DNA of 64,000 nucleotides from Coffea arabica. Lineage: Eukaryota; Streptophyta; Magnoliopsida; Gentianales; Rubiaceae. The DNA is taken from assembly GCF_036785885.1 (NCBI RefSeq), contig NC_092323.1, positions 5,062,501-5,126,500 on the forward strand, given 5' to 3'. The notes beneath the pieces are model-generated. The model searched no databases and was not told the origin of the DNA. It worked only from the letters and a program-made list of their open reading frames with translations. The position numbers and the translations under genes were made by a program. Shown here piece by piece: positions 1 to 64,000 of this stretch. Each line of letters begins with the position of its first letter. Within the stretch, counting starts at the first letter, position 1.

Positions 1-473
1 CCAAATTTTCTTCCTACATTCAAGAGGAAAAAGCATGCTCCAAGTGTGCGATATGCAAAGGACACGTTAAAGGGTCACAATATAAATTTTGTTCGATTGC
101 CTGCAAAGTAAGGATTATTTTGGAAATATTATTGATATGCCGTTGTTTTAAATATGCTATACACAAAAATTATTTGTTTCTTTGCAGGTTGGATTTGGAG
201 TTGAACCCATCGACCTTGATCCTGTTGATCAAGCTTCAGAAAAGCCTTCAATTGATCGGCCTTCAAATAGCACCATAAAGCCTTCAATCGGAGTTGAACC
301 CCATTAATCCTGATCCTGTTGCTCAACCTTCAGAAAACATAATAAAGCCTTCAATTGATCAACCTTCAAATGCCACAATAATACCCTCAAATGGTACGAA
401 AGAAGGCGAAGTCTCCACCAGTAGAAGGAAAAGGAGAAGAAAAGGGATACCTCATAGATCTCCCCTGAAGTAG
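1..473 (+). CDS. PLATZ transcription factor, C-terminal part, frameshifted
   Basis: This is the 3' end of a gene whose start lies left of the window. PLATZ proteins are plant-specific zinc-dependent DNA-binding proteins of the nucleus. Exon 1..107 encodes a cysteine-rich end (CSKCAICKGHVKG, then YKFCSIACK) like the second zinc-binding half of PLATZ. An intron 108..187 (gtaagg...ttgcag) leads to exon 188..473. The frame from 188 stops at 305..307 because a run of four C replaces the three expected from the neighbouring repeat. In the +1 frame the sequence stays open to TAG at 471..473 and ends in RRKGIPHRSPLK, the basic C-terminus typical of the family. The tail also carries an imperfect tandem repeat (roughly 206..295 and 296..400) of EP-DP-QPSE-KPSI-RPSN type. 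Either the gene makes a shortened protein, is decaying, or the assembly has a 1-bp error. Family call fairly sure; functional state open. Confidence 0.72.
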
Positions 474-514
474 TTGGTTGAATTGTGGTCACTACAGTTA
501 ATCCTTTATATTTA

Positions 515-797
515 GGAAAATTTGCCAAATTGGTCCCTAACATTTACCAAAAACACTTTTTTAGTCCCTGACATATAAAATCAGCCAAAATGCTCCTTCA
601 CATTTAAATTGTGAGCCAATTTGGTCCTATTGCTCGTTTTTGCTCGTTTCTCCGGCTAAAAATAGCACGTCCCTCTCACGTTGTCATATTTTTAGGGGCA
701 AAACCGGAAACACATTTCATTACCGGTTGAAAGTAAAAGGATAGGGGACCACCACCAAAATACACATTTTACCTTTGGCTCTCAAATTACCCTTTAC
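515..797 (+). repeat. Left terminal inverted repeat of the Pack-MULE
   Basis: The repeat starts GGAAAATTTGCCAAATTGG and matches the reverse complement of 1569..1869 over nearly its whole length, with scattered mismatches and small indels. It ends just before the EXO70 start codon at 803. Confidence 0.88.
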
Positions 798-802
798 TCT
801 CT

Positions 803-1252
803 ATGGAGCCACCGGAAAACGACGCCGTGGCTATTGCATCAGCTGAGAAAATCATCCTCCGCTGGGACTCCACAGCCTCCGAGGACGCCAGGGACAGAAT
901 GATCTTCGACGGCGATCGATATGAGATCGACAAATACTTCCAAGCCGTGGATGAAATCCAACGGTCAATGGAATCCGCCAGCATCTCAGACGACTCTGCT
1001 AAGGCCAACAGCGCGATCCAGATCACCATGGCCCGCCTGGAAGACGAGTTTCGCAATATTATCATTGCTCAAACTTCCCCTCTCGAAGCCGACACTCTGA
1101 CCGATCCCAGCTCTTGTTCCTTCCGCTCCATCGCTTCTATTGGCAGCAGCGACGGCCACTTGAGCTTGCTGCCGCCGCCGCCGCCGTCCCTGCACACCGA
1201 GGAAGACGACTTCACCGAGACCAACTTGGCAAGTTTGGTAAAGAAAATGTGA
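803..1252 (+). pseudogene. Captured EXO70 N-terminal fragment (exocyst subunit)
   Basis: The open frame of 149 codons starts at its own ATG and reads like the N-terminus of a plant EXO70: AEKIILRWDSTASEDARDRM, then IFDGDRYEIDKYFQAVDEIQ, RLEDEFRNI and LTDPSS blocks, with TEEDDF near the end. EXO70 tethers secretory vesicles to the plasma membrane as part of the exocyst and is usually over 600 residues, so only about a quarter is present and the membrane-binding C-terminal helices are missing. The homology stops near codon 145 and a TGA follows. The clade (perhaps EXO70D-like) is a guess. The frame is intact, so it could be transcribed and translated, but a working exocyst subunit is not expected. 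It lies wholly inside the element. Confidence 0.85.
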
Positions 1253-1568
1253 TCCTTCCAGGAAACTTAGCCTTTCTTTTCGTGTGATTCCTTTGCCTAA
1301 AAGGGGCGGCTCAAGCATCATGTATGGAAGGTGCACAAAGTATTCAGGATGCCACAAAAAACTTCACTCATTCAGCGAAATCTTCTCGCCAGATCAGGGC
1401 ATAAAGCTTGTGAATTCTCCATTTTCCAATCTAAGGGTGACCATTCACTCTTAAGTTGAATTGTCCAATTTTCAAGATTGATTATAACAAAATTGTCCAT
1501 TCACTCTCAAATCACCTTTGGCTCCATATGCTTGTTAATTTGGGGATGCAAATAGGGTTTCTTGAAAG
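1253..1568 (+). other. Unassigned interior of the Pack-MULE
   Basis: This stretch follows the EXO70 fragment and does not continue EXO70. One plus-strand frame is open from 1266 to a stop at 1452, 62 codons, Cys/Lys/Ser-rich. It may be a second captured gene piece; I do not recognise it. Near 1500 a short copy of the inner TIR motif (CTCTCAAATCACCTTTGGCT) occurs. Confidence 0.4.
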
Positions 1569-1869
1569 GGTAATTTGAGAGCCAAAGGGAAAGGGTAATT
1601 TGAGAGCTAAAGGTGAAATGTGTATTTTGGTGGTGGTCCCCTATCCTTTACTTTCAACAGGTAATGAAATGTGTTTCCGGTTTTGCCCCTAAAAATATGA
1701 CCACATGAGAGGGGCGTGCTATTTTTAGCCGGAGAAATGAGCAAAAACGAGCAATAGGACCAAATTGGCTCACAATTTAAATGTGAAGGAGCATTTTGGC
1801 TGATTTTATATGTCAGGGACTAAAAAAGTGTTTTTGGTAAATGTTAGGGTCCAATTTGGCAAATTTCCC
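1569..1869 (-). repeat. Right terminal inverted repeat of the Pack-MULE
   Basis: Read on the minus strand it starts GGGAAATTTGCCAAATTGG and follows the left repeat. It has a short internal duplication of the motif GGGTAATTTGAGAGC at its inner end (about 1569..1610), which makes it slightly longer than the left copy. Confidence 0.88.
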
Positions 1870-1944
1870 TTATATTTACTTGGTTTGTTAATCCTTTATA
1901 TTTACTTGGTTTGTTAATCCTTTATATTTACTTGGTTTATCCTT
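1870..1944 (+). repeat. 26-bp tandem repeat at the Pack-MULE target site
   Basis: The unit TTATATTTACTTGGTTTGTT plus AATCCT is present nearly three times. The left flank of the element (about 497..514) also ends with part of the same unit, so the element landed inside a short tandem repeat. Confidence 0.75.
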
Positions 1945-3182
1945 TTATAGTTAACAATCATTTTGTTCTGGTTATTATCTGATGATTTATTTCTTCTAGT
2001 GAAGCACTAATTACAAGCTGCCATCTCCTATGTTAAATTGTCCAGCTCTAAATCCATCAGTTGTTTTAAGTGATCATCTCATCAGTATGTTTTAGCACTT
2101 AGAGTTGCCCAATTCTGCATGCACTGTTTAGAATGGGCAGAGAGATTCCCAACTCTTTAAACAAGTCGATAAAATATTTGTTCCCGGAGATACCCAAACA
2201 AGTTCAGAAAAATTGTGATACTAGTAAGATTATATTAGGGCCATTGAGTCATTACATGATCAAATTTATTAAGGTAACAAATAAACGTCCTTTTGAGTCC
2301 AACCATGCGAGCGAATCTTGTTATAAAATACTATGACTTATATTAACATGTATAAATATGTTCTTGAGAATGCAAAATATTTACAGCAAAGCAAATCGTG
2401 CCCACTAACAGTAGTGAAAGCACTCTGTCACACAGCTGCTGTCTTACAAATCACCGACGGAAGCATTGCAATTCATAATGGTAAAACAAAGATCCTCGTT
2501 ATTTTCCATGCGAAGAATGATATTGATACACTGGTTTTACCCTTTTTCATTTTTCGAAGAGGGTAGCCGGATATTTACTCAGGATCTAATTCACAACCCA
2601 AAGTGAGTTGAGTCATTCTCTTTGATCATAAGACACTCTTGTACGCCTGAAATCATTCTTACTATATGATATGAGCTCCAGTAATCATTCATCTCAGCAA
2701 TAACTGAATTATTTATTAAAAAATCCATAATAATAAGGATAATAATTGCCTGATCGGGCTCCAATTATCACCCACCTATTGGGACCTAAAAAAATATACT
2801 CAAAAATGTGGAGAGAATGTGGCTCAAAAGTGCTTGAAAATAATCATGGCTACCACGCTGCTATTCTGTTCGTATGAATGAATAACAGGAAGGGGTTCCT
2901 CATTGTTTAACAGAGTTTTTCTCATCATTGCCACATTATTTACCCCATCATTTATCAGAGTTTCCTGTTTCATATGTATTGGAAAAAACCAAAATAGTAG
3001 ACTAAGACTAGATGGATTTAGAGCAGCGTATCAAATCCAGCAAATTTCCTTCATAGGGAAAAAACACAGCCAGGCACGCCGTGATCATGAGATTGTATGA
3101 TTTTGAACCATTTACTCTGCCATGAGACATGAACAAGTTTTACCTTTGGGGTAAATTAAGCATAAACATCACAATTAGTTGA
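1945..3182. other. Intergenic stretch without a recognised gene
   Basis: AT-rich DNA with only short open frames (for example 2133..2336 and 2333..2566, plus strand) that show no recognisable motif. I see no transposon ends or RNA genes here. Confidence 0.5.
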
Positions 3183-3986
3183 TTAAACCTCAGCAAAGTT
3201 TGTGCAGAGTTGTTCATCGTTTCCAGCTAAGGTCCGAAAAGTGGACAAATTTTCCCAGCTGCAACCGAAGGTCATAAACAGCCTTGGGACAGCATTCCCG
3301 CCGTATCTCCATTTGCTAAAGTCAATATTTGAAAAAGGAAGAGAGAAGAAAATTTAACGAGAAAAAAAAATTGAAAAAGAAGACTCAATGTGTAGCAGCA
3401 AATTAACGAGTGAAGCCAAGAATTGAGGATGAGCAGGAATTCATTCATTCGTTCAATCACTTGAATATTCAGAACAAAATATTACAATTATCATTCCTGA
3501 CTTCAAATAGTGCTGCTTAACTAAAGCAGAACAATACTTCGGTATTGGGGGGAAGATATTAAAAATGTTGAGGAGAAAATGAAGAAAAATAGAATAATAA
3601 ACAAAAAAGGAGTTTCTCTCAGACAAATGCCTCGATTTGTCGTCACGATTGTAAACGAATGGATTTTCGATCAGACTCGTCATCTGAAAAATCTTCATCA
3701 CTGAGAAACACCCGAAAAAGATCATCGAAAAACGAAAGAAGAAGCAAAATATATATATACACACACTCTTAAAGAATACCGGGCGATGATTGACTCAGTT
3801 ATTAGTTCGAACTGGAAATGATTGGAAAGAGTACAGCACTTACGAGCTAGTGAGGAACGGCATTAGCAGAACAAAACCTAGGGAATTGGTTGGGGCAACG
3901 CAGTTGTATTTATTCACATTGGAGCGGAGACTCGGCAGTCTTCTGATTGCTAGGGTTAGGGTTGAGAAAAGCTCCGCGGATTTCAT
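3183..3986 (-). CDS. Possible small two-exon gene, mitochondrial-presequence-like start
   Basis: This is a tentative model on the minus strand: exon 1 3986..3844, donor GTAAGT, acceptor TTTAG, exon 2 3315..3183, joined in phase to give about 91 residues. The N-terminus MKSAELFSTLTLAIRRLPSL is Ser/Arg/Leu-rich and lacks acids after position 5, like a mitochondrial targeting peptide. The rest (KWRYGG, then NLSTFRTLAGNDEQ) matches no family I know. A telomere-like ACCCTAACCCTA motif lies just inside the start, so the ATG could instead be part of a leader. An alternative frame in exon 2 ends LSQGCL. No evidence beyond splice signals, phase and composition supports it. Confidence 0.22.
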
Positions 3987-4768
3987 TGAGCCTTGAAGGA
4001 TGTTCACTGTGCACAGCACTGGCCTGCTTTTGAGCGGTCACGTAAAATTTCAAAGTTTTGGGCTTTTTTTCTTGCATATTAAGGGCCAAGGCCCACACAT
4101 CCTGTCTACAAAAACGTTCGTCTCAGCTTGTATGCTCGCCACGTTTTCCTTTTGAGTCTGAGATATTGTTTAAAATTAGAAAAAGCTCTCTAAAATATTT
4201 GTTCAAAAGTTTCATACTAGAATTCAGGGAGATGCTGACGTGTTCTCGATTGATTCTGATTTTGTTAAATTGATTCTTAAAAAGCAGATTTTTTTTTTTT
4301 TGTTATGTTAACTTATTGTTTTTGTCCTTGACTCAGCTGGGTATACCATATCATGTCAATTACTTGTAGCAAATGCAGCGTCCCTCTAGTGCTCGCTCGG
4401 TTGCTGGCATTTTCCGATGATAAGGAAATCTTCAGAAGAGTAATTCTTCTGAAGCTCTGAATCTAGATGGAAATAAAGACGAGGAGTTAATAGGTTTTTT
4501 TTCCGCGATTGCACAAGGATATGATAATAATGAATCTCCAGTAATAAATCAAAAAAGTTACGTGGGAGTATTTGCAGAGTCATCTTTCCCTTGCAAACCA
4601 AGCAGTACACAGGAAAGCAAAGAATTCCTATTCTACGGGTAACAATTAATACTCGGGTTTGATTGATTTGATTTTTACTTCGATAACTAATCAATCACTG
4701 AACTTGTGGAGCAATGAAAGTTTAAAGAAGCGATGTCCAAAGCATCATCATCATCCACGAAAACGAAA
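3987..4768. other. 3' flank and UTR region of the COR413 gene
   Basis: No coding region is seen. The part nearest 4768 should hold the 3' UTR of the minus-strand COR413 gene. The rest is AT-rich intergenic DNA. Confidence 0.4.
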
Positions 4769-5986
4769 TCAGAGGAAGTGAAGTACCAAGGACCAGATTG
4801 GGTACACCAGCAAGAGGATGATGCCGACGGTGTTAGAAATACCATGTTTTTGCGTGAAAGAATTACGGAATCCTCCAGATGCCCGGATATGCTCTTGCAG
4901 GAGATAGCAACCGATAATGAGGCATATGAAAACGCCAACCAGGTTGTTCCTCAGGGCGTGAGCAAAGAAGCTTGGGGAAACCACCAGCAAAAGTATTAGT
5001 GCACCAGGCATCTCCAGCCAGTCTGTAATTCACAAAAACCACTGGTCAAATGTCAAAGCCAGTGGAAGGGAAACATGATCTTGCAGAGACGAAAAATGAC
5101 ACATGCCACTTCCAAAAAATTCTCCATACCTGGGAAATGTCGAGGGTAGAAAAGCCTCAGTACAACAGCAATGAAAGCAACCCACTTCCCGAACTCTCCC
5201 CTAAATCGCAAAGCGGATTACATGTTGTGAGGGGAATTTATTTAACTCTCAAATTCAGAGAGAAGGAGAACAAAAAGATGAGGAACTCAAAATGATCACC
5301 TCAAGAAGCTGAAAAGAGCTGCAGGCAAACTGAAAAAGATGTATGGTACTAAAAGTGAAGTCAGCATGTTAGTCCTCCAATTTGTCCGATCCAATATCAA
5401 CAGATAACTACAGCAGAAGCAGAGTGTGGGTTAACATGCAGAGTCTGTTCACAAGGTAATTCTGATGGTCTGACAAAAATTGACAGCAGATATTCACTAC
5501 AACATTAACTTTTGTGCATCCAGAAAAATAACTACAAATTAAGAGAAAGAGGAGAAGTCAAAATCTGTCGAGAGAGAAATTAACATACAAGAAAACCATA
5601 TACATAAATCAGAAAAATGTCGTGGCAATCCCTCCACAGATTGGACAAATGTGTTAGCCATGCTACATATGAGAGCCTCATGAATGTCAGTCCCATTGAC
5701 ATTTTTCTAACTGAAGGCACTGAGTCATTAGCAATTAACCTGCCAGAAAGTTGCTAAGTTAGTCAATCAAGAGGTTAACCTGCAGGCTTTTCCTGAGACG
5801 AGTAGATGACGGAATGCTTATTAGTGGCAACTTTTTTTCTTGGTAAGCTGACATTGCACCAAAATGGTTCTTTGTTTACAATATTGATAAAATTGAGCAT
5901 ATATTTGTCTCCATGTTTTAGGAATTTTGCATAGCAAAGTCATTCATCTGTAGTTACCATGATAATTACCTGGTGACTGTTATCCA

Positions 5987-6022
<36 letters not shown>

Positions 6023-7321
6023 GAGGGCATAGCTCAGACCACATCCACACACTCTAATCTGGTAGGATGAGAAGGTGCTAAGATAGAGGCGGCCAGTAAT
6101 AGTGACGACTAAAGAGACATTCCCGTCATCAGCCAATCTGCTCACTTTTTAATATTAATCACTGCTCAACATTAGTTTTCTTGGCATTCCAGCAAGGCAC
6201 TAAGCAGTAATATTGCACAAAGATGCATGAATGAAATGGTCAGTTTTCTCTAATATGCGATTTGATTGGTGAATACGGTGGGAGAAAGAGTAGCCACACA
6301 ACTTCTCTAAGAGGAAGTCTCCACTCAAACTCTATGCATTTGCCTATCAATGGGCAGCACCGGTGTAGATTTATCTATCTTTCCCACCCCATTGGCCCAA
6401 CAAATGGAAATTCCAATCCGTCTATCATCTCAACAATGTGTGAAATAACCGGCCTTAGTCAACCAACAAACAAATTGGATTTGAGCCACTCATCTGGTAA
6501 CAGAATTGACAAATTTGAACAAACATATCTGATGGATATACTATCTAGTCAAGATCAAGATTTTATGCATATCCTCTTTTATATGTATATATATATATAA
6601 TCGGCTTTGAAAAAAAAAAAAAAAAGGACCCTGTTTTGTTGATATAGTCCCTGATCGATAGTTTACCAATACCAATAATGGCACGAGTCAAAGCCGTTCT
6701 ATAAAGTTGTTTTGACAGAATTCCACCCTTTCACAAACAAGAGTCAACAAAGGAGATAAAGTTGAGAAGAATTGAGAGTCACAACGTTTAACAATCATCA
6801 TCAAGATCATTGCGTGAAAGGTCCAAAGTTTGTTTATTGATTCTTTAGGTGGAAAGACCCTCAACACTTTGACATCGAAAACAATTTACAGGGTTCTTCC
6901 ATCATTATTTCATTTTTTGACAAAAAAGAACATCATCATTCAAGGATTAGAGCAAAGCCCACTTCACATGATAATTAAACACGATTATAAAACTCCACCG
7001 CCATGATCACACGCAAACTTCAACAAATTGAGTTAAGTTCCGATGATTACATTTGAACAAATTGACGAGAGCTGACGGCTAACTCGAAGAAATAGAGACT
7101 AATGAGAGGTGTGGCAGTGGGAAATTAGCTTACATGGCAGCGAAAGATGCGACCCATTTGAGAAAAGATGTTCCAACAGCAAGGCCGCTGAGTCTGGTCG
7201 CGTGGTTGAAGAGTTTCTTGGCTGCCATTTTCAATTCATTGATGTCAGAATCAATCAATTCAGCCGTGACTGGATTTTGGTCCGTTTTCATGGCCAAATA
7301 ATCAACTGGGCTCCTCCCCAT
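4769..7321 (-). CDS. COR413PM: COR413 plasma-membrane-type cold-regulated protein
   Basis: A four-exon model, complement of 4769..5022, 5130..5200, 5300..5407 and 7134..7321, gives 206 residues, the usual COR413-PM length. COR413 proteins are multi-pass membrane proteins induced by cold, drought and ABA; the molecular role is unsettled. Evidence is direct: an N-terminal soluble part (LIDSDINELKMAAKKL), the SFLKWVASFAA segment, then LLILDRTNW, SLLVPYIFFSLP, RGEFGKWVAFIAVVLRLFYP, the signature DWLEMPGALILLLVVSPSFF, and YLLQEHIRASGGFRNSFTQ followed by a last hydrophobic helix ending LVLHFL. All junctions are GT-AG and in phase. The start at 7321 is the only ATG that gives the known N-terminus. 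Intron 1 is long (1,726 bp) and contains a T-run of about 31 bases. Lack of a plastid transit peptide favours the plasma-membrane subgroup. Confidence 0.95.
5989..6019 (-). repeat. Poly-T run, possible retroposon tail in COR413 intron 1
   Basis: About 31 T in a row, followed at 6020 by AATGAGGGCATAGCTCAGAC. Read on the minus strand, a non-repetitive sequence ends in a poly-A tail, as expected for an old retroposed copy. No target duplication was identified. Confidence 0.4.
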
Positions 7322-7749
7322 TGCTGATTTCTCCTACTCGATTTTTCTTTAGTTTTGTTTGAGAATTTAATATACGAAATGCTTTAAATCTGCAATAACA
7401 AATGGGATGGAAATTGAGGTTTTGATTGTTAAAGATAATGACATAAATGATGCGTACTCCATCAGTTTTTGAAGCGGGTTTTTCCAGCCTAGAGACACTG
7501 GCAGTGCGGATCTAAACTGTTTTTCTTGACCGCGGGGGATACACAACGTGGATGGCGTTGAGAGGCCCAGGGCGGACTTCGATGCTATGTCTCCGAACCC
7601 GCGGGCCTCGCCTCGGGTCTCCCAATTGAAATTCACAATACCCAAATAAATGAGCAAGTGATAATTCCAGGGTCCATTAAACTTTGGTGATTCACATAAT
7701 CCCATGAAAGTTTGGGTGACATTGAAAACAATCATAATTGTTTCACTAA

Positions 7750-7901
7750 ATGTTTCACCAAAATGTTGATTAAACGTTACTTGTATGAGAAAAAATCCAA
7801 CATTTAATGAAGGGTTAAATCGACATTTTTCTATAACATTAATGAAAACAATTATGATTAAATGTTGGATTTTCTTTCATCAAACAACTTTGGTGAAACA
7901 T
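7750..7901. mobile_element. Small foldback MITE candidate upstream of COR413
   Basis: The left arm 7750..7808 and the reverse complement of 7857..7901 share ATGTTTCACCAAA and AAAATCCAACATTTAAT. The whole folds on itself over ~150 bp. No transposase and no clear target duplication. It lies ~430 bp upstream of the COR413 start codon. Confidence 0.6.
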
Positions 7902-9304
7902 AGCCATATTAAGAATTATTTATCAAAACTAGATCTATAATTTACCCAAAAGCTCAAAATAAATTCAAAATATAATAAATCAAAAAGTTCGTATCTAGAG
8001 AGTCTTTTGTAACATGTAACAACAATTGATTTAATAAATTGAAAATATAAATATTCTGTTATCAGGTAAACAATCAATTTTCATTAAAAAAATTTTATAT
8101 CTAAGTGATCTTATATTTGAGTTAATATAATCACGTGCAAATTATGTGAACTATTACTAGTAACAAGAAAAAAAAACATAAATTAATATGCTGTATTGAT
8201 GTAAAATGCCTATTCATTTAGTAGATTTTATTAAAGCCTTAAATCAAACCACGGGACATTGATGCACGTTTTCTTGATTTTTCTAAGCAAATTTTGCATT
8301 TTTTTTTTGTCTCAAAATGAATGCCCATAATCAAAATTTTGTTTTCTTCCCCTATGGTACTTTCTACGAAACAAACAAGTGCAACCATATCAACTGAAAA
8401 CCAAATCACTAGAAAGAGAACCATTTTACCAGCTCTGGTTGGTTGGAAGTGCGCGTTTTTTTTTTGGTTGGTGGGATGCTGTTTTCTGAGAGATGGGAAA
8501 TTGGAAACGGACTGATTGGCAACAACATCGATAACGGGTGAAAAGGCATAATAATACTTTGATTTTGGACTAAATGGATAGGGCTTGCGTTAATGTCGCA
8601 ACTTGAACTTTATTTTCACATAACTTTGAACGAAATGTCAAGCTCATCATTCTTAATTCTGATGCAATTTAGACTTCAAAGGGCTTATTTTGTTATTTTA
8701 GCACAAGCTGCTATAGAAATAAAACTTGAATGGTGATAATAAGTCATTTCAGAGATGTCAGAAAATCTTGTTTTGAATATACAAAAAAGGTCTACAGCAC
8801 TGGAAGATATCATCATCATTATGCTCAAAGAAATGTTCCAATTATGTTGTTTCCCTTATTGTACAAAGCATGAAAGTCAAGCGGAAACATGATGATGTCG
8901 AACGGAAGCATAGATAGATTAAGCCATTATTACGGGTTACACAGTATATGGATTAAGCCATTCGACTTATCTAGGATGTGATTGTAAATAGGGGTTTTCC
9001 TTTACAGATTAATGGAAATGAACCGTTTGAGATATCTATATCTATATATAGGCACGCACAAAAAAGTCTACAGTTTAGTTTATGATTATGTGAAATTAGC
9101 TCTTAAACACAAATAAAAAGTAGGCCATTAGTAAATCCAATACTTTTCCATCAAGTGGTCAACGGCAAAGTCTTTATTATGTTCAAATCTTTCCATCCCT
9201 TCTCCACTTTTTAAATTCTATCCCTCTTCAAGTGGCAAGGTTAAAAAATAAATAATAATCCGATTCAACACGCAAAATTAATAGATTTAGGTTTTAACTG
9301 TTCA
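7902..9304. other. Gene-poor AT-rich stretch
   Basis: Only short open frames without motifs were found (for example 8239..8424 minus and 8321..8515 plus). I see no supported feature. Confidence 0.5.
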
Positions 9305-9523
9305 GATGCGTTTGATAACCAAAAATTGAACATCTAAATTCATTAAGTGACACTAAATTTTCTAACAAAAATTGCTCATAAAAATAAGTGATGAGTTACT
9401 CATTTCTCATTTAGTATGATATACATTCAAATGTATTAGATTTTTAGTACTTAATAATTCAATAACTTGATAAATTCAAATTTCATATTTCAGCTTTCAA
9501 ATTTTAATTTTATCAAACGCACC
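9305..9523. mobile_element. MITE with TIR GxTGCGTTTGATA
   Basis: The ends GATGCGTTTGATA (left) and the complement of TATCAAACGCACC (right) form a ~13-bp inverted repeat around 219 bp of AT-rich DNA. The core (9340..9440, with TTAAGTGACACTAAATTTT and ATGATATACATTCAAATGTA) recurs in the same orientation at 41578..41672, so this is a repeat family with at least two members here. Confidence 0.7.
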
Positions 9524-10411
9524 CTAAGTTAATCCCGTCTTAGTTTAAAAGCTGGGAAAGTAATACACTCTTTTCTGTCTTAACTTGTTTTTTAGTTTTG
9601 AAACTGAAATATGAGAAACTTGATACAAAATGAGAATAAAAAATGTACCACGCCAGGAGGAGATTTGCTTCGCTTTCAAGCACCAAAGAACATTACTGAG
9701 TCATCATATCTCACTGTCACTTCGAAAGAAAGACAAAGAACAAAGCAGAAATTAGAACTTGCAATTTGCTTGTAATTTTTTGGGGGGGCTTCAATCTTTA
9801 GATTCTTTACAGCCAGAATCCAGCAAGTGCTAAAGCATAAAATGGTACATTGTGGTGACCACTTCTCAAGTTTCCGGAACAACATGGCATACGCAGTGCA
9901 GACAGCTACAAGAAAAGAACTTGCCATCTAAACGACGTGGAGAACCCATCCATGCAGATTGTTCTGAAAGTGTATCAGCTAAGGAACAGACTTCCACTAA
10001 TGCTTCTGCTTTGTCACTTTGCTGTAATCATTTCTCCCCCTCGTCATCATCATCATCTAAAAGGAATTCACCGTTTGTAAATAAACAAACACCCAAAACT
10101 CTTTTCTTTCCTGAGAAAATCGTACCCCGCTAAAGCCCGTAAAACCACACCTTTTATTCAGGCCCTTTTCAGATGCACCGAGGCCGCGTGTCAATAACTT
10201 ATTCAATCTAAACCATTTTTAGACCGAAATATTCCCAAAACGAAAAGGGAAAAGAAATTTGTGTCTGTAATCTACAAGCAACTTCATCATACACAATGAG
10301 AAAATAAACAAATATTACCATTAATTACATTACTGATAGCGAATAAATAAAAACAGAAGAATAGAAATAGGTGAGCAAAAAAGGGGAAAAAAAAAAAAAG
10401 TAGTCCACATG
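9524..10411. other. 3' flank of the NPH3-family gene
   Basis: No gene is supported. Overlapping open frames at 9676..9927 (minus) and 9852..10133 (plus) are short, unlike known proteins and mutually exclusive. The part next to 10411 is the probable 3' UTR of the neighbouring minus-strand gene. Confidence 0.4.
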
Positions 10412-12803
10412 TTATTTTGGACTACTATGACGGTGGCTCCGCCCTTTTCTTGCCTCCACTACGGCGGCCGATTCGTGTGAATCACAGACCTGAGTCTTGA
10501 ATTTGCACCCAAACTTGCTCCTCCAGCCACCACCACCTCTCTCGCGACGAGGACCAACCTTATCAATCGTCTCAATAGCCTTCTTCATGGTAGAGCATTC
10601 ACGCTCCAATTCATGCACCCTAGTCCTCATACTATCCATGTCCAGCCGCAGCACCTGATTCTCCCTCACCGCCGCCCTCCACGTGCTGGTGTTCCCGTTC
10701 CCCTCTCCCTCCCCCTCCCCCGCCCGTGCCAACCCTGTCCCAACCACCTCCTCATCCTCCTCCCCAGGCTCCAACTGCCTCCCCGTCTCCAGTGCAGGGG
10801 GCACATCCGCCGCCAGCAGCGTCCCCGCAATCGCATGCCGGAGCTGCAGTTGCTCAAAAAATAGCACTTGAACCACCGCCCTCAGCGGCAGCCGCTCGTT
10901 CTGTGCCGCGTGGGTGCACGCTTCTAATGTCAACTTCTGGCAATCTAAAATACCACAAATTTTCTCTCTCTCTTGTTCAGACAACCTCGGATGAGCCTGC
11001 AACCAAAAAAAAAAAGAAAAAAAGAGTCCAGAATTTACACTCACACTTTCTTAAATTACTCTTTTTATTTTTCCTGATTAAAAAAACAAAAAGATGATGA
11101 AGCTTTTCACTCTATTACTATACCAGTACATGATACCTTGAGATAAACATCAACGGCTCTATAAAGGCCGTCGTCGAACAGTCTGGCGTGGTCAGGCAAA
11201 GAAATGGCGAGCTGGTAAAACCTATCCGACTTTAAATTAGCATCGGATGCAATTTCCGATAAGTAACCGTCAATTAATTTTCCGACCAACATTAGTCCAG
11301 CTGATCTTACGCTGCTGTTCTCCCCTTCGCCTTCGATTCTACTCGCGGATCTCTCCTCCAATCCTCGAAGGAAGTATCCTAAAATCCTTTCCACACAATC
11401 CACATCGTAGAGCGTTTCGATCAAATACGAATAACTCGGAATCAGTAGATCATCTAGCGTTGCTTGTTCCAGTTGCGATCCAATTTTCTTCTCCAATGTA
11501 GCACGACAAGCATCCGAGCAATTCAGTATATTAGCTGTTCGTAATAAGCCGAAGAGAAATCTCGTGGTAGTAGAGGAGCTCGAGCTCTTTTCCGTGGGAA
11601 GGTTAGATATTACAGTCTCCAGAAGCTCTCTCTGCTCATTTTCGGAAGGAACTGAAGAGGATGATGAGATTGAAGACGAAGGTTTCCGATTTGCTCGCGA
11701 AATTCCTGGAATGTACTTCTTGGCGTAATACATAAGACAGTTCTCAATAATTTCAGCACTTGCATCGCCTTCTCTCACCGCAGAAAGCAACCGCTTGAAA
11801 AATTCTAAACTTAATAATGTCAGTTCTTCAAACCAAACTTCCGCTCCGGCGACAGCTGCGCCACCGCGTCTGGCAGCAGCTGCACCTGTGAGTTTCCGAC
11901 GAGCATTATTACCAGCTCTTTCGGCAATTCCTTCGCTCACCGGCCAACCGAAGAGGGATGGATCTGCGGAGGAAGCTTTACTGGCAATTGCTTCAAGGCA
12001 TCGCTGAACGATGCCGAGATTCTCGGCCAGAGGCAGGAGCTTCTGGCAAGAGTGGAGCGTTTGAATGGAGTCTTTGATGTTTCTGAGGACAGTTTGGGAG
12101 AGGTACCTCTCAGTTTTGGAAATGAGGTTGTCCTCGGAGTACTCTTCAGTCATTTGGAGAAAATCTCCAGCACAGCGGAGAGCAGCCACGTTTGATGGCG
12201 ACAGCTCGATCTTGACGCCATAACAGAATTTAGCGGCGGTCTCGAGAGCCTCCGAACCTCCCGGAAAATCAGGGAGTGTGATGTGACAGTACTCTGCCTC
12301 ATCTTCGTCATCGACTAGTTCTTCCTCTGCAATAATCTCTCCTTGGTCATCTTTGTTCTTGGTACTAGTATTATTATCATCAGCACCGTCCTTCTCTGAT
12401 TCAGAGGGTTTTTGGAATTTAGCGGAGGAGAAGGAGGAGGAGGTTGTTTTTGGAATTTTCTCTTGCTCTGTTATTAGCTTGTGAAGCTTTAGGCTTTTTG
12501 ACATAAGAGGAAACTGAAAAACAGAAAAAGCACAGAAGAGTCGAAAAATGCAAAGCAATCAGCATAAGTTACTAAAATGAGTGAAAACTGAAAACGAAAA
12601 CTGACCTTGTGAAGATGGAAAGTCATGTCGTCTACTTCGATTACAATATCGCTTGGCAAACCTGTTGTACAAAACCTACAAGGAAAATAATTCTTACTAA
12701 AGGCAAGAATCATCATGTTGATTGGAGAAGGGAAAATGTGTGAAGCAGGGGTTCATTTTACTTACCATGCTTGCCCTTTGGAACTGGGTTTCTCAGCGTC
12801 CAT
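10412..12803 (-). CDS. BTB/POZ and NPH3 domain protein (NPH3/RPT2-like)
   Basis: Four exons, complement of 10412..10996, 11137..12513, 12606..12675 and 12766..12803, in phase, give 689 residues. Proteins of this family are plant-specific scaffolds, several linking phototropins or auxin transport to CUL3 ubiquitin ligases at the plasma membrane. The BTB begins near residue 19 (GLPSDIVIEVDDMTFHLHK, then FPLMSKS) and resumes at CHITLPDFPGG and AAKFCYGV. Between them lies a long acidic linker with an EEELVDDEDEAEYC end. The NPH3 domain starts near WFEELTLLSLEFFKRLL and carries YRAVDVYLKAHP, CQKLTLEACTHAAQNERLPL and VVQVLFFEQLQLR. A short coiled coil (MDSMRTRVHELERECSTMKK) precedes a basic Gly-rich tail ending RKGRSHRHSS. 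The start MDAEKPSSKGQAW is the only ATG ahead of the BTB. The precise orthologue among ~30 family members is not determined. Confidence 0.95.
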
Positions 12804-13662
12804 TTTTTGAGCTCGATAAAACGATACTGGTACCAAAAAAGAGAAAAAGGCCAAAACTAAACCAGATCCATGAAAACTGAGAGCTACGACTCAATCCAAC
12901 AGGATAAAAGGGAAAAGGAGAGAGGAAAGAATGGATGTGATGGATGGGACTGAAAAAAGTGGAAAAATCAACCCTCTCTTTTTACGTACTACAATCAGAG
13001 GGGTTACCAGGAAGAAGAAGGAGAAACAGAGGGAAATGAATGAGTGCAGTGGAAATGATTGTGTTACTGGAAAATCAAGCAGAGATAAAAAATAAAAAAA
13101 AAAGAGTAGGATGGATGAGAAGTGAGAACAGAGAGGCTGGATCGTGGGGGAGTTGTTATATATTGGAATCAGGGATCTTGAGAACGGACAAATGGGGTTT
13201 CAGCGAATAGGAGAAAAAGCAGAAAAGGGATGAATCATGCACTAATAATGATGATAATGGATCGTATTCTTTTGGGAAATTTCTTCTTTTCCTGCCGCTT
13301 TTTTCCTTTCTTTCTCTTACTTTTAAAACAACAGCAGCAACAAAGAAATCGGAGAATTCATTCAGAATCTTCTCTTGTTGCTTCTTTTTCTCCTTTTCAC
13401 TTCTGTTTTGGTTGGTCCATGGATGGACACGGACAATAGTCAAGGGCCAAAGGGCAGAGTTTCAAAAGCGCGAGTTCCTATTGCCTGCTTTCTTCTTGTA
13501 AGTGGTAAATAAAATACTACTAGTGGTAGAAGTAGGACATAGAATTGCTACTAATTATTGTGATAATTGCCGTCATAATTTGTCTGCGGGTACCTAAAAC
13601 ATGCATTGCTTTGCCAACCGTGTCTTGTGCCCTTTTTACCCTAAACTGAGTGATTTGATGTA

Positions 13663-13687
13663 ATATATATATATATATATATATATA
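13663..13687. repeat. (AT)n microsatellite
   Basis: An uninterrupted run of alternating A and T of about 25 bp. Confidence 0.9.
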
Positions 13688-14951
13688 CTGACTAGTTCGA
13701 CGTACATAAAATAAAAGGATGATAGAAAAAATATCAGAAAGAGTAGTGTCTAAGACGTTAAACAAAGCCAAGCACCAACTCTTTTCTAGTTTCGAAAGAT
13801 GCATTCCGTAAAACTAATTGCGTTTGGTTGATTTCCTACCAAAATATATGACTTACCGTATGAAATGTCTCAGCCTACCTTACCTTACCGTGAACTGCAA
13901 AGTGATTGAAGATAAGAGTAAATTACCTAAAGTGCAGATCCTTAGTTCCGGTAGAATTAATGGTGGAATAAAACAAAATGGTCCAAAATGTGTACTTTTG
14001 ATAATTCAGTGGATAAAAAAATACTACTATTAATAATTGAGTGACCAAATATTGACTATTAGAAAAATTTAATGTCTAACCGAATAATTTGCTCTTAAAG
14101 ATAATTTATGCAGACCAAAAAATTTACTTGGTTGAATTGCATGGGCCTGACTTAATCTTTTCACCCCTCATCGTCAACAGTCATACCTCACTTTTGCTTT
14201 CGAGTTGAGGCTGTCCTCGCTTGCATTGTGCATCCTACTTCTTTTTTTTTTGTGTGATTGAATCCGCTTGTCTTGAGTGTTCACTCTGGTGCTTTGACGC
14301 CAGCGGCAACTTTTCCCAGAAAATCTCCAAAACTCGTAATTCAGTTCCGTGTTTGCGTTTCGCTTCGCGTTTTCTTTTTGGTGGGTAATGCTCATTTGCA
14401 TTTTTTTTTGGGTATAATTCACAGGTAAGTATCCGCATCCGTTCTACTATCTACGACTAATCTGTTTTTCATTTACATCTTTTATGCTCGTTTACATTGA
14501 TTGACTTCAAGTTATCCATACACAAATTCACGAGCACCGCCATAATATTTTATTGTCTAATTATTCCCCTTCCCCCCCTCTCTCTGCTGATGTGTTGGAT
14601 GTGTTAGTGTTGTTTATTTAAATCCCTTTCCACAATAATTTATTAACTAAATTGATAAACCATAAATGGGGTCAAAATGTATGATTATGTGGATCCAGTT
14701 TAGAAGATTTAAACGATCCCACAAGCAGATTGGATGTAACTTGATTGCGAGCGACACTAGAAGCCCACATTTCCAGCTATTGTTCGACTCGAAGCTCTGA
14801 AATCGTGGGCTCCCAATTTCAAAGGTCTTCGGTAGCTTACGCGTTCACCGTGACCCACGAGATCAATGTTTGAATTTCAATATGAATGTGGAACGGAAAT
14901 TTTAGAAGAGTATTAAATGTCCATAAAAGTACCAATAATAAATATTGAGTC

Positions 14952-15123
14952 CTGTTTGGATTGATTTTTTGTAGAAAAGTTTTTTAGGTTCTTGTCAGAA
15001 TATTTCTATTCACATTTTTTGATCACTTTTTTTTTTTTGCCATACATAGATCACATCCTACCCAAAAAAAAAAAAAAAAGTAATCTTTCCCCAAAAACAT
15101 TTCAGAAAATGCAATCCAAACAG
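14952..15123. mobile_element. MITE with TIR CTGTTTGGATTG
   Basis: The 172-bp segment begins CTGTTTGGATTG and ends CAATCCAAACAG, an exact inverted repeat of 12 bp. Its ends match those of the elements at 32515..32674 and 34167..34326, but the interior differs. No target duplication is evident. Confidence 0.65.
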
Positions 15124-15936
15124 TTAATATACAACATAGGGTTTTTCTAATGGTTAACACACTTAAATCGCGTCCTACGTACCAGATGCACTACAGGCAC
15201 GTCCACACCGACAAGTAAGTATCGCTCTCATTTGCGTTTATATATTTTTCTCAACAAGTACCCATTGGGCACAGACCCTACAACACAATCAAACCAACAT
15301 TTGTAAAAGAATTTTTATTGGTATTGATTCATCGTCCTTGACAAGGAGGTGACGATGGCCACCCCTTTGAGTCATGCCCGAAAAAGAAACCCAGAGATCA
15401 GATCCTATGGTTATCTTGCCATTAGTAACAGCGGACCCTGCAGGCCTAACCAACCCAATCTTGGTACCTTTTGTATGCCTTAATGTCATCTTAATGAATT
15501 GACAGGTAGGTGGTCGCAAAACCAGTAGTATTAATTTTGCGGCTCAGGCTTTTCAAATTTCGAAATTGAACGTACATACCCAGGTCTTGAAGGCCGGAAG
15601 ACGAATCAAAAGAAGTTTAGGAAGGAATGCACCTTTGTGGCACAATAATCACGGCCCCGATTGAGTGAACACGTGGGTCATTACTCATAAATGTGGTCAA
15701 ATTGATTCATGTTTAACAGCTTAAAAGTGGAGTGGAAACTGGAAACCATTACAGTAAATAGAAATTTTTAAGGCACCCTGCACAAGGTTAAAAAAGAAAA
15801 GGGATTATTATATTTTTTAATACATTCAAGCTTTGAACTTGGAAACGCAAGCAGGTTTGGTCAATGCTAATTGACCTTGATCAAATTTGCAGAAAGCATC
15901 CGCCACAAAACAAAAACACGCTTAAAAAAGACAACA

Positions 15937-15963
15937 CCAGGACCAGGACCAGGACCAGGACCA
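15937..15963 (+). repeat. CCAGGA hexanucleotide minisatellite
   Basis: Four and a half perfect copies of CCAGGA in tandem. Confidence 0.85.
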
Positions 15964-17647
15964 CGGAGGGATGGAAAAAACAACAACAAAAGTCGCCGTT
16001 GTATCGATAGCCCATCGTTTATTCTTAAGCCCCGCCAGGATAAGTGATGTTGCTGTGTGCTGACCATAGCGTCCTTAAGAAGAATTCATTTTTGCTGCAG
16101 AAGAAGAAAACGAGCAAAAAAAAATATAATAATAAAATTTTATATATACTGACAGTGCACGTAAGTAAAATTTAGATTTAAAATTTAAATTCAGCACAGA
16201 TTAATAACATTCATCTAAACGTGACAATACGTGCACGGTCACGTCACAGCAGAAGATTGATTAGTCCAATAAATAAATGGCCCTCGTCCATTATCAGGTC
16301 TCGCTCTATTTTGGTTTTGTCTTAATATAGACAGACTTGGCTTTTTTTGGTCATGCGTCTTACCCTATTATTGTTACTTAATGTAGAGCCTACAAAACCG
16401 TGAACTAATGCAGCTCTGTCAATCCATGGAATGGTTTCATTCATGTGACTTATCAGTCACGAGCGGAACTCGTTAATTGGACAAATAAATTTTTTTTTTT
16501 ATCCTTTTCTTTTGTTTTTCCTGTCCTGTCTCTTAAAAATAAAAAAGAAAAGACTAAAATGTTTGATGCTCAGCACTCAATGCTAATGTAATGACCATCT
16601 CTATCCTAAACTTTGATTAATGAAAAATGGTACTTGTCATATCTCCAATTAACGTCAAAAGCCACCGCATATTATGCGCGAGAACAGAAATTATTGGGTC
16701 AACTGCTATTTCTATATATATATTGGGTGCATCGCTAGGTTCCCCATAAAATACTTTGTTCAAATTTACTTTAATATCTAATGCTCGTCAACCCAAGTAA
16801 ACACAAACCCTGATGGTTATTTATGGACCCGGATCCTCTCCAGGAGTACAGTACATGTTTGATTACTGGTCCAGAACACACTTACTTATAAATAAACCTT
16901 GGTTAAGAAGCCAACCCAACAAACTTCGGTTCCGACTCTAATATGTCGTGTCCTTCCAAAAAATAAATAAATAAAGACTCTAATATGTCATGCCAAAATT
17001 TGAGGGATCCTTATTAGTTTGGATCAGAGGGAGAGCTAATCAAAATTATCTTTTCGTAATTTGTTTAATTATTTATTCAAACCTCATTTATTCTTTCTGT
17101 TTTATTTCTTTACCCCAAGAAAAGACGCATTTAACATTTTTTCGACTAAATTAATTAAAGTACCACCCGTACAGATATTTTCTGATATACTATATAAAGG
17201 GACTTTCATATCTCATTCAAAGACAAGCCAAATGATGAACAAAATTATACATCTCATCAAAAATGTATTTTATCTATTATATAGAGTAAAAGAAAATTTC
17301 CTTTTGTATAATTTTCTCCATCACCATATAAACCAATAATGGTTATACTCAACAAGTTTTCAAAGAATGAGTTCATCAACAAAAAATCATACAATGTATA
17401 AAGTTGTATCTAATTACTCTGTTTTTTTGTGTACTGATGATCGGTGTGGACTATATTATGGATTATATTAGTTAATAACGGTGACTTTTGATGGTACATT
17501 TTTTATAGGAAGGAAATTTGGTGTAGATTATTGTAATACGATTGATTGGTGAAAAAAACTTTTGCAATAGCAAAAGATTGATCAAATTACAACTTCTATA
17601 AAAGCAAAAATCATGCAAATTTTATATAACAAAAAAATCTCATTGTT

Positions 17648-17783
17648 GATTATATTAGATTGGTTTTGGTTAATCATGGAGTATAGATTTACTAAAAGAA
17701 TGGGACAATGGGTTTAGATTATATTAGTCTTGGATTTAAATTAATCATGAGGTAAAGATCTACTAAAAGAATGGGACAATGGA
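17648..17783 (+). repeat. Diverged tandem duplication, ~68-bp unit
   Basis: Two adjacent copies start GATTATATTAG and end CTACTAAAAGAATGGGACAATGG (in copy 1 the end begins TTTACT). Both contain TTAATCATG. There is no coding potential. Confidence 0.7.
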
Positions 17784-18287
17784 TTGTTGGATTATGATTG
17801 AAATTACAGGTATTAGGTGATGACTATCGATATTGAACTCTAAACTGACCAAATATATTTAGGTGGCAAATATTTTTTCAGACAGTTTAAGCAGGTCCTA
17901 AACTGCCGATTCTAGTTCCGATTCAAAATTTTAGTGAATATGAATCTAAACCTGAACATTTAGTTACAGTTATGATTCTAGTTCCGATTTCCAAAATCCA
18001 ATTCTGGTTCTGGTTCTGGTTCAACAAACCGTCGAGTCGGTCTCGATTCAATTTGGATTCAAACCTGAACCATGGTTACCCCTAGATAAGATGGTAAGTT
18101 TCATTTAATAGATTGTCATTATTCAATGACGTCAAACTTTATCTTCTACCATGGTTAAGTAAATATATAGTTTAAAAAACTAATGTCGGCAATTGGATGA
18201 TACTTGGCACATGTGTCTTTGATCCAAAGATGTATTGAGGGAAATTGGAGAACAATGGTAATGGAGAGCAGCTTGCTCCGATGATTT

Positions 18288-18482
18288 TTATATACCTGTG
18301 GGTGCGGTTGTTGAAGCTGGTACCTTCTCCGGTTTGGAGTCGGATGGAATGGCTACACCTGGCCAAGGTCGACACATACAATGCTTCCCCTTTTCAATGC
18401 TGGAGTAGAGAGTCGTCAAATGTCTGCCACAGCCACCCCAGGAGAAGTTCCCGCATTCCTTGCAACTCACTCTGTAACACAT
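18288..18482 (-). CDS. Small plant-conserved Cys-rich protein, 64 residues
   Basis: A single-exon frame starting MCYRVSCKECGNFSWGGCGRH and continuing with LYSSIEKGKHCMCRPWPGV. The arrangement CxxC, a Trp-x-Gly-Cys-Gly-Arg/Lys-His block, then CxC followed by WPGV is that of a small uncharacterised family I recall from many plants and some bacteria and fungi; the four to five cysteines plus histidine suggest metal binding. That function is an inference. The ATG sits one residue from where family members normally begin. The C-terminal 20 residues (Ser/Pro/Thr-rich) are variable. Whether it is transcribed cannot be seen; no TATA was pinned down. Confidence 0.65.
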   Translation of the reverse strand: MCYRVSCKECGNFSWGGCGRHLTTLYSSIEKGKHCMCRPWPGVAIPSDSKPEKVPASTTAPTGI

Positions 18483-19658
18483 GTTTTGGCAGGTGATTTA
18501 TATTTTATACCCCCTTCAATGCAAGGTTGCTTTATTTTTGGATTCTACTGCTTTTTCACCCCTTATTCTTAGGATGGGGGCTTATATAGATAATCACACC
18601 TATCGACTGTGATGTATAATATTTGTCCTCTCTCCTTGAACGCCTCCGAGACACCTTGGTGTTGAAGGTATCGCTTTACATAGGAATTCCCCAAATACTC
18701 TTTAGCTGGAGCCTCCGCCCTTTTTTCAGCTGCAACAGTGAGGATGCCACATTGTATTCAGCGTTTGGCATCTTTCCAAAAATGCTTCGGAGAATTGATT
18801 TTTTCAAGTGTCCCACGGCTCTCTTCTACTTTGCAATTGTAGATTTCGGCAGAAAAATTGCATCTAATCAAACTGATTTGGGCAACCGAAATGCGTGGAC
18901 AAAAACAGCTCTATACATCATCGGACAGACCAACCGTTACAAAACATTTATGGACCCATTGTGCCCAATCATATCTAAAGAGAATATCGCAAACATTCAC
19001 AAAGGACAAATCAGTAGCTACCTGCTACCCATGTTCTGAGGCATCACATGAAAGTTTGTGATTGGCGATATATCCACTGTACCAAGCCAAAATACAAAAA
19101 GCTTATGGATTTATGCGTTCGGACCCGCTGGCTTCAACTTCTATGCTTGTTGCCATAAAATATTTGTTCATCGACACAAACAGATGAACTTAGCAAACAG
19201 CACCAAAACAAGTAGCTAAGCTTAGTACAAGATAAACACACAATCACGTAGAGACCTAACGAGTATTACATGCGACTATGATGCCTTCAACAAGATTCAA
19301 TCATCACCATGGGCCATACACATTGCCTGAACACTTGCTTTAAAATCGCTGGTAATTGCAGATAGCTGATGATAATTAAACTACATTTACTCAAATACCC
19401 GTAGTAATCATCACAAAACATTGAAAATGACAATGTAGTGCAAACATGCAATCATGGGCCGCAAGGATGATCTACAAGCTGCAGGAATAAAGCAGTCAGT
19501 TTTTCATTGTCTCACAGCTATTCTCAGACAAGGCCAAAACTACTTTCTTGCATCAAGGACCAAATAACAACATAGAGAACTAACGACATATGTTACCACC
19601 AATTTTAAATCTCTACACAGAATATTGTTCCAATACCAAGATTCAAATGTAAGGACCT
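18483..19658. other. Intergenic region between the small Cys-rich gene and NASP
   Basis: A plus-strand open frame of 138 codons (18623..19039) lies here, but it has no recognisable domain, low-complexity signal or homologue I know, and I do not call it. The part next to 19658 should hold the 3' UTR of NASP. Confidence 0.4.
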
Positions 19659-22600
19659 TCAAGAAGCATTGCCATCAGTGTTATTTTGTGAAGGCTCTAC
19701 AGAAGGTTTTTTCACAGGATTGGAGTTGGAGGTGCTTGGGTCCATTAGGACTCGCTTGACTCCTCTTCCCACCACTCCAAGATGTGTTACTCCAGCAGAA
19801 CCATTAGTGTGAGCTGTGGAAACAGTTGAAGAATCAACACCCCCAGTGCTATTAGCAGTTCCCATCTGAGAAGAGCTCATTTGTACAGAAGCAGCAGCAG
19901 TAGCTGCAGTTTTTTCAATGTCCTTTGCAGCCATCATATACATGAGATCTGAAAGCAAAGATTTTTTGTTCAAAACAAGCTGGTGTAGATCTTCAAGCTG
20001 CATGTCAAAGAAATCACAATAATTAAGCTGAGTAGAAACAATTGCTTTAACAATCACCATAGGCAGATCTAAGTCAAACTCACTTTCTTTTCTAGTTCAT
20101 CAGAGAGACCAGAGAGTGTTTCAATCTCTGATTCTTTGGCAGTGGCAGATATGACCGACTTGGATGTACTAGAACAGTGTTGAAGAGTTCGGTCTGATTC
20201 TGAATCAGCTGCTTTTGAGGTTGAGTCTGCCAACTCCTTTGCCTCTTTAGTAAGCCGCTCCAACCTAGAGATGCAAATGGAGATAGCCTTTTTGCAATAG
20301 GGAATTGCTTCCTCAGGTTTAGAACCAATTTCCAAACACAGACATAACCTAAAGTTTCTAAATTATCCAGTTAAGCAAAATGACGTGTCAGATATAAATG
20401 ACAGGTGAAGCTGAAACACATTTGTTATTTGCTTAAATCAGGAATAATAAGTTGATTACTTGTATGCATGATCCCAGATTTTTTTTTTTTAAAAACTGAA
20501 AGTGAACGAGGATACAGTTCAGCTATATGTCGACTGTCTGGTTCAACAAGGCGTTCCAAGATCGAGAGGGCCTTCAGGTAATCACTAAGCGAAGTTTCAA
20601 CATCCTCTACACAAATAAAATGAAGCTAATCATAGTAACTTATAAACTAAAATAGAGAAGCTGCAGAGTTCTGTATAGTTATAAAAAGGTACTCTTCACT
20701 AGTACAGAAAACAGACCTCTTTCCAAAGCAACTTCTGCCAATGCTGACAATATGTCTACCTTCTCCATTGTGTCCTCAGAGTGCTTTTCAACAATTGCCC
20801 TGGCAACATCCAACATTTTCCATGCCAAATCCAGGTCAGATTCATCCTCATCAGCTTCAGCTACGTCTTCACTGTCAGTTTCCTCTTCATCTTCTTCCAC
20901 ATCTTTCGCTTCAGTTCTTTCTGGAGAAGGGGAAAAGCCTGCGTAAAAGATCATATGCTTCGCCAAAATGGTGATAATCATTGACAATATTCAACCATTC
21001 TTTGAAAACATAAAGAGCTCAATTTGTTTGTATTTATTACCACCAACATACAGACTGTTGAGACTCCTACTCAAGTCTTACAATTTCAGTGCAACCACAG
21101 CTCTCACTGTAAGTATTGAGAAAGTGTCTGAACCAGCCATAACATATAAGAACTATTTTGCATTATCTATTACAACCTAGACAAATTTCTAACTGAACGA
21201 CTAGTAAGACCTCTAATATATCTTTTGAGTGTTGTTTAACAGTAAGAATAAATTTCTTTATGATACAACCGTTTCTAAACCTTTTTTACATGGTTGTTTT
21301 CCTAGTACACAAACTTTTCACAATCTTGCGCAATATGGCAACAGAAAAGCAAGGATAAGTTGAAGCATACCAAATGAAAAGTCAATTGGTGACATGAAAA
21401 GGCCCAACTATTAACCCTAGCAAGATAGCCTAAAAAATATGCCAACTTACTGAAAAGTGCACCAGCGCATATTTATGTTCTTTCTGAAAGTGTTCATGCT
21501 GTGCAGCGTGTAATGATTCAGACGAAACCATGCAGAGTAATAGAATTGCATAAAACACCAAAAAAGGACCCAAATTGCAAAATTTTAATGGCAAACATAG
21601 AATTTTCCTTGTTTTCAGCAGCCCCGGGATCAGATGAGGTATGGAACAATTTCTCTGGAGTCTGCAAAGTTTGTGTTAGAAAATTAATACAAATAGAGTG
21701 ACAGAATATAGAAGAAGTTTCATGCTCTGATATACGGACAGGAGCAAGGTAATCCCAACTAATGCTACTCAAAAAGGATAAATGGGCTACAGCAAAGATG
21801 CTTCAACTCAACACAACAATCAATGACTCAAAAAGACTGCCCGATTTATTATGTAAATATAGATTAGTCTAAAGCAGGTCAAAATGATTGACAAAGTACG
21901 AGCAAGACAACACTCTAAAGTCATTTTAAACACTGTAACTGTAATGGATGGGAATGGACTAGTAAATCATTGATTACTTATATTTTCTTAATGTGCATCT
22001 CTCATCAATAAATCACTTGAAAATAAGCGAAATATCATAGAACAATATAATGCACGGGATGACACACCGTCAGTCTCCAGTTCATTCTCTTTTTCCAGAT
22101 GAGTGCTTGAAGTAGCAGCTTCTCCCGCCTTACTCGCAGCAGGAGTTGCAGAGGGTTCACCAGTTGCTCCACTCTCAACAGATCCATCCTTGTCGGAATC
22201 TGCCTTCACTTCGCTTTCTTTCTTCGGCACAGCGCCAAGAGGATCCGCCTCTTCTTGTGCTTTATAAAGCAACGCACATCCATACTTATAATAAGCATTC
22301 ACACATTCCGGTGCCAATTCACCAAAATGCGCGACCCTAGAAAAAACATTTCCAAAATTAACTCAAGAAAGATGAAATTCTCGGTAAAGAAATTGGGGTT
22401 TCACATATACAACCTTATTTCTAAAGCACGACTGTAGTAATCAGTGGCCTCGGCGTAGTCCCGTTCTTTTGCGGCCTTTGAACCGAGCTCCATCAACTCT
22501 TCGGCGTACTCAAGAGACTTCTCCCGTTCGCAGCCGGACGAGATGGTCGAGCTCTCGGCATTGTTGCACGTAGACTCTGTGCCTCCTTGTAACTCCGATT

Positions 22601-22679
22601 CGATGGTTGCTTCAGCGGAATTCTGATTCTGGACGACGTTTGGACCTTCGATGTCGGAATTCGGGGCTTCCTCCGCCAT
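19659..22679 (-). CDS. NASP: NASP-type histone H3 chaperone (SHNi-TPR protein)
   Basis: Six exons, complement of 19659..19997, 20084..20357, 20516..20606, 20717..20938, 22068..22336 and 22414..22679, all GT-AG and in phase, give 486 residues. NASP binds soluble H3 and H3-H4 and hands them to nucleosome assembly factors. Visible features: first TPR (ELMELGSKAAKERDYAEATD and YYSRALEIRVAHFGELAPEC, about 55-110), a long variable insert, an acidic stretch (DVEEDEEETDSEDVAEADED, about 191-216) interrupting a TPR as in other NASPs, then AWKMLDVARAIVEKH, DYLKALSILERLVEPDSRHI and AELNFRLCLCLEIGSKPEEA repeats. The C-terminus is Ser/Thr-rich with a basic GVKRVLM...NPVKKP signal suited to nuclear import. 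ATG at 22679 is chosen because MAEEAPNSD is the first in-frame AUG. Intron 2 is 1,129 bp. Orthologous in layout to the Arabidopsis gene. Confidence 0.95.
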
Positions 22680-22790
22680 GAATTTCAAAACCCTACTTTT
22701 CTAAATCCTCTTTCTATTTCTCAACTTTAAAAAGAGAATACCTTCGATTTCTGGCGCAAAAACGAAAATGTTCATTTCGGGAGACCAAAT

Positions 22791-22967
22791 ATTGCGGGTA
22801 ATATACCAGACGACGCCGTCTAGTATTAATTGGTTTTGCTGTTGCTAATCTCTCATAGGCAGGCCAAAATTGTGAGATACATTGCGGTAATTACCAGACG
22901 ACGCCGTCTAGGATTAATTGGTTTTGCTGTTGCTAATCTCTCATACTTAGGCAGCCAAAATTGTGAG
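22791..22967 (+). repeat. Tandem ~88-bp duplication upstream of NASP
   Basis: Two copies starting ATTGCGG and sharing CCAGACGACGCCGTCTAG, TTAATTGGTTTTGCTGTTGC and TAATCTCTCATA, ending CCAAAATTGTGAGA. It lies just over 100 bp upstream of the NASP start codon, in its promoter or 5' UTR. Each copy has the near-palindrome AGACGACGCCGTCT. Confidence 0.85.
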
Positions 22968-23084
22968 AATTCGTAGTACTACCTTTACTGACAAATGTAG
23001 TAAATACTTGTACTTCTTTGAAAAAAAAGAAGTGAAAAGAAAAATAAAGCTGCTCGTTACTTGTTAGAAAACTACAGTCCCTTA

Positions 23085-23865
23085 GGGTCCGTTTGTTTCG
23101 GGTGAAAATATTTTCCTAATTTCCCGTGTTTGGTTGCACAAAAGTTACTGAAAACATTTTCCTATGTAAAATATTTTCACTCATCTTATGGAAAACAACT
23201 TCCTTTCCCAACTTCCTGAAGTTGTTTTTCGAAATGCATGCATCTTGCCTGTAGTATGTTCCAAACTTACTGAAATCATCTTGTAGTATGTTCTTTTTTT
23301 TTTTAGTGTAAACATGAAGACTCGAACCCAAGATCTCTTCCTTACACTCCCTCCCCCGTACCACCCAACCCTCCCCCTAGTATATTCAAAATAAAAAAAA
23401 ACCTCATTCTGCTCATCCTATGCTAGTAATTAATTATGTATAATAGGGACATTCTTTTCTAGAGAAACTTTCAGCAGTGAGAGTGCAAGATATATGTCAC
23501 AATAAGCATTGCATGTGATTGATATTTGACACTAAATGGCCAGCAATTTATTTATTTGCTTAAGGAGATATTTTTTATTCGTATATACCTTTCTCCAAGA
23601 TTTTTTAAAGTTAAACAATGAGATAAATTTTCTTATTTTGCATGGGAAGAAATATGTAGTTATAATGTGTAGAAAGTAAAAATAGAGATAAAAGTGAAAA
23701 TATTTCAAAAGTTAAACAAACACCAGAAAAATGAAGTAAGAAAATATTTTCAATAAGCTAACCAAACACCTGAAAATGATGAAAGGGAAATGATTTTCAT
23801 GGAAAATTACTTCCACGGAAAATATTTTCCCAAGGAAAACATTTTACTTCCAACCAAACAGACCC
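23085..23865. mobile_element. Tourist-like (PIF/Harbinger) element with TTA target duplication
   Basis: The ends GGGTCCGTTTGTTT and, inverted, GGGTCTGTTTGGTT are flanked by TTA on both sides (23082..23084 and 23866..23868), the 3-bp duplication typical of PIF/Harbinger elements. Inner sequences also pair (AAAATATTTTC motifs near both ends). At 781 bp with no transposase it is non-autonomous. A SINE-like insertion is nested in it. Confidence 0.75.
23294..23377 (-). mobile_element. SINE-like remnant nested in the Tourist-like element
   Basis: Read on the minus strand it has a Pol III B-box-like GGGTTCGAGTC and ends in a run of A (10-11 bases). It is flanked by TAGTATGTTC and TAGTATATTC, a near-perfect 10-bp duplication, although a second TAGTATGTTC lies just to the left. 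Confidence 0.5.
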
Positions 23866-23868
23866 TTA

Positions 23869-24994
23869 ATCGAGAAAAAATTTAAGGAAATCAAATACCA
23901 CATTGGGAAATCAAATTCCTCTGTATAAGGAAATTATGCCAACAACCAACTTGATTTTTTTTTTCTTTAAAAAGGGTCTTGTGACTCTTGTCTAACAATG
24001 CACCAATGATGTAATTTAGGTGTTAATATTTTGGAAATATAAAATTAATTAGGAAGAGCTTATAAATGCAATATAGAATAATAATTGTTAGTACATGTAT
24101 TGATATGGTAAGTTATGTGCAATTTAGAACTCTCAACAAATGTCCCTTGAGCATCTTTCAAAAAAATCTTTTTGTAAATGAAGAGTTTTAATGAGTATCC
24201 TATTAAAATGTAGTTTAGGTACTAATGTTTCTAAATACGAGACAAAATTTGGACTGTGGTTTTTTTGTCCATTTTTATGTTCTTGCATCATCAACAATTT
24301 TTCAATCATATTTTTATCTCACAAATATCACATTAAAATATTATCTCAAATAATCTACCATCCAAACACACTCGTTTATTGTTAGTATATGCATTCATAT
24401 AGTAAAATATGTATTATTTAGAAGTATTAACGAGTGTCCATTTAAAAAAAAACCTTAAATGAAAGAGAGAATTTATACCACTATGTTAGAATTATGAGTA
24501 AGGCAAACCCTTTTGTCACTTATAGCCTAATTCAGAATTGAACTCAATGAAACTAATTTACTTTATCAGTCTCATGATTTTTTTAGAAATATGTATCACT
24601 TCATTCAAAAAAAAAAAAAAGTGTATAGAATTGTACCACTTTATTATTAGTTATAAAAATGAGTTACTTAATTAGAAAACGCGTACTATTTCATTTGAAA
24701 ATCGTACCATAAAGAATTCCTATTGGAATTTGGAAACAAGTGCAACTGTGCAAGGGCTAATTAAGTGGGAACTAAAAAAAAAAATTTTTTGGAGGACGAA
24801 ATAAACCAACCATTTTCTCAACCAACAATTTTGTGACCAAATTTGTATTTTAAAATGACTAAAAGCCCGAAAGATTTCTCCAGAAGCCTCTTTGAGACGG
24901 GTGGGGTTCTTTTGGTCCTTTCATCTGGATGATACCAGTTTTAAACTGGTGGAGGATTAGCTTCAGAGCTCGCCGGTTAGTGAGAGGAAAAGCA
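23869..24994. other. AT-rich upstream region of the plastid protein gene
   Basis: No gene is seen. Around 24270..24375 there is a diverged copy of the MITE family found at 32515 (TTTTATCTCACAAATATCAC ... ATCTCAAATAAT ... CATCCAAACA). Confidence 0.45.
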
Positions 24995-25492
24995 ATGGCG
25001 TCCACAAGCTCAATAGTAGCACGCACACTCACCCTCCACTGTGTGCGCCACGACCACTCTGTTTCGCACAATTCTCGCGTCAATAGGGTTGCGCCGGTTG
25101 GCATTCCGGGAAGGAGGGAGTTGCTGTTGCTGATGACCGCGACCACAGCACTGAAGGCTGGGGAGATGCCGTCTAGAGCGCAGGACATAGGGTTGTTCGG
25201 GTTGAGGAAGAAGCTGAAGAAAGCGGAGGAAGCAGCTGAGGAGATAGTTAGGGAAGGGTTCGAGGCAGCTGACAAGGGAATTGAAGTGGCGGGAAAGGGA
25301 ATTGAAGCGGCGGAGAAAGGCCTAAAGACGGCGGAGAAAGACATAGTGTCAGCGGAGAAACAGATCGAAGGGGCGGTGAGTTTCGGAGGATTTGCCCAGG
25401 CGGGCGTGGTGGCGGGAGCTGAATTTGTTGGTGTTCTGGTTGCCACGTCAGTTGTGGACGGGATTTTAGGGCCTGAAGCTCAGAAATCTTGA
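24995..25492 (+). CDS. Predicted plastid (thylakoid-associated) protein with heptad repeats
   Basis: A single exon of 165 residues from ATG 24995 (context AGCAATGGCG). The first ~45 residues are Ser/Thr/Arg-rich and nearly acid-free, as in chloroplast transit peptides. They are followed by GRRELLLLMTATTALKAGEM, a twin-arginine plus hydrophobic stretch that could be a second, thylakoid-directing signal. The mature part starts LFGLRKKLKKAEEAAEEIV and then five seven-residue units of E-A-A-E-K-G-I type (about 90-124), then SFGGFAQAGVVAGAEFVG and a hydrophobic VLVATSVVDGILG tail. I recall this as a conserved uncharacterised plant protein; the location is inferred from the signals. The repeat is visible in DNA as a 21-bp minisatellite at 25262..25366. 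Confidence 0.8.
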   Translation: MASTSSIVARTLTLHCVRHDHSVSHNSRVNRVAPVGIPGRRELLLLMTATTALKAGEMPSRAQDIGLFGLRKKLKKAEEAAEEIVREGFEAADKGIEVAGKGIEAAEKGLKTAEKDIVSAEKQIEGAVSFGGFAQAGVVAGAEFVGVLVATSVVDGILGPEAQKS

Positions 25493-25929
25493 GCCCATTT
25501 GTTCGTTTTTCTGCAACGCAGAATGTAATTTGTAATTGGTTGTATCGTGTATGTATAATCCTCCGTCTCATTTGTAGCTTTGACGTTGAATTCCTAGTAC
25601 TACATGCAATCTGTGAACTTTACTCCATCTCGTTTTTTTTTTTTTTTTTTTAAGTTTTTTGCACCAAAGTTTGTTGGATAAAACTCGAATTTCAGTCATC
25701 TGACTCTTTTCGCTGCAGCTTGTTTTACTAGAAAATAAAATGTGGACGGCTGAGACAATCTGGTCCAATAATGTTCACGGGAAGAAGTGAGACTGATATG
25801 ATAAGTAAACCAACTTCATCAGAATAATGGCTGCAAGAAGGCTTTAATCACCATTCATTGCCTAATAGTATATTTTATCCACAAGACGGCTTTAATGGGA
25901 AGTTATGTGCAGACGACACAGTAATTTCA
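25493..25929. other. Convergent 3' flanks of the plastid-protein and WAKL genes
   Basis: This space should hold the 3' ends of both genes. A T-run (25633..25652) is the only notable sequence. Confidence 0.45.
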
Positions 25930-28900
25930 TTAGTGAACAATGTTGCTCAACAAACTGTTCGTTGATGGCGAGTCCTGCTCACTTAACCAGGGATCCTGGA
26001 CTGAGACAAGGGAACTGTCCTTTGTCTCTTCCGTGGTAGATAGCGAATCACCTCCTCCTCGTGAAACGTTTGTTCTCCTACTTCCTACCCCCGTCTTCTT
26101 CTTTGTTGTTCTACTGTTAAAAGATTTCTCACTTCCATTAAATGGAGACGAACAAGAGGATGCCGCTGATGATGCCATGCAGATATTCTCGTCTAGCGGT
26201 GCCCAGCCACTAAGCCTGATTTGTTCAAGTTCATCTGCCACTTCCATCATGGACGGTCTCATGTCTCGATGAAAAGCAAGGCATCTAAAAGCCAGCTCTG
26301 CTACTTTGTGAATAGATGAGAGTGTCCAAGCATCCCTGTGAGGCTCAAGAAATGGATCAATTATCTCATCCAGACAACCTTTCCCTATCCTCTCAATAGC
26401 AAGCGCAGCCAAGTTAATCTCACTGTGAGCTCGCGAGAAATCCACCACTTTCAATGCTGTAATAATCTCAACCAGAACAACCCCAAAGCTGTATACATCA
26501 CTTTTATCTGAAAGATGGAAGTTCTGATGATACTGAGGATCGAGGTAGCCTGGGGTTCCCTGTGGAGCAGTGGATACATGGGAATCATCCATCATGCCAA
26601 ATCTCGAAAGGCCAAAGTCCGCCACCTTTGACTTGTAGTTATAGTCTAAGAGTATGTTACTAGATTTAATGTCTCTATGGTATATCGGTGGATTAATTGC
26701 CGAATGAAGATGAGCAATTGCACGAGCAGTTTCAGTGGCAATGTCAAGGCGAATTGTCCATGGAAGCCCTGAACCTCTTTCTCTTTGTAGATGCTGAGAC
26801 AAAGTCCCATTCGGCATGAATTCGTAAACAAGGATTTGTTCACCGTCCTCTATACAGCAACCTAAGAGGCGTACCAGATTAGGATGGCTCACAGCAGACA
26901 GAAGCTTGATCTCGTTCATGACTTGTTCGATGCTTTCATGATCGCGATGCTTTATTTTTTTAATAGCAACCCACTCATCGTTATGGAGCTTTCCTGCATA
27001 AACTGTACCATAGGCCCCTGTTCCCAGCCTTTGTTTATCAGAAAAGGCCAATGTGGCCTTCTCAATATCTTTATAGGGATAAAAAGAAATGCCAGAGCTG
27101 CCAGCAGCTTCACCCAGAAGACGCTTTGCACTCATTCGGCTCTTCAACAATTTTGATCGCTTCCGGATGCAGTAGTAGAAAAGAGATAAAACAACCATGA
27201 GAGAAGCTCCAGCAATTATCCCTACAAAAAAAGGGCGGCCCACTGTCAAATTTTAGAAGTAATTAGCTTTCCGGTAATAGTAATTTCCTCTGGCAACTTT
27301 AGTTAGAACCCTATTACATTAGTTCACAGCCTTGAACCAAGGCGAGACAGTTATAAAAGAAACTACCATTTCCAGTTATAAAAGCCGCTTTTTTGTGTGT
27401 GGTGGAGTGGTGAAGATTCATTAATGCAATACGTATTACACCAGCTTAGGCAGTTGCAACAAAATGCAGCCTGGATCTGGCAGAGTAAGAGCAGGAGAAT
27501 AACTTTTTGAATTAAGCGCACAACCCTGGAATTTCTTTAATAGTTCCATTTGAATCTCGAGATTGCAATTCTACATGATAAGTTTACAAGAGGTGTAGAT
27601 TAATGCAGATTCCTTAGCAGATATGATACCTTGACAAAAGAAGTTCCATGCAAGTATCAAACAAGACTGCTATAAATAGAAGCCACCAGTAAATGAGATA
27701 TCAAAGCATTTAATTTATCTGGCAATGGGAGCAAACATTTCTATCGCCATTTGAAGAGTTTAGAAGAGTTTTCCGAATCACAGAGCCAATAAAAATTTAC
27801 CTCCAACAAGAATGCCAACTTTTGTAGTCCCACCACATCGACCTGGCATGTATCTTGAAGCATTGCAGGTAGAAGCTGTGGAGATTGTAAATGATGATGA
27901 AAGATTAGGGAATTAACGAGCATGAAAAATGAAAGGGAACAGTTAACTGAAGGGCTGTTCTTCTAAAGGTACGGTAGTCTTGCTTAGCAAGAGAAGCCAC
28001 ACTTTTCAGTTCAGAGAGTTTAATTTAATTATGCTTTCTTCTAATTAGCAAACACTTCAGATTCGTAACATTTTTATTGCGCCTTCAAGTCTTTAGGGAA
28101 AATTTTTTTCTTTATTTTTTTTAACCCTGTTTAAGGATGTAATAAGAGACAATGCATGAGCTGTTTTTGAATGCTGATTCTAGAATCGTTGCCCTAATAA
28201 GAATGAGCACTGGAAAGGGAGGGGGGGAAAAAGAATGAATGAGCATTGCAAGGAACAAATACCAGTAACACAAAAGTGGCTCGCTTGACTTCCTCAAGCC
28301 CGAGCTCTCGAGGAGAGATCGTTTGTCAAGTTTCTCAACAATTTAAATATCAGTTTACGAGTTGAACCACTAAGAATAAATGAAAAATAAATCAGTGATT
28401 GTTGCATCCTCAAGCTTAGGATCGTGTGAACTGCTAGTATAATATTCTACTTCACCAAGTCTCCCCTCTCGATTGACCATGGCGGCGCATTTAAGAATTT
28501 AACATCCCAATAATCATGGGGACTACTAGCTCCTCTAGGTCGCATAGTGGTTCAGTCTTTGGCCCCAAAGATTACACGTCGCGTGAATAGCTAGCATGCA
28601 GTTGCAGACAACACCAAATACTACATACTAGCTTCCTTCAGGACCTCGTAAGCCATTGCACATGCCACATAGCAATCGGTAACCATCATCAACGATGCTT
28701 AAAGTCAAACCAATAAAATTTCCACACCCTTCATTATTGGGGATGATGACACATGATCATGACTGGCCAATAGGCGTACGCCATAGCGTGGAAGATTCTT
28801 CTGAAGGCTCCCTTCGTGACTCAATGATTTTTTTTTTCCTTTAATCTTTAATTAAATAGAAGGGAAGAAGTGAAATTTTAAAAATACAGAGTTAAATTAA

Positions 28901-30512
28901 TTAAGAATATCTATATATAATCTTCGAAGTTTTCATTTTAGTTGTTAAATAAATCAACCAACAAAGTAAAACCAGAATGTCGTTAGATCTAACTGTTTAA
29001 TTAAATGAACTATGTTGCCACAATTTGTCCGAGAGTTTGGACAGGTTAAAAACCTTGAAGGTCAAAAGTAATAAATCTATGCCGACGGACAAGGAATTCT
29101 TCTGGAGTCCAATGGTTTTCCTCTTTATCTATTTTTTGAACTCCTTCCGTCAAGAATGAGCAGCCTTATCCTGCGTAGACTGACTGACTCCTAATCAGCC
29201 CACAAAATATGAAAAATATGGCTCCTTCTCGTTGGTCAAATAAATACAAAAAGACCTTTCACATAGCGCCCGGAGTCAAAACTCAAAAACAATTGGATTA
29301 AGCCATCGGGGAGATAATAAAACTAGTGTTGTACGTAGTATAAAAGTACTCCAAACGAATTTCCATCCCAAGCTTGGGCTTGTTTGGTTTGTCGAGTCAA
29401 ACCGCTTGAGAATTACTTGCTCCTTGATAAAGTTTAATTAGAACCTAAGGGTGATTAAACTATAATTGGATGTAGTGGATTTTTGCAACACGACAAAATG
29501 CCGTTCAAAGAAAGGGGGCTTCCAAATTTTGTTACAGCTACTATACTACTAGTATTTACCATTAAGGAAAATGAATACCACTACCACTACTACTAAGGAG
29601 GTAAAATCTACGATCACAAACACCAAGGAAACTAATAAAATGCAAAATCAAAAGGCGTAAGAAAAAGGAAAAAAAAAAGCCGGCGAGCAACGCACCTCTT
29701 TTACAACCACCACCGTCCGCGAAGCCATCTCCGACGAACCCTTCCTTACACCGGCATCGGTACCCCTGGCGACGTCTGGGAGTCGATACGTTAGTACAGG
29801 ACGCAGACTCGTGACAGTTGCAGGGGCCATCGAGCCACCACCCTAACTCCAAAGTCTGGAAATTCAGCAACAAAGCCGTGCTCACGCTCGACCTATTGTC
29901 GTCGTCATTTGTGTCATCCAGAGCAACCGCTATGGACGAATACACGACCGTACAATTGATCTGCTTGAGATGATCAGAGTCGAAAAATTTAGAACTATTT
30001 TTGCTTGCACCCGAATAACAACTGGTATTATTATCATGACCGCCGCTACAGCTCTCCTTGACATCCAACGTGGAGTTCAGCAGAGTCATTGGGACGGCAC
30101 ATCCATTCACCGGCACCCTACATCTATCGAACAGAAGCCCATTTCGCCGCGTCATCGCGAAGTTCGGCCCCTCGAGTTGATTCAGGTCGCTAATCTTCCG
30201 ACTACAATTTGGCGGAAGATGGATCAACAAGCTGTTCCCCGTCACATTTTGGACTTGAAATTGCCCAATTGTGATCTCCCCGCTGTGCCCTGTACAATTC
30301 AACTGAATGTCGCAGCCCGGGGAGAATCCGAAAGGATACTGGACCTGGGACTTGTTCCCACAACCGCGATGGCATGTTCCTGGTGCTGATGAAGGTGATA
30401 GTGAGGAGGACGAGAAAGAAGCAGCAGATATTCTAGTACTCGAGATTGAGATTAAAAGAAGTGGTAGAAACAATAATATAATTAAGCGGGTAAAGACGAA
30501 AACAATAATCAT
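25930..30512 (-). CDS. Wall-associated receptor kinase-like protein (WAKL14-like)
   Basis: Three exons, complement of 25930..27242, 27801..27875 and 29696..30512, in phase, give 734 residues. It is a single-pass plasma-membrane receptor kinase expected to sense cell-wall material. A signal peptide (MIIVFVFTRLIILLFLPLLL) is followed by a GUB_WAK galacturonan-binding type domain (CHRGCGNKSQVQYPFGFSPG, CDIQLNCTG), several N-glycosylation sites, and a Cys-rich EGF-like end (CNCHESASCTNVS, YRCRCKEGFVGDGF, GGGCKR). The short exon 2 adds CNASRYMPGRCGG. The membrane helix is FVGIIAGASLMVVLSLFYYC. The kinase has GTGAYGTVY, VAIKK, the RD-type HRDIKSSNILL, DFGLSRFG and GTPGYLDPQY, so it should be active. 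The C-terminal tail is Ser-rich. ATG at 30512 is preferred because the frame upstream has no AUG. Architecture and length match Arabidopsis WAKL14; orthology not proven. Confidence 0.94.
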
Positions 30513-31629
30513 GTTCTGGGTACTCAGAGAAAGGATCCGGAAAAGAAGGTGAAAAATGGTGAAAGAGCGGAGCAATCATCAGAAGTCAGGGGTAGGGTGA
30601 GGGATGGAGGAGAAGGGAAAGGAAATTGAACAGCAAGTACTGAGGTTGACTTGAGAGAAGCATGATACACCATTTAATGGTGAGCAGTTGATGTTGGGTG
30701 AGAAGTTATACTATCTTAATAAATGCTGTGTTTCATCCATGAACAACATCTAGTTAGTTCACAGGAAGGAAGGAAGAAAGAGTTATTGCTGTTGCATTTC
30801 TGGACCGTTTGCTTTCTAGATTTTGAGAAGAGGACCGCCCAACTAATCCAATAGTGCTATCAATCGCGGTTGTGACTTATGATCTGAGCTCTCGCAGCTC
30901 CCAACGGTCTGCAGAGTTAAGGAGGCGTTTGGGGGTGTTTTGAAGACTTGAGTTGGGAATTGGGATGGATGGATCAGATTATTAATTAAGGCAGACACAG
31001 ACCAGACAACACACGGAAACCAGACAGAGACAGAGACAAAGAAAAGAAGGGAAAGGAAAATGGAAGTGAAATTCCCCGGAGCAGAAGAAATTGGAGGAAG
31101 GAGCAGAAGTTTTCCACGCTTGGGATTCGCAGAGAGAAAAAGGTGCTACTACCTAGTAGGCCACTGCTTGACGGACGAAAGGCCTGTTTCTTCTTCTTCT
31201 GCTTTTTTTTTTTTTTAAACTTCTTTTTATGTGTATGTAAGTTCATGGATATTTTGTCTGATTGACGGGTTATTGAAGCAATAAAATGGATTAATTAAAT
31301 AAAGACTAAAAAGTGGGCAATGAAGAAATGTTTGACCAGGACAAATTCAACGTCTTAAGAGTTGGACAGCAACCCGTCATCGTGTCCTTGGGCCCACAGA
31401 GGCTTCTATGAATGTGGGGTAGGCGTAGAAGAGGGCCCACTTATTTGGGCATATGTGGGTCCACACAATATTCCGTGTCCACGATAGGTGTATTATTTTG
31501 ACAAAAAAGGAAAAAAAATAATATAATTCGGAATCCAGTGTACAAAGTGTTTTTTTTTACTTTTCTTGGGTCTTTGCTGAGGAGTTTGTGCACCAGTACC
31601 ACGTCTATTACTCTTACAAGTTCTGGCTT
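30513..31629. other. Upstream region of the WAKL gene
   Basis: No coding region is supported. It holds the presumed 5' UTR/promoter of the WAKL gene and a purine-rich tract near 31005..31140. Confidence 0.4.
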
Positions 31630-32301
31630 CGTTTGGATTAACTGTTTTTAGAGGTATTTTTTAAAAACTTTACTATAACAATATATATAAAAAAATTTTA
31701 CTGTAAATATTTTTTAGATTATTTTTAGAAGTATTTTTAAAATATATTTTTGAGTATTTTTATAATTTACAATTTTTTGGAATTTTTTAAAAATATATAC
31801 TGGCTTTGTTTCTATATATTAATATTTATTTATATATATAATTTTTTTATTTCAGTTTTATTTTATAATATGTATATTAATATATATTAATATATATAAG
31901 ATGAATATAATTTATAAATATAATATGTATATTAAATATATATTAATATACATATTATATTTATAAATTATTTTCATCTTATATATATTAATATACATAT
32001 TATAAAAAAATTGAAATAAAAAATATTAAATATATAAATAAATAAATATTAATATATATATAATATAAAACGAAATTGAAATCGAAAAATCTGATTTCTA
32101 TTTCCGATTTCAAAAACTCCATTACCGAATTCGAGCCAAATTCGCATAATTTGAAATAGAAAATTCTGAATTTTTTTGTATATTTGGAGTTGTTTTTCAT
32201 ATATTGTTTGAATATGGTATTTTTTGAGTTATTTTTGTTTGTATATTACTGTAGCATTGTAGATGAAAAAATTATTTTTCAAAAAATACTGAATCCAAAC
32301 A
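31630..32301. mobile_element. ~670-bp non-autonomous TIR element with an AT hairpin core
   Basis: The left end CGTTTGGATT and the inverted right end TGTTTGGATTC bracket very AT-rich DNA. Inside lies a large near-perfect palindrome. The ends resemble the other TTTGGATT-type MITEs in this window. No transposase frame and no clear target duplication. Confidence 0.55.
31815..32062. repeat. ~250-bp AT-rich inverted repeat (hairpin)
   Basis: The two arms of about 120 bp meet near 31937. Matching blocks include ATAATATGTATATTAATATA, ATATAAGATGAA and ATTTATAAATATAATATG, found inverted on the other side. A transcript would fold into a long hairpin. Confidence 0.75.
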
Positions 32302-32514
32302 GTGCCTCTGTTGTTTTCTATTGAATTTAAAAATAATAATAATAACTAGTTTGTTATTTTATTTTAAATTTGCTCCCACTTTTACTTCTAGCAATTTGGA
32401 ACATCAATTATTTGAAAAAAAAAAAGAAAAAAAGGCACGCACGCACGCACACAAACATACATGGACCTCCCTCCGTATATGCACACGCTTAAGTCAACCA
32501 AACTCTCAGCGGTT

Positions 32515-32674
32515 TGTTTGGATTGAGAATTATTTGTCAAAATTTATTTGCTTACATCATCATTACAATTTCCAATACACCTTTTTATCTTCCCAATTAC
32601 TTTTTTATCTCACATACATCACATCACAAAAAATACTACAGTAAAAATATCTCAAATAATTTACAATCCAAACA
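32515..32674. mobile_element. 160-bp MITE, copy 1
   Basis: TIR TGTTTGGATTG / CAATCCAAACA. The interior (TTATTTGTCAAAATTTATTT, GCTTACATCATCATTACAAT, TCACATACATCACATCACAA) is almost identical to 34167..34326, and both copies are exactly 160 bp. Confidence 0.85.
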
Positions 32675-33279
32675 GAGTCTGATCAATATCATTATAGTAA
32701 TATATATCAAATATGCAACGAAAACCAAATATGTTAATAGCCAAATTTCAAAATTACAAAGAAGTTGATCAGTACTTCCATTGATGAAAATTAAAATATG
32801 AGAACTAAATATTATGAGATACATGATAGTGCTGCTAACAACTTTCAATTTTTGTTACTTAAGCTAAATAAAATCTTTTTCCGGTGCGGCTGTCGAGTCC
32901 TTTTCAAAATTACACAACAAGTCATAAAGAATTACATTTAAGATGTTGTACAATTAGGTTTATACATATATTAGCAAATACGATTCCGATTTATATTTAG
33001 ATGAAGGAAAATAGTTGTGACATAATTCTAATGCTGTATTTTCTTCGAAGCAATAAAGCTATCAATGATATTTAATTTTTTTTTCTAGTTGAAGAAAACA
33101 AAAGTCCAAACTTGAAAGGTTTAACTAAGAGATCGATGCAAAAACTAGAGATTATATAGAGCAACAGTAATTAGGATTGATTTACTACCAAACGGTAATA
33201 ATCTCATAAGAGGAAATATTCTAGAAGTACCAAATGAAGTTTTAAGAACACATAGCAAAGCAATTCTTGAATCCCTAGG
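32675..33279. other. AT-rich spacer
   Basis: Nothing beyond short chance open frames is seen. Confidence 0.5.
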
Positions 33280-33411
33280 GTTAATTCAACGGTTAAAAGA
33301 AGAGTTCTTAAAACTCTGCTACCATTGTTCGATTCAGGGTTCGAATCATGCAACTGATACTTGGGAGTGAAAGAATGGTAGGAGGGATGGAAAGATTAAA
33401 AAAAAAAAACA
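33280..33411 (+). mobile_element. SINE-like element with B box and poly-A
   Basis: It contains the Pol III B-box-like GGGTTCGAATC near 33337 and ends in a run of 12 A at about 33400..33411. The first part aligns loosely with the SINE-like insert at 44793..44923 (CAACGG..., AGAGTTCTTA/GGGCTCTTAG, TCAGGGTTCGAATC). No target duplication found. Confidence 0.5.
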
Positions 33412-34166
33412 CCGGATCATTTGGGAGGGATCCCAAATATACTTGGGACAGCAACTGGTGCTTAAAGTCTAAAGATAAAATGATGACCAGGTTGAGAAGT
33501 GAGATAACATTAGAATGGTTCGATGACAGAGATGCAACAAATCCAATACTTATAAAATGACCCGTTCCTAATGAAGACAAGGATTTGGCGCAAGATACAG
33601 CAGTAGTTAGAAGATATAAAATTTATCCGACTCCTTGCGGACTCTCAGGTGTCTGTCGTGATCAAGTTTGAATTTATAGGCCGGAAGAGGTACATTGATT
33701 AGCTATAAGATGTAGTAAATGGTGCTATAAATTAAGTTGTAGATATAGAAATGGAGTAAAAAAGCAATCAAGTATAGCAAATTAGAGATGACAAAGCCAG
33801 GTGCAACAAAATTAGATGCGTGTCGTGTCTATTTTTGTTTGCTTTACCTAACTTTAATTTGCATACGCAGACTGAATTGCTGAAAGTTTGTAAAAGGGCT
33901 TTAGAGGTTTGCAGCTCTTAAGAGTTCTGCTGTTAAACCATTATTATTTTTTTTTTCTATTTATACTCTATTAAAGTTTCTCTTTGCTTTAAATAAAAAA
34001 AAAAAAAAAAAAAGCCACTTCTTTCAATTGCTGTCAAGTTCAGCTTAGTCAAAACAACAGAACGAGGTGATTCAAATTTGAAAAGAGTTCCGTGTATAAG
34101 ATGGAGAAATCTTACAGAGTATTATCTGGGGTGCCATATTAGATAAACACGCAGATAGTAATGGGA

Positions 34167-34326
34167 TGTTTGGATTGAGGATTATTTGTCAAAATTTATT
34201 TGCTTACATCATCATTACAATTTCCAACATACCTTTTTATCTTCCCAATTAACTTTTTATCTCACATACATCACATCACAAAAAGTGCTACAGTAAAAAT
34301 ATCTCAAATAATTTACAATCCAAACA
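34167..34326. mobile_element. 160-bp MITE, copy 2
   Basis: It has the same TIRs, length and interior as 32515..32674 with only a few base differences (for example AGTGCTACAGTAAA against AATACTACAGTAAA). Low divergence suggests recent activity of the family. Confidence 0.85.
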
Positions 34327-34623
34327 TATTCAAACAGCAAGTTCTTTACAGATTCAAAAAAATAAATGGGATGACTGACCATCACATCCGGTGGAGAAAG
34401 AGTGGTTGATAGAGAATCTTGGCGTGTCCTCCACCCCCTTCAAAGTCCTCGCCTTTTCTTTCTCCCATTCGAACGCGTTAAGAGGGCCATGTTTAACTAT
34501 CTACCTCCACCTTTATCAAAGAGCTTGCAGCTGCTTTCATATCACTACTTTTTTTACATGCATTCTAGCGTCTTCTTGAAGTACTTCAAACTTCAGCTTT
34601 TCTGTCTGGTAACTTTTGTAGGT

Positions 34624-34752
34624 TTGTTTGGATTGGGATTTTCAGTACAACATTTTTTAATTAATTTTTTTTATTTTACATACATCAAATCAAATAGTAA
34701 TGATATATATTTTTTTAAAAAGATTTCTAAAAATAGCAATTCAAACCGATTC
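34624..34752. mobile_element. Diverged TGTTTGGATTG-type MITE
   Basis: The left end TTTGTTTGGATTGGGATTTT and the imperfect inverted right end (GCAATTCAAACCGATTC) enclose sequence including TTTTACATACATCAAATCAA, similar to the 160-bp family. Another truncated relative starts at 34913 (TGTGTTTGGATTGCAA). Confidence 0.5.
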
Positions 34753-35199
34753 TAAATTCTTGCTTTGTTTTGACCCAATTACAAATGTGTTCAAATGATG
34801 TTGAATTTTAGCAAAGAAAAATACCCGAGAAACGACGAAGACAGAATAAGAAACAAAGGCGAGGCGAGGCAACTTCCCAAGAGAGCCTCTCAAGAAAATG
34901 TGACATACTTTGTGTTTGGATTGCAACTTTTTTGAAATTTTTGTAAAAAATGTATTATAATGGTAACTATTTGATATATATCTGAAGTAAAAATGTGATT
35001 ATGAAATATAGTAGCAAGATCGTAGAGATTTTTTTTTTTTTTATATATATATATAAGAGCGGATGGCGCTATTAAACTGTCAAAAAGCAAAATCAGATCT
35101 GACGCCAAATCTGGTGTCCTAATAACTCCCAAAATGTGTGGTGCAGCTGATTCGCGACAACCATAAAATTGCGGCAAATTTGCGTACTTGTTTAACATG

Positions 35200-36949
35200 T
35201 GTGCAACTGTTGGAGAGCACAAAAGTCAACCAATATAATGTATCTTGATCATTAGCTAGGCATATGTAAGCATTGCATGGAGCCTAACTCCAGATTCCTG
35301 CTGTATTTTGCAATTAAACAATCCAAAATGACGACACATAATCTAAAGGCTAAAGACGCAAAGGATGGAATCCAACATTTCAGCTGCTTCAACGACTTTT
35401 TAGGAGTTTATGAATTATCGAGCTTGTTTTGCTACGTGCAACTCTTGAAGCTTGGACTAGTCAAACGTCGAACACAACAATAAATTATTAATGAACTGCC
35501 ACAAGTATTATTACAACAATCGTAATGGATAGACATTTCCAATTTACATTTTGTAGCATGCCAGTCTATATATATAGTTTCTTAAAGACAGGACTCTAAT
35601 TATTATTATTTTTTTCTAAATTTATATTTATGTATTTTTTTTTGAGGGAGAGGGGTGTAATTTAGAGAAAGGTGCTATCCAGCAAAATTGAACGATCATA
35701 GCTGGCATCGGTCCATCCTCTACGTGTGACGAATAAAAATATTTCCCCCATCTCCAAAACGAGTGCACGAAAAATCAACCTACAAGAAATGCACTGCCAC
35801 TGCAGTTAGACTCTCTATCTTGAACCTTGTCTGCTTATTTTTTTTCTTTTTATTGCTCATGACCCAATTAAACAGTGATTAATGAAATATAGAAAGGGGC
35901 TTGCATCTATTAACTTTTTTTTTTTTTTGATAAAACAGTGAAATATATTGAAAGCAATCATGCATTCTTTAACTGCGAGGCTTTGGGTTTGAAACTTGTA
36001 AGAATGAAAAGGACAATAATGTTAGAAGAATTTTTTTTTGTAAGAGTTTCCCTACAAGAGACTTGATCCAACTTGAACAGAATTAGTCATAGACAGTAAG
36101 GAAAAGATACGAATATCTGTGATTTATATTTAAAAAAAAAAAAGAAAAAGGAAGGGGACCATTTTACGAAAGTGATTCTATCAAGTCCACGTCTCCTCCA
36201 ATCCCAAATTTACATCTTGCTAGAGCTAGAAGGTTGAAATGCTAGTGAAAATATTTACATCTCAACGTCCTTTGGGATCTAAAATGCGGTCATTGTAGGG
36301 TCAATGTCAGAAATTTCCCGCAAGAGAGAGTACGTGAACAGTACAAGAATTGGTTGCAGCATTTCCTTCGAGGGGTAGAGCTGACTTGGACTCTTGCCTC
36401 TTATAACTGCAAAATTTGTTTATCAAAAAGTTATCTAGAACTATTCGTGATTGTTCATACTCGATTATTTTTTCCAACGGTTGAGATTAGTTCACGTACG
36501 TAATTATTAACTATGAAAATGGAAAAGGATCGCACTTTTTTTTTTATTTTCTTTTTAAAAAAGATGTACATCGAATTCTTACGCTAAGATACAGAGCGAG
36601 AATGTAGAAAAATTTGCAATCATTCTTGGATTGTCAGAATTATATTGACAGTGGGAGTAACTCTCTCAGTCGTGGAAAAGGCAGCTGCAATTTTTATTTT
36701 TTACCATGGGAGTAACTCCTACAGTTTTGCCAAGTGTCGTAGTATGTATTACATTACAGTGTTCGTTTGTTCCGGACATTTACCCCTCCTAGTTGTTGGG
36801 CTGTTGACACATGACCGTTGCAAGTGGGCAAAGGCGGTCATATTGCCCATTGCACAAGTTACTTAAATAACGGATAGAATACAAGCCCATCCATGAGCAA
36901 TCACCATCGTTTTTGAGAATTGATGCAGAAATAAGAGACTTGGATCTTA
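35200..36949. other. Gene-poor stretch
   Basis: No supported gene. Long A and T runs (for example 35919..35930) and short open frames only. Confidence 0.5.
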
Positions 36950-37094
36950 TTTGGATTGTGATTTTTTCTCAAATTTTTTTTTTTTATATTTTCTGTGAAT
37001 ACATTTTTTAATCATCACTTTATCTCAAGTATATCGAATTATTGTAGTATTTTTTTTTAATAAAAATTTCAAAAAAAAAAAAAAAACAATCAAA
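36950..37094. mobile_element. Degenerate TTTGGATTG-type MITE
   Basis: It begins ATTTGGATTGTGATTTTTTC and ends near CAATCAAA after a long A-run, with TTTATCTCAAGTATATC inside. It fits the MITE family seen upstream but is strongly diverged. Confidence 0.35.
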
Positions 37095-37778
37095 GGTGGC
37101 TCTTGATATTTGATAGAGTAATTTAAGATTGGGTTAATTACATTTACTCCCTTGAGGTATGTCTAAATTACAATATCCACCCTAAGATTTGACCATATTA
37201 CCATCACCCCCCTATCAGTAACAGCATCCGAATCCATCTAACAGAAACATTGAAATGACGGAAGCACTATCTATCTAAGAGAGGAGCAAACAAAATAAAA
37301 ATACTAATAGAGAGTGAGTATTTGTATTTCTTCTTCTTCTTCTCTCAAACAAAAATAGCATTTTTTTGTGCTGAAACAAAAGAAATTGAAAAAGAAAAGA
37401 CATCAATTTGTAGCATACGTTGAGAAATTGAAAAGGAGAGTTTATCATAATAGGAAATGAAGACCAAAAAATGACAAAAAAAAATAAAAGAAATGAAGAA
37501 CTGGAAATGAGGAAAGGGTCTCTTTGTTAAAGATTTGATCATTTCAGGGAGTGTTTTATAATTTGTTCAAACGCTAAATACGGGGCTTTCTCTTCTTGAG
37601 ACCGCTCCGAATCCTGCCTTGATTCCATGTGCTGTAGTGCTTATTCCAAATTTGCAATTTGAAGATAGTAGTGATTGCTTCTCAAATTATTTAAGAAATG
37701 AACACTGCAAAAAAAAGAAAAAAAAAAAGAAAAAGAAATGAAGATCATTTCCAGCTTGTACGCTTCGACTATTTTATT

Positions 37779-37977
37779 TGGGCTAGACCTTCTCACCCTT
37801 GCTCAAACTCTCCTCACTTTGCTTTTGGGCTAACCCGCCTCTCTGCCTTTGGGCTCAAACTCGCCTCATTTTCTCGCAAAAGCTCCCCCCCACAAAATCC
37901 CGAAGAGACGCAGTAACTGTGGGTGCTGCGGGCTGGCTTTGAATAAAAAATGTGACCCTCAAAAACCCTAACCCTAA
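37779..37977 (+). promoter_or_regulatory. Site II (TGGGCT) cluster plus telo-box promoter
   Basis: Three TGGGCT motifs (37779, 37826, 37850) are followed by the telo-box AAACCCTAA with a second ACCCTAA unit (37963..37977), about 90 bp ahead of the ATG at 38062. This pairing is known from plant ribosomal-protein and ribosome-biogenesis promoters (TCP and telo-box binding proteins). Its presence is seen; its activity is inferred. Confidence 0.7.
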
Positions 37978-38061
37978 CCTTAAAGGCTTAAACCCCAGAA
38001 GTTGAATTCTTAATGCCTGAAGAAGACCCTTCAAACTTTGATATATAAAGAATTCGGAAGG

Positions 38062-39426
38062 ATGTCGGGAAGGGGAGGAGATAGTGACTCCGACGATGCA
38101 GCCCCCGAGGAATTCACCTCTCAACAGGTCCGTATCTCTTCCTTCTTTTAGCTTTCAAATCAATTTTAGTTACTCGATCCATAGCCGTATGATTTTCCTG
38201 ACTGTTTCTTTTATTTTTTTTCAGGGAATCGAACAAGATGAAGAAATAACTAGACTCCAAAAAGAAAATAAGGCCAGGTAGGAGAGGTATTTTATGAGCT
38301 TAGTTAGGTAGGTAATAATAATAGTGGTGATTAATGTTGTGCATCGTGACTCCCCTAAATTATTGGTCTTGTAATTCTTTTTGAGTAGAAAAAATTTGCC
38401 CTTTTGAAGCATTTGGCAATTGCACGATTGTTGGATTAATGTGATCACTATTCTCAGGTGCGAGTGCCTGGTGTAGTGGGTTTTTTTTTTAATAAATAAA
38501 TTTTAATTTTAATTTTGGCTGCGAACGTTGAACTTATTTTCGGGATCCGTCTGCTCAATAGACAGCCAGATATAATTTGGAATTTCTGTTTGGATTTATG
38601 AGACTTAGAGCTTTGCAACTATAATATCTACGTTGATAAATAAAGGCAAGGTTCTTCTGTCTCTGTTTCTTGGGACGCTAACCATAGTGATTTTTGGTGA
38701 ATCTCTGTCTGTGGCTTTATCTGAATTTATATAGTACCTTCTCTGTAGAGTTGTTCGCGAGGGAAAAGACCGTCGGAGAAGATGGGCTCAAAAGGTAACT
38801 CCACGACCCTTGGGAGAGGAGGAAAGCATTGAAGATGCGAAGGAAATTGAACCAAAACAAGAGTCCCTTGATTACCAGGGAATGCTGCCAGATGAAATTG
38901 TGAAACTTCTTGCAGCTGGCGAGAAGTGGGTTATGCAAACTTGCTTTTTTCCTGATTGTGGATTTTGTACTCCTGATACGGTCTCTTGCTGACATTGTAA
39001 GCTTATCTGCAGGAAAGTTTTTTCATCGGATTCAGAAGAAGAAAAACCAAAGAAAAAGCCCAGCTCAGCGAAGAAGAAGAGAACGAAAAGACCAGGGTAT
39101 GCAGCTTTTCCTATCTTTCCTGGTAGATGAATATCCTGTAATTTCATAGCCTGTCAATTGCATTTCTCGGACAGAGTAAGACATGTTCAATGAATGGAAG
39201 CCTAAGTGTTTTATGTCTGTTCAACTGACAGAATTCCCTTCTCCTTGTGGTTTATAGGCTAGAACCTATTATTCTAGAGGAGATACCACCGGCTCAATGT
39301 TTACAGAGTTCACTGGAGTTTCTGAAGAAACGGAAAATGCAGATTTCAAGATCATCTGCTGTTCTGAACAATTCAGATCAAGCATTGCGGCTCCTTTCTA
39401 CTTCAGGGTTACTGTCTAAGAAATGA
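38062..39426 (+). CDS. Small basic protein, probably nuclear/nucleolar, 182 residues
   Basis: Five exons, 38062..38127, 38225..38277, 38749..38925, 39013..39096 and 39258..39426, join in phase at GT-AG sites. The protein begins MSGRGGDSDSDDAAPEEF, continues with a charged helix (EEITRLQKENKARVVREGKD then RRRRWAQK), a conserved-looking LPDEIVKLLAAGEKKVFSSD block, a Ser/Glu then Lys run (SEEEKPKKKPSSAKKKRTKR, a strong nuclear/nucleolar signal) and a C-terminus LKKRKMQ...ALRLLSTSGLLSKK. I do not recognise the family. The telo-box/site II promoter, acidic-then-basic composition and length point to ribosome biogenesis, which is an inference. The start is the first ATG after the telo-box. Confidence 0.8.
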
Positions 39427-40430
39427 TAAGTAACAGCTTCCTTGGTACACATGCTCAGGGGGATCCACATGCTGTTGTAAAAAAAGCGAGGATAGTTTAT
39501 GTCTCTCATCATGGTACACCTTACATTCTCCATTGAGAAAGTAAAAAGTGGAATTGATAGTAAAGATTGCATTTATGTCAACAGCTGCAGGTATGCATCC
39601 TATCATGCGTCACTGTGGCCTCAGATAACATGTTGTACATCTTTTGCAAATCCATCCCTTTGTGCCAAAGCAGTTCCATTTTCATGTTGTGACATTTAGA
39701 TGAACTAATAATTGCGACTTCAATGGATCTCAAACAATATTTAAGTTATGCTTCCACTTTTTGGTTGCCATCAACTGTAGTTGCTTATTTTTCTGAAAGA
39801 TATCTTCAGATATGCTCTCCCACTTACGTGTTCAACCACTTTTTCTTGTTTTATACTAACAGAAGATCCATTAATCAAGAAAGTTGCTGATAATTATTCA
39901 GTGGAACTAATTGCCAAGTGTATGCGGCATTGGGATGCGGATGTTTTAGTCAGTAGACTGAATTTCCTCCATATCAAAATGACACCAAACACCACAAGGC
40001 AGTACTTCTTCAACGAATGATGAAACTAATGGGTGCATTTGTGCTGACTAAAGATTTTGTCATATTCCGTTTTGCTCGTTAAAATGAATATTAAGCTGTT
40101 GCAAGCCACTACAAGCTTTGCCTTCTCATGCGAGATTCCAAAGAGGAGCCACCTACCGTGGAAGATTTATGGATTTTTATTCTGCGCTAGAGATTTTAAA
40201 ATACTTGACTATATTGCGGGTCTCGTTGCTTTTAATCATTATCCATTGTGCTTTCTTTTCCGGAAACTATAAGAAGAAAAAGATATTCGTTCAGAATGTT
40301 GCACTGGTTCATAAAAATGACAAGCATATTGCAGCAATGATGAAGCCATCCTTATCATGAGAGAACAAGTAACCCACCTACAGAACAGGGTTTCAACGCT
40401 TGCTAGAGAGATCAGACAGTTGAGATAAAT
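39427..40430 (+). other. Exon-like fragments of an unassigned plus-strand gene or pseudogene
   Basis: Downstream of the 182-residue gene, several short plus-strand pieces look coding but do not join into one clear model. A piece near 39979..40079 reads HHKAVLLQRMMKLMGAF. A piece near 40104..40190 reads YKLCLLMRDSKEEPPTVEDL. A last piece 40335..40428, after a TTGCAG acceptor, reads NDEAILIMREQVTHLQNRVS and ends in a stop, like a C-terminal coiled coil. They could be the last exons of one gene, or remains of a decayed one. No start or upstream exons were found with confidence, and I cannot name the family. Confidence 0.35.
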
Positions 40431-40667
40431 TGAAGACATGCAGAGTATGCATGTTAGAACAATATTTACAATTTTACAGCCCACAAGAACTCAAAACAAA
40501 GATTGTCTTGGTCTCTCAGCCCGAGCCATAAAACAACTAGCACTGAGATTTAGCAAGACGGCAAAATTTTTACTACCAGGACTAGCCAAAACATTGCAAA
40601 TAATGCTACCATCACACGGATTACCAAGCTGTTGACTCGATATGCTATTGATGAGCGCCACTTGAGA

Positions 40668-40994
40668 TCATGGGGAGGAAAAAGCGTCACCAAGTTGCAG
40701 CCACTTCTGCTCATTATCGGGGAGAGAATGTGCATCTGCATGATCATCAGCAGCCAGGAGAGCCTGGAGAGCATTACGGACCTTGTACATTGACTTATGG
40801 TGACGAATGCGTTTGAGGACAACATCTCTATCAAGGGGTTGAGAGCCATCACGAGCTGCAGCTGATGATGATTTCAAGATTAGCTGGCTAGTGACTGAGT
40901 TGATGGTCGACTCGTTCCTGGCGCCGTGGGGAAGGCTCAATTCCTGTGGCTCAGAGAAAGATGGTGGTTTGCTCTTAGAGATCATAAATGCCAT
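40668..40994 (-). CDS. Small plant-conserved protein, 108 residues
   Basis: A single-exon frame from ATG 40994. Features: MAFMISKSKPPSFSEPQELS, a Ser-rich middle, then DRDVVLKRIRHHKSMYKVRN and ALQALLA, which forms a basic amphipathic helix, and a C-terminus KWLQLGDAFSSP. I recall uncharacterised plant proteins with the same RIRHHK...KVRxALQxL motif and F-S-P end, but no function. A TATA-like run lies about 90 bp upstream on the same strand, which supports the start. Its tail-to-tail neighbour on the left is the exon-like region ending near 40430. Confidence in a gene is good; function unknown. Confidence 0.7.
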   Translation of the reverse strand: MAFMISKSKPPSFSEPQELSLPHGARNESTINSVTSQLILKSSSAAARDGSQPLDRDVVLKRIRHHKSMYKVRNALQALLAADDHADAHSLPDNEQKWLQLGDAFSSP

Positions 40995-41078
40995 TTCTTG
41001 GCGTGAAACTCCAACTTTGTGATGGTTAGTAAGAGGGACTGAGAAGGTTGCAATTCCATTGTGCTTCTGTCGCTGTGT

Positions 41079-41092
41079 GTATATATATATAG
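41079..41092 (-). promoter_or_regulatory. TATA-box-like element of the 108-residue gene
   Basis: On the minus strand the sequence reads CTATATATATATAC, 85-98 bp before the ATG at 40994, a usual distance for a TATA box with a short leader. Simple AT repeats can mimic this. Confidence 0.5.
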
Positions 41093-41477
41093 TATCGCCG
41101 TCGTTTGTTTGGAAAGGTTTCTGTGGGCATGACTCTGATTGATTTGTTTATTTGGTTGATGAAACTAGGACACGGATTACTCACTGACATAACGAGGCAC
41201 CCCTAGTATTTTATTTAAAGCTGGTGGTTTCCACCGAGTGCTGGCTTTGGCATGTAGTGCTGCGCACTGCTTCGCTACAAAACTCTATATAAAATAGGGC
41301 AGACAAAGAAATCAAAGAACGGCAGGTTCTAATACGCAAAGCTAAAAGTTAATTTGAAAACTATTATCTACACTAACACCTCCAACGTAGCTTAAATTGT
41401 GAATTATATCCAAATAAAATTCCTGTAGGCGGACTCTCCCAGTCGCGACATTTTTTTTCCCGTAAATTTAGAAAAAC

Positions 41478-41690
41478 CTGTTTGATAATAATTCAATTTA
41501 GTGCTTAAATTTAACAAATTCAAATTTTTAAATATGTTTATATGCATTATAACTAAAAATAAAATATTTAAATTAATTAAGTGACACTAAATTTTTTAAA
41601 CAAAATTTACTTCAAAAATTAAGTGATAATAACTTATCACTTAATATGATATACATTTAAATGTATCAAATTTCAATGTTCCTGTTCACT
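41478..41690. mobile_element. Second copy of the GTTTGATA-type MITE
   Basis: It shares with 9305..9523 the block TTAAGTGACACTAAATTTTT and the block ATATGATATACATTTAAATG in the same order and orientation, preceded by CTGTTTGATAATAATTCAAT. The right end is not clear. It is more diverged than the first copy. Confidence 0.5.
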
Positions 41691-42293
41691 TGGAATGTTT
41701 TCAGTCTTCAGATTTCTTCAATCCCACTAGTTCGACCGTTTTGAGTGACCACACAGCATACCTCCTCGAAAAACAAATACAATTGCCTAAAAAAATTGAA
41801 TGCTTGAAATTCAGCCACGGTTTATAGCTTAAACATGTCCTGTCTGAGGAAACAATGGGCGAGTCCAGACCCTGACATGTTCTCTTTGTCAATCTCCTCT
41901 CACTTTAATCTTACAAAATATTTTTTTCGTCAATAGCCACCTTTGTATATATAGGGTCAAAAGTAGTTGCAAGGACGTACGCCACCTTACAAAAGAGCGG
42001 CAGTTGATAATTTTAGCATGCAGCTTCATTTAGCCACACAAAGCAGTCCTTACACTTGATTGATCTCATTCAAGAGGCTAATGGCCAACTTGGCCAAACC
42101 ATGATGACCAAGTTTCCTTTCCCTATTAATAAAGGAAAATGAGCACTGCCAAAATGATTTACCAAGCAACCTAGTGTCAGTAATAACTACAGCTAAGGGG
42201 GTTATGCCAGAAAAACCCTGAATGATTTTTATCAACAACCAATTTACAGTCAGAAAGAAATAAGTAGAACTTAGAAGAATAAAAAGACACGTT
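41691..42293. other. 3' flank of the VPS13 gene
   Basis: It includes the presumed 3' UTR of VPS13. No coding region is supported. Confidence 0.45.
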
Positions 42294-45200
42294 TTATTCT
42301 TTTTCTTCTTTGTCAAGAAAACTCAATAAAAACCCACTAACCACCCTTCTTGCGATGGGATTTGGAATGGAACGGCATAGGCGTCCATCAATATAAGCCA
42401 CAATACCTGACAGTACAAACTTCCCGATTCCCCATTGCCAAACAAGCTTCACCTTCTGCTCCACAACAGTCGAAATAGGGACAATGGCTTTCTCAGTATC
42501 AGATTCCAACTTCTCTTTCACATTTACCCTGGAAATGACTTTTCCAGCTTGCTTTCGCAGAAAACGAATTGCAAAGCTCACAAAAAGGTGTTCACACAGA
42601 GTGAGCACAGTTGGTCCAATTCTCCATTCCTGGTAAGAAACAAAATCAGCTGGTTAAACAAGTAATTCTCAGTAACCAATGAGACTGATTTGTATCTAAA
42701 AGTTCCTACCTCCATATCATTTTGCAACCAATAAACCATTGCAAGAATCCATCATATACCACACAACTCTTGCATAACTAGTTTCTGGAATATACCACTT
42801 CATAAAAATGAGGCTCTACTCAGGCTTATTCAGGGAGCCTTTTGTCTATCTTTTATAAACTTAAATTGAGTCAGCATATTACCTTCCACACTTGAGTTTC
42901 ATTTTCATTTCAACTTTCAGCTAAATTCATTTTATCTCAGAGAATCCTGATCTCAACAGTTGAATAGGATTAAAAGTTACAAATTTACTCGCACGTGAAA
43001 GGTGGGATACGTGTTTTGCGAATGGGTGTGCATGTATGTATCATTGTTTTGAATCGTGCTCATTGTCTTGAACAATCCTGAGTCTAGCGTGAGTCGTGCT
43101 CTATGTGTTCAAGATATGCCCCCACTTTAGAGATAGATCATCTCAATTCTGCTACATTATTGAAAATTTGGCTATGCATATACACGTGAATATGTGCAAG
43201 TATGTGTGTCTCTCATTGTTTTGTTGGAAACCATTTCCAGATGAAATGAACAAACTTGGTAATTAAGTCGTGGAATTACAATTTTGGTATTGTAAAGTTA
43301 TCTAACACAGAAAACTAGCAAGACATACAAAAAATGTGCTTTAGCAATGCACAAAATTCATCAGTCATGCTTAAACAATATTTTTGATCATCTTCCCCAT
43401 CTGTTCTTCTTTACCTCCATAAAGGTAATCTAGCTCTCCCTGATCCCCACCAAAAAGAAAAGCAGACGCAATTAATTTATTTTTGCAAATACAATAAAGA
43501 GCTCTCCAGCATATGTGACTGCAATGAACAGTTAAAAACATGTAACAAAGGCCTACGCAAGCAGGTAAACACTAAGCACATACTCTATTATTAAATGCTT
43601 GACGCCCCCTGTAAAATTAGTAATTAGAGTAGGATTGACTTACACTCTCCCCTCGAATATGCCGCAAAGAATGAGAAGTTGTTGAAGAATCTCCCTTCAA
43701 CAATCCTTTGCTCACAAGAAAGCCTTTCACACGTTCGACAATTTCATTTATAAGAGAACTATTAGGAGGCAGGTTCTTCAGAATGACCTGGAAGCAAAAG
43801 CACAAAGAAGGTAAATACTATACATGTCAAATGCACCAACATAAGTAAATTCCCAAATTCCCACTTTTATGTATATATTACCCATCATGCCTACCAAATT
43901 GTTCTTTTACAGGTTGATGGAAATGTACGTAGATGATGTATTGCCTGAAGTTACCACAAAATTAACTAAAGAGATAATATGCAATGTAGAAATACCTGAT
44001 TGTCCGTAACTCTCACTCTGAGGTATTCTTGATTATATAAAGCATCCAACAGAGCTTGCAAGTAGCCTTCAATGTATAACTGTATAATACATCCCAGTTA
44101 CAAAAGATTACCCACAGAAAATAACAATTGTAAATGAAGATATGAAGCAATCTAAAACCTTTTCTTAATTAAAAATTTTATTTTCCTCCATTAGTCAAAA
44201 TTGATAATTTGGACTTGAGAGAGGTAGACATGGGACCCTATAGTGCTTCAGTTACCTCGTCAACCCCAGGAGCTCGATCAAGCTTAATTTTCCTATCTGG
44301 CCCACCTTCCATAAAAGCAGTCCCTAACAGAGATGGCTCCATTGCCAACTTTAAAATTCCTTGGCGAAACCCACGCATCTGTGGAAAGCCAAGGATATCA
44401 CAGAGATCATGTTTAAAGCTAAAGAAAATAGTACTCTACTCATAATGAAATAGAGATGAATACTACCATTCCATTGAAACCACTTGTTTCAGCACCCTTC
44501 AAAACCGAGTCTGATACTTCTGTCACGGCGGCGAATAGTATATTTGATCCAGCTACTTTTAACTGTAACCAGACATGCTATAAGACTCTTTTTGCAACTA
44601 AAAGATGCATCTCAATTAGATAGTCAGAAAAGAAAAAATCTTACTGTTTTCCCTAGATCACCAAAGTAGCGCTTTGTTCCAGAGAACCCTTTTTTATCAA
44701 TGCACTTACTGATGAGTTTGAATGTACCTATTTCAACAATTTCAAATTGGATGAAAATTATCATTAGGTAGCAATCAAGTTGGTTTCCCAAAAAAACTAC
44801 TAGGATCGGCCCAATGGCCAGGGGAGGGCTCTTAGAGCCTTCCCTGCTGTTAAGTTCAGGGTTCGAATCTTGTGCCTTGCAGTTGGGGATGGGAAGGGTG
44901 TGGGGAGGGGTGTGAGAAGAAAAAAGTTGGTTTCCCAAACTAATACTCTATAGGAACAGGGCACACTCATGCATGACGATTTGCATATTAATGAGAATAC
45001 TTATTACTAAAATATAATTTCAATATTACATTCTACAGAATCACCATGGATGCTTGCCACTGCCAGTGTGTAATAATCTTCTTGCAGAAATTTATGATTA
45101 AGATACATTAATACTCACTGGCTCTTACTTGGAATTCTATTAAGAAATTCACATCAATCATGCTATTCATCTTATTTCAAAGTAGCATTCCGATTGTTCA

Positions 45201-48200
45201 GAACTACCAAAAAGTTATTTACCCAGTGGCATGCAAGAAAATGTTGCATAAAAAGAACTGTGGGGGCTGCTTAAGATTAAACTATTTCTTTGACTTTGAT
45301 ATATCATAGGCTATCATGTCTACCGTGTAGAAAACTACTATGAATAAAAAGCTAGCGTTAGGGCGCAAAAAAAAAAAAAATTCGACCATCTAGCACAAAC
45401 TTTAGGACACAAAATGATCCTCCTGAACTTCCCTCCAACAATGAAAATGGAGGAAAATAGAAAATTATCCTGCTGGAGCATAGCAATCACTCTCACTAAT
45501 CCAGACGTGACTTCCACATTGAGGACAAAAAAAAATCAGAATGCAAACATATGGGCTGATTTTTTACAGGATTTAAGAAGACAATAGCCACAAAATCTAT
45601 ACACAGGAAACAAAATTTAAGAAGATAACAGCCACAAGAGAGTAGAGTTCTTTTCCAACAGGTCCAGTTGCTCAAATTTTCTCTTACGAAAGGGCAAGTA
45701 AAAGAACTTCAATGTATCTCTTGCTCTTTGTAATAACTCCATCAAAGAGAGAAAGAGAGAGAGAGAGATACCCATGGTAAGACCAGGAAGATTGACCAGG
45801 CCATTTGAAGTATCGAAGAATACATCAAGAGAGGAGGATGCAAAGTCATCAAAGATAGATGTAAAAGCAGGTGGAAGCAGAGGGCTTCCCTTTGCAATAT
45901 ATATTGCCCTCAAGGCATACCTAGAAGAACAAAAAAAATTCTCGGTTAAATCAAATATCTCTCAAGACGAAAATATTATAAAAAACAAGACAGGCCTACC
46001 ATGAGTAATGTTGGGCACATTTAATAGATAATCCACGCAAGGTTATCAAAGCATGTGTGACAAGGATACCATTGAGCTCCACAGTCGTATTCTTAATGGT
46101 GGGTATCTGCAGCAACACAGTGATCACTTAGAAAAGTAACAAGAGTGGCTTTTCTTTGTTTTGGAGGATATTCCATTTGGAAGAGAGGTTGAGTGCCATC
46201 AAATCATGCATAATAACAGAGTAAAAACCCCTCACTGAATGTCAAACCAAAAACATAGAAAATAAACAAAAGAATTATGAAGTTGGACCTTTATAACACT
46301 ATGAAGCAGGGATCTCAGCATCTCCTGGGTAGAGGTGTAGCTGGAATACGAGTTATCTGGAAGAAAGCTTGCAACAATCTTTAACAAGAGATACAGAAGT
46401 AATATGAGATAATGCCATTGCAAGGAAAAATTTAAGTCGTGGACAAACCATGTGAATGATACACATTTATGCCTAAAGACCTGAAGTGGGCATAAAATCA
46501 TCAACAAAGTTGAAGATAATTAAAATATCAAACCTTTACTGGGTGAATCTCAAAATGATCAAAATAATACTGCCGACTTGGAGCATTTGGGTCACTAAGC
46601 GACGTCCTCCAAAATGGAACAATTCTCATTAGCGTCTCCTCATCAAGGTTTAAATCAAGTGGCTGCAAAAGAAGCCAATTTCAAACAATCAAATCATCTA
46701 AGTTACTCATCTGGCTAATAATTATGAAACCTTACATTGTTGACGAGCTGTAGCATTCACAATTGGAAGAGAACATAGAGTGAAAGCAGCAGTCAAAGAT
46801 AGCATGTGGATTTATTACCTGCAAGACTATGGATAAATATTTGATATATGTAACCCCAGAACTCGATGGAAGTACAAGAAGAACCACTTGGAGCATACTA
46901 CTATTCATGTCATTGTACTGAGATTGATGCTTACGCAGGACTGCAGCAAAAGGAGCCCCTACCCGCATTTGATCCACAGTGATTGACTACATTACCGAAA
47001 ATAGCAAGGCATCAGCTGCAAATACAGCTTGCACTAACATATACTGTTCTCCCAAAACAAGCCCATTCCAGATACAGGTGAACAACCATAAGCTATGTAG
47101 GGGTATCTAGTTCTCATCACCTGCACAGTCATGCAATTGATTTTATGCTGGTCAGTGAACATCGAATGTAAATCAATATTTTCAAGCCTTGTAACAATAA
47201 TTGGTGAGTAGCTCAATGCTTCATCCAAGTCTTTGTCCTGCAATAGGCCAAAAATTAAGTTAGTTTCAAGGAAAATGGTTTACCCTCCTTAAAAAGCTGC
47301 AAGAAGACCGATAAACAGGAAGCAACAATTTGTGTAGTAGAAGCAGTACGACTGAATGTTTTTTAGTCTAAACCAGCTGGTACAGAGTTCTCAGTGTCAC
47401 AATTCATTTTGTAAGAAGAGATGTTTTCTTGTGGTTATGATAAATTTCATCAGCATCATTAATAGCATGGCCTATTTACTTACTACCACTAATTAATAAT
47501 CCTACAAGAGCTATGTTGACAAAAATAATTCTTTATGTTGCTAACAAATTACTTGTTAACCAAAATGATATTTATTCTGCAATCACATTACCTTTATAGT
47601 TAATTCTGCCACATGATGCACATCCAAATCGTTATATTCCTTTTCAGGCAAAAGAATTTATCATCCACCTCTGGCAGACAAAATACTGTGATTCACATTT
47701 ATGAACTAACCGCTTGTTTCTTCATTCTTTAGAAAATAATTATTATCCAGCAAAATATTACTAAAAGAAAAGAAACTAGCACTATCTCTGATGCATCACT
47801 TGAATTCCTCTTTCTAGAATGCAGGTTTTCAGTTTCTTTCTCTAATTTTCACTCCCCAACCAACAGGATCTAAAGGACAACTCTTATATCATCCATAGTT
47901 ATGAAGCCAATAATGTATTAGCCTCTTGAATGGATAATTTCCATGATATGCCAATGAAAAGATAGATAATGCAATAGCATCACCAGGTATTTTGTTCAGA
48001 AACATAAAATACAGTATATATCTCCATTCAAGAATGAACAAGTTAAAGATAATTCAACAGCGACAGATTGAATAGCACATGCTTAAAAAGCACTTCATAA
48101 AGCGGATTGACCTTATCGGTATACTCCAGCAACTGAAATGCAAAATGAGAGATTCTGAGTCGCATCTTTGAGCTGGAGTAGAACATATTATTGCCCTTGT

Positions 48201-51200
48201 GCCCATCAGAAAATTCACATATTCTCAGAACTCGGGTAAGGCCTTCTGCATATACTTCATAACCCAACTTCACTGTCCTTGTGTTGATCAATTGACCATC
48301 ATTGTTCCTGTTCTTCTCTCCAGGCTTCATATCCAGCAGAAAATGAATCCCCATCCTCATTTGTTGTTTCGGTCTGTAAAAGGGTTTCCATGCACGCACT
48401 TTATCCATACTGATTTCCTTCAATAGATGCACATCTGCAAGAATTGAGACTAAATGAATACCGATGCAAGGGACGTCTAGGTTAGTATCCACAAGTAATT
48501 CACCAGACATTGGATGACTACTGGTTTAAAAACCACAGCAGTGAAGCTACTGAATTACATATTTGACAAACCAAAGCTTGGAAAGAATAAGCCCTAACTT
48601 TACCAAAAAGCTTAGGCATCTTGACATCTAGGGTCCAATACTTAATTGGAGAATTGGGATTCTCAAAATGTCTGTTGTTATTAGACTAACAAATGCACTA
48701 AGACAAAAGGTAGGCCACAGTAGCATGTTTCTCCGAAGTCATGAAGCAAGCTTAGTCAAAGAACCAGTACACCCCCACAAACCGACAGTCTGTTTATACC
48801 TCACAAAAATGAATTAAGTATCCCAAGACAAAGTTCAGATCAGCACTTATGGAGGAGCGTAAAGCAACCAACAACACTACATCTCATTAATCAAAATGAT
48901 AGAGTCTCTTGTCATGGTACCTATCAAACGATAGATTTACTATTCCATGCTAAAGTTCTAATGAGCACACAAGGAGCATAAAGAAAAAACCACCTGTAAT
49001 ACACCCAAATCAAAAGTGCAATGCACTAATAGCAATCTCACATTTTTTACCAAGTTAGAGGACTTACAAACGATAGGATAAATTTGTACACTAAAGTCAA
49101 AATCCACATACAAACCAGATAAGGGGACACAGGTTATATTGTATTCCCTTGAGCAGCTATGAATAAAGTAAATCTTTGAAAAATAAGCATGTGATTGAAG
49201 AACAGCTATTGCAACACATATTCAACAAAGCAATGAAGAAAGATCTTCCCCTAATTCAAACATCCAGAAAGACTTAAACCTTCCATAACTCAAAAACTTT
49301 TTGCAGGCATAATGGCAAGCAGATTCATCAACCTGCATAGCTACATCAGCTAGTTTAACAAACCAAAAGTTCGATTAACACAGAAACAGCTACCGTCTAT
49401 TTGGACAACCAGCTTATGAGGAAGAGATAGATCATCCCAGGCATAGTCTACACAGCATCCAGATCTTAAAGTTTCAGGCTCCAATGAACCCTGGAAAATA
49501 AACAAATGATTTAAAATGTGCCATACAACACTTGAATTATGCAAGATAAGTGGGAGGCCTCACACTCAACCTTTTGATAGTATGTTATAGAAGTATCATG
49601 CAAGCAGTTCTCAATCCTATAAGGAAGGTTTGCATTGGGTGGGCTGTGAAAGTGCAAGACAAGGGCAGAATCTTCTTCTACCACATGAACAGCTGCGAAT
49701 TTAAATGAGCTGGGTTCGTGTGATGTCATGTAATCTGAATTGCTTGCAGGATATTCTGAGGAGCGCCTGAATTTCAGAAAAAATTGGCCAAGGGAAGCAA
49801 CACACACTGGTCCCGACCAACCAAAGCTGGCATCATTTGGCCGGAACTGAATAAACAGCAGTGAATCATCAAGAGTTTTTGAATGCTTTCTGAGAAGATT
49901 CTCAAATATAGTAGTTTCACCCTTTCTTCTTGGCCTCTTCTGCAATGTTAAGGCTGCTCTGTGTTTACTGTTAATCGTAACTATCCCTTGCATGTCATCC
50001 TTGTCAACAAAAAGGGAAAAACTCAGAATATAAGTTCAATTTTTTTTGCACCTGCACAACATGAGAAGGTACACAACAATATAAACATGGCAAACCTCCA
50101 GATAACATTGACGAACATGGATGAATTCTTGTGATTCGTTCAACACAATGTGTCGGGGACTCATAGATACCAACTGTGACGGGACTATTTTATTCAAAGA
50201 TGGGTTTAAAGAGATCCCCAATCTTGTAACATTTTTAATTCCAGAATTTTCTTCAACTTCCAGGTCTATCTCTGTAAGGCCTGACAAAGCATCCAAGTTC
50301 AGAAACGCTTCTGATGCTTGCTCGTTGTCCAATTTAATTCGCAGCTTGTGGTGTCTAGAATTAGAATCAAAGATACATCAGGCCAACTGTTGATGCAATT
50401 ACCTAATGATACCAATTACATCTTCAATTACCTGCAGAATAATTTCATGCATCCCTGACACAAATTTTATTATAGTTTTGCTTGAGTTCAAACGAGCAAA
50501 TAAATCAACCACCTCATCTTCAAAAACCAAAACTAAAGAAAGAAAGAGGAAAAAGGAGTGGTTACTTCATAAACCATGATCTTCTCGAGTTTGGGGGCAA
50601 ATATGCTCCTAGCTCTGGAGGAAATCCTGAGCCAAGTTGTTTAACTTCATCTCTGCAGATGCACACACAATTAAGGACAAGCACAAACCCTTCACTGACT
50701 GAAAAGGCATAGTAAATACAGTAACAAGTCATATAACTACCTAGTCAGAGGCTTAAGGTTGCCTGCAAAGCAATACAGGGAAAATTGGGTATCATTTCCT
50801 AATGTATATGAAGTGTAGACAGCAGCCTGCAAAAAACCATAGGAGATCAAAATTCTAACTGAGTTTCCCAACAAAAACGTTATTGCTGCATAATTACCTC
50901 CAATATGCCTCTTTGCCCCCGAGACAATCTTAAGAATGCAAAATATTTTCCACCACCAAAATCCAACTCAACGTCCAATTGATGGGCATTAGTGTTAGAC
51001 TTTCGTAACTTTTTAACCCACCTGTTACCATTGACTGGTTTGCAGCTTGAACCGAATGAAGTCAAAGTAACAGTAAAGAATATATTAGCAGGGTTGGCAT
51101 ATAAATTTACAGCTGATCCACATGGTATAGTAGCCTGAGAGCATATGTTGTCATAATTGACCTTCGCCCGTATGTCTGAAAAAGAGTCTGTTGAGAAAAA

Positions 51201-54200
51201 AGAAATTGTGGACTAACTAAGCTAGAAATTAGTTATGCTAGTACCTGCATCAGTCAGATGTACGTGTATCTCTGTCTCTAACAAATTAGAGACATGAACA
51301 GTAGGAAGGAGAAAGATTTCCTTCTGCTCTTGCAAAGCAATAGGCACATTCCTATTGCCTGGAGCATATCCTAAATTGTCAGGCTGGATAATGGGTACAT
51401 CTCTTGCAACGCTTTGGATCAAAAAATAGATATTAGCAACACGTCCACCCTCTGATCTAAAAGCACAACGTGCGGTTCCTAAAGTACTTTTCACTGATTC
51501 GACAGCAAATGCTGTCCGGACTTGGTAACTTAATTTCTCAAATAGCCCAGACAAAGGCACAGGCTTCCCACCGCTAAGATCATTAGACCACTCCACTGAA
51601 GATAACTTGAAATTCAGCAAGTCATCTGTTACTTGAGGTCTAAAAGAGAATAAAAAATTTCCTGCAAATGGAGGTGCAATCATGTGAGTTTCTTCCAAGT
51701 CTCATTCTCAAAAATATAAGTTTCCTATCTTTATTTCTTAAAGTGTAACCTTTGCCCTTCATCCTTTTTTTTTTTAACTTGGTTTCTTAGCACGAAGACT
51801 ACATGAGTAAATACACAAAAAAATTGGGAAAAGTACAAAGACCTAGTTTGCCCCTTATCAAGTATATGCAAAAGTACCAACATCTGAAGGCGATTTTAAC
51901 TGGATAAACTGCCTAGTGGTTATTTTACCAAAGAACAACAATAAAAGCACAGCATATCCATATGCTGAAGTACATTCATGGAAAATAGCTTTTCACCTGA
52001 CAGCAGAAAAAATGCAGATTACCACTGAAGAAGGAAAAGTGTGGCAACACACTCTAATATAGCTGATAGATGATAGCCATTTCATCATAAATTCAAAGAG
52101 GAAAGATGATGTTCCTTCTTTTAGATATCTTATGCATACAAGAATAATACGGCTACCGGAAGCATGTAGAATTCTATGAGATAATAATTCTCATATTTGG
52201 CAATTTTTCAACATCCCACAGCTATTCACTATGATTCACAGTTCACCCTATATGGTTGTCATTTCACAGGAAAATAGTTAAACTGAGCCTAAATGTAAAA
52301 AACACTCCCAAACTAATTATAGTATATTTATGTTTTGAATCTTCCCTAATCAGTTACCCAGTTATTTACTTGTAATCAGGAAATTTTCCTTAACTAAATA
52401 TTTTGTTATTTTGACCAGAACAAAAAATCCAAGAGAAGGATGGGCAAAAGAGCATAATTCATACCAACAGTTAAGGACATCAATGCCTTCTTCGCACCAC
52501 CTGACAAACTAACTCCACTGAAAGTAGCCATAGAATCATCAACAGAATCCCCAGCATCTAGAATTAAAGAAACAAACTCATTTTCCTCTTCTTTTGGTCG
52601 TCGAAAACGGAGCTCCATTGAGAAATCAGTTTCATTGTGTATCCTCAATAAAGGAGAAACGATGATTGACAAACCATCCTAAAACACCCGAGGAAACACT
52701 ATGAACAAAATACGCACATGTTCTCAAACATGCAGTAGCTTCACCACTAGCACAATGGTCTAGAATAGTACCTCAGTCGTTTGTGAAACTTCAACAACGA
52801 TAAATGGACCTGGAGAAGTCTTTGATTCTGATAGACAATGATGAAGAAAGAAAAGCAGTCAATTTGTTCTACTTTACCAAACTCAAAATTTCCGCAGCCA
52901 AGGAGAATGGAATCTTGAACCAAACACCCCCTCCAAAGAAAAAAATGGAAAAGAAAAGAAAAATAAAAATAAATCACCCAGCTATCACTGTTTGATTTAT
53001 GGCAACCAGCGATACAATATTATCATCACTACATCTAAGCTAGCAAAATCAAGCTTCGCCACACCGCATATTCTTTACAGGCTGACTCCAAATTAAGGAC
53101 AATAATAGCAATACAAAAGATCAAGCGACGAAACAGCAATATTAATAAACTCTGTTCAACTTTCTACAACCTGTGGTGATCTTATTGCATAAAAATGTAA
53201 TCAAAAGCTTAAACAAGTACAAACTTATCAAAAAATCCTGGTTTTAGTTGCTGCTTATTTTTTAATTTTCCACAGAAGTTTAGAGCACACAATTGTCCCA
53301 ATGCAATGCAAATAAACTTTAAAAGCATCTTTCCCTCATTCTGAACCTATCTTCAACAAAGAAATGAAAAATGGGAATGGAGCCATTGACCATATGCTTC
53401 CAACAAATTATACTTCATATACCAGCCTCTACTGAACATTGCGTGCAATGAAATACATATAATTTAAAAACCTCAATCTGTCAAGGACAGAGCTGATGCT
53501 AAGTTTAGACCAACTTTGCATAACATCACATTAAGATTGTGTCTCAATTCCAGAGAGGCCAACTTTGGTTTGAACCTATTCCTTGTCCTACCTCCAAAAT
53601 CTTCCGTGATAACAGTTACTGGCTGGTCTAGATACATTCCATCAAACATCAATTCAACAGATATATTGACATGTACAGAACCAGAATCATCACAAAATTC
53701 ACGTAATGTTTTACCCGAACAAGTCCTTTCAATAAAATTAACAGCAATATTCTTCTCCTTCTGATTTCTATGGTGCATGTGTTGCACTACAAGACATTTG
53801 CATCAAAAATCTTTTTATACCTGATTTACCAGGGCAGCACTGGCAAACAAAGTGAACATCAACACAGCCATAGGCCCATAGCATCTTTCATAAAATCTCT
53901 GTGGTACCAAATGTTCCCTTTTTTGGCATAGAAAAATTCTAATCTTAATGCAGACATCCACAAGGGCTTCAAATTCAGAAATCTAGAGCTTTTCCTCAAA
54001 AAGCAATTAATGCAGCTACTCGGAAAAAAGTCCTACATAATGCAGTAGTTTTAACAATTTACTCCAGTATGCAGCAGAAAAAGGGTCACTTTTACTCCAA
54101 CAATTTCACGTTCCATTTCAGCAGAAATATGTGCCCATACTCCAACAGTTTACTCTAGTATGCAGCAGAAAAAGGGTTACTTTTACCATGAGATGACACT

Positions 54201-57200
54201 ATGCGTGTTCTCCAAGCAAAAGCCCTAGCTTCTGAAAGTGAAAGATGCATCAAAGAAGTAGCAAAGGTTCCTTTGTCTGCAAGCTGGATTGAGAAGAAAG
54301 ATGCCTCAGGAGGTCGATTTGCTAAAGCTAAGTGCCTGCAAAGCATATTTTTATGGGTTCATATTTATTGAATCTAATAGAGAAGCATTTGACTGGATAA
54401 GACCACTCGAAGAATTCAGATAAACAAGACATCTGCCAAAAGCTAGTAGAAATACTTAATATGTGTAGTCATCATAACATAAATCCGGCTAAGTGGATAG
54501 GCTGACAGATAATTAGCAATAAAAGCACTCAAAAGAGACAGAATTGATCTCAGAATAATGCATCTCCATACTAATCAAAGTCAATAACGCATGTCATCAT
54601 TTACAAACTACAAGCATCTCATTCCATCAATCATCTCAACTAATTTTAAAGTATACAACTAATTGCACTCAGATATGTGCGATTCTCTTAGTCCAACAAA
54701 GCCAATTAAATCCTCTAGATTAAGTTTTTATGGTTGAAATGTTCACACTACTCATTGTGAAAGTATACTTAGAAACCACTGACCAAATGTCTCCATGACA
54801 ATTTAGGGTTGGTAATTATAGTATATACTCTCTAACTTAAATAGATTCACCCACTGCTGAGCTAAGGCTTCACATGGGAAAGTGATTCATGAGAATGACT
54901 GTCATATCAGATGCACAAACTGTCTAGAATTTTCAATTACAGGAAGAGAAGTTCCGGTGGAAGTACCTAAGAAAAACGGTGCTGGATTGTCTTCCAGCTA
55001 CTAAAACATTCTGGTTATCAAAGAACTGACATAGAAGGGTCAAGCCCGACTTGTTCTCAACCTGCATACGGACAACACCAAACTCACATATTTGACAGAA
55101 CCAGCCTTGGAAAAGGATGTCGAGAACTCCTTGCATTGTGATACAGTTTGAATGACAGTCTCATAATCCGGCAACGAAATGGACCACAAACAGATTTATT
55201 CAAAATGCAGAATGACATGATAATTACAGTGATAACATCAAACCAATAGTATGCATTCATACGTCAAGCACTTGCTGCATCATTTGTGGTACCTTTTTTG
55301 TATGTTATCTGTGACTTTGGAGTTATAAATGGACCATTAGAAAAATATACACCAATGAGATGCAAATTGCACTCAAATGAATTTAGACCATTATTTATCA
55401 AGAATGTGATATTTGCCTCATAAAAACTAAGCAACAAATTCACACTGTTCTAATATTCTAGAACGATGAGCACTAATAACCTAAAGAAACAACACTACTA
55501 TAGAAAGGTGGGGCAGCGAATCTTGATAACAAAAGATTTGACTATAGACAATCGAACCCACAACCAAATTATGCTAGGAGTGGAGAATATGAGAAAACTT
55601 CATAGCCTATATCTTGTTTAGCTTGCAATAAAGAACTTCTGGTCCCTTACTTGGTTCATGCCAAAATCTAATGTATAGAAGCCAAGCTAGCAGCAATATT
55701 TCAGGTTTGATTCCAAAGGTGCTAACAAACCATGAACAGTCAAGGTCTGGGTAGTGTTCTATTCAATGAGATAACAACTTTTTAACATTATGCCCAAATA
55801 ACTTCACACTGCATCCAGTTCTAGAAAAGCTCATTATCAGCTTAATTACCAAGAGAAATGAATCTGACCCTTTTTTCTTTCCCCTAATGAAAAGTCCTCT
55901 TTATCATATCTTAAAAGCTGCGTGATCAGTTGTTAAGATTTCTTTTGCTTTGCTGCTCTGCCTAGGATAATTGTGGCCATTATCTTTTTTTTTTTTATCA
56001 ATTAACTTACTTTTGGAAGGAATGAATTAAAACCAGACTGTTACAGAATTTACTCCAGAGTAACCAAACTATTATACAAAGTGCCAACCCCCTTCCCCAC
56101 CCCCACCCCCCTTCTTTCTCTTTCCAGCAAAAGGAAAAAAAGGCATGCATTAGGCAAAGACATGCTAGTCCAGAAAAAATGTTAACATTGTTAAAAGATG
56201 ATAGGCGCAATAATGAAAACCAAAAGCAATAACTTCAAAAAGAAGAAGTTCAGCAATACAAGTGAGATGCCTTTTTGTTCTTTTTCGAATTTTTTAAGTA
56301 GATATCTATATCTATACCATATATAAAGGGAGAGGGGGCTTTTGGTGTAAACAAAATTCTGTCACTATATTTTTTTCCCAAACTACCCTTGATAACTACC
56401 CACTATCAATATGTCTTTCTACCAAGCAACATGTATTTCTAATTATTCTATTTTTCAACTTATTTACTAAACCTTAATTTTTATTGCAACTAGCAATTAT
56501 GGTTTATGGATTACTACCAAATGCCTATCTATTTATACATTTTATTTTAGTGAATTTTCTACATATCTATTGTCAAAATATAAAACCAATTCTACTGAAA
56601 ATGATTTCAACAAATATACTCTAAAAATTTTACAGATATTTTTTCTATTAGTTGCAGCCACATTGTTGTGTTCAAGGCACACTAGTGTCATATAAAGTAC
56701 GGGTAGGGAAAGGATCCAGACCTTGCAGCAATTGGCTAAAATCATGGAACTTCTTACAGCAAAAGGACCAGCCAGCTTTAGATTTCCAATGACAAACAGA
56801 AGGACGTCCAGTGAAAGCTCACTTATTGATATATTTAACTACCAAAGCCACAATTAAATCATTAAAACAAGATAAGAAAAATAGGAGGACACCAAATGAA
56901 CAATCAAAAAACTCACTTCTTTAATTCTGATATACAAATGACCAGGCACCCCAGACAAAACATTTTCTGAACCCTGAATTAGAAACCGATAACGGAAGAA
57001 GAGGCAAATTTCAAGTGGATTCACTAGTTCTCTCCTGCAACAAAAGTCGGTGTCATAAGAAGATTTTTGCAAGTACTGGGAAAGCTAAATGATCATGTTG
57101 CCTTGCAACAGAATCCTCACCATATGTTTCTCTGGGCATCAAAGTGATGCAGCATAATCTCTAGGCTGCTCATAAACCTAACTTTGGTGTTTGACATCTG

Positions 57201-60200
57201 TACAATGATTTCAGTGGGACTTAAAGATCCTTGGAGGAGTGGAAACTTTTCCATTGTATCTGAGAGTTCATGAACTACTGTCAATGTAGCCTTGTCTATT
57301 ACAATTGTAATCTCCTGCAACTTTCCAGCACTCTTCAACTCTCTGTCATCATTTATTTTTGAACCATATTCAAGAACAGTACCAGGCACACCCACTGAAC
57401 AGTTTTCCTGGAACAGATTATTACCAAATGGAAGCAAGTCCGAAAACACTTTGCACTTAAAGGGATTCCCAGGCTTGCTGACAAATTCAAGAACTCCATC
57501 AATGAAAGCTACTGATCGATTATTCTTATTGTTCACAAGGTAAAATGTGTTTTTAGCAGGAATGCTGTAATGTTCCCACTCAAAATTGCCATCATCAGAC
57601 TGAGATCCATAAGGAAGCATAGTCCAAAGGGCCCATGAACTATCAGTAGTCCCCGAAACATCAACAAAATCAGATCTTGGCCGACCGTTCAATCTCAATG
57701 GCTCCCCAGAGGCATTTTTAGCATACAATGAAATCAAGGAAAATGATTGAGCTCGTGGCTTCCATCTCCCAGGATTCTGATGCTTCACCTAGCAAAAATT
57801 TGACAAGCAACATTGCAACACGATTCAGAGAAACTTCTTGACAAACGTACTGAATCTATGCTGGCCATTTGAGACACAATAAGACATAACAATAGTTAAG
57901 CCCATTGGTAGATTGTTTTCAACCTCACTGATCACAAGAAAGTTTAGTGACCAGCAGGAGAATGTCTAAAATACGTTTTAGCATATGATTCTAAGTGCTG
58001 TAGAAAAGCTTAACTTCTTAGGAAGCTTCAGAAAAAGAAAAGAATACATTTCTACAGAAAATAAAGGAGGAGACGCATTTATTGGTGCACAATAGAGATT
58101 AAAAATCTAGAGGCAATAACTAGAGATTCTCTAGAAAGCCAGCAACACTACTGAAAATCACACTACCATCCAAGTTCAGAGAGCTGGAAGACAAGATCTA
58201 AAGTTCTGAAATGCTGATCTAATCATAATCAAACTGTGCCAAGTTTTTAACTGCTAAAGATCGTTCCTTAGGTACACTCCACACTTGACAATATGTGTGC
58301 AAAAGCAAAGAAATAAAAAAACTAAAGGTCTTATTGAACAACTACACTTAGCTTTTAGCTTATAGAAAAAATATACTCAGCTTCAAAGTAGAAGAGAACA
58401 GGCCCATAATGCATCGCATACAAGCTTTTAGTATGGTTGAAGTCAATTGAATATCAAAATCCATAATATACCATATCAGAGGTGGCTATGAATTTTCACA
58501 CGGCAGAAAAAAAAAAGCCATCATGGATTTTGCAGTTGCTCAATATAGCAAACCATGAATTTAACATTTTATAAAAGATGCCGGACACTGACAAACTAAT
58601 GCAGCAAGAAAAGTAAGTGCCAAAATTTTGGATTCAGTACAGTGTCTATAACAAATTGAAAAGCTAAGTAAGAAACTGGAAAATAGCCAACTTCTGCACT
58701 ATATAATACAAAAAATTTAGAAATCACTTACCCTGAAAAGAGCCCTCTCTCCCACAAGCGAATAATGAATTGTTCCAACTAAGTTGTATCCACTTTCTGC
58801 ATCCTCAACCGCAATAAATGTGTGTTGATAGACATCCTCAATTGCGACTATTGATCCTATACACATGGTAACAACCATTATAGCCAATACCAATCAAGAA
58901 GACAACAAGGAGACATTCTGCAACAGCTAAATAAATACCATCAGGAATTTTTTCTCGGAAACTTCCTTCAGATTCTTGTTTCAGGGACCAACGTTTTTGT
59001 GTCGAATTACTACTTTTCTCTTCACTATAAACTCCAGACAAAGATTCAACAACAGAGAGTATCATCTGATGCATGTGGCAAAAGCTAAAATAAGTGAATG
59101 ATCATAACCAATAGTTATACAGGCATAAAGGAGGATACTTACACCTAAAATCTCAAAGTAACACGCTAATTAGCAAAAGCAGAATTGTCCCTCAGTGCCA
59201 TACTAAGTCGCCATTTCCTTTTTCTTACTTATACTTAGGGACTAAGGAAGAAAAGCTCTAAGAAATTTTTCGAAAAGAACAATAAAAGATTGGCAGATAC
59301 TTAAAGGTCAAGGACCTCACTGTCCCATTATCTTATCTGATTCTATATAGAGTGTAATTAACTCAACCAGGGGTATTTTGAAGCATATGCATCCTTTCTA
59401 AAGATGTTTTCAGGTCATTTGATGGGTGATCTTTTTAGGATAATTCCTACTTGAATGATACTTCTATTCAAAAATAGCCATTCTACAATGCTTCTAGCAA
59501 CAATAGTTGAACAAAAGCAAGTTTGAATGTAATGGGAAAAGGAGGCATTTATTGAAGATCGGGAAATGTCAGTTGTAATATGGCCATCTTAGTAAAAAGC
59601 AAAATGAAGCTATGTGATTCCTCACCCGTAACTGACTTAGAGAGAGGACCATATCAAAACCTGAAATAGAACCCTTGCCAACCCAAAGCTGATTTATGTC
59701 CAGCGGACCAGTCCCATCTCTTTTGACAGGCCACTCAACTGCAATGACTGCACATAACTCTTTCAGTATGTAGCTTTGAGGACTTGAATGCAAATTTTTG
59801 GATCCTGTATTATCACATAAATCTGGCAAAGTATCAGCATAAGGTTCATGTTGAAAAGCAGAAGTACTCATGAAACTTGAATCATGAGTGACAGATTGTC
59901 CTGTATTCTCATGCTCTTCGATAACTGAAGGATCTCCAAGCATAATGGATGATGAAATATCATCACATGCAACAGCAGAAAAATGAGGAACTTGAATTTC
60001 CGTAGCTTGGTGTTCTGCAGCTTCATGAAGGAACTGAGAAAGGATGGAAAACTTGGAAATCTCAAAAGAAACTTTATTTAGTGTTTTTGGCCCTTCAGCA
60101 CTCAAATTGACATTAGTTTCAAATAGAAGTTCCTGGAATCTCCCTGCACATGATTAAACAAGTCAATAACATGTCTATAACATCAGAAAAAATAAAACGA

Positions 60201-63200
60201 CAAGGATATATGTTACCAAATTCATCTCTAGCGAGAAGTGCGAGAGTAAAATCTGATATACTAATGCTGAATGCTTCCAATTTGTCCCACTTGGTTTTCT
60301 GAAGTTGCTGAGAATCTTGTGCAGGCTTATCATCAGAGGCCACCATAGGCTCGCCATATTGAGCAGCAATGACTCTGTCAGGAGATGGCACATAATGCCA
60401 AATTTCTCCTATCAGATGACAATATAGAGTCAAGCAATGAACAAACATCAATGCTGCTTCCATTTGAAGGAAAGTAGATCCCCCCTGCCATGCATTATTT
60501 CTCATCTATCAAATATTTCATCCATATACAAATGTGATGCAATAGATAAGTGAAGAGTGATAACACTATGTGGATGACAAAGTGCCAAAGAAATACATGG
60601 AAGATTGACGAGGTTAATATGAGAGACTAATAGTTAAATACACCTTAGACTGGCACCAGATTGTCTGAAATTGATCCCCAACAGAGAAAGATGCATTGAG
60701 TTTATCGGATTTGTGTGTCTTGAGTAGCATATTCTTTACTGCACAATCAGCCAAATTGATTTCACCAAGGGAAACATTTGCAGATAACCAATGATAAGAA
60801 TGATCTCTGGATCTTTTAGTATTCATTTCCATAATGGGATTCTCCAACACGTATGAAGTAGAAGCTTCAAGTCCATATCTCTGACGAGCTGCAGATAAAG
60901 ATTTCTCTGAAGTTCTCAAACATAAAGCCAATTTGCAATGAGACAATGATGCTTCAGACAGGCATTGTACAGAAAGCAGGAGATTTCTGACTTCAGATAG
61001 ATCAGAGCACTCTGCAATCTGTGTGGGATATCTGACTATAGTACATTGAAATCCAGACAAGTCAATAACAAGTTCTGGAATCCCATCTTCAAAAGAAAAT
61101 TTTCCACATGTCAGCTGAATAGATATGTGGATACCACAATCAAGTGCGGAGGCCATAGTCAGCATTCTTCTCGTTATTTCATCAGATTCTATAATGTGGT
61201 CCTCGGTGTTATGGCTCTTCCTGGAATTATATACAACTACATCCATGAACTCCAGTTCACAAATGCTTCTAAAACCAAAGATGGTATCCATACAAGCAGA
61301 AGGAATCTGATCTTTTCTATTCACTAAAGTCTCCTCATTTTCATCAGAGGCACATGCAACCTGTGGCCTTAGTAGTTCTTGACAACTTCTGTGATGACTT
61401 GAACCAAAGAAGGTTAATGCATGTGACACATCATAATATAAACTGGAAACTACCTGCCACAAAAGTAAGTGGAAAAGTAAGAGAATCAAATAGCTGTCTG
61501 TAGCGAAAAGTTAGAGAAAGATGCAGCACCACATAAACAACTTGGACATTGACCAAAACAAAATGTAGAATCTCCAGCTACACTCGATCTGACCATAATC
61601 AGACAACAATGAAGTCCACAATTCCAATTTCTAAGACAAGTTTTTGCACCTTAAAACAAAGAAACATCAAATCTCGGTCCTGAACTACTTGTCAGATGGA
61701 TAAGGTATTAGTAGCTGTTTTCTACCAATCTCATTTTTCCTTTTTAATATGAGCCAATACGAGTCATTTAAGCCATTTCAAGCAAACCACCAGGAGACTT
61801 TGAGTCAGATTGGTCATTTGAACAAATGGGCATACAGTCCGCCATGATCACAAATCTCTGATAGGCTCTGCTACAATTCTTGTTCGAGTTTCCATGTGGA
61901 CTAAATAGGTTCTTTGTACTGCTTACTATTAAAACAGTAAAAGATAAATGCAGCATTAGGAACAGTTAAGAAAACCAGGTAGCATGAATAATGCGATAAA
62001 GAGATCAAAATGAGAATTAAACCACCTTAACCAAAACAGATAACTCATCCAGAAACACTACAGCAGTGATCCCAGGAGCTATCCAATGCAAAGCCGTAGA
62101 GAGAGCAACAATTGTTGAACCAAGTGAACAAGATTCCTTCCTGCTACATTACAATCAATTTTTCACCATCAGGATAAAATGGGATGATAATGGTAGGCCT
62201 CTTGTAGAATGTGCAATTCAAAGCATCTTTCATACAGAACTCAAGAAAGATGCTTTGTTACTTAAAAAACTTTTCCAATTACCAACATGCCTTGCAAAAA
62301 ACTAAATTAAACCTTCAACAAAAATGAAAAGAACACAGATATGCATGTAGCAAAAAATCAGCATTCTGCAAATTTATCAATACCACACACCATAAAGAAA
62401 TAAGTACATTACCATACCATATGAGGGTGAATAAAAAAAGGTATACATACATATATATATATAGTACGTATATATATATATAAATCAATTATAGTCCACT
62501 TGACTATTCGATATGGGGGTGAAAGAAGAAAAAAGATATAAAACTCAAGATATAAAACCATATAAGAAAGATATGGAGTCCTGTCTGCAGAACCTGGCCA
62601 CTACAATAGTCTCAGAGAATACATATCCAGAAATATGCTCCCAGATCCATAAAAAGAACAATACACGCAGAAGCATGATAAGCGAGTAAAATTTTTATGC
62701 TTAATGCACCAACCAAAAGATGAGATACTAAGCCCACAGATCAATTCCTAACAAGCATTCCAACAACATGCAGAAAAGAGATCACAGATTTTCATTTTAT
62801 TTGGAAACTTAGCAAGCATCATTCACTTGTTTTGTACTCCTGTGACTGAACGAAGTTGTAAGAAGATTTAATATTGGTATTTTCATGCTTAAATCACATC
62901 CACGTGATTTTGAACCACTATAGTACCAAGTCTCACTCAACTTGAGCGAAAAAAATCTCGAGTCCTTCCTTGTTTTCCAAAAATAATGTCAAAGTAAGAT
63001 GAGCAATCTCCAAAAAAAAAAAAAAGAGTGAAAAATAGTCATGCCACCACACATAGCATTAGTTCCATGAAAAATTAGCCAAGGTACAAAACAGGCTATA
63101 GAATTTGAAATAAAATTACTGATGATCAATTGTCTGAGATATGTAGAAATCAGCCAAAAGCATTTTCAACCAGCAAGGTCCCATGTAATTCCATTGCAAA

Positions 63201-64000
63201 ATTTTACAGCACTAAAAACAAACCCTATCTTCAAGGTGGCACCAAGCAGAAAATGGAAGTGAACAAAAGGAGAGGGATGATAAAGTACCTTGATGAGGAC
63301 GCCTGAACAGCTGTTGAACTCAATGTGACAATTTGTTGGAGTCGATTATTACATAATTCACCAAAGTAAGCTTTCAATCCATTGACTTTCAAATAAGCAC
63401 TATGTGAAACACGCTCTTGACAGCAATAAATTTGATTAGTTGAATTAGGAATGTCAATGTTTAGAGGCTCCTCTAATTTAAGACCACTGGGTGCCCCATC
63501 AAAAATGACTGTCAACCCAGTTGATACCGTAGAATTAGATGCAAGATTTGGTGAAACCACAAGTTTAATGTCGTCAACATCAAATACAAGTGTTAATTCA
63601 TCTTTCTTGCTTATAGAATATAAATCTGCATTTTCACCAAGAAACCCCTGTGTTTCAAATGAAAGCCTAATTCTGGGCCCAGCAATCATCATACCAACTT
63701 GAAATTTTTTTTGTGGAACCAGTTTAACCATTGCTGTTTCAATTTGGCACAAAACAGACTTGTATCTAGGACTTAAATCAACCACAGGTAAATGCTCGCA
63801 GGTTGCTTTAAGATGTAGATCGCCATCTGTCCCATTTCTGCAACTCATCCTCCTAAGAGCCTGCTGAATCTGTAGATAGATCACAGCTGATGACAAAAAT
63901 GATGAGGTTTTCAATACAAAGTTTGATCTTCCAACCACCATCAACACTTCACAACTCCCATACGTAGGATTCTTGGCACTTTGATCAATCAAAGAACAGT
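42294..64000 (-). CDS. VPS13-family lipid-transfer protein (SHRUBBY-like), C-terminal 35 exons
   Basis: Large bridge-like proteins of this family move lipids between organelle membranes. The exons (complement) are 42294..42629, 43644..43787, 43996..44079, 44256..44378, 44467..44562, 44645..44727, 45772..45920, 46000..46106, 46289..46378, 46534..46662, 46819..46986, 47121..47237, 48112..48434, 49394..49490, 49571..49999, 50096..50354, 50566..50652, 50741..50826, 50898..51175, 51245..51661, 52465..52678, 52772..52809, 53511..53786, 54187..54335, 54967..55061, 56722..56817, 56917..57034, 57121..57788, 58732..58856, 58939..59065, 59626..60143, 60217..60484, 60644..61453, 62026..62140 and 63289..64000 (open at the edge). 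All phases agree, for about 2,640 residues. Hallmarks: the central adaptor-binding region with FPPELGAYLPPNSRRSWFM, and the C-terminal YALRAIYIAKGSPLLPPAF, GSTKR-like GFSGTKRYFGDLGKT and GFRQGILKLAMEPSLLG blocks. The end EHLFVSFAIRFLRKQAGKV suggests the Arabidopsis SHRUBBY type rather than the VPS13M types, from memory. The N-terminal lipid-groove start is outside the window. Confidence 0.93.
44793..44923 (+). mobile_element. SINE-like insertion with perfect 16-bp target duplication in a VPS13 intron
   Basis: A ~131-bp insert is flanked by AAGTTGGTTTCCCAAA on both sides (44777..44792 and 44924..44939). It contains an A-box-like TGGCCAGGGGAGGG region (44815) and a B-box-like GGGTTCGAATC near 44864, and ends in a G- then A-rich tail. 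These are features of tRNA-derived SINEs. It lies in the intron between exons 44645..44727 and 45772..45920, antisense to VPS13. Confidence 0.75.
54053..54187. repeat. Duplication at the 5' end of a VPS13 intron
   Basis: Two ~45-bp copies (about 54053..54097 and 54143..54187) share AGTATGCAGCAGAAAAAGGG and ACTTTTAC. The second copy abuts exactly the splice donor of the exon 54187..54335 (minus strand). Confidence 0.7.
62445..62485. repeat. AT microsatellite pair in a VPS13 intron
   Basis: Runs of (TA)n on both sides of GTACGTA form a self-complementary stretch in the intron between exons 62026..62140 and 63289..64000. Confidence 0.7.

Follow-up and report, generated by a model that had tools for sequence, protein, structure and literature searches.

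The window analysed here is a stretch of 64,000 nucleotides from Coffea arabica, a species with 22 chromosomes and two subgenomes (contig NC_092323.1, positions 5,062,501 to 5,126,500, forward strand). In keeping with this host, a methyltransferase search of the genome led to a gene on C2 with a last exon that matches PDB 2efj, the 3,7-dimethylxanthine methyltransferase of Coffea canephora, and the counterpart of this exon on C1 departs from the 2efj stretch at 1 of 133 residues. Its first 307 positions hold the 3′ part of a PLATZ-like gene, with a Pfam score of 22.5 bits, just below the cut-off of 25. The PLATZ-like frame ends at position 305 in the window and is 54 codons longer on the homeolog, C13. 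Downstream of this gene lies a transposon-like element of 1355 bp, which spans positions 515–1869 and has the ends GGAAAATTTGCC...GGCAAATTTCCC. A plant C/D-box snoRNA, SNOR75, was found on the minus strand at 3614–3706 (71 bits) and is the one snoRNA in the window, and a tRNA scan of the window found none.

The element is bordered by terminal inverted repeats (TIRs) of ∼281 bp, which are 96.5% identical over 282 aligned bases (514–795 against 1590–1870). A first-pass annotation, made from the sequence alone, had put these inverted ends at ∼290 bp. Each TIR contains a TATAAA motif facing inward (574 and 1810). Between the TIRs lie two pieces of host DNA, the first of which comes from an EXO70 gene and has a GC content of 57% (803–1230) against 37% in the window. 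Within the element, just two stop-to-stop frames reach 110 aa, that of EXO70 and another running antisense to it. No transposase-sized frame was found inside the element, as judged by frames, the Pfam run being on the EXO70 frame alone. The features are listed in Table 1.

Table 1. Features of the element and its borders, in window coordinates (TSD, target-site duplication).
Feature	Position	Strand	Basis or content
Left TSD, TTATATTTA	506..514		Exact match to 1870..1878
Left TIR	515..795	+	Self-alignment; terminal 34-bp consensus repeated across the genome
Captured EXO70 fragment	793..1226	+	∼10 bp of 5′ leader and ∼141 codons; 96%/95% to the C7/C8 EXO70 genes
149-codon open frame	803..1252	+	Starts as Exo70_N; final 8 codons and stop derive from the second captured fragment
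Second captured fragment, upstream DNA of a glyoxal-oxidase-like gene	1227..1496	-	97% over 270 bp to C8/C7
Filler and subterminal sequence	1497..1589		1527–1592 common to many other places in the genome
Right TIR	1590..1869	-	Self-alignment
Right TSD, TTATATTTA	1870..1878		Exact match to 506..514

The exact 9-bp duplication reported in the first pass is present on both sides of the element. The insertion site also carries a 26-bp tandem array (1866–1938, running to 1943), with ∼3 units beside the element and ∼1 unit on the homeologous chromosome. As the 9-bp match could stem from this array, the TSD by itself is weak evidence of transposition. The homeologous site on C13 contains a single array unit, GCTAATCCTTTATATTTGCTTGG, with no element and no EXO70 sequence. 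The target is present there as a single copy that differs by one base from that of the window (TTATATTTG). We therefore reject the idea that the TSD is an artefact of the tandem array, as the C13 site has one unit and lacks the element.

To find the origin of the interior, window positions 800–1600 were searched against the genome (1.198 Gb, 131 contigs), and 40 of the 70 candidates were scored. They included the window itself, three further full copies matching at 98–99% and source loci in two pairs, in addition to numerous short matches to 1527–1592. The matches sit on homeologous contig pairs. The EXO70 piece derives from the 5′ part of an EXO70 gene that lacks introns, either the one on C7 (629 codons) or its homeolog on C8, and each of the two homeologs shares sites with the copies against the other. 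The parental gene that the first-pass annotation proposed to look for by a genome search is thus present as a pair of intact genes away from the locus. The C7 protein contains Exo70_N and Exo70_C (Pfam, E 6e-131), and its closest solved relative by sequence is 7pp2. In the product of the frame within the element, residues 11–87 match Pfam Exo70_N with an E value of 1.3e-13.

The second piece was overlooked in the first pass. It corresponds to DNA upstream of a glyoxal-oxidase-like gene (C8:9617991 and C7:10012202), which Pfam names by a match to Glyoxal_oxid_N (E 2e-101). Within the element this gene's direction is leftward, against the EXO70 fragment. The earlier description of a 149-codon EXO70 frame with its own ATG therefore holds for the ATG and for ∼141 of the codons, but the last 8 codons and the stop belong to the second piece. 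Likewise, the start of an EXO70 gene was correctly recognized as captured, but it is not the whole of the captured content. The element is a chimera of two host sources, both of which are found elsewhere in the genome.

The junctions bear on how the pieces were acquired. The EXO70 fragment and the left TIR overlap by three bases, TTT, while the junction between the EXO70 and the second piece looks blunt. As the EXO70 sources each consist of one uninterrupted open frame, the lack of introns in the element says nothing on RNA versus DNA capture. The second piece ends directly before TATATAAA, ∼68 bp upstream of the ATG of the glyoxal-oxidase-like gene, and TATATAAA was not captured. RNA-mediated capture is disfavoured because this piece holds DNA upstream of TATATAAA, which is not expected in a copy derived from mRNA. 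The presence of upstream DNA argues for capture at the DNA level, perhaps during repair or through template switching. Given how the second piece is oriented, a captured antisense promoter was also considered; this is weakened by the piece stopping just before TATATAAA.

The four full copies, namely the one in the window and L002, L003 and L004, align end to end and through the junctions. All four are flanked by exact 9-bp TSDs that differ between copies (TTATATTTA, TTAACTAAA, TTTTCGTTT and ATATTCTTA), and the homeologous site of each has one target and no element. The empty site is on C13 for both the window copy and L003 and on C16 for L002; for L004 it was seen on C5 and also at two related, duplicated loci. 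Different TSDs together with empty homeologous sites indicate that the unit moves, and we conclude that the chimera of EXO70 and upstream DNA has spread as one unit to four sites or more. This and the EXO70 sources on C7 and C8 bear out the Pack-MULE reading of the first-pass annotation. The movement was presumably brought about by a Mutator-like (MULE) transposase encoded elsewhere that acted on the TIRs. A chance inverted duplication or a segmental duplication at the locus, with no transposon involved, could draw on the position of the 9-bp repeat in a tandem array, where it is weak evidence alone. Such an origin is hardly credible given the presence of the same unit at three other loci with other TSDs, the empty homeologous sites and the large family of elements that share the TIRs.

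The copies differ from each other by 0.37–2.4%, from the EXO70 sources by 2.8–4.0% and from the second source by 3.0–3.3%. Over the captured parts, the homeologous sources differ from each other by 0.95% and 0%, respectively. In both pieces the copies have differences from both homeologs in common, which makes it probable that the capture is older than the subgenome split. The insertions seem to be more recent than the capture, as each of them is absent on the homeolog, although loss on the other side is possible at any single site. Around the four sites, divergence between homeologous flanks is 1.7–4.0%.

The terminal 34-bp consensus of the TIR has 265 matches in the genome at no more than two mismatches (127 forward and 138 reverse), and the backward control gave 0. 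The ends of this TIR family are GGGAAATTTGCCAAATTGG. We examined 39 distinct elements, of which 21 came from 30 loci (6 were fetched twice and 3 had no second end) and 18 were added, picked for varied size among the ∼100 listed of the 265 terminal matches. All 18 added elements match the full TIR of the window element at both ends (∼200–277 bp at 91–95%). An exact 9-bp TSD flanks 32 of the 39 elements, three have a TSD with one mismatch, and four have none as called. For L037, one of these four, a TSD is regained if the border is shifted by one base. Another, L074 (C11:61227383–61228811), has inverted copies of one sequence on its two sides, and a further TIR end is seen ∼600 bp on. It is doubtful as a simple element and perhaps represents a larger inverted rearrangement.

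The interiors of the 39 elements fall into eight clusters, and one copy is interior-less. Besides the EXO70 interior (4 elements) there are seven others, or six without the doubtful L074, in line with the expectation in the first-pass annotation that copies with the same TIRs would carry different interiors. An interior with an F-box frame is found in 9 elements (Pfam E 9e-9 for L034). Four interior types, with 10, 5, 5 and 3 elements, gave no Pfam match above the cut-off in the frames scanned. The remaining two are the start of a subtilase gene in L073 (C8:13168970–13170412; scanned frame of 309 codons with Inhibitor_I9 and Peptidase_S8) and a piece of a class-I tRNA synthetase in L074, recognized by Pfam. 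The interior-less copy, L022 (C4, around 74513951–74514386), is 436 bp long and has the same TIR type and its own 9-bp duplication, TTTCCAAAT. Two further elements, L027 on C2 and L029 on C1, which are homeologous chromosomes, have the duplication TTAAGATAA in common, which suggests an insertion before the subgenomes diverged. The genome has many MULE transposase domains; of 2147 candidates 150 were scored, most of them free of stops. None of the domains, which were scored without their flanks, was tied to the TIRs of the family, and no autonomous partner was found among them.

We then considered whether the EXO70 frame is used. It is open in all four copies, one of which is 3 codons shorter by an in-frame deletion, the sole indel in the frame among the copies. 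L002 and L003 are identical within the frame. Between the window copy and the sources there are 9 non-synonymous and 2 or 3 synonymous changes, giving dN/dS values of 1.29 and 0.85. Other pairs, of two copies or of a copy and a source, have values of 0.18–0.72 on 2–7 synonymous changes. Parsimony places 18 changes on the tree, of which 8 are synonymous (6 of the 12 that arose among the copies and 2 of the 6 fixed earlier), compared with 23–31% expected. The one-sided tail for this excess is ∼0.03 at an assumed 22% and 0.12–0.14 at 30%. The excess is a weak hint of constraint, with small and mixed counts. When random substitution without indels was simulated, the frame stayed open in 74%, 64% and 54% of cases at 10, 15 and 20 changes, respectively. 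As the frame often survives random substitution and the tree has 18 changes, its being open is little evidence of use, whether for expression or for the small-RNA action that the first-pass annotation suggested.

These observations bear on the possibility that the element is a new protein gene, whose 149-codon product, an N-terminal fragment of EXO70, would be made and maintained by selection, for instance to compete within the exocyst. The open frame in every copy with its single in-frame indel, the dN/dS values of 0.18–0.42 in several pairs involving L002, L003 or L004 and the share of synonymous changes on the tree would all fit such a gene. We nevertheless consider it highly improbable, given the ratios for the window copy, a one-sided tail of 0.03–0.14 for the synonymous excess, the survival of the frame in more than half of the simulations at 15 and at 20 changes, and a fragment that lacks the Exo70_C domain of its source. 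The EXO70 piece is most likely cargo of a Pack-MULE without selected function, a reading that the synonymous excess weakly opposes.

The cargo could also act through RNA. The EXO70 part contains 411 21-mers; the C7 gene has exact counterparts for 216 of them and the C8 gene for 192, and the longest exact blocks are 84 and 83 bp. Small-RNA cross-talk with EXO70 is therefore possible in principle. The element might thus be a regulator, in that transcripts from the TIRs or read-through from the PLATZ-like gene would form double-stranded RNA and give rise to small RNAs acting on the parental EXO70 genes. The long, near-perfect inverted repeat, the inward TATAAA motif in each TIR, the identical 21-mers and exact blocks of up to 84 bp, and the presence of four copies in the genome are consistent with this proposal. 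We regard it as unlikely, since a recent capture would equally give high identity to the source, and the captured upstream piece is without the TATATAAA of its source gene. In a more specific version, the four copies would together act as a scattered silencing locus directed at the two EXO70 genes, and the head-on upstream piece of the glyoxal-oxidase-like gene would start antisense EXO70 RNA despite lacking TATATAAA. This version is very unlikely; if true, a regulatory region and an antisense target would have been brought together by one transposon capture. Under the cargo reading, the EXO70 piece is perhaps weakly transcribed from the TIRs and silenced by small RNAs.

Taken as a whole, the evidence identifies the element as a non-autonomous Mutator-like element of the Pack-MULE kind, in which TIRs of this family enclose the beginning of an EXO70 gene and, fused to it, ∼270 bp of glyoxal-oxidase-like upstream DNA. 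We assign a probability of about 94% to this reading, that is, a chimera of two sources, mobile as a unit and most likely without selected function. The Pack-MULEs described from rice, maize, Arabidopsis and tomato likewise have long TIRs, 9-bp TSDs, GC-rich gene pieces, no transposase and several copies with different TSDs (PMC4858842, PMC9168764). The coffee element differs from them in detail only, by its combination of EXO70 and glyoxal-oxidase-like upstream DNA and by its coffee TIR family. Capture from two or more parental genes has been described (PMC4858842, PMC9168764), about one third of rice Pack-MULEs are reported to exist in several copies, and the DNA that Pack-MULEs pick up tends to be GC-rich (PMC8277862). 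TIR promoters that drive Pack-MULE interiors have been described as well (PMC3310237).

Two known systems are particularly close. PM-ZIBP of tomato is also a eudicot Pack-MULE family that multiplied after capturing part of a single host gene; most tomato copies are described as having tandem TIRs, whereas the coffee element has single TIRs and belongs to a TIR family with many cargos (PMC3310237). The Abermu MULEs of barley share GGG...CCC termini, long TIRs, mostly 9-bp TSDs and TA-rich sites with the coffee element. They are given as 8.2 kb long and probably autonomous, in contrast to the 1.36 kb coffee element without transposase, and the likeness noted here is one of features (PMC9168764). 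A search of literature listings showed no earlier description of the coffee EXO70 element or its TIR family.

The coffee element is an ordinary, well-confirmed example that leaves the knowledge of Pack-MULEs unchanged. It is an unusually well-documented Pack-MULE in an allotetraploid crop. A single genome contains the two sources, the junctions, the four insertions and the corresponding empty sites, and this record orders capture and spread relative to the subgenome split. With the eight types of interior seen among the elements examined, its TIR family would lend itself to studying how Pack-MULEs acquire 5′ gene ends.
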